Shown here in pieces: positions 1-41,980 of a DNA stretch of 41,980 nt. The position numbers and the translations under genes were made by a program. Under the pieces are notes generated by a model. It saw only the letters and a list, made by a program, of their open reading frames with translations. It ran no database searches and was not told the origin of the DNA. Source of the DNA: a candidate division TA06 bacterium (GTDB lineage Bacteria > Hydrothermota > DG-26 > E44-bin18); NCBI GenBank assembly GCA_004376575.1, contig SOJN01000108.1, forward strand, positions 1-41,980, written 5' to 3'. Every line of letters starts with the position of its first letter. The first letter of the stretch is position 1.

Positions 1-62
1 ACTACCGGAATCATCACGATCCCAAGTATGACACGCCAAGTGACTCTGATTCCTTTCTTCAT
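1..62 (-). CDS. N-terminus of a membrane or exported protein, cut by the window edge
   Basis: An ATG whose first base is 62 on the minus strand opens a frame that stays open to the window edge. It encodes about 20 residues: a basic start (MKKGIRVTWR) followed by a hydrophobic run (VILGIVMIP). This looks like a signal peptide or first membrane segment. A GGGAAG stretch lies upstream as a weak ribosome site. It would be the next gene after 102-422 in the same direction. Nothing more can be said about function; the call rests on start context and hydrophobicity only. Confidence 0.35.
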   Translation of the reverse strand, partial: MKKGIRVTWRVILGIVMIPV

Positions 63-101
63 CTAACTGACTTCCCAGATACCTTACCAACCAGGGCCTG
101 A

Positions 102-422
102 TCACGTGCTAGTAATCGCCATGAAAATAATCAGGACCGCCATCAGAAATCCGAGAGGATATGAAGCAAAGTATATTGCCAGCTTTTTCCCTATTGACAA
201 CGCCGGGGCGTCCTCAAAAAGTACCGGCGGTCTCAGTATTCTGTAGAAGAAAAAAACAATGACAACAGCAGGATAGGTGGCTACCGCCCATAGCGCAGCC
301 CAGATGGGCCGAAGAAACCTCTTCCTGGCATCATCATATACCCAGAGCGCCGCGAGAACCCTCAGATTGTGAGCGAGAAACAAAACAAGCAAGAACTGTA
401 GCGGGTGAAAACCTTCTTCCAT
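102..422 (-). CDS. Small integral membrane protein, unknown function
   Basis: The product has 106 residues and three hydrophobic stretches, near residues 8-28, 40-60 and 80-103, so it probably sits in the inner membrane with three spanning helices. A basic segment (DDARKRF) follows the first helix. No family is recognised. The ATG at 422 is preceded by a purine-rich GGGGAGGG, but about 13 bases away, so initiation may be inefficient. It lies downstream of the zinc-ribbon protease gene in the same direction and could share its transcript. Real-gene status is supported by length, membrane pattern and the tight packing of minus-strand genes here. Confidence 0.6.
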   Translation of the reverse strand: MEEGFHPLQFLLVLFLAHNLRVLAALWVYDDARKRFLRPIWAALWAVATYPAVVIVFFFYRILRPPVLFEDAPALSIGKKLAIYFASYPLGFLMAVLIIFMAITST

Positions 423-483
423 CTTTCTAAAAACCCTCCCCTCTGTCGCATCAGTTTGCAGATTGAGCTTGCCCCACTTTGAT

Positions 484-1722
484 TCAGAGTCGTTCCCTAA
501 TCAGAGATTTCACCAGGTCAATAGGGACTGCAAAATTCAGATTCTGTGCTCTCCCTGTGGACGCCAGAGTGGTTATGCCAATTACTTCTCCTCTCATGCT
601 AAACAGTGCGCCACCGCTGCTCCCGGGAGAAATCGCAGCATTTATCTGGAGAAGCTTGACACCACCTATTTCAGGCTTACCGCTGATTATCCCGTTTGTC
701 ACTGTGCTCTGCAAACCTAACGGATTCCCTATAGCCAAAACTGCTTCACCCTTTTCCAGCTCCTCGGAATTGCCAAGGACCACTGGGGAAAACTGTACTC
801 CCTCAACCTCTATCTGGAGTATGGCAATATCCCGCGAAGGGAATCCAGCAATCCGCGAAATTGTGTCGTAGGATCTTCCGTCCGTAAATGTGATTGAAAC
901 GCTGCCGGCCAATTCAACCACGTGATAGTTGGTCACAACTGCTCCATCCTTACTGACGACAAACCCGCTACCTTGGCCTAGCGGATAGTCATTTTGATCG
1001 GTCGCCTCAATCAACACGATACAAGCACCCCATTTCTTGTCAATCTCTTGCGCTGTCATCGTTCTCGCTGCTGGAGTTCTTGGCCTGAGAATGTCGGCTG
1101 TGAAGATTCTCCTTGAAGAGCGGCTTGCAGACTCCAGGAAGATGTCCTCCTTTACACTCCTGAACGACCTTTCGATTTCCATCTTGGGTGAATAATAGGA
1201 CACCTCACGACTGGCTGGTATCCAGACGAGGACCAGCATGAGGCCAAAAATGGTAGTTAGTATAATTTTCGTTGCCATCTTAAATCTTGACGCAATCCAC
1301 AACAAAGTAATTCCAACAAGGGGAAAAATGAAGAGGATCAGAATCACAAACCATCTCTTGTAGTATCTTGATTCCCTTTCTTTGGATTTGTCCATGATCC
1401 ACACGCCCAAAAACCAAAAGGCAACCCACGCAATGGTTGTGAGCAGAACAACGCCTGGGGGAACTGCGCCCAATCCGTACACCCAAGCCACCGATGAGAA
1501 CCATAAGGTCAGTACGATACCAAGAAACAAAGGATGGCCTCTTGCCTTCTTGGTGGTCCACAGAGCTTCCCTCTTTCGTGTGGCTCGTGGTGGATACGCA
1601 AATTGAGTACCACAGTTGGGGCAGGTCACTTTGAGTGTACCTTTTGTGTACGGTATTGCCAGCTTTTGACCGCAACGAGGACAAAAAACAGCAATTCTAC
1701 TCTCAGAATCTTGTTCGTTCAT
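484..1722 (-). CDS. Membrane-anchored trypsin-like serine protease with N-terminal zinc ribbon
   Basis: The protein has two parts. The N-terminus carries a zinc ribbon with two CPxCG knuckles (CPRCG near residue 14 and CPNCG near 34), followed by about four hydrophobic segments between residues 55 and 180. The C-terminal 200 residues form a DegP/trypsin-like protease with the catalytic triad visible: His in VTNYHVVE, Asp in RDIAIL and Ser in SPGSSGG. No PDZ domain follows, so it is shorter than classical HtrA. The start at 1722 is preferred over 1746 because a GGGGA lies a suitable distance upstream and the zinc ribbon begins just after it. The ribbon is probably cytoplasmic; the protease could be on either side of the membrane. 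Its substrate is unknown. Confidence 0.85.
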   Translation of the reverse strand: MNEQDSESRIAVFCPRCGQKLAIPYTKGTLKVTCPNCGTQFAYPPRATRKREALWTTKKARGHPLFLGIVLTLWFSSVAWVYGLGAVPPGVVLLTTIAWVAFWFLGVWIMDKSKERESRYYKRWFVILILFIFPLVGITLLWIASRFKMATKIILTTIFGLMLVLVWIPASREVSYYSPKMEIERSFRSVKEDIFLESASRSSRRIFTADILRPRTPAARTMTAQEIDKKWGACIVLIEATDQNDYPLGQGSGFVVSKDGAVVTNYHVVELAGSVSITFTDGRSYDTISRIAGFPSRDIAILQIEVEGVQFSPVVLGNSEELEKGEAVLAIGNPLGLQSTVTNGIISGKPEIGGVKLLQINAAISPGSSGGALFSMRGEVIGITTLASTGRAQNLNFAVPIDLVKSLIRERL

Positions 1723-1780
1723 CACTTCGTTCCCCATGAACAGCACGGGACGTCAAGGCTGTCTTGGTATCACTCAACCC

Positions 1781-1895
1781 TTGTGCCATATTTGTGCCAA
1801 CTTGCTGTCAAACATAGTAGCAAATGGTCTGTGTGGTGTAAATGGTGTAATTCCTGAAAGCATCCGGAATCATATACAGTTAGGCTAACTCCGCT
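1781..1895 (+). repeat. Long copy of the TTGTGCC-ATAT-TTGTGCC element
   Basis: The copy starts with two direct heptamers TTGTGCC separated by ATAT (11-bp repeat distance), followed by ACTTGCTGTCA and about 80 further bases. The whole stretch is closely matched at 9114-9230, including the AACATAGTAGCAAATGGT block and the end around GTTAGGCTAACT. It lies between the protease gene and the small membrane protein gene, immediately after the stop of the latter. Shorter copies occur at 2973, 4891 and 9406. It is interpreted as a mobile-element attachment or junction sequence, which is inference. Confidence 0.7.
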
Positions 1896-2134
1896 CAATC
1901 TGACCTGTTTACCTTTGTCTGGAGTTTCTGCGCCCAAATTAGAGCACCGAAACCTGGCGCTAAAGTGATTAGCGTTACCAGCCAGTTCGCGAAGTTGAAC
2001 GGGCTGAGCAGTTCCTGGACCCCAGAGAATCCGCTCTTCATCCACACGCCTATGATTCCGATGAAGATGAATATGCATGCCAAGGTGAGCCAGACATACC
2101 CGAAGCCTTTCAAGACCTTGATCCAGATCTTCAG
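1895..2134 (-). CDS. Small two-helix membrane protein, possible CTG start
   Basis: The frame encodes about 79 residues with two hydrophobic helices, one around WLTLACIFIFIGIIGVW and one around LVTLITLAPGFGALIW, ending in a short basic tail. The conventional start is the TTG at 2113, which has only a weak AAGG upstream. A strong GGGAGG (2141-2146) lies exactly six bases before an in-frame CTG at 2134, giving an N-terminus MKIWIKVLKG, so CTG may be the true start. No family is recognised. It sits downstream of the 2305-2928 membrane protein gene and upstream of a long recombination-type repeat, and may belong to the same two-gene module. Confidence 0.5.
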   Translation of the reverse strand: MKIWIKVLKGFGYVWLTLACIFIFIGIIGVWMKSGFSGVQELLSPFNFANWLVTLITLAPGFGALIWAQKLQTKVNRSD

Positions 2135-2304
2135 GTGTTACCTCCCATGCAAACAGAAGGGGATAACCTGGGAATTTCCCCCGAAATTGACCGCAAGTTT
2201 CTCATATCGCGGACACAATGGGGACAGGTGCTCTGTACCTGTGTTCTGACAGGCCCGTGTGGTCAAAACGCAATGATGCAACACGTGTCCCAATAACACT
2301 CCCT

Positions 2305-2928
2305 TTAGTCAGCCTCTTCTTCAGTGTAAGCAAAACTGCTTACGCGCCAGCACGGCCTATCTTCCAGAAACCGTGCAGGTATAGGTACTTTCGATAGGTG
2401 AATGTAAAAACGCACGTCGATCAGCTCACCTTCATCATCGAACTTGGTCGAAGCCAGTACAACTGTGCACCTGACAATTGCGTCTGTCGCTTTCTCGCAG
2501 CCTCGGTATAGCCAGGGAGAGATGCTTGGCATAAACGGCTCATCAGGATGCGGGCTCCGTATACCGCGCCATTCATCATGGTCTTCGATCCAGTCCGCAT
2601 ATGACGCACCCCGGTAATTAGGCTCTACGAAGTTTGCTGCAGCCTCAGGGGAACCTGCACAGAGATACTCGCCGAATAAAAGAGCTGTCTTCTCTGGCCC
2701 TAAGTCTTTGGGCGGGTCAAGTATCAGCATCAGAATGAAAAGGAAGGTAACAACGGAAGCTGGAACCACCAAGGCTTTTTCCCACTTCCGTATATCCTCC
2801 AGCTCCTTGAGGAAAAGCACTCTGTAGAGCACGGAACCTAAGTAGAACACGGCAACGGCAGACAGAATGAAGAACATCCCGAAGTGAAGGCTGAGCCAGT
2901 CAGATAGTTCGAAGATGGCAGCTAGCAT
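2305..2928 (-). CDS. Membrane-anchored protein with soluble C-terminal domain, unknown function
   Basis: The 207-residue product has two hydrophobic segments, near residues 13-37 and 48-68, followed by a soluble domain of about 130 residues rich in Trp, Tyr and acidic residues. The soluble part would be on the same side as the N-terminus. No catalytic motif or known family is recognised. The ATG at 2928 lacks a clear Shine-Dalgarno sequence. The gene is followed by a small two-helix membrane protein on the same strand, and upstream lies a short copy of the TTGTGCC element at 2973-3002. The two genes may form one cargo module. Confidence 0.6.
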   Translation of the reverse strand: MLAAIFELSDWLSLHFGMFFILSAVAVFYLGSVLYRVLFLKELEDIRKWEKALVVPASVVTFLFILMLILDPPKDLGPEKTALLFGEYLCAGSPEAAANFVEPNYRGASYADWIEDHDEWRGIRSPHPDEPFMPSISPWLYRGCEKATDAIVRCTVVLASTKFDDEGELIDVRFYIHLSKVPIPARFLEDRPCWRVSSFAYTEEEAD

Positions 2929-2972
2929 ATTCTGTTAAGGTGCGCCTTTATGGCTATATAGCCTGGTTCGCC

Positions 2973-3002
2973 CTGTGCCAAATCTGTGCCAACTTGCTGT
3001 CA
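2973..3002 (+). repeat. Short copy of the TTGTGCC-type element
   Basis: Two heptamers CTGTGCC are separated by AAAT and followed by AACTTGCTGTCA, matching the first 30 bases of the long copies at 1781 and 9114. It lies just beyond the stop codon of the secreted repeat-protein gene (3056-4561) and before the next gene on the minus strand. Confidence 0.65.
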
Positions 3003-3055
3003 CAAATCAAAGCAGAACACGTTGACCACACAAGACATGAGTCCGACACCTGAGA

Positions 3056-4561
3056 TCAGCGGAGTAGTATCATCTTCTTCATATCCGTGAAGTCTCCGGC
3101 CTGCAACCTACAGAAGTAGATGCCAGATGAAAGATTGTCAGTCTCCCATACCTGTACATAGGATCCTGCACCTTTCTGGTCCTCTACTACAGTATGCACC
3201 AGTCTACCAGAAATGTCGTATATGCCGAGATTGATCGCACCTGAGGCTGGTAATTGATACTGGATACTTGCCGTCCCGATGCAGGGATTGGGATAGACTT
3301 CAAGGTTTAGCGCGTTGCCATCGATTGCTGGCGACTGCAGTTGCTCCTCAACGGCGACATTCCCATCCTCGTCTGTCTTAATGACGTAGACATCATAGTA
3401 GCCAGCCCCAAACGAGCGTGTCCATCCCGCGACTATGTACCCCCCGTCCGAAGTCTGCCTAAGGCAGTAGGCGTGGTCGCCCCAAGTACCTCCATAGGTT
3501 CTAGTCCACAACAAGTTTCCGAGCATGTCGGTTTTGAGGATCCAGATATCAGCTGAACCGTGACCGTATGATTCTGTTTCTCCTGCGATCATGAACCCGC
3601 CGTCGCTCGTCTCCAGGACAGACCAGCCTGAGTCCGCCATCTGGCCTCCATAGTATCTCTGCCAGATCGACTCACCCAATGAGTCCGTCCTAATCAGGTA
3701 GATATCGGCAGAGGGGCTATGGTAAGAATTTGTGTGTCCAACGACGATATATCCACCGTCTTGTGTCTGTTGAACGGAGGTCCCGTAGTCTGAGCCGCTT
3801 CCGCCATACCATTTCTGCCATATCATCTTCCCCAGCGAGTCGGTCTTGGCTAGATAGACATTCGAGGATTCCGCAATGAACGAATGCGTGTTACCTACTA
3901 CGATATATCCACCATCTGTCGTCAGCTCCAATGAGTATCCGTAGTCGTCGCGGTCCCCGCCCAAGAGCTCGTCCCATAACATGTTGCCTGCGGAATCTAT
4001 CTTGACGAGGTAGACATCATAATCCCAGCCAAAAAACGTGGCCCAGCCTACTGCGACGAATCCCCCATCCGATGTCTGTTGGACATAACGTCCTCCATCA
4101 TGCCAAATGCCGCCGTAGGTCCTTTTCCAGAGTTCGCTACCCGAAGGGTCAACCCTGACCAAGTACATATCTTCGCCCCATCCTTGACTTCCGGCGGTGA
4201 TGAATCCGCCATCCACAGTCTGCTGGACGCAGTAAGCCTGGTTGTGTTCGCTGGCTGCGCCGTATGCCGAGTCCCAGAGCGTGTTCCCCAATGAGTCAGT
4301 TCTGACCAAGTAGACATCAGTGCCTCCTGATCCGAATGACTTGGTGTGCCCACTAATGACATACCCCCCGTCTGAGGTCTGCTGTATGGAATAGCCCCAG
4401 TCAAAGTCAGGCCCGCCGTAAGTCCTTTCAAATGTGATTTGTGCACAGGCTGGCTGACCTAGCTGTAGCAGCCAGAGAAAGACGATTAGTGTCAACACCA
4501 AGACATGAGCGATCAGTCCCCTCATTCTACCCTCCACTTTTGCATATTTGAATCCGCGCAT
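3056..4561 (-). CDS. Secreted repeat protein (about eight DGG repeats) with C-terminal sorting module
   Basis: The product has an N-terminal signal peptide (hydrophobic LIAHVLVLTLIVFLWLL, predicted cut after ACA). About eight repeats of roughly 48 residues follow, each with the pattern W...YGG...D.G.S..QT.DGGY...G.T, then D.YL...D..G; this fits a beta-propeller. The last 85 residues form the sorting-like module: a YPNPC motif, YDISGRLV, then SGIYFCRL and a basic end. The protein is probably exported and attached to or released from the cell surface. Two starts are possible, 4561 and 4525; both have GGAGGG at good spacing, and 4525 puts the hydrophobic core closer to the start. A promoter lies at 4598-4626. 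Confidence 0.85.
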   Translation of the reverse strand: MRGFKYAKVEGRMRGLIAHVLVLTLIVFLWLLQLGQPACAQITFERTYGGPDFDWGYSIQQTSDGGYVISGHTKSFGSGGTDVYLVRTDSLGNTLWDSAYGAASEHNQAYCVQQTVDGGFITAGSQGWGEDMYLVRVDPSGSELWKRTYGGIWHDGGRYVQQTSDGGFVAVGWATFFGWDYDVYLVKIDSAGNMLWDELLGGDRDDYGYSLELTTDGGYIVVGNTHSFIAESSNVYLAKTDSLGKMIWQKWYGGSGSDYGTSVQQTQDGGYIVVGHTNSYHSPSADIYLIRTDSLGESIWQRYYGGQMADSGWSVLETSDGGFMIAGETESYGHGSADIWILKTDMLGNLLWTRTYGGTWGDHAYCLRQTSDGGYIVAGWTRSFGAGYYDVYVIKTDEDGNVAVEEQLQSPAIDGNALNLEVYPNPCIGTASIQYQLPASGAINLGIYDISGRLVHTVVEDQKGAGSYVQVWETDNLSSGIYFCRLQAGDFTDMKKMILLR

Positions 4562-4597
4562 GCAGCGCCCTCCAGCTAGTTCACTTCGACCAAAGCA

Positions 4598-4626
4598 AGT
4601 CTAGCAGAGAAGGCTTCGTAGGTCAA
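4598..4626 (-). promoter_or_regulatory. Sigma70-type promoter for the secreted repeat protein
   Basis: On the minus strand a TTGACC (-35) and a TAGACT (-10) are separated by 17 bases. The predicted transcript starts near 4591, about 30 bases before the ATG at 4561. Confidence 0.5.
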
Positions 4627-4760
4627 GCCAGATACGCAAGTTGGCGACACGAGGAGAAGAAGGAATGGCATTCTTTCCCTAGGCGCCTACGAGAGTGCTG
4701 TGAGGTTTGGGGATTCTGACTGAACGACGCAACCGACGTACGGAACCCGGGGTCGGACCT

Positions 4761-4812
4761 GACATTTTCACGTTCTTGCTCAGAAGTCCAAAGGTTCATG
4801 CCTGCCCCATGT
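4761..4812 (+). repeat. Degenerate dispersed repeat ending near ATGCCTGCCCC
   Basis: In the 330-base gap between genes, a stretch starting at GACATTTTCACG and ending at GTTCATGCCTGCCCC resembles sequences at 7236-7295, 13660-13722, 13850-13888 and 29685-29725. No gene is seen in 4562-4890. The gap also holds GATCCTAGATC and GATCTTAGAT motifs at 4864-4889. Confidence 0.4.
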
Positions 4813-4890
4813 TCATCGTCAGTCTCCTATGCTGCATATGTCCAGCTTGCCAACAAGATCTTCGATCCTAGATCGTCGATCTTAGATTAG

Positions 4891-4909
4891 TTGTGCCATA
4901 TTTGTGCCA
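4891..4909 (+). repeat. Short copy of the TTGTGCC-ATAT-TTGTGCC element
   Basis: The two heptamers with the ATAT spacer are perfect here, but the following ACTTGCTGTCA block is absent. The element ends within four bases of the stop codon of the 4913-5548 gene. Confidence 0.65.
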
Positions 4910-4912
4910 TTT

Positions 4913-5548
4913 TCAGGAGCTCTTCGTCTTGCCTTTCTTGTCTTCTCTCAAGAGCTTCTCGAATTCCCTTTCGATTCCGCCAATGGCCAACCTAACACTA
5001 CTATCGTCTATACAACCTATAGTGAAAACTGCATATGCGAATAGTCTCCGCTTCCCTTCGACGTCCTTGATGGTTCCGCCTCTCCCCACGCGGATGTATT
5101 CTCCCAGCCCCTTGATCGCGGTCGTTATGTATTCGTTTTCAACCGTAGTACCCCACCTCAGCATACCCAATCCCTTCAAGAAATGCTCAAGAGCCCGATC
5201 TGGGTCCTTGATATCGGTATCATCGACACGCCAGACCCCCAAGTCGTGTCCCAAGTCCAAGAGAGTCCGAGCCTCTAATAGTCTGAGCCGGTCTTCCAGC
5301 TCCGCGATGGCGTCCGTCTGAGCCTTCTTCAATCTTTTCCTCAGTGCGTCTACGGAGTATCGCCACTGCAAAACAGCTATCACAGCGGCTATTATAGCAA
5401 CCGAGCACGTCACCACGCCAACAAGTACGGTTAGGACTATTACAGGCACCGTCCCCAAAATCGTAAACCCTCCAGAGCTAGCATTGGCAACCACCGACGA
5501 ATCACCCACAGCCGCAACGACCACAGCAGTTGTATCAGCGAGAGACAA
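4913..5548 (-). CDS. Membrane protein with one hydrophobic segment and a coiled coil, unknown function
   Basis: The product has 211 residues. A long hydrophobic stretch (about residues 28-62) gives one, perhaps two, membrane helices. Next comes a charged helix with coiled-coil character (LRKRLKKAQTDAIAELEDRL), then a soluble domain of about 120 residues with no motif I recognise. The start is a TTG at 5548 with a strong GGAGG five to six bases upstream. The gene lies 119 bases downstream of the TIGR02391-type gene on the same strand, so the two may be a functional pair; that is inference. The C-terminus is lysine-rich and stops at a TTGTGCC-type element. Confidence 0.65.
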   Translation of the reverse strand: MSLADTTAVVVAAVGDSSVVANASSGGFTILGTVPVIVLTVLVGVVTCSVAIIAAVIAVLQWRYSVDALRKRLKKAQTDAIAELEDRLRLLEARTLLDLGHDLGVWRVDDTDIKDPDRALEHFLKGLGMLRWGTTVENEYITTAIKGLGEYIRVGRGGTIKDVEGKRRLFAYAVFTIGCIDDSSVRLAIGGIEREFEKLLREDKKGKTKSS

Positions 5549-5667
5549 TCTTGCCTCCGACAGAATCCATCTGCTTCTGCACCTCCAACGACCTACGCGG
5601 ACTCAAACTCTCATTGCACAAAATCTATGCAACACTCAAAGCAGAAATGCGCTCGATTGATTTGGTC

Positions 5668-6339
5668 TCATGTGTGTTCTCGTCGTGGTTCAGCTTGCTC
5701 CAGCAATCCCAGCAGAAGGTCCGCAAATACGATTGCCTGCCCGGCCACACGTCTGTCATCCCAACCGAAGTCTCTATGGTCTTCCGGGCTCTTCATGAGT
5801 TGAACTCCTCCCCTGAAAAGCTGGTGTATCCCCTGTCGCTCGCCACCCGTCTCGCACAAAGGATGTGTCAGGCATCCCTTGTCGGGGCTGAACGCTTTGT
5901 CAACCAGCTTTGTTCCAAGAAGCTCTGCGTCTGCATCTATCTTCGCTCGGAGTTTCTTCTCAATGTGCTTAAGGGCCTCGAAGATCGCAGTCCCGTATCT
6001 CTCTGCTTCGAAAGAAGGCATTACATCCTGTAGTAAATCCTCGTGTATAACTACCGCCTCAAGATCGAATGGAACCTGAGATATGCCCAGTTCAAGCTCT
6101 TTCGCATACGTCTCCCCTTCTTCCGTCAACTGAAAGAAATCATCATTGACCGTATCTGGGGGAAATATCATGTGATCCTTCTCGAGTTTGTGCAGAAACT
6201 GTAGTACTTCCCTCTCCGGAGCATCAATCTTCTTAACGGCTCCCTTAAGGATCGTCTCGAAGCGGAGACTTCTACCGCGGTCCGTGTACTCCTTGAACAT
6301 ACCGAGAATCTGGCGCTTTATCTCCTTTGACAGAGCCAC
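5668..6339 (-). CDS. TIGR02391 (Ymh) family protein, HEPN-like, possible defence protein
   Basis: The C-terminal half matches my memory of the TIGR02391/Hypoth_Ymh family: AIFEALKHIEKKLR, then LVDKAFSP, then ERQGIHQLFRGGVQLMKSP followed by DHRDFG and a hydrophobic helix (AIVFADLLLGLLEQ). Related helical HEPN-like proteins are often found in phage-defence islands. The N-terminal 90 residues look like a winged-helix domain, ending LTEEGETYAKELE. The start is taken as the GTG at 6339, with GAGGAG five bases upstream, rather than the TTG at 6366. The preceding recombinase tail ends at 6363, only 23 bases away. Function is not proven; an RNase role would need an Rx4-6H motif, which is not exact here. 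Confidence 0.75.
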   Translation of the reverse strand: MALSKEIKRQILGMFKEYTDRGRSLRFETILKGAVKKIDAPEREVLQFLHKLEKDHMIFPPDTVNDDFFQLTEEGETYAKELELGISQVPFDLEAVVIHEDLLQDVMPSFEAERYGTAIFEALKHIEKKLRAKIDADAELLGTKLVDKAFSPDKGCLTHPLCETGGERQGIHQLFRGGVQLMKSPEDHRDFGWDDRRVAGQAIVFADLLLGLLEQAEPRREHT

Positions 6340-6362
6340 TTCACTCCTCTCATGCCTTAAGT

Positions 6363-6924
6363 TCAATGCGAGTGCATGGCCTCCCCGCCGACTGGCCGCA
6401 TCTGTCTACGCATTTCACCCGTCAGACTTAGGGTCAACATCCCCACGGCCTCTTGAAGATGCTGACGCAATTGTATCGTAGATCTACGATCTGAAATCTA
6501 GGATCTCGTTGCAGGAATCTAGGCTATCAGTATCTGACACAGCCATCTCCACCCCATTTCGCTTTCGTCTTGTGGCAAGGTCTTCGATATCAGTTCTGCG
6601 TTCTTAGATCTATGTGTGCCCCAGCAATTCTTGAATGGCACGTAGATTGACTCCCGCCATAACAAGATGCGAGGCGAATGTGTGGCGGAGGTCATGGAAT
6701 CTGAAATCCCTTATCCCCGCTCTTCTACAGGCAGCCCTGAATCTTTTTTGAACGCTCCCATAGGGCCTGCCATCGTCGCCACAGTATACGAAACCGCTCC
6801 GAGCATGTAAAGACAGTTTGTTGAGTTCCCTGGAGAGGCGTTCATTGATCGGGATAAACCTCCGCTCATTGTTCTTGGACCTCTCTAGGGTGATAACCTT
6901 GATTCTTAAGGAGAATCGGGACAC
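6363..6924 (-). pseudogene. Broken tyrosine recombinase A (C-terminal catalytic part, interrupted)
   Basis: Residues from about 6900 down to 6610 encode the catalytic core of a phage-type integrase: RRFIPINERL, then RAGIRDFRFHDLRHTFASHL and ELLGHT, which carry the H-x-x-R and second His positions. The frame stops directly after GHT. The remaining tail resumes near 6463 (LRQHLQEAVGML then LSLTGEM) and ends at 6363. The segment with the catalytic Tyr, visible as MTMRYSHL in the related remnant at 10511-10700, is missing and replaced by about 145 unrelated bases. The N-terminal arm and core-binding domains are also absent. The protein cannot be active. Confidence 0.85.
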
Positions 6925-6993
6925 CCCCTCAATTGAATCTCTTTGAGAAATCTCTCCGATTCAGCTCAGGGGCTCTGCACCTGAGCTTGCTTT

Positions 6994-7008
6994 CTGTGCC
7001 ATAGTTGT
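6994..7008 (+). repeat. Degenerate copy of the TTGTGCC-type element
   Basis: CTGTGCC-ATAG-TTGTTAC matches the two-heptamer core with several changes. It lies between the small membrane protein gene at 7065-7205 and recombinase remnant A, again at a module boundary. Confidence 0.35.
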
Positions 7009-7064
7009 TACCCCTTCCTTGTCTTGGTTTGCTACCCTGGCGCAGATCGGGCTTCACAAAAGTC

Positions 7065-7205
7065 TCAATGAATCAGCCTCCAAAACACGCCCAATATTGG
7101 AGCAAGACCTAGACGAAATTTCAAAACAACCAAGACGGATATGAATATCAAAAGGAGTGCTGCAAGTCCCACCAAAATACGCTCATGGAATCGCAAGCCC
7201 CTCAT
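7065..7205 (-). CDS. Short single-helix membrane protein, unknown function
   Basis: The frame from the ATG at 7205 encodes 46 residues: a short basic head (MRGLRFHERIL), one long hydrophobic helix (VGLAALLLIFISVLVVLKF) and a second apolar stretch. A GAGGA lies five bases before this ATG, whereas the longer reading frame to 7316 runs back through repeat-derived sequence, so the short version is preferred. No homologue is recognised. Very short membrane peptides are easily missed or overcalled, so confidence is moderate. Confidence 0.4.
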   Translation of the reverse strand: MRGLRFHERILVGLAALLLIFISVLVVLKFRLGLAPILGVFWRLIH

Positions 7206-7551
7206 TTTGTCCTCTTTTTCTTGAGTACTGTCTGGGGACAGTACGTGACATCTTGACATTTTCGCTGTCGTATCGTTCTTCAAAAGTTCACGAGGTCTCG
7301 ATCCCGTCCCTCGCAACCAAAAAAGAGCGCCTTTGTCAGAAAGTTGAAAATCCTTCGTGTGTTCGGAGGGTCATGCACCGTCGCTAATCCTTATTCTGTC
7401 CGGGGTGAGGCCGTTATCTTTTCGGGTTTTCGTCTCAAAACCAAGATAGTCAGGATAAGACAACGGAGCGGGGCAAGATAGACATTCCCCCTTTGGTGCA
7501 ACAGAAACCCCCATACTTTTCTGCGCATACATGGCGCAGGCTGAAACTCGA
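7206..7551. other. Intergenic stretch with dispersed-repeat remnants, no convincing gene
   Basis: Positions 7236-7295 resemble the repeat at 13660-13722 (GACATTTTCGCTGTCGTAT, then GTTCTTCAAAAGT). Positions 7340-7380, read in reverse, match the neighbouring part of the same repeat (CGAAGGATTTTCAAC). A 64-residue frame at 7371-7565 has no ribosome site and no motif and is taken as chance. Confidence 0.5.
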
Positions 7552-7770
7552 CTACGGCAAATCAAGGCATGAGTCCAAGCTGTAGGGTGAACACCTTCTC
7601 AGACGCTGCCAGGTCTTCCGAACCCCTCTCCGTAGGCCATACTTCCTGATGGCGAGGACTGCATACTCGGAACACGTAGGATAATACCTGCATTGGATCC
7701 AGCGCGATATGACTGGAGAGATACAGCGTTGGTAAAGCCGAATACACGCGATGAGCCAAGATACTAACAT
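7552..7770 (-). CDS. yidD: Membrane protein insertion efficiency factor YidD
   Basis: The 72-residue product has the diagnostic YidD pattern: an amphipathic N-terminal helix, YQRCISPVI, CRYYPTCSEYA and the basic segment GLRRGVRKTWQRLRRC, with a final SP. YidD is a small protein at the inner face of the membrane that helps YidC and Sec insert membrane proteins. Normally it sits between rnpA and yidC near dnaA; here it stands alone, downstream of a zinc-ribbon gene (gap 5 bases) and an incomplete parA gene. An AGAGG lies just upstream of the ATG. A displaced yidD beside parA suggests a remnant of the origin-proximal gene cluster or a plasmid segment. Confidence 0.9.
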   Translation of the reverse strand: MLVSWLIACIRLYQRCISPVISRWIQCRYYPTCSEYAVLAIRKYGLRRGVRKTWQRLRRCSPYSLDSCLDLP

Positions 7771-7775
7771 GGCCT

Positions 7776-8021
7776 CTACACCTCGTGGGTAATCTCCTCA
7801 GAAACTACGGCCTTCGAACCGCACTTCGGACACTTATTCAGGTCAACTACTTTCTTTTCGGGGATCAGCGCTGCAGGCAAACAACCGCCGCAACACATCA
7901 TGGCCTTGCTCGCGTTGTGCAAGGCGCCCGCCCTCTGCTGTGCAACATCCTCCCTGCCATAGAACCACACATTCCCGCAAGCTTTGCAAGTGCTTTTGGT
8001 TTCTTTGATTGTCTTGGCCAC
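7776..8021 (-). CDS. Small zinc-ribbon protein
   Basis: The product has 81 residues and two Cys pairs, CKAC near residue 13 and CPKC near residue 64, enough to bind one zinc ion. The centre has a CC pair in an Ala/Gly-rich, weakly hydrophobic patch (MMCCGGCLPAALIP). The start is a GTG at 8021 with GGGGGGAAG upstream. It ends five bases before yidD and begins 18 bases after the parA-like gene, so the three probably share a transcript. No specific family is recognised; nucleic-acid binding or a scaffold role are both possible. Confidence 0.7.
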   Translation of the reverse strand: MAKTIKETKSTCKACGNVWFYGREDVAQQRAGALHNASKAMMCCGGCLPAALIPEKKVVDLNKCPKCGSKAVVSEEITHEV

Positions 8022-8039
8022 TGTGTCTCTTCCCCCCTT

Positions 8040-8519
8040 TCATCCTCTTCTCAGGATCTCCCTGCATAGGCTCTCATAGTCCTCTGCCCCGTGACTCCCC
8101 GGCCTGTACTCAAATATGGTCTTGCCAAAGGACGGGGCCTCGGCCAGTGATATGTTTTCCCTGATAGCAGTCTTGAACACCTTGGCCCCAAAGTGTTCCT
8201 GAATCTTGGCTAGTACCTCTCTGTTGAGTACCTTCCGACCGTCAAACCTTGTGGCGATTATCCCGGAGATCACCAGGTCCGGGTTGAGTCTCTTTCTCAC
8301 CGTCTCAATCGTCTCTGTCAACCGTGCTAGTCCCTGTAAGGCCAGGTATTCTGTCTGCAAGGGGATAAACACTTCTCTTGCATAGGTCAGGGCCGATTGA
8401 GGATCCAAATCTATCAGGAGAACCTTACGGCCTAACTCGGTCAACCCTGCACCAACGTTGACCGTGCTGGTGGTCTTGCCAGTCCCACCTTTCTGATTCA
8501 GCAAGGCTATGGTTCTCAT
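8040..8519 (-). CDS. ParA/Soj-type ATPase with internal deletion
   Basis: The first 42 residues are a good ParA N-terminus: deviant Walker A KGGTGKTT (residues 10-17) and LLIDLDPQ (Walker A'). The sequence then jumps straight to ALTYAREVFIPLQTEYLALQ, which in full-length ParA lies about 80 residues further on, and continues normally to the end. The segment with Walker B (usually DCPPSLG) is therefore missing in frame, near position 8393. The remaining 159 residues compare with about 250 in the family. ATP turnover and partitioning would not be expected. No parB gene is adjacent. AGGA lies seven bases before the ATG. Confidence 0.85.
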   Translation of the reverse strand: MRTIALLNQKGGTGKTTSTVNVGAGLTELGRKVLLIDLDPQSALTYAREVFIPLQTEYLALQGLARLTETIETVRKRLNPDLVISGIIATRFDGRKVLNREVLAKIQEHFGAKVFKTAIRENISLAEAPSFGKTIFEYRPGSHGAEDYESLCREILRRG

Positions 8520-8540
8520 AGGTTAGTCCTTCTGTTTAGG

Positions 8541-8571
8541 CCCCTTTGTGACAAGAATATGGCACAAGGGG
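8541..8571. terminator. Inverted repeat after the lipoprotein gene, containing a TTGTGCC half-site
   Basis: CCCCTTTGTG and CACAAGGGG pair around a 12-base loop. It lies directly beyond the stop codon of the minus-strand lipoprotein gene and may end its transcript, although no T-run follows. Read in reverse it contains TTGTGCC-ATAT, so it could instead be a degenerate inverted copy of the dispersed element. Confidence 0.35.
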
Positions 8572-8572
8572 A

Positions 8573-9082
8573 TTAGGGGTTGGGTAGTGCCTCAATCATC
8601 TTTTCAATAAACTCATCAACTACGCTTGATGGGGAACGGCCTATATGTCCACTTTTGTATCTCATAAAGACAACAATTTCACCCGTCGTTAGGTCAACCA
8701 CATCTCCCCAAAATTTATTTAGAGATTGATAGGATGTGGCGTCTGCCTCGCCGGAGGAATATCCATATTGTAGCAGGTACTTAGATTTGTATCCAGCCAC
8801 ACGCTCCTTGCTTAGATACAGTTTTCGACCATCGTAGCCTGGGTTGACCCTTCCTTTGTATTCTTCTTTGTGGCTGGCAACTGCCGCCGAAATCACATTA
8901 AAACCTGCCGCAGTCAGCGCATCAGCAAATGCCGGCCCAGCATCAAGCCAATCAAGTCCCATAGGTCTAATCGTAATCGCACTATTGCGACCAAACTCGG
9001 TATTGGGTTTGACTGTCACCCGTAGGCTACTGGTAGCACAGCCAATCAATACTATCACCATCAGACAAACTAACCACTTCAT
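8573..9082 (-). CDS. Lipoprotein of unknown function
   Basis: The 169-residue product begins with a short signal peptide and a lipobox (LIGC, Cys at residue 15), so it should be lipid-anchored. The mature part has no family I recognise; it contains a predicted alpha/beta pattern (ALTAAGFNVISAAVASH, then YLLQYGYSSG and GEIVVFMRYKSG) seen in several small outer-membrane-associated lipoproteins. The ATG at 9082 is chosen because AAGGAGG stands six bases before it; the longer frame to 9148 reads into the dispersed element at 9114. The gene is a single-gene module between two copies of that element. Confidence 0.75.
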   Translation of the reverse strand: MKWLVCLMVIVLIGCATSSLRVTVKPNTEFGRNSAITIRPMGLDWLDAGPAFADALTAAGFNVISAAVASHKEEYKGRVNPGYDGRKLYLSKERVAGYKSKYLLQYGYSSGEADATSYQSLNKFWGDVVDLTTGEIVVFMRYKSGHIGRSPSSVVDEFIEKMIEALPNP

Positions 9083-9113
9083 CGCGCCCTCCTTGCTCAT
9101 TCTTCTGCCCCCC

Positions 9114-9230
9114 TTGTGCCATATTTGGGCCAACTTGCTGTCAAACATAGTAGCAAATGGTGTGAGTAATGTAATAGTGTAATTCGTGAAGCTACCAGAG
9201 ATGGAAGGCAGTTAGCCTAACTTTCCGCTG
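9114..9230 (+). repeat. Second long copy of the TTGTGCC-type element
   Basis: It starts TTGTGCC-ATAT-TTGGGCC (one change in the second heptamer), continues ACTTGCTGTCA and AACATAGTAGCAAATGGT, and ends near GTTAGCCTAACTT. It matches 1781-1895 over most of its length. It stands upstream of the lipoprotein gene, so the two long copies are 7.3 kb apart in the same orientation. Confidence 0.7.
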
Positions 9231-9270
9231 CGCATGAATTTGCGAAAATCGCCCTGAATGGCATTACGAA

Positions 9271-9320
9271 CCTGCCCTGAGCGATAGTCGAAGGGTGCGT
9301 TGCCCTTCGGCAGGCTCAGG
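9271..9320. repeat. Inverted repeat of the CCTGAGC...GAAGGG type
   Basis: CCTGCCCTGAGCGATAGTCG and the reverse-oriented CCCTTCGGCAGGCTCAGG can pair. Similar GC-rich units occur at 15220-15270 and 29570-29610. It directly follows the tRNA-like remnant on the minus strand, where the 3' half of a tRNA would be expected. Confidence 0.45.
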
Positions 9321-9329
9321 ATTCATTTC

Positions 9330-9373
9330 CCGAAGATTGATAATCGGAAACTCTACCACTGAGCTACATCGGC
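9330..9373 (-). pseudogene. 5' half of a tRNA gene, 3' half missing
   Basis: Read from 9373 on the minus strand the sequence starts GCCGATGTAGCTCAGTGG and continues TAGAG, a typical tRNA acceptor strand and D arm. The following CCGA...TCGG could be an anticodon stem but has a ten-base loop. No T arm (GGTTCGAATCC) or matching 3' acceptor strand (CATCGGC) follows; an inverted repeat takes its place. It lies about 33 bases from a TTGTGCC element. A degraded integration target is likely. Confidence 0.45.
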
Positions 9374-9405
9374 GTACCAATAACTTACGCGAACTCAAAT
9401 TCCCC

Positions 9406-9423
9406 TTGTGCCATATTTGTGCC
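9406..9423 (+). repeat. Short copy of the TTGTGCC-ATAT-TTGTGCC element
   Basis: The two heptamers and spacer are perfect. It lies 65 bases beyond the stop of the RelA/SpoT-type gene and before the tRNA remnant, again at the downstream end of a module. Confidence 0.65.
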
Positions 9424-9488
9424 AGAATCCGTACGACAAATGGCTGTGAAACGTTCGTTCGGCATTGAATCTCAGCGTAAGAAAGCAC

Positions 9489-10478
9489 TCAATCTCCCCT
9501 TTGCTCCGTCTGGCTTCGGGCCTTCTCCAGTAGCTCCTGTATCCGCGGAAACACTGGGAGGGCCTTGATCTGCTCCTCAGCGATGGCAATCCCGTCCTTA
9601 ATCCCCAACCAGCCGAAACCGCCACCCAGATAGATGTGCATGTAAGGACTCAACGGCATTCCCATTAGTGACCTCGATAGGTCCCCCAGCGCCTTCCGCA
9701 CTTCCTTGTCTTGGAGAAACTTCTTTAGCTTGCTTACCGTATCTAGCCCTTGGTTTATGGCTACGACGAGACAGTCCTGCGCCTCTCCAGGAGGTATGGG
9801 CCTACCATAAAGGTCTTCAAGCATCCGGGCAACAGCCTGAACGCTGATTTGCTCCTGGGATCCCTGACCACCGATAGCCACATCCACCCTCTCGTCACAT
9901 AACTTCTGAGCGACTTTGTCAACCTCCTCTAGTTGATCTCCGAGCTTCCTCATTTTCTCCAACCAGCTATCGGGAAGATGTACGTCTGTCTTGTAGGCGT
10001 CCCTATGTGACAACGTTGCCCAAGTGTCCTGAGCAAGCGTCCGAATTTGGACTTCCACTTTGACACTCAAGGCCTGCCCCATCACGGTCACAGTTGTCTC
10101 CAATTCTGCGTGAGTCGCTCGATAGCCGTCTTCTCTGTCTATATCCTCAGAGGCTACATTTCTGAAATCGGGATGTACCGTGAGAAACGTAATAACCTCT
10201 TGAGCATGCACTTCATTATGACAGACGATTCTCACACCTGCCATGTCCTCTACCTCCTCTAGGGAGGAGTACCCTTTCTGTCTCATCTTGTCCACTGCGC
10301 TGTTCCAGTCCTTGACGCGCGTGTTGATGTAACGGATGTACGTGGCCTTGATATCTCTGAAGTAGTTCCGTAGCTCGTCTGCGACTTTGGCAGCCGCCCT
10401 CTCATAGTACGGCCTCATGGTGTTATAGGTCTGTCCGGCAACCAAATACTGCTCGAGTCCTGGTTCGTTGTTTTTCAT
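9489..10478 (-). CDS. RelA/SpoT-domain nucleotide synthetase (small alarmone synthetase-like)
   Basis: The product has 329 residues. Residues 45-165 form a RelA_SpoT synthetase domain: R-x-K-x3-S-x3-K (R54, K56, S60, K64), the metal-binding Asp in EDMAGVRIVC (D78), GYRATH (Y119) and VEVQIRT with Glu 142, so the catalytic set appears complete. There is no HD hydrolase domain and no TGS/ACT region. A C-terminal extension of about 150 residues is helical and not recognised. Such proteins make (p)ppGpp, and some relatives act as toxins or phage-defence effectors. The ATG at 10478 with AGGA upstream is preferred to the TTG at 10520, which overlaps a recombinase tail. No obvious antitoxin gene is adjacent. 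Confidence 0.85.
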   Translation of the reverse strand: MKNNEPGLEQYLVAGQTYNTMRPYYERAAAKVADELRNYFRDIKATYIRYINTRVKDWNSAVDKMRQKGYSSLEEVEDMAGVRIVCHNEVHAQEVITFLTVHPDFRNVASEDIDREDGYRATHAELETTVTVMGQALSVKVEVQIRTLAQDTWATLSHRDAYKTDVHLPDSWLEKMRKLGDQLEEVDKVAQKLCDERVDVAIGGQGSQEQISVQAVARMLEDLYGRPIPPGEAQDCLVVAINQGLDTVSKLKKFLQDKEVRKALGDLSRSLMGMPLSPYMHIYLGGGFGWLGIKDGIAIAEEQIKALPVFPRIQELLEKARSQTEQRGD

Positions 10479-10510
10479 AATAGTGTCCTGGATATGATCG
10501 TCAACTGCGA

Positions 10511-10700
10511 CTACACCCAAGGCTCCGAATGTAACCTAACGGAGTCTATCTGCTTTTCCATCTCTCCTGTGAGGCTCAGGCTCAACATCCCCACTGCCTC
10601 TTGAAGATGCTGGCGTGAGAGATGTGAGTAGCGCATTGTCATTTTGATATCCTTATGCCCGAGTAACTCCTGAACGGCACGGAGGTTTACGCCGGCCGCC
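10511..10700 (-). pseudogene. Tyrosine recombinase B remnant (C-terminal 60 residues)
   Basis: The frame encodes AAGVNLRAVQELLGHKDIK, then MTMRYSHLSRQHL and a tail to a stop at 10511-10513. It holds the final conserved His and the catalytic Tyr of an integrase but lacks the Arg-containing core and everything before it. The tail is very like that of remnant A (QHLQEAVGML then LSLTGEM). It ends 33 bases before the start of the RelA/SpoT-type gene. Confidence 0.85.
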
Positions 10701-10745
10701 CGGGTTTAGACCTTGCGTTCTTACATTTTTGATGGTATCGCCTCG

Positions 10746-11570
10746 CTAGGCCTCTCCCGGGGACTCAGTCTCCTCAACAGCCGACTCTTCAGGAGCTGTT
10801 GCGTCCGGAGAAGATTTCTTGGGTTTTCTCTTCCTCTTTCGTGGCTTCCCGCTAGGCAGAGCTACCCGCACATTTTCCAGTTCTCCCAATGCCGCCTCGT
10901 TCAGCATCCGCCGGACACCAGACACAATGTCCTCTGGGGAAAGGAGAATTCCTGAGTCCTTTCGTAGCTCTCGTCTCAATAGTCTGAGCGAATTCTCAGA
11001 TAACATTGCTTCTAGTAGATTACGAGGATTTAACACGTTTGTCTTCTGCCAGACCTGATCGAGCTTGCCTTTCTTCACGCTTCTGTGTGATATTAGCTCG
11101 AAACGTCGCGCAAGACCTGAGACATCATCCACAGCAAGGTTCCAAGAATGAATGAGCTTGGTTACCGGAGGTTGCCCAAAAGATACGTGGTGAAGTTGCC
11201 ATTCTTTGCCATTGGTCAATAGTATCCATTCACACCCTGCGTCTATTGCGTAGGATGAGACCTGCCGAAGATGCTTTCGGCTCAGATCAACATTCACCCG
11301 TTTGATTTCAAGCATTATTACGGGTTTCGCTTCCTCGCCTTCTTCAACTTGTAATGTGAAATCAACGTGTTCAGTTTCACCAGCACCTCTTATTGCGCGT
11401 TCCCGTGAGATATGCTTGAAGGCATCGTATCCCATCAGAGACTCCAGCACCCGTTCGATACGTCGACGAGTTTCAGCTTCGTTACAGTCTGCTTTTTCCG
11501 CTTGCTGAATCGTGCGTCGAGCGTCAAGGATAGAACGGCGAACTTCTTTATCTACCTTTGCACGAGGCAT
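10746..11570 (-). CDS. Orphan HsdR N-terminal-type PD-(D/E)xK nuclease domain protein
   Basis: The 274-residue product resembles the N-terminal nuclease domain of type I restriction enzyme R subunits (HSDR_N and HSDR_N_2 families). Visible signature: Glu 34 in the first helix, Asp 70 in HVDFTL, and E88-x-K90 in IMLEIKR, followed by a Gln-containing helix (LRQVSSYA) and WILLTNGKEWQLH. There is no helicase or methyltransferase gene nearby. The C-terminus is basic (KPRKRKRKPKK) and then acidic. The ATG at 11570 has GGAAGGAG six bases upstream, better than the longer frame to 11636. Likely a DNA-binding or DNA-cutting stand-alone protein, perhaps in defence; activity is not shown. Confidence 0.75.
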   Translation of the reverse strand: MPRAKVDKEVRRSILDARRTIQQAEKADCNEAETRRRIERVLESLMGYDAFKHISRERAIRGAGETEHVDFTLQVEEGEEAKPVIMLEIKRVNVDLSRKHLRQVSSYAIDAGCEWILLTNGKEWQLHHVSFGQPPVTKLIHSWNLAVDDVSGLARRFELISHRSVKKGKLDQVWQKTNVLNPRNLLEAMLSENSLRLLRRELRKDSGILLSPEDIVSGVRRMLNEAALGELENVRVALPSGKPRKRKRKPKKSSPDATAPEESAVEETESPGEA

Positions 11571-11639
11571 ATGAGACTCCTTCCTTTTAATCGGTTGACA
11601 ACACGCCCCAACGCGCCCTCCTCTTCTAGTGGTCACATA

Positions 11640-12083
11640 CTATGGCCATTATCTCCCCCAAATAAGCCCCTGTCAACCGGAAAAGCCTCGACAGAAGAGA
11701 AGGGAAGAAGGAATATAGTGCTTACAACGGGCGCCAGAGGGCGCTATTGGCAGATTCATGTGAAATCCAGGCGTGACGGCGACAGATTGTCCGAGGCAAC
11801 GGCGATCAGACATTGACATCACAACAACCAGCTGCTATTCTTCTAACTGCGTGCTGGAAGTGCGTGTCTATGTTCCACGCAAATTGACTTACCAAGCGAG
11901 CACCCATGTGTTGCTTCAAGCAGAACCGGGACAGTGGGATACGAAACTGCAACATAGATACAGAACCCGCCGAGACGCGGAACACGAACGGCACCGAAGG
12001 AATGGGGCCAACTAGACAAGAAGAGCTGCGTTTCAATGAACATGGCTGTATGTCAAAGAAAATCAAATTGCCCAGAAAAAAGT
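11640..12083. other. Intergenic stretch without a convincing gene
   Basis: About 440 bases separate the nuclease-like gene from higBA. Short frames on both strands lack ribosome sites and motifs. A GC-rich imperfect hairpin (GGGCGCCAGAGGGCGC) lies near 11728-11743. The two neighbours are divergent, so promoters for both must lie here, but none is clear for the minus strand. Confidence 0.5.
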
Positions 12084-12102
12084 CTTTACTTATTAGGTAA
12101 AG
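12084..12102. promoter_or_regulatory. Probable operator of higBA
   Basis: CTTTAC-TTATTAG-GTAAAG is a palindrome with perfect six-base arms, 10 bases before the higB start. It overlaps an AT-rich region with TATTATATTATG that could be the -10 box. HigA-type antitoxins bind such palindromes to repress their own operon; binding here is inferred. Confidence 0.55.
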
Positions 12103-12112
12103 ATATTATATT

Positions 12113-12448
12113 ATGCATATAGACTTTAAGAATCAGAAGCTGAGAAAGATATTCAATTCCCGAGAGAAATTGCAGAAGAATTACGGTAAACACATGGCGC
12201 AGGTCATAAAAAGGCGTATGATGATTCTAAATGCTGCACCAAATCTGGAAGATGTATGTCATCTTCCACCAGAAAGAAGGCATGAGCTCGTGGGCAGAAG
12301 AAAGGGAACTTTCGCAGTAGACCTACAGCATCCGAAGAGGCTTGTTTTTAGACCAGCGCACCATCCGATACCCCGAAAGAAAGATAAGGGCATCGATTTC
12401 AAAAAAGTCACTGCAATAACCATTTTAGGCGTGGAGGACTATCACTGA
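12113..12448 (+). CDS. higB: HigB-type toxin, RelE/ParE superfamily
   Basis: The 111-residue product fits the longer HigB-like killer-protein family: MHIDFKNQKLRKIFNS, RMMILNAAPNLEDV, PPERRHELVGRRKG, FAVDLQHPKRLVF and the closing KVTAITILGVEDYH. Members cut mRNA in the ribosome or otherwise stop translation, and are held in check by the partner. The ATG at 12113 fits the family start, although no Shine-Dalgarno sequence is seen; the transcript may be nearly leaderless. The stop codon overlaps the antitoxin ATG by one base, giving the toxin-first order usual for higBA. Confidence 0.9.
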   Translation: MHIDFKNQKLRKIFNSREKLQKNYGKHMAQVIKRRMMILNAAPNLEDVCHLPPERRHELVGRRKGTFAVDLQHPKRLVFRPAHHPIPRKKDKGIDFKKVTAITILGVEDYH

Positions 12449-13554
12449 TGGCGGGCACAATTGTGGATCAGTTCGACCCCGACTATGCGGTCCATCCGGG
12501 CGAAATCCTCGAGGAGACACTCGAGGCGCGGGGGATGAAGAAGACCTCCTTTGCGGTGCGGTGCGGCCTTTCGGCAAAAACCGTAAGCCAGATAATAAGC
12601 GGCAAAGCCCCTGTTACCCCAGAGACGGCCATACAGTTTGAGCGGGTGCTTGGTGTGTCGGCGGCAGTGTGGAGCAACCTTAACACCTTTTACGACCTCC
12701 ATATGGCTCGAGTATCCGCACGGAAAAGGCTCGAAAAACAGGTGAGATGGGCAAAGAGTTTTCCGCTTACGGAACTCGTTAGAAGAGGGATAATTGAGAA
12801 ACCAACTAACGCGGTTGATGCTGTCGAGAAATTGCTCAATTTCCTCGGCGTAGGCTCTGTTGATGCATGGCAAGAACGACAACAGCAACTTGTGGAGGCG
12901 TCGGTTGCTTATAGGCATTCACCTTCATTTGAGAGCGCTCCAGAATCCGTGGCCGTCTGGCTGAGGGTTGGGATAATTCGCGCCGCGCGTATTGACGCCC
13001 GCCCCTACAGCAAAGCCAAGTTCAAGAGCGCTCTGGAAGAAATAAGGACAGTGACTTCCCAGCCGGCAAAGGTTTTCGGCCCGAAAATGAAGGAGCTGTG
13101 CCGTCAGGCAGGGGTCGCCCTCGTATTTGTTTCTGAATTCCCTGGGACGCATCTAAGCGGAGCTACGTGTTGGTTGAATAAGGACAAGGCGCTCATATTG
13201 TTGAGCCTTCGTCATAAGCGCGATGACCACCTGTGGTTCAGTTTCTACCATGAGGCAGCACATGTCCTTCTTCATGGCAAGAAGAAGGTCTTCCTTGATG
13301 AAACAAAAAGAATGCAAGGTGGTATGGAGAGTAAGGCAGATAGCTTCGCGGCCAACGCACTCATTCCTGAGCGTGACTACTTGGCTTTCGTTTCACAGGA
13401 ACGCTTCAGCAAGAACAGTATTATGATATTTGCCAAGAGGATCGGCATTGCGCCAGGGATAGTAGTGGGAAGACTTCAGCATGATGGGAAGATCCCACAT
13501 TGGTGGCACAACGATCTGAAACGCGGGCTTAGGTTGGTTGAGACCACGGAATAA
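12448..13554 (+). CDS. higA: HigA-type antitoxin with XRE helix-turn-helix and ImmA/IrrE-like metallopeptidase domain
   Basis: Residues 14-75 form a HigA-type HTH (HPGEILEETLEARGM, SAKTVSQIISGK). The C-terminal half is an ImmA/IrrE-like peptidase domain with HEAAH at 268-272 and a likely third zinc ligand in ESKADSFAANALIP (about 294-298). At 368 residues it is far longer than the simple HigA of about 100 residues, and matches the known HTH-plus-peptidase class. It should neutralise HigB and repress the operon; the peptidase could cleave a regulator or itself. It follows higB with a one-base TGATG overlap, implying coupled translation. Confidence 0.9.
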   Translation: MAGTIVDQFDPDYAVHPGEILEETLEARGMKKTSFAVRCGLSAKTVSQIISGKAPVTPETAIQFERVLGVSAAVWSNLNTFYDLHMARVSARKRLEKQVRWAKSFPLTELVRRGIIEKPTNAVDAVEKLLNFLGVGSVDAWQERQQQLVEASVAYRHSPSFESAPESVAVWLRVGIIRAARIDARPYSKAKFKSALEEIRTVTSQPAKVFGPKMKELCRQAGVALVFVSEFPGTHLSGATCWLNKDKALILLSLRHKRDDHLWFSFYHEAAHVLLHGKKKVFLDETKRMQGGMESKADSFAANALIPERDYLAFVSQERFSKNSIMIFAKRIGIAPGIVVGRLQHDGKIPHWWHNDLKRGLRLVETTE

Positions 13555-13726
13555 CCGGAACAATCACCGCCTCGCTCGCGCCGCCAACCCACAGATTCAT
13601 TCCCGATACACAATGACTTGGGGACGGTGCTTGACCCTTCGAATACTCGAAGGATTTTCAACATTCTGACATTTCCGATGCCGTATTGTTCTTCATAAGT
13701 GCAGAAGTGCATGCTTGGCCCGATGG

Positions 13727-13794
13727 TTTGAGACTTTGTGGGGGCAGGGTCTCCCTGCCCAAACCAAGAGGGCGCGGAAACCGCGCCCCTACAC
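13727..13794 (+). repeat. 68-bp direct repeat, copy 1, with two hairpins
   Basis: The unit starts TTTGAGACTTTGTGGG. It contains two perfect stems, GGGCAGGG-TCT-CCCTGCCC (roughly) and GGGCGCGG-AAA-CCGCGCCC, and ends CCTACA. A second identical copy lies 164 bases downstream. The whole 538-base gap after higA (13555-14092) is repeat-derived and holds no gene. A CCTTCGA-ATAC-TCGAAGG palindrome lies upstream near 13637. Confidence 0.75.
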
Positions 13795-13890
13795 TTTCTA
13801 TTCTTGGTGCCTGGCTTTATCTTCCGAATACTCGAAGGATCTTCGTCATTTTTTGCATTCTGAGCCATAAGTTTATGTCTGACCCCATGC

Positions 13891-13958
13891 TTTGAGACTT
13901 TGTGGGGGCAGGGTCTCCCTGCCCAAACCAAGAGGGCGCGGAAACCGCGCCCCTACAA
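13891..13958 (+). repeat. 68-bp direct repeat, copy 2
   Basis: It matches 13727-13794 base for base as far as I can read. The sequence before each copy is also related (…TTCGAATACTCGAAGGAT…), so the duplicated unit may be about 160 bases long, with only the hairpin part kept identical. Confidence 0.75.
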
Positions 13959-14092
13959 AGGCCAATCGAAAAGATCATGCTTGTCTGCCGCGAAGCCCGA
14001 CGCGTCAGCCCGACGAAGCTAGGAACAGCGTAGTCGGGTCGATCTTCGAATTTCGATTTTCGTCTGTCAGGGTCCTGTGGTTCCAGGTCTGC

Positions 14093-14121
14093 TTGACAAC
14101 CCACCTTGGGGATGTTAGGCT
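14093..14121 (+). promoter_or_regulatory. Promoter of the DUF4097-like lipoprotein gene
   Basis: TTGACA and TAGGCT are separated by 17 bases. Transcription would begin near 14128, about 50 bases before the ATG at 14178. Confidence 0.5.
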
Positions 14122-14177
14122 CTGCGAAGAGTACTTGGGTTTTTGTCGTTGAAAACACCGGAGAAAGGAAGGATCTC

Positions 14178-14984
14178 ATGGCAAGGCAAGGATCTCCTTC
14201 AGTTAGAGTTTATCCCGTCATTCTGCTTTTCCTCAGTGTAGCTCTGGCGGCGGGATGTGCCTATCACAATGGTAACGACTATGACTACAAGCTCGAGGTG
14301 ACCGAGACACGCACCTGGCCAGTATCCAACATCACCCAGATTACCGCATCCACCGAGAACGGCAACATTGATGTCAGCGCCAGCCAGGACACTATGATCA
14401 CGGCTGTGATCACCAGACGCTGCTATGGCAAAAACAGGGCCGATGCCGAGAACTACATAGACAACGTGGTAGTCGAGGACAGCATTACCGTCGGCCAGCT
14501 AATCATAACTGCTGATATGCCCAGCAACGGGCGAAACTACGCCGCCAGCTTCGAGATATTCGCACCGGAGTCCATCTATCTTGACCTTGTCACTGTAAAT
14601 GGCAATCTTTCACTCAGCAACACCATTGCGGGAGCAAACCTCCTCGTAACCAACGGCAACATCTCAACCCAGAACCTTCGCGGCAGCATCAATGGTCTTA
14701 TCACGAATGGGAATGCGAATTGTGATTATGCCGTGCTCGCCGCGGGCGAGTCGGCAGTCCTGGTGACAACAAACGGTAGTCTCCAGCTATCCCTGCCGTC
14801 TGATGTTTCAGCCAACTTTGAGGCACAGACTACGAACGGTACTGTCGCGGTTACGGGGTTTCCCTGGGTAACCTACACAATAAACGAAACTAACCACAAG
14901 GCCGGAACGATCGGCACTGGTCCGGGCAGTGCCATCATAAGCATGACCGCTGTCAACGGAAACGTCACCATCCGTGCCCCCTGA
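14178..14984 (+). CDS. Lipoprotein with DUF4097-type beta-helix domain
   Basis: The product has 268 residues. A signal peptide ends in a lipobox, LAAGC with Cys 27. The rest consists of short repeating beta strands marked by 'TNGN' or 'VNGN' turns (TENGNIDVS, TVNGNLSLS, VTNGNISTQ, TTNGSLQLS, AVNGNVTI), the pattern of DUF4097 'putative adhesin' domains. It is probably anchored to the membrane and faces the periplasm or surface. Function is not known; relatives are often next to PspC-like or anti-sigma genes, which are not present here. The ATG at 14178 has AAGGAAGGA upstream, better than the frame start at 14106. Confidence 0.8.
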   Translation: MARQGSPSVRVYPVILLFLSVALAAGCAYHNGNDYDYKLEVTETRTWPVSNITQITASTENGNIDVSASQDTMITAVITRRCYGKNRADAENYIDNVVVEDSITVGQLIITADMPSNGRNYAASFEIFAPESIYLDLVTVNGNLSLSNTIAGANLLVTNGNISTQNLRGSINGLITNGNANCDYAVLAAGESAVLVTTNGSLQLSLPSDVSANFEAQTTNGTVAVTGFPWVTYTINETNHKAGTIGTGPGSAIISMTAVNGNVTIRAP

Positions 14985-15013
14985 ACGGATAGCTGTCAGC
15001 TCTGGCTAGTAAA

Positions 15014-15095
15014 CACGAAACTCCCTCCCCTGCACTGCCCAACATCCGAAATTGGGAAATTCCCATCACGTCTCCCCCACCCCTTTGAAATTCGG
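15014..15095 (+). repeat. 31-bp phased array, site 1
   Basis: Cores resembling CGAAATTCCC start at 15016 and 15047. An extra GAAATTCCC, offset by 8 bases (GGGAAATTCCC, near 15055), is followed by a further core at 15086. Distances are 31 and 31 bases from the respective partners. The spacers are C-rich. The array lies between the DUF4097-like gene and the propeller gene. Confidence 0.6.
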
Positions 15096-15120
15096 AAAAC
15101 GCTACCAACACAGTATCATT

Positions 15121-15345
15121 CTGCCTGCCCCGTTTCTCGCGAAGCGGGAGACACGGGGCCTGCCTGCCCGGCTCGTCTTACGAGCGGGCGTCTCACGGCC
15201 CCCCGTTCTACGGGGAGAAGTCCTGCCTGTCCTGAGGGAATCCGAAGGGAGCTTGTCGAAGGACGATGAAGAATCTGCTTCTGCATTTCTCGACCCAGCT
15301 TGACAAGCTGGCCTGCAGGTGGTAGTCTATACGGGCAACAGAAGC
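15121..15345. repeat. GC-rich inverted-repeat region
   Basis: Several nested palindromes are visible, such as CCCCGT...ACGGGG (15128-15158), CCCGTTCTACGGG (near 15202) and CCAGCTTGACAAGCTGG (15295-15311). CCTGAGGGAATCCGAAGGGA matches units at 9271 and 29570. No gene is present. TTGACA at 15300 with TAGTCT 17 bases on could be a weak promoter for the next gene. Confidence 0.45.
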
Positions 15346-15457
15346 ACGAACTCGGGCGAGATTTAGTACGATTCATGTGACCAAGGCACAGAGCAGCGAC
15401 TTCCAACTTCGTTATCACAAAACCAAGATTTCGCCCACGGACATGGGGGGAAGAAAG

Positions 15458-17044
15458 ATGTTAAAAAAGACAATTCTCCTTGCGATACTGATTGGCTTTG
15501 GCGGGTCAAACTCCTTCGCAGAGACACGCACATGCCAGCTACCGGCCGACTCAACCTGGCCAATGTTTCATCATGATCTGCATAATACTGGATTGTCACC
15601 ACTCACCGGGGACATGGATACCTGCTACTTCTTCTGGTCATGTTCAACAGGGAGTTATGTGACTTGTTCACCCGCGATTGGCGACATAGATGGGAATGGC
15701 GACCTTGAGGTGGTTTTCGGATCATTTGATTCTAAGGTGTATGCTTTGAATGGTGAGGATGGTTCCCTGCTCTGGTCATATGCAACAGGTTTCTATGTCA
15801 ATGGTTCCCCAGCGCTTGGAGACATAGACGGAAATGGAGACGTTGAAGTGGTTGTTGGCTCCGGTGACGGCATAATATATGCACTGAACGGCCAAGACGG
15901 CTCCCTTCTCTGGTCGTATGCAACAGGCGGCTCCGTCTATTCTTCACCAGCGATTGGCGATGTGGATGGGAATGGGACTCTTGAAGTAGTCGCCGGGTCT
16001 CATGATTTCCTAATATACGCCCTGAATGGTGAAAACGGTACCCTTCTCTGGTCATATGCTACGGATTCTATCATCGATTCCTCACCGGCGCTTGGGGACA
16101 TAGACGCGGATGGGAAACTCGAGGTTGTCATTGGCTCCTGGGATAATAAAGTATACGCCCTGAATGGTGAAGATGGTAGTTTCCTCTGGTCATACTCGAC
16201 GGGTAGATTCGTTTACTCTTCGCCGGCGCTTGGTGACATAGATGGCGACGGGAACCTAGAGGTAGTTTTTGGCTCTTTTGATCATACGGTATATGCCCTA
16301 AATGGTGAGAATGGCAGCCTCCTTTGGTCATATCTGACGGACGGCTGGGTCGCTTCTTCGCCAGCGCTTGGTGACATAGACGGAGATGACACACTCGAAG
16401 TTGTGGTTGGATCTTATGGTGAAGGAATATGTGCCCTGAACGGTGAAGATGGCTCCATTTTCTGGTCGTATGCAACAGGTACGGCGGTTGGTTCTTCCCC
16501 AGCGCTCGGTGACATAGACGGGGATGGAAACCTCGAAGTGGTTTTCAGCTCCCGGAGCGATACGGTCTATGCCGTGAATGCTGAAAATGGTATTCTCCTG
16601 TGGTCGTCCGCATACACATCGGGTATGTTTGTTGATGGTTCCCCAGCACTCGGAGATATTGATGCCGACGGATACCTTGAGGTCGTCTTTGGTTCCGGCG
16701 ATTTTACGCTATACGCACTGAATGGAAGTGAAACAGCCGTAGAGGAAGTCAATGTACCCAGACCGCTGGGGCTCTTTGTGTCTCAGAACCGCCCCAATCC
16801 GTTCAAAGTGTCAACACAAATTGAATATGGACTCCCGAACGCTTCTGATGTGAAGATTGTCGTCTATGACCTGTCAGGACGACTAGTTTCAACTCTCGTA
16901 GACGAGAACAAGAACGCAGGCAGTTATACCATTGTCTGGGATGGCTGCGACAAGACTGGCAAGAAACTGGGGAGCGGCATCTATTTCTACCGACTCCAAT
17001 CAGGCGACCACACAGTGACAAAGGCCATGCATCTGCTAAGGTAG
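15458..17044 (+). CDS. Secreted beta-propeller protein with C-terminal sorting module
   Basis: The protein has 528 residues. After a signal peptide (MLKKTILLAILIGFGG, cut near FAE) it carries eight or nine repeats of about 46 residues. Each has 'SPALGDIDGDG.LEVV.GS....YALNGEDGS.LWSY.TG', combining an FG-GAP-like calcium-binding loop (DIDGNGDLE) with a PQQ-like 'G..LW' strand, so a propeller is expected. The last 85 residues form the sorting module (NRPNPF, YDLSGRLVSTLV, SGIYFYRLQSG). The start at 15458 has GGGGGGAAG before it, better than the frame start at 15377. Probably exported and surface-bound; ligands unknown. Confidence 0.85.
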   Translation: MLKKTILLAILIGFGGSNSFAETRTCQLPADSTWPMFHHDLHNTGLSPLTGDMDTCYFFWSCSTGSYVTCSPAIGDIDGNGDLEVVFGSFDSKVYALNGEDGSLLWSYATGFYVNGSPALGDIDGNGDVEVVVGSGDGIIYALNGQDGSLLWSYATGGSVYSSPAIGDVDGNGTLEVVAGSHDFLIYALNGENGTLLWSYATDSIIDSSPALGDIDADGKLEVVIGSWDNKVYALNGEDGSFLWSYSTGRFVYSSPALGDIDGDGNLEVVFGSFDHTVYALNGENGSLLWSYLTDGWVASSPALGDIDGDDTLEVVVGSYGEGICALNGEDGSIFWSYATGTAVGSSPALGDIDGDGNLEVVFSSRSDTVYAVNAENGILLWSSAYTSGMFVDGSPALGDIDADGYLEVVFGSGDFTLYALNGSETAVEEVNVPRPLGLFVSQNRPNPFKVSTQIEYGLPNASDVKIVVYDLSGRLVSTLVDENKNAGSYTIVWDGCDKTGKKLGSGIYFYRLQSGDHTVTKAMHLLR

Positions 17045-17419
17045 AACCGGAGATCCATAGGCTTCTTCCTCATTAGATGAAAACTGATCACTTCAGCGGT
17101 CGAGGACGGGCGGGAGACCTTTGAGGGTGCGGCCGAGTGCCTGCGGGCAGAACTGAGACAGTTCCCGGTGTTCCTCTCTGACGGAACTAATCCAGGAAAA
17201 GAAAGATATATTTTTGCAGGGTCACTCAAATACCTTACAAAAACAGACCTGACGCAAGCTCTTATTTTCTGGTGCTAGGCTCTACCCAACGGGGTCTTTC
17301 AAGAAATTGCTGTTTGACACGTAGTAGTCTGTTGCGTAGAATCCTTGGGGACCGTAGGAATTCAGTGCAAATACAATGTCGAGCAAGCCAGTTCTAGTAT
17401 TCTGAATGGGGGTGAAACA
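17045..17419. other. Intergenic stretch, nothing recognised
   Basis: About 375 bases between the propeller gene and hicB contain no frame with a ribosome site. No terminator hairpin with a T-run is seen. The promoter of hicBA must lie in its last part but is not evident. Confidence 0.5.
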
Positions 17420-17626
17420 ATGAGACAAGTAATCATCTATCCAGGCGAGGATGGCTACTGGGTCGCCGAATGTCCTAGTTTGCCCGGTTGCATAAGCCAA
17501 GGCAAGACAAAAGAAGAAACTATCGTTAATATCAAGGAGGCAATTCAGGGATACATCAAGGCTCTGAAAGAGGACAATCTCCCTGTCCCTGAGGAAAAGT
17601 TCGAAACGCTCGTGGTAGCAATATGA
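17420..17626 (+). CDS. hicB: HicB-family antitoxin
   Basis: The 68-residue product matches the HicB partial RNase H fold: MRQVIIYPGEDGYWVAECP, SLPGCISQGKTKEETIVNI, AIQGYIKAL. The DNA-binding tail of larger HicB proteins is absent, as in the short HicB class. It binds and blocks the HicA toxin. The ATG at 17420 has GGGGGTGA upstream, so the longer frame from 17345 is not used. It precedes hicA and overlaps it by four bases (ATGA), the antitoxin-first order. Confidence 0.9.
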   Translation: MRQVIIYPGEDGYWVAECPSLPGCISQGKTKEETIVNIKEAIQGYIKALKEDNLPVPEEKFETLVVAI

Positions 17627-17841
17627 GATTGCCAAGGATTTCCGGCCGCGACTGTGTCAAGGCATTGCAGGAAGCAGGCTTCTATTTCAAGCGACAGGAA
17701 GGCAGCCACGTTATCCTACGTCGAGATGATCCGTTTATTCAGGTTGTTGTCCCTGACCATAAGGAGCTTGACAGAGGTACCTTACGTGCGATTATTCGAC
17801 AGGTCGGTCTCGGAGTAGACGAGTTTGTGAAGCTCTTGTGA
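17623..17841 (+). CDS. hicA: HicA-family mRNA interferase toxin
   Basis: The 72-residue product has the double-stranded-RNA-binding-like fold of HicA: SGRDCVKALQEAGFYFKRQ, then GSHVILRR with the catalytic His at residue 29, VVVPDHKELDRGTLRAI and a last helix. HicA cuts mRNA and tmRNA when free of HicB. The ATG overlaps the hicB stop, so the two are translated together. All family key residues are present, so the toxin should be active. Confidence 0.9.
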   Translation: MRLPRISGRDCVKALQEAGFYFKRQEGSHVILRRDDPFIQVVVPDHKELDRGTLRAIIRQVGLGVDEFVKLL

Positions 17842-17991
17842 CCCTTCGACTTCGTACTTTGACAATGCTACCCCCGACGTACTCCCTTCGGTCCTTTAGG
17901 GCTAATAGCAATTTTCGGCCAAAAGCGCAAAAGTGCATGCCTTGTCCCGCGGTTTTCCTCGGACTGTGCAAATGAAGAGGGGCTGAATACG

Positions 17992-18645
17992 GTGAATAAA
18001 GATATTGGCTGGGAAGCGACTTACAGAAGGGGTGAATATCGCATGCGTGAACCGTACGAGGACGCTGAATACCTCAATCACCTCTTCCAGAAGTACCATG
18101 TCCATCGGATTCTGGACCTAGGATGTGGAAACGGACGCCATCTGGTTTATTTCGCCAGGCAAGGGTATGAGATGTGCGGTATGGACATTGCCCCAACAGC
18201 CATAAATTTAGCTGAAGAATGGCTGGCTGAGGAAGGGCTATCCGCCGATCTAGTTTGCGGTGACATGACCAAGATACACTGGGCCGAAGATTTCTTCGAT
18301 GCGGTAATCTGTGTGAAGGTCATCAACCATCATCGTGTTGAGGGAATTCGGAGCGCAATTAAAGAAGTCTTCCGCGCTCTACGGCCTGGAGGATGGCTCT
18401 TCTTGACTGTCAGCACGTCCAGGCCTTCAGGTCCTTTCAGAAACGGTGTTGAAGTGGAGCCCAATACCTATGTCTTGCTCTCCGGACGCGAGAAGGGTGT
18501 GCCTCATCATTATTTTGACAAAGAAGAGTTGCTTAGCGAGTTTTCACAATTTGACATAGTCGATCTGCACCAAGACCGCACCGGCCGTGCCTGTATGCTT
18601 GCTCGAAAACCACAGAAACCTCTAGTTGGTGAGGAGACCTTGTGA
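17992..18645 (+). CDS. Class I SAM-dependent methyltransferase
   Basis: The product has 217 residues and a Rossmann methyltransferase core: motif I ILDLGCGNGRHL (about residue 40), the acidic end of strand 2 in CGMDIAP, motif around LVCGDMTKI and FFDAVICVKVINH, and motif post-II LRPGGWLFLTV. It is similar to the TehB and UbiE type group; the substrate is unknown. The start is GTG at 17992 with GAGGGG about nine bases upstream. The next methyltransferase gene begins 16 bases after its stop, so the pair is probably co-transcribed. Confidence 0.85.
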   Translation: MNKDIGWEATYRRGEYRMREPYEDAEYLNHLFQKYHVHRILDLGCGNGRHLVYFARQGYEMCGMDIAPTAINLAEEWLAEEGLSADLVCGDMTKIHWAEDFFDAVICVKVINHHRVEGIRSAIKEVFRALRPGGWLFLTVSTSRPSGPFRNGVEVEPNTYVLLSGREKGVPHHYFDKEELLSEFSQFDIVDLHQDRTGRACMLARKPQKPLVGEETL

Positions 18646-18661
18646 AAAGGGAAAGATATAA

Positions 18662-19240
18662 ATGAATGGATGGACTAAGAGATACTATGACGAAGCCTAT
18701 TTGAGAAGGTGGCCTCTTGGTCAACCTGATGAAGCAATCCTCAAAAACGCCAGGTTTCTGCTCCAAGAACTCAGGATTGGGGAAGGGGACACTCTGCTTG
18801 ATGTTGGCTGTGGACGGGGCCGCTATAGTCTCGCCTTCGCAAAAAGCGGCATAAGGGTTACCGCCTTGGACGCGTCTGACGTGCTTCTTTCAGAAGCGAG
18901 CCGTCTTGCACATGAGATGGCGCTATCTGTAGAGTGGATTGTTGGGGACGTGAGAAGAATCCCTTTTGAGAACGACTTCGACGGCGCTACACTTGTAGAT
19001 GCATTCGGCTTTTTCGAAGATGATTCCGAGAACCAGGAAGTCATTGGGCAAATCTCGAAAGCCTTGAAACCTGACGCGCGGCTGGTGCTCGTTGTTGTCA
19101 ATGGGCAGCGAATTATCAACAGCTTTCGCACTGTCGATAGAGAAAAAAGAGGAAGTCTGAGCATCGAAATCAATCGGGAACTTCTGTCCCGACCTCCGGG
19201 CATGAGAGAAGTGCTACGCTTCAGGACGGAGAGAGTGTAA
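18662..19240 (+). CDS. Class I SAM-dependent methyltransferase, frameshifted near its end
   Basis: The 192-residue frame holds a full SAM-binding core: TLLDVGCGRGRYSL (motif I), VTALDAS (strand 2 acid), VEWIVGDVRRIPF, DGATLVDAFGFF and LKPDARLVLVVVN. It stops at TAA 19238-19240 after RTERV. The expected C-terminus follows in another frame, starting at the ATG at 19240, so the gene carries a two-base excess (or one-base lack) at 19236-19241. The N-terminus YYDEAYLRRW is typical of small-molecule methyltransferases. An AAAGG-like site precedes the ATG. The core is intact, so partial activity is possible. Confidence 0.75.
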   Translation: MNGWTKRYYDEAYLRRWPLGQPDEAILKNARFLLQELRIGEGDTLLDVGCGRGRYSLAFAKSGIRVTALDASDVLLSEASRLAHEMALSVEWIVGDVRRIPFENDFDGATLVDAFGFFEDDSENQEVIGQISKALKPDARLVLVVVNGQRIINSFRTVDREKRGSLSIEINRELLSRPPGMREVLRFRTERV

Positions 19241-19407
19241 TGACGTATGAGAGATATCAAAGACTGTATTCCGTTGAAGAACTGTCAGAGTTGGCTGGAA
19301 ATTCTGGTCTTGTGGTCAGAGATACTTATGGCGATCTAACTGGCTCGCACTTCGATCCTGACTCATCAGAAAAGATAGTCCTTGTAGCTGAGAAACTTAG
19401 ACCCTGA
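19240..19407 (+). pseudogene. Out-of-frame C-terminus of the preceding methyltransferase
   Basis: From the ATG at 19240 the frame reads MTYERYQRLYSVEELSELAG, then DTYGDLTGSHFDPDSSEKI and LVAEKLRP before the stop. This is the usual end of this methyltransferase class (a 'YS.EEL..L' helix, the 'YG' strand and a closing 'VAEK' strand). A sequencing error, a true frameshift or programmed slippage would each explain it. Confidence 0.65.
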
Positions 19408-19936
19408 ACGGACGCACCCATGAAACTGAAAGATGTTGAAAGGCTGTGAATCCGGGGACAGCCCCCCGATTTACTGACGGTCAAATGAAGAAAGTAGGAG
19501 ACCGTGGTCAAACTTCAATATGTGCGTTTCTGCCGACACATCGAGCTTCAAAAGTCAAAAAAATCTACGCCTGTCCCCATTCCTTCAGTCAGTCACCCTC
19601 TCCTTAATCTCCCTCGACTTCGCTCGGGAGGTCGTGGAACGACCCGGGCAGGCTCTCCCCTCATCAAGGGAGGAGATCGAAACGTATTGCCAGTCATTGC
19701 CAAAAGGTGATTCTCTCCTATCTGTATATAGTGGTCTGAAGAAGACTCTTGAGTGTGTCCAGAATCTCGCTCCCTGTGCTGCTCGCCGTTTCATCGTCTC
19801 TTCTTATCCTGACCATGCCACACCTCCATCTTGGTCATATTTGCTTGTTTTTTGTGATTTCTACTTGTTTCTGTTGATTTCCAATAGCATCGACAACGAA
19901 TCCAGGTGTATTTCTAGGCTAATTGTAGTCGAACCC
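19408..19936. other. Intergenic stretch with repeat remnants, no gene
   Basis: A GGGGACAG core lies near 19455, and 19560-19585 reads AATCTACGCCTGTCCCCATT, a remnant of the repeat family seen at 4761 and 29685. A CCCTCGACTTCGCTCGGGAGG near-palindrome lies at 19609-19629. Small frames on both strands have no ribosome site or motif. Confidence 0.5.
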
Positions 19937-20644
19937 TTAAAGATTCTTCGTTCCATTATTATCTCCCTTTGCTAGCTGTTTTCTTGAAGTGATGCTGTTC
20001 AGCCCATGCAAATACAAATCAGCAAGCATGTCTGAGTATTTCTCGTAGAAAGCATCGTCCAATTCCTCTGAAGGTTCTTCCGTAATCCGTTCCCAGGTCT
20101 GTCCTGACCTGGCGGCGGCCTCCACCATGTGCTTCCAAGCATACTTGAACCGGAAATGTGACTGGATTATTCCGGTCAGCAAGCCACGGACGACGTTTGA
20201 CTGCACCGTGTCCTCCATGTCCACGCCAAGTTGTTCAAAGAGCCCCGCGGTCACCTTCCGGTTGTCCGTCGCCCACTTCACCTTCAAATCCACGATTTCA
20301 GGCTCGTCAATGGGGAACACACTGAACCCAGCCATCGCCAGCTCCGTGTTCCCCTTGAAGAAGTCAACAAGGCCTCTGGCTATTAGTCGCACTCGCCCCT
20401 CCGGAGGTGCATCCTTGTTATCGGCGTCTCTGATCGCCCGGAAGTATTTGTCATAGCACTCATTGATGATCTCCTTCAGTATCCCCAGCTTTCCCTCGTA
20501 GTAGTAATTGATCATAGAAACATTCACATCGGCTTCCTTCGCAATCTCCCTGGTACCCACAGCCGCGTAGCCCTTTCTGGCAAAGAGTGAAGTAGCAGCT
20601 TCAAAGATTCTCTCCTTTGCTTCTCTCTTCTCTTTCTTTGCCAT
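19937..20644 (-). CDS. TetR/AcrR-family transcriptional regulator
   Basis: The product has 235 residues. Residues 8-55 form the TetR DNA-binding domain: AKERIFEAATSLFARKGYAA, GTREIAKEADVNVSMINYYY and EGKLGILKEII. The C-terminal ligand-binding part is helical and of normal length; its inducer is unknown. A palindromic operator candidate stands about 20 bases upstream, pointing to autorepression. No divergent transporter gene is adjacent, so its other targets lie elsewhere or beyond the repeat-rich gap. The ATG at 20644 fits the family. Confidence 0.9.
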   Translation of the reverse strand: MAKKEKREAKERIFEAATSLFARKGYAAVGTREIAKEADVNVSMINYYYEGKLGILKEIINECYDKYFRAIRDADNKDAPPEGRVRLIARGLVDFFKGNTELAMAGFSVFPIDEPEIVDLKVKWATDNRKVTAGLFEQLGVDMEDTVQSNVVRGLLTGIIQSHFRFKYAWKHMVEAAARSGQTWERITEEPSEELDDAFYEKYSDMLADLYLHGLNSITSRKQLAKGDNNGTKNL

Positions 20645-20665
20645 CTTTTCCTCGTTTATTCAGTT

Positions 20666-20705
20666 CTCAATCAAACGTTTGTTTCAATCAATCGTTCGTT
20701 CAATA
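20666..20705. promoter_or_regulatory. Operator candidate of the TetR gene
   Basis: It contains the perfect palindrome CAAACGTTTG at 20672-20681 and two nearby related half-sites (AATCAATCG and GTTCGTTCAAT). Such paired AACG/CGTT motifs are typical TetR-type operators. Binding is inferred from position and symmetry. Confidence 0.55.
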
Positions 20706-20881
20706 ATATAGTCCCAGATCCTGGATTTGTCAAGGGGCAACACCAAGAAAAATGTCTTTAGGAACAAAAAGGTGAGAGCTCCGAGCTAAGTATAAGCGGT
20801 ACTCGCACTTGCATGGGAGCAGGCACCGCATTGTTGCGTTTTGAACACGCTGTGATCCGGGGCCCCCTGGAGTACGAAAGC

Positions 20882-20940
20882 GGAAATGCCATCTACATCG
20901 AGATTGCTTCTGCCCGCTTCGCGAGCATCGCAATGACCCG
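20882..20940 (+). repeat. GAGATTGCTTC-type interspersed repeat, copy 1
   Basis: The unit includes GAGATTGCTTC and CGCAATGACCC with a GC-rich inner palindrome. It matches 41847-41902, including the preceding GGAAATGC. This GTCATTGCGAG-type repeat is common in many bacterial genomes. Confidence 0.6.
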
Positions 20941-21039
20941 TCTACGCTCAACCTGGTTGAGCTTCCCCACTTCGCTCTGCCGAGCTACGTGGGACTTCGC
21001 GACGGGCTTCGCCAGTTTGCGGTTGCTTGGGTTTTCCAA

Positions 21040-21118
21040 TTTCGAAGGTTGGGTTGAGGGATGAAAGGAATTTCGTAATTTCGAAGGGGCGGAGAAAGGG
21101 GGCTGGGAATTTCGTCAT
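21040..21118 (-). repeat. 31-bp phased array, site 2 (reverse orientation)
   Basis: Cores AATTTCG occur with the G at 21044, 21075 and 21114, plus a doublet at 21083 (8 bases after 21075). The step 21044-21075 is 31 bases and 21083-21114 is 31 bases. The spacers are G-rich, the reverse of the C-rich spacers at the other sites. Confidence 0.6.
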
Positions 21119-21145
21119 CCCTGGCCGTTTGCCCCGCAGGGGCAG

Positions 21146-21466
21146 TCAGAACGTGAGGGTGGGTTTCCAGAGGTGGCGTTTCAGGTCGACGCTGTCATCT
21201 TCCTTGAAGACTATTCCTTCTTCTGCCAGGAGCTTCTTCTGAAGCTCACGCCCGTGCCCCGGTTTCAGAGATATGCCACCTTTGCTGTTTACTACCCGGT
21301 GCCAGGGAAGGTCATGCTTCTCCGAAGATGAATGCAGTACGTAGGCTACCTGGCGAGCCGCCCGGCGATTGCCGGCATAGCCCGCAATCTGCCCGTAGGT
21401 CGCCACTTTCCCCTCCGGAATGCTTCTTATCAGATTCACCGTTCTATCATAGAAAGACTCTTTCAC
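21146..21466 (-). CDS. Alkyltransferase-like protein (ATL), MGMT family
   Basis: The product has 107 residues and the fold of the C-terminal domain of O6-alkylguanine-DNA alkyltransferase: IPEGKVATYGQIAG, the HTH Arg finger in RRAARQVAYVL (Arg 38) and LPWHRVVNSKG. The active-site Cys of PCHR is Trp (PWHR, Trp 55). Such ATL proteins cannot accept the alkyl group; they bind the lesion, bend the DNA and hand it to nucleotide excision repair. The start is taken as the GTG at 21466 with GGGAGG upstream; the frame to 21505 is longer but has no good site. A GCCCC/GGGGC hairpin directly follows the stop. Confidence 0.85.
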   Translation of the reverse strand: MKESFYDRTVNLIRSIPEGKVATYGQIAGYAGNRRAARQVAYVLHSSSEKHDLPWHRVVNSKGGISLKPGHGRELQKKLLAEEGIVFKEDDSVDLKRHLWKPTLTF

Positions 21467-21536
21467 ATTGCCTCCCTGGCAGACCAGACATCCTGAACAA
21501 ACCATCAGCTGTCTGCCAAGCCGAAATCAGCTGGCC

Positions 21537-21562
21537 GTGGGCGTGGAAACCACGCCCCTACA
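21537..21562. repeat. Hairpin of the GCCCCTAC family
   Basis: GGGCGTGG-AAA-CCACGCCC followed by CTACA. It matches the second hairpin of the 68-bp repeat in design and lies upstream of the ATL gene, between it and mntP. Confidence 0.55.
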
Positions 21563-21586
21563 ACATCTTCCGTACGCTCTCCATTC

Positions 21587-22144
21587 TCAGGTCAGGTGTT
21601 CGATCAATATCTTAATCCCGATTCCAATAAGAATCAACCCACCAACGATTTCGATCTTGTTCTCGAAGATATGTCCCAATCTGCGGCCAAGATAAGCTCC
21701 CGTAAAGGACAGTAGGAATGTGACCATTCCAATTATCAATACGGGTGCAACAATTGACACATCCAGCAGGGCAAATCCAAAACCCACTGCAAGTGCATCA
21801 ATACTTGTGGCAACCGAGAGCATCAAAAGAACACGAATACTCAAATATTCATTCTTGCTGTCATCTGGCTTCATCTTGGTCGATTCATATATCATCTTGA
21901 CGCCTATAAGACTGAGAAGTGAAAATGCAATCCAATGATCTATTCCGGCAATGAATCCCCTTACAGTCAGCCCTGATAACCACCCCACCACCGGCATGAT
22001 TGCCTGGAATACTCCGAAGGACAGCGCTATTCGAAAAGCATGCTTTACCCTGAGCTCTCTTATTGCCGCGCCACTTGCCACGGCCACCGCAAAGGCATCC
22101 ATCGCCAACCCAAATGCTATAAATATGATGCTAACAAGGTCCAT
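21587..22144 (-). CDS. mntP: Manganese efflux pump MntP
   Basis: The 185-residue product has six hydrophobic segments and the MntP family signature: GLAMDAFAVAVASG in helix 1 (Asp 16) and its internal-repeat counterpart VATSIDALAVGFGFALL, followed by FTGAYLGRRLGHIFE. MntP exports excess Mn2+. Length and topology are as usual. No yybP-ykoY-type leader was recognised in the 280-base upstream gap. The ATG at 22144 has a weak GGGATAG upstream. It is followed by ATL on the same strand, but a hairpin stands between them. Confidence 0.9.
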   Translation of the reverse strand: MDLVSIIFIAFGLAMDAFAVAVASGAAIRELRVKHAFRIALSFGVFQAIMPVVGWLSGLTVRGFIAGIDHWIAFSLLSLIGVKMIYESTKMKPDDSKNEYLSIRVLLMLSVATSIDALAVGFGFALLDVSIVAPVLIIGMVTFLLSFTGAYLGRRLGHIFENKIEIVGGLILIGIGIKILIEHLT

Positions 22145-22294
22145 ATGCAGCTATCCCGGTAATGTCCTATACCCTTGATGAAGCATAGCATCAAGCAAGG
22201 ACTCGTGCCATCTTTTCCTTTATCTCATTCTGGTGTCAACAGGGGAGAGCTTTTGTTTTGGAGTTTACCGAAGGGTGGTGTGCTTACATGCCCG

Positions 22295-22322
22295 GTAGGG
22301 GCGTATTGCAATACGCCCCTAC
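22295..22322. repeat. Perfect 28-bp palindrome of the GTAGGGGC/GCCCCTAC type
   Basis: Two 14-base arms, starting GTAGGGGCGTATTG, meet without a loop. It lies in the gap 22145-22424, between mntP and the 680-residue secreted protein gene. No gene is in the gap. Confidence 0.65.
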
Positions 22323-22424
22323 AAATTCCTCATTGCTCGACCAAAGGCAGAATGGCCGAAGGTCCAAGTCTGCCTGCGCTGTCTCAGGGGATCCGGTTGA
22401 TGGGTGGTTCAGAGGACAGGTGTA

Positions 22425-24467
22425 TTACCGTACCAAAACCAGTTTTCTTGCCAGGTTGTGGTTGCCGGCAGTGAGTCTGTAGATGTAGATTCCCGAAGGA
22501 ACTTCTTTTCCAGATTGGTCGCGACCGTCCCAGTTAACGCTGTGCCTGCCAGCACTGACATGATCGTCCAGAAGTGTGCTGACCATTCTTCCGGCTACAT
22601 CATATATTGACACAGTTGCGTGCGTAGGCTCAGGAACATTGAACGAAATCGCTGTTTGGCCCCTAGCAGGATTCGGCCAGTTCTGCCACAACAAATACAT
22701 CTTTGACTCTGAAGACAACCGCTCCTTCAGCCTCTCTTCCACGCCCACACTGCCAATGCCGAACCAGGCCAAAATCCTGGCTACCAGCACGTCCTGCGAG
22801 GTCGTATCTACTGTTCCATCGAGATTCACCAGGTCATTGAAAGGCCAGTATAGAAAGACTATCTTGTGGCCCCCTGGCAGGCTATATTTGTATCCCGACA
22901 TTTCACTGGACAGATCGTAGAATATACCACTGGCATTCAGGTCGGTCGAGTCAATCTCACAAGAGCCTGCGTAATTGTAACCGGGACCGACCCAACTGTA
23001 TGGATAGCTGATTATGGGCCAACCGGCAAAAGCACCACTTATGGGGTCTCCGGGCACCCCGTAATACGTTGAGATTGTATCCACTGCATAGTCATCCACC
23101 CCGCCCATCAGGTGGAGATAATCGTGACAGAACTCACCGGGCTGTGTAGCATAACTGCCCCAACTGTACCCGAAACCGCCGGCTGGCAAATCCTGTGAGC
23201 TGACCCACAAATACCCTCCATCGTTCAGAAACTCGGCAACGCGCAGCGTATCAGCCACAAAACTGTAATCGCCTGAGCCATCCCAGGTGTTCCACAATAT
23301 TGCCTTATATCCGAAATGAATAACAGAGGAGTCAGGAAGGCCGTACTGGTCAGCTTCCCAGAAATCATACACTGAATCTGGAACAACAGCATCTACAGGA
23401 TCGTGGCCATTGAAACCGTAATAATCGTCGTTTACGAAGAGGAGTTCGGCTGTGGACCGGCCCACGCGTATCACATAAGTCCAGGGAGCGGTCACACTCT
23501 CTGCGCCCTGAAGGTCAACAGCACTGATGGAATACTCTACGGTATCATTTGCTGTCGCTGACGGCAGAAATCCTGCCCAAGTGCCATCTTCGATTGTGCC
23601 GCTAACAAGGAACATGGAGAGGGTGTCTTCGGGGCCACCGTTAACGCCATACAGTATTCTGGCCTCATCTACCCCGACCGACTCAGCAGGGACTCCGATA
23701 TCTGTGATATGGGCGGTCACATATCTCGCATTCAGAGAATATGTATCAGGAAGTTTCGTATGAGATTCAATTGTTGGGTAGGCATTCTCATAAATGCTCA
23801 CGAGAGCTCTGATGTAGACGTGATGCCAGCTTGAATACCAACCTCGCGGCCCCCCACCCACAGGTCTTTCCATGAGAGTATGGTAGGGCGGATCAATACC
23901 TGCATCAATGATTGGTAGAGGAGCTCCATCACTCAACAGTACATAGCCGCCCACAAATATGTCCGTGCCCACGTCGGGTGGTGAGCCCATTTCAAGGACC
24001 TGCCAATTGTGACCGTCATTGTACAGGCCCACAGAGTCCTCGAAGAGCACATCAATGGGTCTCGGACCTGGGTTGGATCCACCATGGTACTCCTCGTAAT
24101 CATTGAGAAAGTCGATTGTGTCCGGAGCATCTGCCGCAAACATATCGAAGTCACCGGCGGTGTGCATTAAGAAGTGAACCTCCAGCAAAGTACACCTTGC
24201 CGGAGACTCAAACCAAACCAGCATGGTGTCTCCTAAATGCAACCCTCCCAGATAATTGGCCTCGGCACCGGTGTCGTAGTAAATCCAGTAGTCAGCGCCG
24301 AGTGTATTGGGGAAATGGGATTCACCGCCTTTAATCGGGATAGCATCGCTCGGGCCTGCCAAGGGCTTTGGGGACAGGAAAACCTTGTTAGATGCTCCCA
24401 AGGTGATCCCGGCCGCCAGGATTGCTGCAAGACTGAGTGATAGCACTATGAACAGCCTTTTGCTCAT
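22425..24467 (-). CDS. Large secreted protein with C-terminal sorting module
   Basis: The 680-residue product has a signal peptide (KRLFIVLSLSLAAILAAG). The first 330 residues look like beta-rich modules, one resembling an Ig-like domain (VEYSISAVDLQGAESV). Residues about 345-600 have the pattern of a class-I glutamine-amidotransferase-like fold (AELLFVNDDYY, YKAILWNTWDG, FLNDGGYLWVSSQDL), though no catalytic triad was recognised. The last 85 residues are the sorting module (WPNPARG, YDVAGRMVSTLL, SGIYIYRLTAG). A GGAGGG site precedes the ATG. The gene lies 56 bases after the 951-residue protein gene and is likely its operon partner. Confidence 0.8.
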   Translation of the reverse strand: MSKRLFIVLSLSLAAILAAGITLGASNKVFLSPKPLAGPSDAIPIKGGESHFPNTLGADYWIYYDTGAEANYLGGLHLGDTMLVWFESPARCTLLEVHFLMHTAGDFDMFAADAPDTIDFLNDYEEYHGGSNPGPRPIDVLFEDSVGLYNDGHNWQVLEMGSPPDVGTDIFVGGYVLLSDGAPLPIIDAGIDPPYHTLMERPVGGGPRGWYSSWHHVYIRALVSIYENAYPTIESHTKLPDTYSLNARYVTAHITDIGVPAESVGVDEARILYGVNGGPEDTLSMFLVSGTIEDGTWAGFLPSATANDTVEYSISAVDLQGAESVTAPWTYVIRVGRSTAELLFVNDDYYGFNGHDPVDAVVPDSVYDFWEADQYGLPDSSVIHFGYKAILWNTWDGSGDYSFVADTLRVAEFLNDGGYLWVSSQDLPAGGFGYSWGSYATQPGEFCHDYLHLMGGVDDYAVDTISTYYGVPGDPISGAFAGWPIISYPYSWVGPGYNYAGSCEIDSTDLNASGIFYDLSSEMSGYKYSLPGGHKIVFLYWPFNDLVNLDGTVDTTSQDVLVARILAWFGIGSVGVEERLKERLSSESKMYLLWQNWPNPARGQTAISFNVPEPTHATVSIYDVAGRMVSTLLDDHVSAGRHSVNWDGRDQSGKEVPSGIYIYRLTAGNHNLARKLVLVR

Positions 24468-24523
24468 CTTTTCCCTCCTGTTGTTGATCTTGAATCCAAA
24501 AGTAAAGTCATTGCAGGATATGT

Positions 24524-27379
24524 TTACTTCATCAGCACCATCTTCCTTGTAGCGACCTGCCCTCCGCTGCTCAGCCTGTAGAAGTAGATGCCACTCGATA
24601 CTGACTGACCTTTCTCATCTCTTCCATCCCAGGTCAGAGTGTAGTAGCCCGGCTTCTGTTTTCTATCAACAACGGTACTCACCAATCTACCGGCGACGTC
24701 ATAAACCTTGAGGCTGACCTTTGTTTCAGCCGAAACTACGGAGTAGCGGATGGTCGTGGCAGCAGAGAAAGGATTAGGATGATTTTGGGAAAGATGGAAG
24801 ATAGACAGACGTGGTGCATTTGAATGCTCGCTAATTCCAGTGGTGATGAACTGGTATATGTTACCCCGACAAGGAGGACAGTCTCCACTCTCATACACTG
24901 TCCATACCTCTCCAGGCTCAGGCCTGACCGACCAGTTCATAGGGAAGCCGTTATTTGTATAATACCTCACCCCGCACACATAAATCATGGTCCGAGGAAT
25001 CCCCATGTCTGCTGTCATGTATCCCTCATACACAAGAGGAGGCACCAGAGAGCGGGGGCCAAACGACCAGGAATCCCCCCACAGGCTATCGTAGGATACT
25101 CCCGAATCATTCCCCATATCATGGAACTGAGCTGTCAGAGTATCCGGGCTTCCGTTGTAGTATTCCCATCTTATCTCAAAAGACGTCGCCCCGTGGAAGG
25201 CCCATATCTTTTCAGGGACTATCCCCTCAACTGAGAGATTACCCTCGGGATAAGGAACGCCGGGATCAACGGTGACCGTGATGCTGTCAGCAGTGAAGCT
25301 CGCGGAATTGATAACGGCATCAATCTCGAGGCAGACCCCATCAAAGTAAGGGGAGTACCTCACCACTGGAGTCGAATCAAGGGGAACCGGTAATGGGTAG
25401 TCATCGAGAAGCTGACTACTGGTTGTAAGGTTCCAGACATCGTATGTGTAAATTGCACTACCAGGATCTGTTGAGTCGGGATAGATGGTCCCGAACCGAA
25501 CTTCATAGAGATGTCCAGTAACATCCTCAGGACGAACCACTCTTGGCGTTATGGTAATGGTATTACAGGAGCCAGCAGTGTGATCGACCTGCCCACCTGG
25601 TGAATGTGAGTTGTTGACTGTGAAAGACCCTGCTGAAATGTCGATATCTGTCAATGTCATGTCAGAGGCAATAACCTTCACCAGACAACTGTTCAAACCG
25701 TTTGGAAATCTTGAAGTATCCCATTCATAGACACTGTCATTCGGTTCACCGGAAGCGATTTCCATCCAGGTAAGCCCATTATCGTTACTGCAGTGAAGGT
25801 CGATGTATAAAGTGTCACCATCAGGATCTCTCGCCCACCAGGTGATCTGCTGTACTCCATTCCACACCTCGCCACCATTTGGAGATGTCAAACCAACATA
25901 TGGAGGGCCATTGCCCGGGTTGTCTATCAGGAACTCGCCGTTCGACCAGTCGTATCCACATCCCACTTCATTGCAAGCAGCGACCTGCAAGAAGTAGAAA
26001 CCATCTGGCACAGTGCTTGTGTTCCAGGTGTAACTGCTGTCATCGACCTCCCCAACAGCAATAGTGTCCAGGGAGAGCCCGCCATCCGGGCTCACTACAA
26101 TGTCAATGACAAGAGGATTGCCTGAGGAGCGAGATGTGCACCATTGAACATCATGAACACCCGACCAGACCTCTCCCCCGTTTGGAGAGATGACCTTCAC
26201 CCCGTGGAGGTTCAGGCCGTTGTCCCAGATGATCTTGGCACGATCCGCTTCATTTTGCAGATACCAGAGCCCTCCTGTATTCCCGTTGGAGTACATGACA
26301 GCCACTGCAAAGGTGTCCACCTCACCGGGCTCGAGGACAAACGGACCAGCAGAGACGACCATTCTCTCATCTTCAGGCTCAGTGTCAATGCTGTCTGAGA
26401 ACGGCCCATAGACATAGTTGAAGTCGTAGCCGGCCATAACAAGAAATCTCTGGATGTCATTGTTTGCATCAACATTCCTGTTGAATTCCTTGAACGCAGT
26501 AAGAACCAGATGTTCACCGGGGTAGATTATTGTATCCGGGTTGGCCGGGTCCTGACCTACATACACGGTGTCGGAAGCCTTGGGTCCCCCAAGGAACACG
26601 TGGGCAACATAATAAGGAGGTGGAGCGTCCCAGCCCACCTCCTGAACAGGTGTAAATGTGTAACCCAGGCTCCGTCTCCGGTCAAGGCCCACCAGGTCAT
26701 TGTCTGCATCTCCCACATCCAGGTCAGAACCAATCCCCACATACATGTTTGTGATAGGAAAAGTGGTGTCGTTCTTGAGGGTATACACAAAGAAGATCAT
26801 ATCCGCTCGGAGAGACTCACGCCAGGCGACACTGTGCCTGGTCACAGTTATGGGGAGAGGTTCTTCTCCGGGTCCCTGTACACTAGGGTCGTGGCCGTTG
26901 AATTCGGCCCAAGTGTCCTCATCTCCCATGATTATGGGTTCACCCAGTGAATCCCTATCCGGCCAGTTTGCAAGGTCGTCAGGATCCCAACTCAAGTAGA
27001 CCTTGTCCTCTGGTCGATTCGGATCATAATGAGGCCCTGGCATAAACTCCTGGCCTGAACCAACGGTGTTGTAGCCATTGATTACAATGGTGTCGCCGTC
27101 AAGAATTGCAGCAACCCATATGCCGGCGCCGAAAGTGTACGGGTTACCGGACCCCTTCGGCCAGTCATCACCTGCACTGCCCGCCATGTTCTGACCGAAT
27201 TGACCGAAGTTGGTCAGGGGAATTGATATTCTGTTGGTCTCCTGATATTGGAGGTCGTAAATCAGGATTTGTCTGCCTGGATTCACCCTGCCGGCACGAG
27301 CCGAAGATGACGCCGGAGACACGCAGATGGCAAAGACCATGGCTGCGCCAAGTATCAATCTGACCCATTTGGCCTTCAT
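24524..27379 (-). CDS. Very large secreted multidomain protein with C-terminal sorting module
   Basis: The 951-residue product starts with a signal peptide (LILGAAMVFAICVSPASS). Residues 30-390 are a beta-rich domain rich in Asp, Gly and Trp with no family I can name. Two domains of the 'SPNGGEVW.G...I.W' type follow (about 400-590, the Kre9/KNH-like Ig fold found in many extracellular bacterial proteins). A further beta region precedes the sorting module (NHPNPF, YDVAGRLVSTVV, SGIYFYRLSSG). AAGGAGG stands seven bases before the ATG. Probably surface-displayed or secreted, perhaps binding polymers or cells; enzyme activity is not evident. Confidence 0.8.
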   Translation of the reverse strand: MKAKWVRLILGAAMVFAICVSPASSSARAGRVNPGRQILIYDLQYQETNRISIPLTNFGQFGQNMAGSAGDDWPKGSGNPYTFGAGIWVAAILDGDTIVINGYNTVGSGQEFMPGPHYDPNRPEDKVYLSWDPDDLANWPDRDSLGEPIIMGDEDTWAEFNGHDPSVQGPGEEPLPITVTRHSVAWRESLRADMIFFVYTLKNDTTFPITNMYVGIGSDLDVGDADNDLVGLDRRRSLGYTFTPVQEVGWDAPPPYYVAHVFLGGPKASDTVYVGQDPANPDTIIYPGEHLVLTAFKEFNRNVDANNDIQRFLVMAGYDFNYVYGPFSDSIDTEPEDERMVVSAGPFVLEPGEVDTFAVAVMYSNGNTGGLWYLQNEADRAKIIWDNGLNLHGVKVISPNGGEVWSGVHDVQWCTSRSSGNPLVIDIVVSPDGGLSLDTIAVGEVDDSSYTWNTSTVPDGFYFLQVAACNEVGCGYDWSNGEFLIDNPGNGPPYVGLTSPNGGEVWNGVQQITWWARDPDGDTLYIDLHCSNDNGLTWMEIASGEPNDSVYEWDTSRFPNGLNSCLVKVIASDMTLTDIDISAGSFTVNNSHSPGGQVDHTAGSCNTITITPRVVRPEDVTGHLYEVRFGTIYPDSTDPGSAIYTYDVWNLTTSSQLLDDYPLPVPLDSTPVVRYSPYFDGVCLEIDAVINSASFTADSITVTVDPGVPYPEGNLSVEGIVPEKIWAFHGATSFEIRWEYYNGSPDTLTAQFHDMGNDSGVSYDSLWGDSWSFGPRSLVPPLVYEGYMTADMGIPRTMIYVCGVRYYTNNGFPMNWSVRPEPGEVWTVYESGDCPPCRGNIYQFITTGISEHSNAPRLSIFHLSQNHPNPFSAATTIRYSVVSAETKVSLKVYDVAGRLVSTVVDRKQKPGYYTLTWDGRDEKGQSVSSGIYFYRLSSGGQVATRKMVLMK

Positions 27380-27663
27380 CAGATTCCTCCTTTTTTGTCA
27401 TATACCCCATGTCAGAACACAGCAGTATCGGGGACCTTCTAGAAATGTCTTAGCTATGCGATTTCAGGTATCGGAAGAAGTCATCGTTCGCCCGTCTGCG
27501 CCGTTTTTGGACCTTTATCATAGGGATGAAGATAGGGTACTGTCAAGGGCAAAATGGGTATTTCTTGCACCCATCCCCCGGACCACACACACGAAATTGG
27601 CAAACTCCCCACGCCTCGGCAATTCACAGTTTGCAGTTTGTCTTCAAGCAGTCAATTCTTGGG
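27380..27663. other. Divergent intergenic region
   Basis: About 280 bases lie between the minus-strand secreted-protein gene and the promoter at 27664. No gene or repeat is recognised. The minus-strand promoter was not identified with confidence. Confidence 0.45.
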
Positions 27664-27692
27664 TTGACAGGGGTGCGGATAAAAGCAATAAT
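27664..27692 (+). promoter_or_regulatory. Strong sigma70-type promoter
   Basis: TTGACA and AATAAT are separated by exactly 17 bases. The transcript would start near 27699 and carry an untranslated leader of about 195 bases before the ATG at 27895. Confidence 0.6.
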
Positions 27693-27894
27693 TCAAGCGC
27701 AAGGTTACTACACAAGCTTTTGCGAGAATCAATTCAGCCTCCTGGCGCAAGGAGGTGGTGAATCGGGCTGAAACTCCCTATAATTAACGAGATGAATCCG
27801 AGTAGCGTTTGCGTTTTTCTCCTGGTTTGGGTTGGAAGAAGAAGCAAAAAAGCAATCCGTCCTCTCTGAAGAGGCGGACATTGCGAGGTGTGAA

Positions 27895-29154
27895 ATGAGA
27901 AAGCCAGTTCTCTTTTTGCTGCTGACAGTGGCAAGCATTGCGGTGATAGGTTTTCTCGCGACGCTTGACTCTGCCATCGCATCCGAGGATGACACCGCCA
28001 GCAGGAGGGCATATCTCGAGAAGGCATTTGAGACCGCTAATGTTTTCCCGGGCGCAACGGTGGAAGATTTCCTTTACCCGGAGCCAGGAGAGGAAAAGCC
28101 TCTCTTTGCCCCCCAATATGAGCCATGGGTTGAGGTCTTCAGGTTCCCCATTATTCAAAGCCTCTACGCCGTGGGCGTGGCTTACAACAAAAACGCCGAT
28201 GAAGACCTGCGCTACATAGTGTCGACCGGGATTGACCCGCGACCCATGTTCCGGTTCTACGACAAAGATGGAGAACAAACCCGCACCTGCGACCAGCAGA
28301 ACTCCGCTGGCTGGGGGTTGAGGGACCTGGCGTACGACGAGAGCAGAGACGAGTTCCACGGCGGGGGACATCAAGTTTATAGGCGCCAGATATTCCTGGA
28401 CAACTGCCGTGACAAGTGCGATGTCAATCTCCCCCAGCTACCCAATCACTACGGAACTGCCCATCATGAAGTCGACGGCGGTCCCGACACTGTGTGGTCC
28501 CACTACTGGGCAACCGACTTCGTTGGCTACGCTGTCAGTCGCCCATCCTGCACATTCGAACACCTGGGCACTCTAATGAGCAACATGGATCGCGGTGTTA
28601 GGTATGGAATCGCCATTGATCAGTCAGGAACTACCGGGGAGCCCTGGGTTCTCTGGATCTCGTATCAGACTGGGCCGGGAGGGAACCGTCTGGAAGCCAG
28701 GAGAAGGAATGGCACGGTGGCAGGTTACCAGTCTCTCCCCGGAATCGCCGGCGGAATCGATTTCACCGATGATTGGGAGGGAACGGGGAAGCCAGCCATC
28801 CTATACCTGGACCAGGGCAATCCTGACCATGTTGTTGTCCTCCAGCCCCCCGAGACCGGGGTTGCCGATGTGCATAAGGACGAGAGACCTGTCGCCTTTC
28901 TGCTTTCTCAGAACAGACCGAATCCTTTTGCGCAAACCACCACTATATCCTTCAATCTCCCTGTGTCAGGTCACGCAACGCTAAGCATCTACGACATATG
29001 CGGACGGCTCATCACGACTCTTCTCGATGAAGAAATAGAGGTAGGCCCGAGTTCCGCCACTTGGGATGGCGAAAGTGACGCTTCAGGAATTTACTTCTAC
29101 AGACTCGGCTGGAGCGGACACTCCCTGACCAGGAAGATGCTTGTAGTAAGATAG
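27895..29154 (+). CDS. Secreted protein with C-terminal sorting module, body unrecognised
   Basis: The product has 419 residues. A signal peptide (MRKPVLFLLLTVASIAVIG, cut near AIA) is followed by about 310 residues with no family I recognise. They contain two Cys-rich spots (RTCDQQN, DNCRDKCDVN) and conserved-looking Trp residues; this could be a beta-propeller-like fold. The last 85 residues are the sorting module (NRPNPF, YDICGRLITTLL, SGIYFYRLGWSG). The ATG at 27895 has GAGGTG upstream and begins the signal peptide directly, so the TTG at 27832 is not used. The gene is driven by the promoter at 27664. Confidence 0.75.
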   Translation: MRKPVLFLLLTVASIAVIGFLATLDSAIASEDDTASRRAYLEKAFETANVFPGATVEDFLYPEPGEEKPLFAPQYEPWVEVFRFPIIQSLYAVGVAYNKNADEDLRYIVSTGIDPRPMFRFYDKDGEQTRTCDQQNSAGWGLRDLAYDESRDEFHGGGHQVYRRQIFLDNCRDKCDVNLPQLPNHYGTAHHEVDGGPDTVWSHYWATDFVGYAVSRPSCTFEHLGTLMSNMDRGVRYGIAIDQSGTTGEPWVLWISYQTGPGGNRLEARRRNGTVAGYQSLPGIAGGIDFTDDWEGTGKPAILYLDQGNPDHVVVLQPPETGVADVHKDERPVAFLLSQNRPNPFAQTTTISFNLPVSGHATLSIYDICGRLITTLLDEEIEVGPSSATWDGESDASGIYFYRLGWSGHSLTRKMLVVR

Positions 29155-29158
29155 TACA

Positions 29159-29187
29159 GATTCAAAGAATCTGCCTCAAGAGAGGCA
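29159..29187. terminator. Double hairpin after the secreted-protein gene
   Basis: Two perfect stems stand side by side, GATTC-AAA-GAATC and TGCCTC-AAGA-GAGGCA, immediately after the stop codon. No T-run follows, so the call as a terminator is tentative. Confidence 0.4.
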
Positions 29188-29225
29188 TGTCAGTAGCACG
29201 CCTCTCCCCACTCACGACCATAACC

Positions 29226-29324
29226 TTCGAAATTCCCATCACTCGCTCCCCGCCCTCGAAATTCCCCTCAACCCTTCCCCCAACCCCCGAAAACAGACCC
29301 AAACCTCCATGCACCTTCGAAATC
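29226..29324 (+). repeat. 31-bp phased array, site 3
   Basis: Cores near CGAAATTCCC begin at 29228, 29257, 29288 (degenerate, CGAAAACAG) and 29318, steps of 29, 31 and 30 bases. The spacers are C-rich and T-rich. The array stands between the secreted-protein gene and the V-ATPase operon. Confidence 0.55.
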
Positions 29325-29339
29325 ACGTAATTCCCAGAG

Positions 29340-29758
29340 ACCAAAAGTTTATAAGTTTGGCTCTTCTCCAATTTAGTTGGCGGTAGTGCTTGGCAATGGG
29401 GTGCTATGTTTTTGTTTGCCATTGGGATTGGTCTACCGCACTCTTTTCTGCATCTGTTCTGATGTTGCGTCTGACTTTTCTCTTCCTCCATGTGATACCT
29501 GCGCCGTTTTCCTGGAAATGGGCGCTAACCTAGCGCGCCGCAAGCGGCGCTACTCCATACATTCAGGAGTAGCCGCCTGTCCTTCGCGTAGCCGGAGGGA
29601 GCTTGCCTGCCCTGTCCGACGGGGCTCGGCGCCACAAGCAAGGGTTCTCCGTATGTTCCCCAACTCCTCCCTGTCATCAACTTTTTCGGAGAAGAGCCAT
29701 AAGTTTATGCCTGTCCTCATACGGGGTTTCTGACTTTGTGAAAAGACTCACAAACTGC
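29340..29758. other. Intergenic stretch with hairpins and repeat remnants
   Basis: A hairpin at 29531-29552 (TAGCGC...GCGCTA) belongs to the palindromic repeat class. A CCTTCGCGTAGCCGGAGGGA unit near 29580 resembles 9271 and 15230, and 29685-29725 repeats the AAGTTTATGCCTGTCC motif. No convincing gene is present. Confidence 0.5.
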
Positions 29759-29788
29759 TTGACATCACCGTGAGGCTTAGCATAATAT
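29759..29788 (+). promoter_or_regulatory. Promoter of the V-type ATPase operon
   Basis: TTGACA is followed after 17-18 bases by ATAATA or TAATAT. The transcript would begin near 29795, leaving a leader of about 15 bases that carries the AGGAG site for the first gene. Confidence 0.6.
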
Positions 29789-29809
29789 GCCACAAACAGG
29801 AGCAGAAAA

Positions 29810-30119
29810 ATGCCCGTACAACTGATAAAAAAGATAAAAGAAGCTGAAGCAAAAGCTGATGAGAGAATCAAACAGGCCAAAGAAGAGGGTGCGAAAATCG
29901 TCGCCGAAGCTGAAAAAAAGAGCCAGGAGACGGTGGATGTTGCGCACAAGACTGCGAAGGAGACTATAGAAAAGGCAGTCGCAGCAGCCAGGGCAGAAGG
30001 GGAAAAAGAAGCTAAGTCTCTCTGGGAAAAGGCGAAAAAAGACATACAGCAGCTTGAAAAGAAAGCAAGGAAGAACCTGGATAAGGCGGCTGAGAGGGTC
30101 GCAATGGAGATAGTGGGCC

Positions 30120-30133
<14 letters not shown>
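29810..30133 (+). CDS. V-type ATPase subunit G/H (peripheral stalk)
   Basis: The 107-residue product is almost entirely a charged coiled coil (Lys, Glu, Ala repeats such as KIKEAEAKADERIKQAKEEG), the form of the AhaH/NtpF-type peripheral-stalk subunit, which pairs with subunit E to hold the stator. It lies first in the operon, with an AGGAG upstream. Its end overlaps the start of the subunit I gene by 14 bases. Identification rests on composition and position rather than on a catalytic motif. Confidence 0.8.
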
Positions 30134-32626
<2,493 letters not shown>

Positions 32627-32634
32627 GGTTTGAC

Positions 32635-33222
32635 ATGGCTGAAAAGGTCGTTTCGAAAATAATCAACGAGGCGGATGCGAAGGCAAAGGAACTAGTAGCC
32701 TCCGCGAGAACACAGGCTGAGAGAATTGCCAAGCAGGCCTCTCATGAGTCTGCCAGAATCGCTCAACAGGCGAAGGAAGCCTCGGCGAAAAGAGCCAGTG
32801 AGGAGAAACAGAGAGTTCTGTCTTCAGCAAATCTGGACATTCGGAAGGCTATGCTCGAGAAGAAGCAGGAACTGATGGATGAGGCCTTCCAGAAGGCAAT
32901 AACCCGGCTGAGACAGAAGAACAAGAAAGAATATGTCGACCTCATAAAGGAACTTCTTCTAAAATCAGTGGAGACAGGAACAGAGGACGTGATAGTGGGC
33001 ACTGCTGACAAGGATATCATCGACTCGAAGGTGATATCTGCGGTGAACAAGAAACTGGGGAGAAAAGGAAACCTGACCCTCTCAAAGACTTTTGGTTCAA
33101 TGGCGGGTGGCTTCATTCTAAGAAGAGGCAAGATCGATACGAACCTCTCTTTTGATGGACTGATAGAGCTGGCCAGAGAAGGTCTTGAGACCGAAGTGGC
33201 AAAGATACTTTTTGAAGAGTAG
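32635..33222 (+). CDS. ntpE: V-type ATPase subunit E (peripheral stalk)
   Basis: The 195-residue product begins with a long charged coiled coil (KIINEADAKAKELVASARTQ), which pairs with the G/H subunit, and ends in an alpha/beta domain (TEDVIVGTADKDIID, then SMAGGFILRRGKIDTNLSFD) that binds the catalytic head. This last motif is typical of subunit E. The ATG at 32635 has GAGG six bases upstream; an earlier in-frame TTG overlaps the previous stop. It lies between the rotor and subunit C genes in the usual order. Confidence 0.9.
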   Translation: MAEKVVSKIINEADAKAKELVASARTQAERIAKQASHESARIAQQAKEASAKRASEEKQRVLSSANLDIRKAMLEKKQELMDEAFQKAITRLRQKNKKEYVDLIKELLLKSVETGTEDVIVGTADKDIIDSKVISAVNKKLGRKGNLTLSKTFGSMAGGFILRRGKIDTNLSFDGLIELAREGLETEVAKILFEE

Positions 33223-33228
33223 GAGACG

Positions 33229-34254
33229 ATGTACACGAAGTATCCTGGATTCGCTGCCGAAGACGCACGATACGCTTATGCAGTCGGCCGAATAAGAGCG
33301 CTTGAAACGAAACTGCTGGATAGACAGCGGTTTGACAGGATGCTGGACGCTCAGTCTGCGGATGAGGCCTTGCATGTGCTTCAGGATACAGATTATGGAG
33401 TCCACATGGGTGAGCTCAAAGGTGCCTCAGAATATGAGAGAGTCCTTGCTGCTGAGCGGAGAGTTGCGTTCGACCTATTCGAAAAGCTTTGCCTGGATAA
33501 ACCTGCACGCTCGATGTATTTCTCCAGATTTGACTTCCACAACATAAAAGTCCTGTTGAAAGCGAGAGCGACGGAGCAGGATTTCAGCGGCCTCCTCTCA
33601 TCACAAGGTGAATTCGACCACTCAGAGATGATGGATATCTTCAGCGAGGAGAGTTTTGAGAAACTCCCCCAGCATCTGGGCGAGGCAGCTCTACAAGGAA
33701 TGGAAGCCTTCCAGTCATCAGACAGCCCCAGACTTCTGGATATCGCGGTGGACGATTTAGAGCATGAGTACAGGCTGAATCTGGCCTATCAGTTGTCAAA
33801 CGATTTTCTCATAGGCCTCCTAAGGCTCAAGGCCGACATCCATAACATCTTGACATTGTACAGGACAAAGTGGCTTGGTGAAGATTTCAGACTTTTCGAG
33901 ACTGCAACTCTCTCGGGCGGATTTTTGGAAAAAGAGAGACTGAGGCACGCCTTCCAGGAACCCTGGGAAGGAATGCCTGCCAGGTTCGCAGTCACCCCCT
34001 ACATAGAGATAATTGAGGCTGGCGGCTCAGACGTCGTCGCTAACGGCTCTTTCTCCAAGCTGGAGAAGGCCGCCGACGATTATTTGATGGGATATCTGAG
34101 GCTCACGAAGATGGTCACATTCGGCATCGAGCCTCTCTATACATACTTGCTCGTGAAAGAGAACGAGGTAAAATCGATACGTATGGTGATGGTAGGAAAA
34201 CTATATGGAATCCCCGGGCAGATGATAAGAGAGAGACTGCCCATTATGTTCTAA
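33229..34254 (+). CDS. ntpC: V-type ATPase subunit C (rotor-shaft collar)
   Basis: The 341-residue product is mostly helical, as expected for subunit C/d, which links the central stalk to the rotor ring. Family marks are YAYAVGRIRALETKLLD at the start, FDFHNIKVLLKA, LLRLKADIHNI and the C-terminal KENEVKSIRMVMVGKLYGIP. It follows subunit E by six bases with AGGAG before the ATG. Length is as usual. Confidence 0.9.
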   Translation: MYTKYPGFAAEDARYAYAVGRIRALETKLLDRQRFDRMLDAQSADEALHVLQDTDYGVHMGELKGASEYERVLAAERRVAFDLFEKLCLDKPARSMYFSRFDFHNIKVLLKARATEQDFSGLLSSQGEFDHSEMMDIFSEESFEKLPQHLGEAALQGMEAFQSSDSPRLLDIAVDDLEHEYRLNLAYQLSNDFLIGLLRLKADIHNILTLYRTKWLGEDFRLFETATLSGGFLEKERLRHAFQEPWEGMPARFAVTPYIEIIEAGGSDVVANGSFSKLEKAADDYLMGYLRLTKMVTFGIEPLYTYLLVKENEVKSIRMVMVGKLYGIPGQMIRERLPIMF

Positions 34255-34271
34255 CATAGGTAATGTAGAAG

Positions 34272-34607
34272 ATGGAACCAAGAATAGAAGGCAAGATAGC
34301 TGCAATCGGCGAGAGAGATCTGATTCTGCCTCTAAAGGCTGTGGGTGTAGACATCTTTCCCACTGGTAGTCCGCAAGAGGCAAGTTCTATCGCACGGAAA
34401 CTGGCGAAGGAGGATTATAGCATAATCATGGTCACTGAAGACCTTGCAGCTGAGATGCACGAGGTTATGATAGCGTACCAGGGTCAGCCTGTGCCGACCA
34501 TTCTACCCATACCCTCAATTGCTGGTTCAGCAGGTTTTGCCATGAGCAGATTGAGGAACGCCATAAAGAAGGCGGTAGGAACAGACATTCTAGCTGAGAA
34601 GAAATAA
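34272..34607 (+). CDS. ntpG: V-type ATPase subunit F (central stalk)
   Basis: The 111-residue product fits subunit F: a Rossmann-like N-terminus ([30 protein letters not shown]) followed by the conserved [10 protein letters not shown] and a closing helix. It binds subunit D in the central stalk and can regulate ATP hydrolysis. The ATG at 34272 has only a weak GTAGAAG upstream; the previous stop is 18 bases away, so coupled translation is likely. It is called ntpG in the E. hirae scheme and atpF in others. Confidence 0.85.
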
Positions 34608-34624
34608 ACAACAGGAGACTCAAT

Positions 34625-36388
34625 ATGCAGGAAGGAAAAATCATAAAGGTTTCTGGACCTCTGGTGGTTGCGGAAGGGATGAGCGGCGCACGAATGTACG
34701 ACGTTGTAAGAGTGAGCGAAAAAAAGCTTGTCGGTGAAATAATTGAACTAAAGGGCGATCTCGCTTCCATCCAGGTCTATGAGGAAACTGGCGGCATCGG
34801 CCCCGGTGAACCGGTATATTCGACCGGGAAACCTCTATCGGTTGAACTCGGACCAGGACTTGTGGAATCGATCTATGATGGGGTCCAGCGTCCACTGGAT
34901 ATCATAAGAGACATGGTGGGCGAGAACATCACAAGGGGATTAGACGTACCTGGTTTGGACAGGAAGAAGAAATGGCACTTTGAGCCTGTTGCCACCAAGG
35001 GGCAGAAAGTTCAAGCAGGAGACTTTCTTGGTAAGGTAAAAGAGACAATCCTTGTAGACCATTTCGTGATGGTTCCCCCGAATGTCGAAGGCGAGGTCGT
35101 GGCGATAAAAGAGGGCGATTTTACTGTCGAAGAAACGGTCGCGATCCTGAAGAAGGACGGCAAGAGAAAAGAGCTGTCCATGTTGCAGCGGTGGCCTGTG
35201 AGGATACCAAGGCCATACAAGGAGAAAATGGCTCCCCAGGAGATGCTTTCTACCGGGCAGCGAGTCATAGACATGTTCTTCCCCATCGGCAAGGGAGGCA
35301 CGGCGTGCTGCCCTGGTCCGTTCGGCTCTGGCAAGACTGTGATCCAGCATCAGCTTGCGAAATGGGTGGACGCAGACATAATCCTCTTCGTTGGGTGCGG
35401 AGAGCGGGGTAACGAGATGACCGATGTGCTGATTGAGTTCCCCGAATTGAAAGATCCTCGCACCGGAGAGCCCTTGATGAAGCGGACGGTCCTTATTGCA
35501 AACACTTCAAACATGCCGGTCGCTGCGCGTGAAGCATCTGTATATACGGGGATGACCATCGCCGAATATTACAGGGACATGGGATACTCTGTCGCCCTTA
35601 TGGCAGACTCAACATCGAGGTGGGCCGAGGCGATGAGAGAAATCTCCGGGCGACTTGAAGAGATGCCTGGCGAAGAAGGATATCCCGCTTACCTGTCTGC
35701 CAGGATAGCTGCATTCTATGAGAGGGCCGGAACCGTGATCTGCCTGGGCAGCGGAGAGAGAAAAGGAGCTCTTTCTGCAATAGGAGCAGTCTCGCCGCCG
35801 GGCGGCGACCTATCTGACCCTGTGGTTCAGGCCACACTGAGAGTCGTGAAGGTCTTCTGGAGCCTCGAAGACAAACTGGCTTACAGAAGGCACTTCCCTG
35901 CCATCTCGTGGCTGAACAGTTATTCTCTCTACACGGAAAGCCTCAAGGACTACATCAAGAAAGAGCTTGCTGAAGATTTGCCTGACTTACAAGCAGAAGC
36001 GATGAAACTCTTAGAACAGGAATCTGAACTTGAAGAGATAGTCCGGCTTGTGGGTATTGATGCCCTTTCGGCTGACGACAGGCTTGTTTTAGAAGTTGCA
36101 CGCTCCATCAGAGAAGATTTTCTCCATCAAAATGCTTTTCACGAGATTGACACATACACATCCATGGAAAAGCAGAGGGCCATCCTGCACACCATCCTGC
36201 GCTACCATCAAAAGGCGAAGGAAGCAGTGAAGAAAGGAATATCTATCGAGGACATATCCTCAATACCGGTCATGGAAAGGGTGGCGAGAGCGAAATATCT
36301 TTCTGAAGATAACGTGGAAGATATCACAAAGCTGGGCGAAGAAATAGACAAGCAGATCGACGGTCTCATTACCAAGTCAGTAGCTTAG
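34625..36388 (+). CDS. ntpA: V-type ATPase catalytic subunit A
   Basis: The 587-residue product has the full catalytic subunit A plan: an N-terminal beta barrel, the 'non-homologous' insert (about 110-200) and the nucleotide-binding domain with the P-loop GPFGSGKTV (231-239), the catalytic Glu in [13 protein letters not shown], and [20 protein letters not shown] (Walker B region). It hydrolyses or makes ATP together with subunit B. An AGGAG site is seen upstream. The following gene is 11 bases away. All key residues are present. Confidence 0.95.
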
Positions 36389-36399
36389 GGGGATTCATA

Positions 36400-37806
36400 A
36401 TGCTCAAGGAGTACAAGACAATAACGGAGGTATCCGGCCCACTCATCCTTGTGGAGGGGGTCGAAGGTGTCAAATACGAGGAACTGGTCGAGGTTGAGCT
36501 CGCCTCAGGTGAGACGAGGAGGGGGAGAGTTCTTGAAGTAGACAGGGATAGGGCCTTGGTCCAGATATTCGAAGGGACAAGAGGAATAGACGTCCCCGGG
36601 TCAAAGATAAGGTTTCTAGCCAGAGGCATAGAGCTCTCTCTGTCCAAGGACATGCTGGGCAGGGTCTTCGACGGCCTGGGAAGACCCATCGATGGAGGAC
36701 CAAAGATAATCCCGGAAGAAAGGAGAGACATTGCCGGCGCACCACTCAATCCATATGCAAGAAACTATCCGAATGAGTTCATTCAGACAGGCATTTCATC
36801 AATTGACGGTCTTAACACTCTGGTCAGAGGGCAGAAGCTCCCTATATTCTCAGGCTCCGGCCTCCCTCACAACACGATGGCCGCACAAATAGCGCGCCAG
36901 GCGAAGGTCCTCGGCAAAGAAGAGTCATTTGCAGTCGTCTTCGGTGCAATGGGCATCACTTTTGAAGAGGCCCAGTTCTTCATCAAAGACCTGAAAGAGA
37001 CAGGGGCGATGGAGAGGGCAATCCTTTTTCTCAACCTGGCAGACAACCCGGCAATAGAAAGGATAGCAACTCCACGCGTCGTCTTCACTGCTGCCGAGTA
37101 CTATGCCTTCACCCTTGGCGCCCACGTCCTGGTTATCCTCACTGACATGACCAATTACTGTGAAGCTCTGAGAGAGATATCTGCTGCCAGAAAAGAGATA
37201 CCGGGAAGAAGAGGGTATCCAGGCTATCTTTACACCGACTTGGCTACCATCTATGAGCGAGCAGGAAGGGTTAAGGACAAACCAGGTTCCATCACGCTCA
37301 TACCTATACTCACCATGCCTGAGGATGATAAGACCCATCCAATACCAGACCTCACAGGATACATTACCGAGGGGCAGATAATTTTGTCCAGGCCTCTCTA
37401 TAAGAAGAAAGTTGGTCCACCCGTTGACATAATGCAGTCTCTCTCCAGGCTGAAGGACAAGGGGATAGGAGCTGGCAAGACCCGAGAAGACCATTCCGAC
37501 CTGTTCAACCAGCTGCTTGGATCGTACGCCAGAGGCAAAGAAGCAGAGGAGCTGACAGTAATCCTCGGAGAAGCTGCTCTATCCGACATGGACAAGCTGT
37601 ACCTCGTCTTCTCCAGAAGCTTTGAAGAGGAGTACATATCGCAGGGGAACTATGACAACAGAAGCATAGAGGAGACTCTCGATCTGGGATGGAAACTCCT
37701 ATCAATCTTCCCCGATGCCGAGTTGAAGAGAATAAGAGAAGAGTTCCTGGAGAAGTATATGCCGAAGTTCAGGAAAAAGAGCGAGGAGCTGAAGGTTGAA
37801 GCTTGA
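36400..37806 (+). CDS. ntpB: V-type ATPase regulatory subunit B
   Basis: The 468-residue product matches subunit B: an N-terminal barrel, [20 protein letters not shown], a replaced P-loop ([18 protein letters not shown]), [36 protein letters not shown] and [17 protein letters not shown]. It forms the non-catalytic nucleotide site at the A/B interface. A GGGGGAT precedes the ATG at 36400. Its last codons overlap the subunit D start by 11 bases. Confidence 0.95.
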
Positions 37807-38419
37807 TGTGAACTCCACCAGGATGGAGCTTTTGAGGCTCCGCAAGAGGGTGGTGCTCGCCCGAAGGGGCCACAAGCTCCTGAAAGACAAGCAGGATGAG
37901 CTTCTCCGCCAGCTCATGGACCTGGTGAAGTTGGTGACAGACTTGAGAAAGACCGTGGAAAAACTGCTGCAAGAGACCTCCCAGAGGTTCCTTCTGGCCA
38001 GAGCCACCATGGACCCCGAATCTGTTGAGCAGGCGATGCTCGTCCCGAGCAAGAAGCTTTCTGTCGCGGTCAAGAAAAGAAATCTGATGGGCGTGAGGGT
38101 GCCCGTATTCGAAGAGACTGTGTCTGGCAAGATACACTGTTATGGATTCGCGGCCACATCAGGCGAGTTGGACGCTTCCCTCGTCTCTCTTGACAAGGTC
38201 ATTGCCGAGCTGCTCAGCCTGGCCGAAAAAGAGAAAACCCTCTTCATGCTGGCCACAGAGGTTAATAAGACCCGCAGAAGGGTGAATGCCTTAGAATACA
38301 TCCTGATACCCAACCTCGATGAGACTATAAGACACATTACAATGAAGCTATCAGAAATGGAACGCGGTGATCTGGTCCGTCTCATGCGAGTCAAGGAAAT
38401 CCTAAGACAAAAATCCTAA
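37796..38419 (+). CDS. ntpD: V-type ATPase subunit D (central shaft)
   Basis: The 207-residue product has two long helices at the ends ([20 protein letters not shown] and [20 protein letters not shown]), the antiparallel coiled coil of the rotor shaft, and a short middle domain. The start is a TTG at 37796, with GAAGG just before it; the sequence [11 protein letters not shown] fits the family start at that point. It is the last gene of the operon. No terminator with a T-run was seen after the stop. Confidence 0.9.
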
Positions 38420-38663
38420 ACCCGAATCCTAAATCCGAAATCTTAATCTTTAGACAACGTCCAATGACCCGAATCCCAAACTCAAAACGGAATCTGTTTT
38501 GGATTTCGATATTAGGATCTTGGATTTGAATCAGACCAAGTAGGGCGGGGAGACCCCGCCCCTACACTTGTTACCTGTTACCAGTCTTATGTCCTACGTC
38601 TTACAAATTGACCAATCTAGATAGTAGGATTTCGTATTTGTATTCAGGCTCCATGCTTAATAC
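38420..38663. repeat. AT-rich AATCCTAAA/AATCCGAAA tract and GCCCCTAC hairpin
   Basis: Positions 38405-38460 contain repeats of the form CCTAAACCCGAATCC and AAATCCGAAATC, and 38490-38530 holds the reverse form (GGATTTCGATATTAGGATC). A hairpin of the GTAGGGCGGGG/CCCCGCCCCTAC type follows at 38540-38565. It is possibly where the V-ATPase transcript ends. No gene is present. Confidence 0.5.
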
Positions 38664-38692
38664 TTGACTACTGCAAGCTTTCCCACTAAAAT
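38664..38692 (+). promoter_or_regulatory. Promoter of the small membrane protein pair
   Basis: TTGACT and TAAAAT are separated by 17 bases. Transcription would start near 38699, leaving a leader of about 29 bases with an AAGGAGG site. Confidence 0.6.
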
Positions 38693-38727
38693 ATGGATCG
38701 GGCACGTCGAAAAAAAGGAGGCTGTCC

Positions 38728-39072
38728 ATGGAGTTCCTACTGCTCGGAGGAATGATCCTCATAATGTCGCTTCTCAACAAAGTCAAGGCGATGAAGCAAG
38801 CCAATAAGGCGCTTGCGGGCCTGCAGATTCCCATAGGTATAGTCGTCTTCATCGTCGGATTGTCTCTTCTGGCTGGGCACGGGCCATATGGAGAAAGATT
38901 CCTTTTCGCCGGCCTGATGGGATTGGTAGCCGGCGTGTTTCTCCTCTTCAACCTGCTTAAACTGGTACCTACGGCTGAGGGGTCCGTGGACAAAATCTCT
39001 AATATCCTTGCCTTATTCCAGGTTCCTGTAGGAATCTTGACCATACTTGCAGTTCTCATAGATATGTTCTGA
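38728..39072 (+). CDS. Small membrane protein with three or four helices, unknown function
   Basis: The 114-residue product has hydrophobic stretches near residues 3-18, 32-51, 60-80 and 95-113, with basic residues between the first two (KVKAMKQANK). No family is recognised. AAGGAGG lies six bases before the ATG and a clear promoter is present, so it is well expressed in design. The next small gene starts 27 bases after its stop and is likely in the same transcript. The two may act together in the membrane. Confidence 0.75.
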   Translation: MEFLLLGGMILIMSLLNKVKAMKQANKALAGLQIPIGIVVFIVGLSLLAGHGPYGERFLFAGLMGLVAGVFLLFNLLKLVPTAEGSVDKISNILALFQVPVGILTILAVLIDMF

Positions 39073-39098
39073 TGGCTTAGGAAAGGAGACATCCTCAC

Positions 39099-39344
39099 AT
39101 GTTAGGATGGGTCTTTGTAATATGTGTCATCGCTACAGTCTCATTCGTCATGCACATAGTGGGTTGGTTGACCGGTTTCACGTACGACATCCGTGTACAA
39201 GTGATATGGGACATCCTTCTTTTGCTTGTGGCTCTAGGACTCCTCTCCAGGATTGTGATACTTCACAAGGAGGGAGAGAAAGAGGCTCTTTCTAAGAAGG
39301 TGAAGGAGCTGGAAGAGAAACTCAAGGCCCAAGAGACGCAGTAG
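39099..39344 (+). CDS. Small membrane protein with C-terminal coiled coil, unknown function
   Basis: The 81-residue product has two hydrophobic helices (FVICVIATVSFVMHIVGW and IWDILLLLVALGLLSRIVIL), then a charged helix (EKEALSKKVKELEEKLKAQ) predicted to form a coiled coil on the cytoplasmic side. It may be an anchor for a soluble partner. AAGGAG stands about ten bases upstream of the ATG. Its end overlaps the end of the convergent transglycosylase gene by 23 bases. Confidence 0.7.
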   Translation: MLGWVFVICVIATVSFVMHIVGWLTGFTYDIRVQVIWDILLLLVALGLLSRIVILHKEGEKEALSKKVKELEEKLKAQETQ

Positions 39345-41640
39345 AACCCCATATTCTCTCGTAGACCCACCAGCTGGCCAGGACGTTCTTGACATATACC
39401 CTCGTCTCGGGATAGGGTATCGATTCAATGAACTGATCCATGGGCGAGGTATCCCTCCTTTTCATCCACTGCCTCACGACATCAGGACCTGCGTTATACG
39501 CAGCCAAAGCCAGTTCAGGACTGCCAAATTGTTTTGTCTGTTGGAGAATGTAGTGACAGCCAAAAGAAACCGACGTACCGGGCTCGAACAGATCATCAAC
39601 CTGGAAGTTATTTCTGCCCGAATGTCTTGCTATCACTTTGCCCGTAGTGGGCATTATCTGCATGAGGCCCATGGCGCCAACAGGAGAGACTGCCTCAGGC
39701 AAGAATGTACTCTCCTCTCTGATCATGGCAAGAATGAAAAGTGGATCCACGTCTTCTGTACCCAGGGCTTGAAGCGCAGAGGGAAGAAAGCTCAAAGGAT
39801 ATGCTATGCGAACCAGCTCATCAGGTACTTCCCCCGCACCAGCATCTCTGGCCATGGTTAGTATTCTCTTTGCCAGAGGAATTGCCTTGTGGTCGAGCCC
39901 TGAGCCAGCATAAGCCCTTGCCACAACATAGGTCTTGAGCGGATTGTGCGTGTCGATCTTTCCCAGTTCTCCCTCTCCCACATCATTCAAACCTGCGTCA
40001 AGGAGCTTGAGACCGCGTTCAAGTCTCAATCTTTCGTACTCGGAGAGAGGTGAACACTCGCCAGCCCAGGAGGAGATCCACGTTTCTACTTTTGAGTTCG
40101 TGAGCAGCAACACATGACCCTCCGCACCATTATCCCTCAGCTTGCTCCGTGAAAGGAATCCATAATAGCTAAAAGGACTGGACTTGGCTACCGAACCCCA
40201 ATGCGTCAGAGAGAGTTCAAGGCTGTCAGCCTGCTCGAGGACCCTGGCAAGCCAGTATCTAGCTGCGGATCTAAATCCAGAATAAGGATAAAGATAAACA
40301 AGTTTGTGCAGAGCCTGATTGGCAACGTCGGGCCTGCCAAGTGCGATCGCTGCCATACCGGCGCGGTAAAGGGCGTTGTCCGCATAATCCCCATGACTAA
40401 CCTGCATATAGGTTTTCACAGCCTGCTCCAGACTGTCACTTTCCTCCTGGATGAGCCCCCTTCTGTAGATGGCATCGTCCCACAAAGAGGAGACCCTGAT
40501 CTTTGCCACTTTCTCGAAAGTGCTCTTTGCTTTTTTATCTTCTCCCAACCTGTCCTGGGCCTTGGCCAGTCCAAAGAGGTAGCGAGCACGTTCCTTTTCG
40601 GAAGCGACACTCCTTGCGAGCTTTTTGAAACTCAGTTCCGCTGCCGAATGCATGCGAAGTCTCAGATAGCATTTCCCAAGCATGTATCGGCCTTCCTTAA
40701 CATACTTACCTCTGGGATAGGTTTTGGTGTAGGAACTGAGGTATCTCACTGCTCGTTGATAGTCACCCTGATAGTAGCATATTCTGCCGGCGTGATATAG
40801 TGTTCTTCCCTTTATCTTGGAAATGCCTTTGAGGGCATTGAGCGAAAGAAGGGCGTAACGGCTCCTGGAATGCTTGGTCATAACCTTCATGTATTGTTCT
40901 CTTGCCTTCACCCGGTCCTTCAGTCTTTCGTAGTCTCGACCTATGGAGTACATCATAGCAGCGGTCAGGCGGGGATTTCTTCTCATCATGTCATTTCGAA
41001 GGTGTATGGCCTTGTTGTATTTTCCCAGACCCTCATAACACGAAGGAATCATATCTTTAGCAAAAGCAACGTAGATAGATAAAGGGAAGTCGTCGATGAA
41101 GCTCCTAAATCCGGTCAGTGCTTCTTCGTATCTTTCGAGCTGATAGAGACACTTGGCTCTGTGATATGATGAATACTCATCGAATTCATCACCAGTTGAA
41201 TGGAGTATGTTGAAATACTCGAGGGCCGACTCCCAGTCGTCCAGTTTTTCATGACAGTAACCCATCAGGAAGTCGTTCCCTCCGTTTCCGGTCAGGTGCT
41301 CTAGAGCCTTATCATACGCGCCGAGTTTGAGGTAGAGCTCGCCCATGAACAGCTCCAGTTCAGACAAGGCCTTCTCATCACCCACGAGGCCGCGCGCAGC
41401 CTCGAGTTCTGTAATGGCCTTTCCATATTCTCTCATTACGATATAGAGCCTGGCCAGATCTATCCTGGCGTCAACATCTGCTGGATTCAACTCCGAGGCT
41501 TTCTGGTAGTCGCGAAAGGCTAGAACATAGTCGCCTTCGGTTAGTGAATCAGAGCTTATGGGGGAGAAAAAGGGACCAACCATGTTCTGGCCGCTCCCTG
41601 TCACAGGTAGGAACATAATGGCTGTGGCCCATCCTATCAT
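39322..41640 (-). CDS. Soluble-type lytic murein transglycosylase with TPR-like repeats
   Basis: The 772-residue product has an N-terminal hydrophobic segment (ATAIMFLPVTG, a signal peptide). A long row of TPR-like helical repeats covers about residues 50-560 (for example ALEYFNILHSTGDEFDEY). A C-terminal SLT domain has the catalytic Glu in REESTFLPEA, then GAMGLMQIMPTT and ALAAYNAGPDVV. It cleaves the glycan strand of peptidoglycan. The ATG at 41640 is chosen because a strong promoter ends 16 bases before it; the upstream part of the long frame lies in repeat DNA. It resembles E. coli Slt70 in plan, with a longer helical part. Confidence 0.88.
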   Translation of the reverse strand: MIGWATAIMFLPVTGSGQNMVGPFFSPISSDSLTEGDYVLAFRDYQKASELNPADVDARIDLARLYIVMREYGKAITELEAARGLVGDEKALSELELFMGELYLKLGAYDKALEHLTGNGGNDFLMGYCHEKLDDWESALEYFNILHSTGDEFDEYSSYHRAKCLYQLERYEEALTGFRSFIDDFPLSIYVAFAKDMIPSCYEGLGKYNKAIHLRNDMMRRNPRLTAAMMYSIGRDYERLKDRVKAREQYMKVMTKHSRSRYALLSLNALKGISKIKGRTLYHAGRICYYQGDYQRAVRYLSSYTKTYPRGKYVKEGRYMLGKCYLRLRMHSAAELSFKKLARSVASEKERARYLFGLAKAQDRLGEDKKAKSTFEKVAKIRVSSLWDDAIYRRGLIQEESDSLEQAVKTYMQVSHGDYADNALYRAGMAAIALGRPDVANQALHKLVYLYPYSGFRSAARYWLARVLEQADSLELSLTHWGSVAKSSPFSYYGFLSRSKLRDNGAEGHVLLLTNSKVETWISSWAGECSPLSEYERLRLERGLKLLDAGLNDVGEGELGKIDTHNPLKTYVVARAYAGSGLDHKAIPLAKRILTMARDAGAGEVPDELVRIAYPLSFLPSALQALGTEDVDPLFILAMIREESTFLPEAVSPVGAMGLMQIMPTTGKVIARHSGRNNFQVDDLFEPGTSVSFGCHYILQQTKQFGSPELALAAYNAGPDVVRQWMKRRDTSPMDQFIESIPYPETRVYVKNVLASWWVYERIWGSTASLGP

Positions 41641-41662
41641 CACCAACCGCTGCACGAAGCAC

Positions 41663-41691
41663 AATATAGACAACCGGTGCGTCTTTGTCAA
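41663..41691 (-). promoter_or_regulatory. Promoter of the transglycosylase gene
   Basis: On the minus strand TTGACA and TATATT are separated by exactly 17 bases. The start of transcription would be near 41656, which supports the ATG at 41640. Confidence 0.7.
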
Positions 41692-41733
41692 ACCTAAAAC
41701 ACACTGCCTCCCCCGCCCCAGCACCACACCGCA

Positions 41734-41846
41734 CCCCCGAAATTCCCTTCCCCCCTTCCCCTCACCTTCGAAATTCCACACAACCCTTCCACTCACATTC
41801 GAAATTCCCACCTCATCCCTGCCCAACCTTCGAAATTGCGAAATTG
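41734..41846 (+). repeat. 31-bp phased array, site 4 (most regular)
   Basis: The core CGAAATTCC (last copy CGAAATTGC) starts at 41738, 41769, 41800 and 41831, exactly 31 bases apart each time. After the last core a second copy follows at 8 bases, as at sites 1 and 2. The C-rich spacers are not alike. It stands about 45 bases upstream of the transglycosylase promoter. Confidence 0.75.
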
Positions 41847-41902
41847 GAAATGCTCTCCACACTGAGATTGCTTCGCCCCCTTCGGGCGCTCGCAATGACC
41901 CT
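41847..41902 (+). repeat. GAGATTGCTTC-type interspersed repeat, copy 2
   Basis: It matches 20882-20940 at both ends (GGAAATGC, GAGATTGCTTC, CGCAATGACCC) with a different inner GC palindrome (CCCCCTTCGGGCG). It directly follows the fourth 31-bp array. Confidence 0.6.
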
Positions 41903-41980
41903 CCTTCGCCCGTCGTGGCTACGGAGGGCAAGCATGTTTTTGGTACCTGGACGGGTTGAACCATATTGAACCGGAGATGG

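Follow-up and report, generated by a model that had tools for sequence, protein, structure and literature searches.

The window, a stretch of 41,980 nucleotides on contig SOJN01000108.1 of a candidate division TA06 bacterium, carries an intact gene for a stand-alone alarmone synthetase (SAS; protein P0001), which confirms the preliminary description of this locus (Table 1). Upstream of the ATG, CCAGGACACTATT contains an AGGA that by eye is plausible as a ribosome site; if the frame is instead started at a TTG, it spans 343 residues. The stop-free run at this position is 348 codons, whereas 300 simulations of this 3.2 kb under a first-order Markov model reach at most 241, and the GC content by codon position (0.594/0.364/0.612) looks coding.

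Table 1. Features of the SAS locus, in window coordinates.
Feature	Position	Strand	Remarks
Second recombinase remnant, two pieces	6396..6464 + 6616..6909	-	Recombinase similarity
Att-like piece resembling a tRNA D-arm (5' tRNA half)	9351..9367	-	Found by pattern, <=2 mismatches
11-bp-period direct repeat TTGTGCCATATTTGTGCC	9406..9423	+	54 matches in the genome
SAS gene (P0001)	9489..10478	-	329 aa, ATG start, TGA stop
Extension beyond the SAS fold	9492..9893	-	Residues 196-329; RelP/RelQ structures align to ~200-204
Predicted helical core of the extension	9663..9842	-	Residues 213-272, four helices predicted twice
SYNTH (RelA_SpoT) domain of P0001	9984..10322	-	Residues 53-165, PF04607, catalytic residues intact
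Tyrosine recombinase C-terminal remnant	10541..10696	-	Residues 305-356 of recombinase P0003, 69% identical; directly upstream of SAS
HSDR_N_2 gene (type I restriction R-subunit N-terminus)	10746..11636	-	296 aa; PF13588, 40.7 bits; upstream neighbour of SAS
HigB-like toxin gene (weak match)	12113..12448	+	PF05015, E 4e-4, 21.2 bits (cut-off 27)
HigA/IrrE-type antitoxin gene	12448..13554	+	PADLOC PD-Lambda-2_B match, E 2.4e-38

The SYNTH domain matches PF04607 at 68.3 bits (E = 8.7e-19; cut-off 27), and Pfam gives no match to a hydrolase (HD) domain in P0001, as expected of the stand-alone synthetase without a hydrolase domain proposed earlier. The catalytic residues read from the sequence at that stage (R-x-K-x3-S-x3-K, D78, Y119 and E142) are all present: when P0001 is aligned with 19 other SAS (20 sequences), R54, K56, S60, K64, D78, Y119 and E142 are invariant. 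P0001 thus has what defines a SAS within the RSH superfamily, namely SYNTH without HD and with intact catalytic residues. By eye, its acceptor-side motif departs from the GYxSxH found in all 11 ordinary SAS of the alignment, reading GYRATH; it is GYRGHH in the paralogue P0002, which departs likewise, and GYSGIH in CapRel.

By sequence, the SYNTH domain of P0001 is closest to RelP, RelQ and YwaC, which share its donor and catalytic residues and have the nearest fold. Matches of P0001 in the PDB are RelP, RelQ and YwaC-type chains (E = 8.8e-18 to 2.5e-12), with neither CapRel nor FaRel2 among them at E <= 1; P0002 alone retrieves only RelP/RelQ-type chains at E <= 10, and a two-sequence profile of P0001 and P0002 reaches FaRel2 only at E = 0.1. 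The kinship with toxSAS or CapRel that the preliminary description had suggested is not borne out. RelP (6ewz_A) aligns to the P0001 model with Z 22.4 over 190 residues at rmsd 1.7, and CapRel (7ztb_B) with Z 14.2 over 182 residues at rmsd 3.2; Z falls from about 22 (RelP/RelQ) to 16.0 (best long Rel), 12.2 (Tas1) and 8.0 (FaRel2), a ranking that leans toward RelP/RelQ because the alignment behind the model is mostly ordinary SAS. A Foldseek search of the PDB with the whole model likewise places RelP/RelQ first, CapRel following at E = 8e-7 over 312 columns with rmsd 19. P0001 (73.8 bits) and P0002 (62 bits) both lie below the cut-off of 320 of the RelQ/YjbM equivalog NF053588, and RelP, RelQ and YwaC differ from P0001 in that the chains hit, of 209 to 255 residues, have no extension.

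A maximum-likelihood tree built from 29 SYNTH domains joins P0001 to P0002 (91.8/96) and places the pair outside the 11 ordinary SAS (95.3/96), apart from CapRel and from the tailed SAS of phages and plasmids; CapRel itself sits on a very long branch whose own place is weak (52.8/80). Membership in the PADLOC PDC-S33 group at first looked supported by E = 2e-16 and was ruled out by controls. PDC-S33 is in effect a CapRel model, matching CapRel SJ46 from residue 11 to 370 at 290 bits; in P0001 it covers residues 10 to 155 only, within the synthetase part, at 58.3 bits, and two ordinary SAS score 86.9 and 77.9. No paper in the literature searched names this model. CapRel resembles P0001 in joining an N-terminal SYNTH domain and a C-terminal extension in one polypeptide and in its mobile-element setting, but its tail is described as a pseudo-zinc-finger (PMC9712102) carrying YXXY, the neutralisation motif of its C-terminal domain (PMC9712102, PMC11782079), and PDC-S33 matches it over its whole length. 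The tail of P0001 has no YXXY: the sole occurrence lies at residues 47 to 50, in the SYNTH region, while the CapRel control shows the motif at 352 to 355. A YRKY at residue 278 in the tail of P0002 is not conserved in P0001.

The helical extension of about 150 residues in the preliminary description stands as to its helices, which are predicted twice, and shrinks to about 135 residues. Residues 170 to 203 form a long helix that RelP and RelQ also have, and because their structures align only up to about residue 200 to 204, the extra part of P0001 comprises some 130 to 135 residues. A full-length AlphaFold2 model (mean pLDDT 76.5, with block means of 66 to 75 across residues 211 to 270) predicts four core helices at 213-224, 230-242, 248-256 and 258-272. 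Prediction of the extension alone (residues 186 to 329, no alignment) gives the same limits for the first three and 258-270 for the fourth, at a mean pLDDT of 59. The tail is thus predicted to be helical with moderate to low confidence, and the full-length model has no strand longer than two residues there. The tail matches neither TPR nor any other Pfam family above cut-off; TPR was sought in P0001 and P0002 with no match at E <= 1, a search in which HMMER filters can drop weak repeats. No PDB fold matches the tail (best E 1.2), which is not evidence of a new fold because the tail model is of low confidence. Twelve viral structures match the whole model at E <= 0.001 (best E 3.2e-9, rmsd 13.9), none of them useful for the tail.

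The tails of P0001 and P0002 may be homologous. The BLASTP alignment of the two proteins runs through both tails; aligned by themselves, the tails give a Smith-Waterman score of 40, which 20 of 1000 shuffles attain, and an hhalign E of 0.052.

Tailed SAS recur on mobile DNA elsewhere, including a Mycobacterium abscessus prophage (gp42, QSM02018.1), a filamentous Vibrio phage and small plasmids. One is among four annotated genes of a 3.5-kb Klebsiella plasmid (436-1572 of the fetched stretch) and another is a gene of the 8-kb Vibrio phage (6571-7581 of the fetched stretch). These proteins resemble P0001 in having a stand-alone SYNTH domain and a tail of about 100 residues or more on mobile DNA; they differ in belonging to other SYNTH branches and, by eye, in having residues inserted ahead of the catalytic E motif. 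The SYNTH part of P0001 also matches three phage protein families of 330 to 365 residues and unknown function. A tail pattern common to P0001 and the phage and plasmid SAS can be drawn by eye (two helices, Y/F then often P, a turn and a third helix). We tried a shared tail as a candidate and rejected it, as shuffled sequences score as high and the homology is not significant. A profile of ten phage and plasmid tails, two of them nearly identical, was matched or beaten by 27 of 500 shuffles for P0001 and 392 of 500 for P0002 when tails were taken from residue 196, and by 33 and 232 of 500, respectively, from residue 180. With hhalign, the two-sequence tail profile reached a best E of 0.033 against 11 groups, and one of 60 column shuffles scored higher. 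Profile searches of genome contigs found no relatives with model A2 and 34 loci with model A3, which record titles assign to Bacillota-type sources (30), Mycetocola (3) and Kiritimatiellae (1). Searches of viral contigs gave three loci with A3 and none with A2, the prophage protein or P0001. None of the matches at these 34 and three loci enters the P0001 tail past about residue 206.

The SAS gene lies on a decayed integrase/tRNA island, as the earlier reading of an accessory gene on a mobile-element remnant held. Along the minus strand, a recombinase remnant (10696-10541) is followed by the SAS gene (10478-9489), a copy of the repeat (9423-9406) and a tRNA piece (9367-9351); together with the second recombinase remnant (6396-6909), these account for the recombinase remnants and att-like elements reported before. 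There is no intact tRNA in the window. The repeat TTGTGCCATATTTGTGCC has six matches in the window, at 1781, 2973, 4891, 8550 (minus strand), 9114 and 9406, against 0.03 expected at up to three mismatches, and 54 in the genome at the same tolerance with tandem phases counted apart; the reversed control has none. In the window plus 20 fetched stretches, which contain 13 D-arm-like pieces, 11 of the 44 repeats have such a piece within 200 bp and the other 33 do not, by this pattern. The starts of repeat and D-arm are exactly 164 bp apart at six sites, 163 at one and 53 to 55 at three, as would be seen if att junctions came in two recurrent types.

Matches to the tyrosine recombinase family of P0003 number 19 across the genome, and identity is only 30% in two of these. 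A single match, on contig C141, is intact, and 12 are C-terminal pieces from residue 279 or later. Several fragments start or end near codon 310 to 322 of the intact copy, including those at 6393-6918 and 10541-10696 in the window, which would fit a break point within the coding sequence of the recombinase. On C141 a stand-alone hydrolase (SAH) comes directly after the intact recombinase. As a recombinase precedes the SAS in the window and the SAH on C141, both are the next gene downstream of one recombinase family, on different contigs.

The defence-type genes noted near the SAS are indeed present, as the HSDR_N_2 gene and a HigB/HigA-type pair with a PD-Lambda-2_B match that begins 1.6 kb beyond the SAS start. 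No antitoxin or SAH gene adjoining the SAS was recognised among the open reading frames of at least 60 residues, a search that an unfamiliar small antitoxin would escape, and the remark that no antitoxin gene is apparent thus holds for the frames listed. A 74-residue frame at 9264-9488 runs through the repeat and the tRNA piece.

In the genome to which the window belongs (3.0 Mb in 150 contigs, 97.4% complete), SYNTH is matched twice, by P0001 and by P0002 on contig C8, and HD_4 once, by the SAH on C141 (E = 1.6e-23). No long Rel was detected among these SYNTH and HD_4 matches. P0002 has 351 residues, a tail of similar size, and 27% identity to P0001 over 302 aligned columns including the tail; S60 is not conserved in it. 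Its gene lies near DUF6602 and HNH genes on C8, where 8 kb contain neither a recombinase match nor the 11-bp-period repeat. A frame of 89 residues (5300-5566 of the fetched C8 stretch) overlaps the P0002 stop by four bases (ATGA) and has no Pfam, NCBIfam or PADLOC match; it may resemble a Cas2/SinR-type small protein.

SYNTH is sparse across the phylum, occurring in 14 of 147 genomes including this one; the PF04607 search works, since it finds SYNTH in 11 of 14 control genomes. In six of the 14, from two families, the domain lies in open frames of 627 to 798 residues (E = 2e-43 to 7e-46) that are probably long Rel proteins. In one genome a frame of about 1000 residues joins SYNTH to what by eye are TPR-like repeats and a LOG-like domain. 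In the nearest relative, of the same order, SYNTH is present only in a frame that by eye resembles a phage portal/MuF-type protein, and in one relative of the same class it was not found. HD_4 occurs in 3 of 60 genomes of the phylum, among which this genome alone has both domains. A joint model of P0001 and P0002 gives full-length matches only here; four other genomes of the 147 match it partly, outside the tail. The preliminary description had named a housekeeping SAS clade with the same extension at core-genome loci as the finding that would speak against a toxin or infection sensor; across the 147 genomes the extension occurs at two accessory-looking loci, both in this genome.

The closest described arrangement to this genome is that of Treponema denticola. 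The published description gives it no long RSH, a SAS whose helical C-terminal TPR domain acts as a brake that lowers synthesis, and a separate SAH (PMC10434055), and a 2011 survey presents it as the only bacterium then identified without Rel but with SAS and SAH, seemingly gained by transfer (PMC3153485). By title and abstract, none of the other papers listed in our literature search deals with such an arrangement. Tde-SAS and Tde-SAH (DsRel 'SAS-TPR' with an ActSpo2 hydrolase) share with our case a SYNTH domain followed by a helical C-terminal domain, a Rel-less genome and a separate hydrolase (PMC10434055). Of the features of the DsRel/SAS-TPR type, the Rel-less genome with a separate SAH is seen here, at 97.4% completeness, and the C-terminal TPR is not: the Tde-SAS tail is a TPR domain of about 180 residues, compared here by its description only (PMC10434055), whereas that of P0001 has about 135 residues and no TPR or other Pfam match above cut-off.

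With moderate confidence, we favor the explanation that P0001 arrived by horizontal transfer, is a SAS of the (p)ppGpp type whose tail serves in cis as brake and sensor, and works with P0002 and the C141 hydrolase. Its similarity to RelP and RelQ suggests that the catalytic core most likely uses ATP to pyrophosphorylate GDP or GTP at the 3'-OH, with (p)ppGpp as the probable product. By analogy with Tde-SAS, and from its position, the helical tail would most likely act in cis as a brake and sensor, released by some ligand or partner; the cis-acting control raised in the preliminary description thus appears reasonable. In a genome without Rel, P0001 would work with its paralogue P0002 on C8, and we infer that the stand-alone hydrolase on C141 clears its product and forms a functional pair with it. 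Several findings count against this explanation: the unusual GYRATH/GYRGHH motif, the absence of S60 in P0002, the location of SAS and SAH on different contigs, the lack of a recombinase or repeat on C8, and a tail that matches no Pfam family above cut-off and no PDB fold. The defence-type neighbours fit a rival explanation equally.

That rival is an anti-phage effector acting by abortive infection, in which the helical tail would sense infection and free the synthetase, and growth would stop through alarmone overproduction or tRNA modification; such a protein would work like CapRel without belonging to its family. The setting is suggestive, with restriction-type and PD-Lambda-2-like genes on the island, the sister gene near DUF6602 and HNH genes, and no recognisable linked antitoxin. 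Tailed SAS on the M. abscessus prophage, the filamentous Vibrio phage and small plasmids, and the SYNTH matches to phage families of 330 to 365 residues, point the same way, and the rarity of SYNTH and HD_4 in the phylum fits a defence gene too. However, the SYNTH domain is not CapRel-like, the tail has neither YXXY nor a predicted strand of three or more residues, PDC-S33 matches ordinary SAS as well, and homology to the phage and plasmid tails is not demonstrable, 27 of 500 shuffles scoring as high. We consider an anti-phage role possible rather than probable, and keep it in view because the GYRATH/GYRGHH motifs are unusual, P0002 lacks S60 and the setting is defence-like. We find it likelier that P0001 is a component of signalling taken up from elsewhere than that it is an anti-virus toxin.

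The shared position of SAS and SAH, each just downstream of a recombinase of one family, would also suit a split addiction pair, in which the SAS is a toxin and the SAH, on another island of the same integrase family, its trans-acting antidote, so that the islands guard each other from loss. The 2011 survey notes that a SAS can be toxic if expressed in a cell without a hydrolase (PMC3153485), and a toxSAS with a cognate SAH antitoxin has been described (PMC10434055). We regard this arrangement as unlikely: the two genes are on different contigs, only 1 of 60 genomes (this one) has both domains, and a relA spoT strain of E. coli is reported to have regained growth with Tde-SAS, with no toxic effects (PMC10434055). 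Moreover, only 52 codons remain of the recombinase upstream of the SAS, so the island could hardly move by itself. Although the recombinase and tRNA pieces around the SAS are likewise remnants, an idle, intact-looking gene left as passenger DNA by a decayed element is very unlikely given the full-length frame, the complete catalytic residues, a codon-position GC that looks coding, and a second, diverged copy (P0002) that is also an open frame.

The favored explanation, a borrowed (p)ppGpp-type SAS under the control of its own tail, could be extended to a mobile split stringent response, in which one family of tRNA-targeting integrative elements separately brought a SAS with a helical control domain of a new kind and the matching hydrolase into a Rel-less lineage, and growth control came to depend on acquired island genes that answer to a signal of their own; we offer this extension as a doubtful, speculative one. 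Bacteria without Rel that have only a stand-alone synthetase and hydrolase have hardly been described. If P0001 is instead a defence effector, its sensor would be of a type unrelated to that of CapRel. If this genome does use its island-borne SAS and SAH, it would illustrate how a lineage can acquire alarmone control stepwise, with the tail as a new regulatory input.
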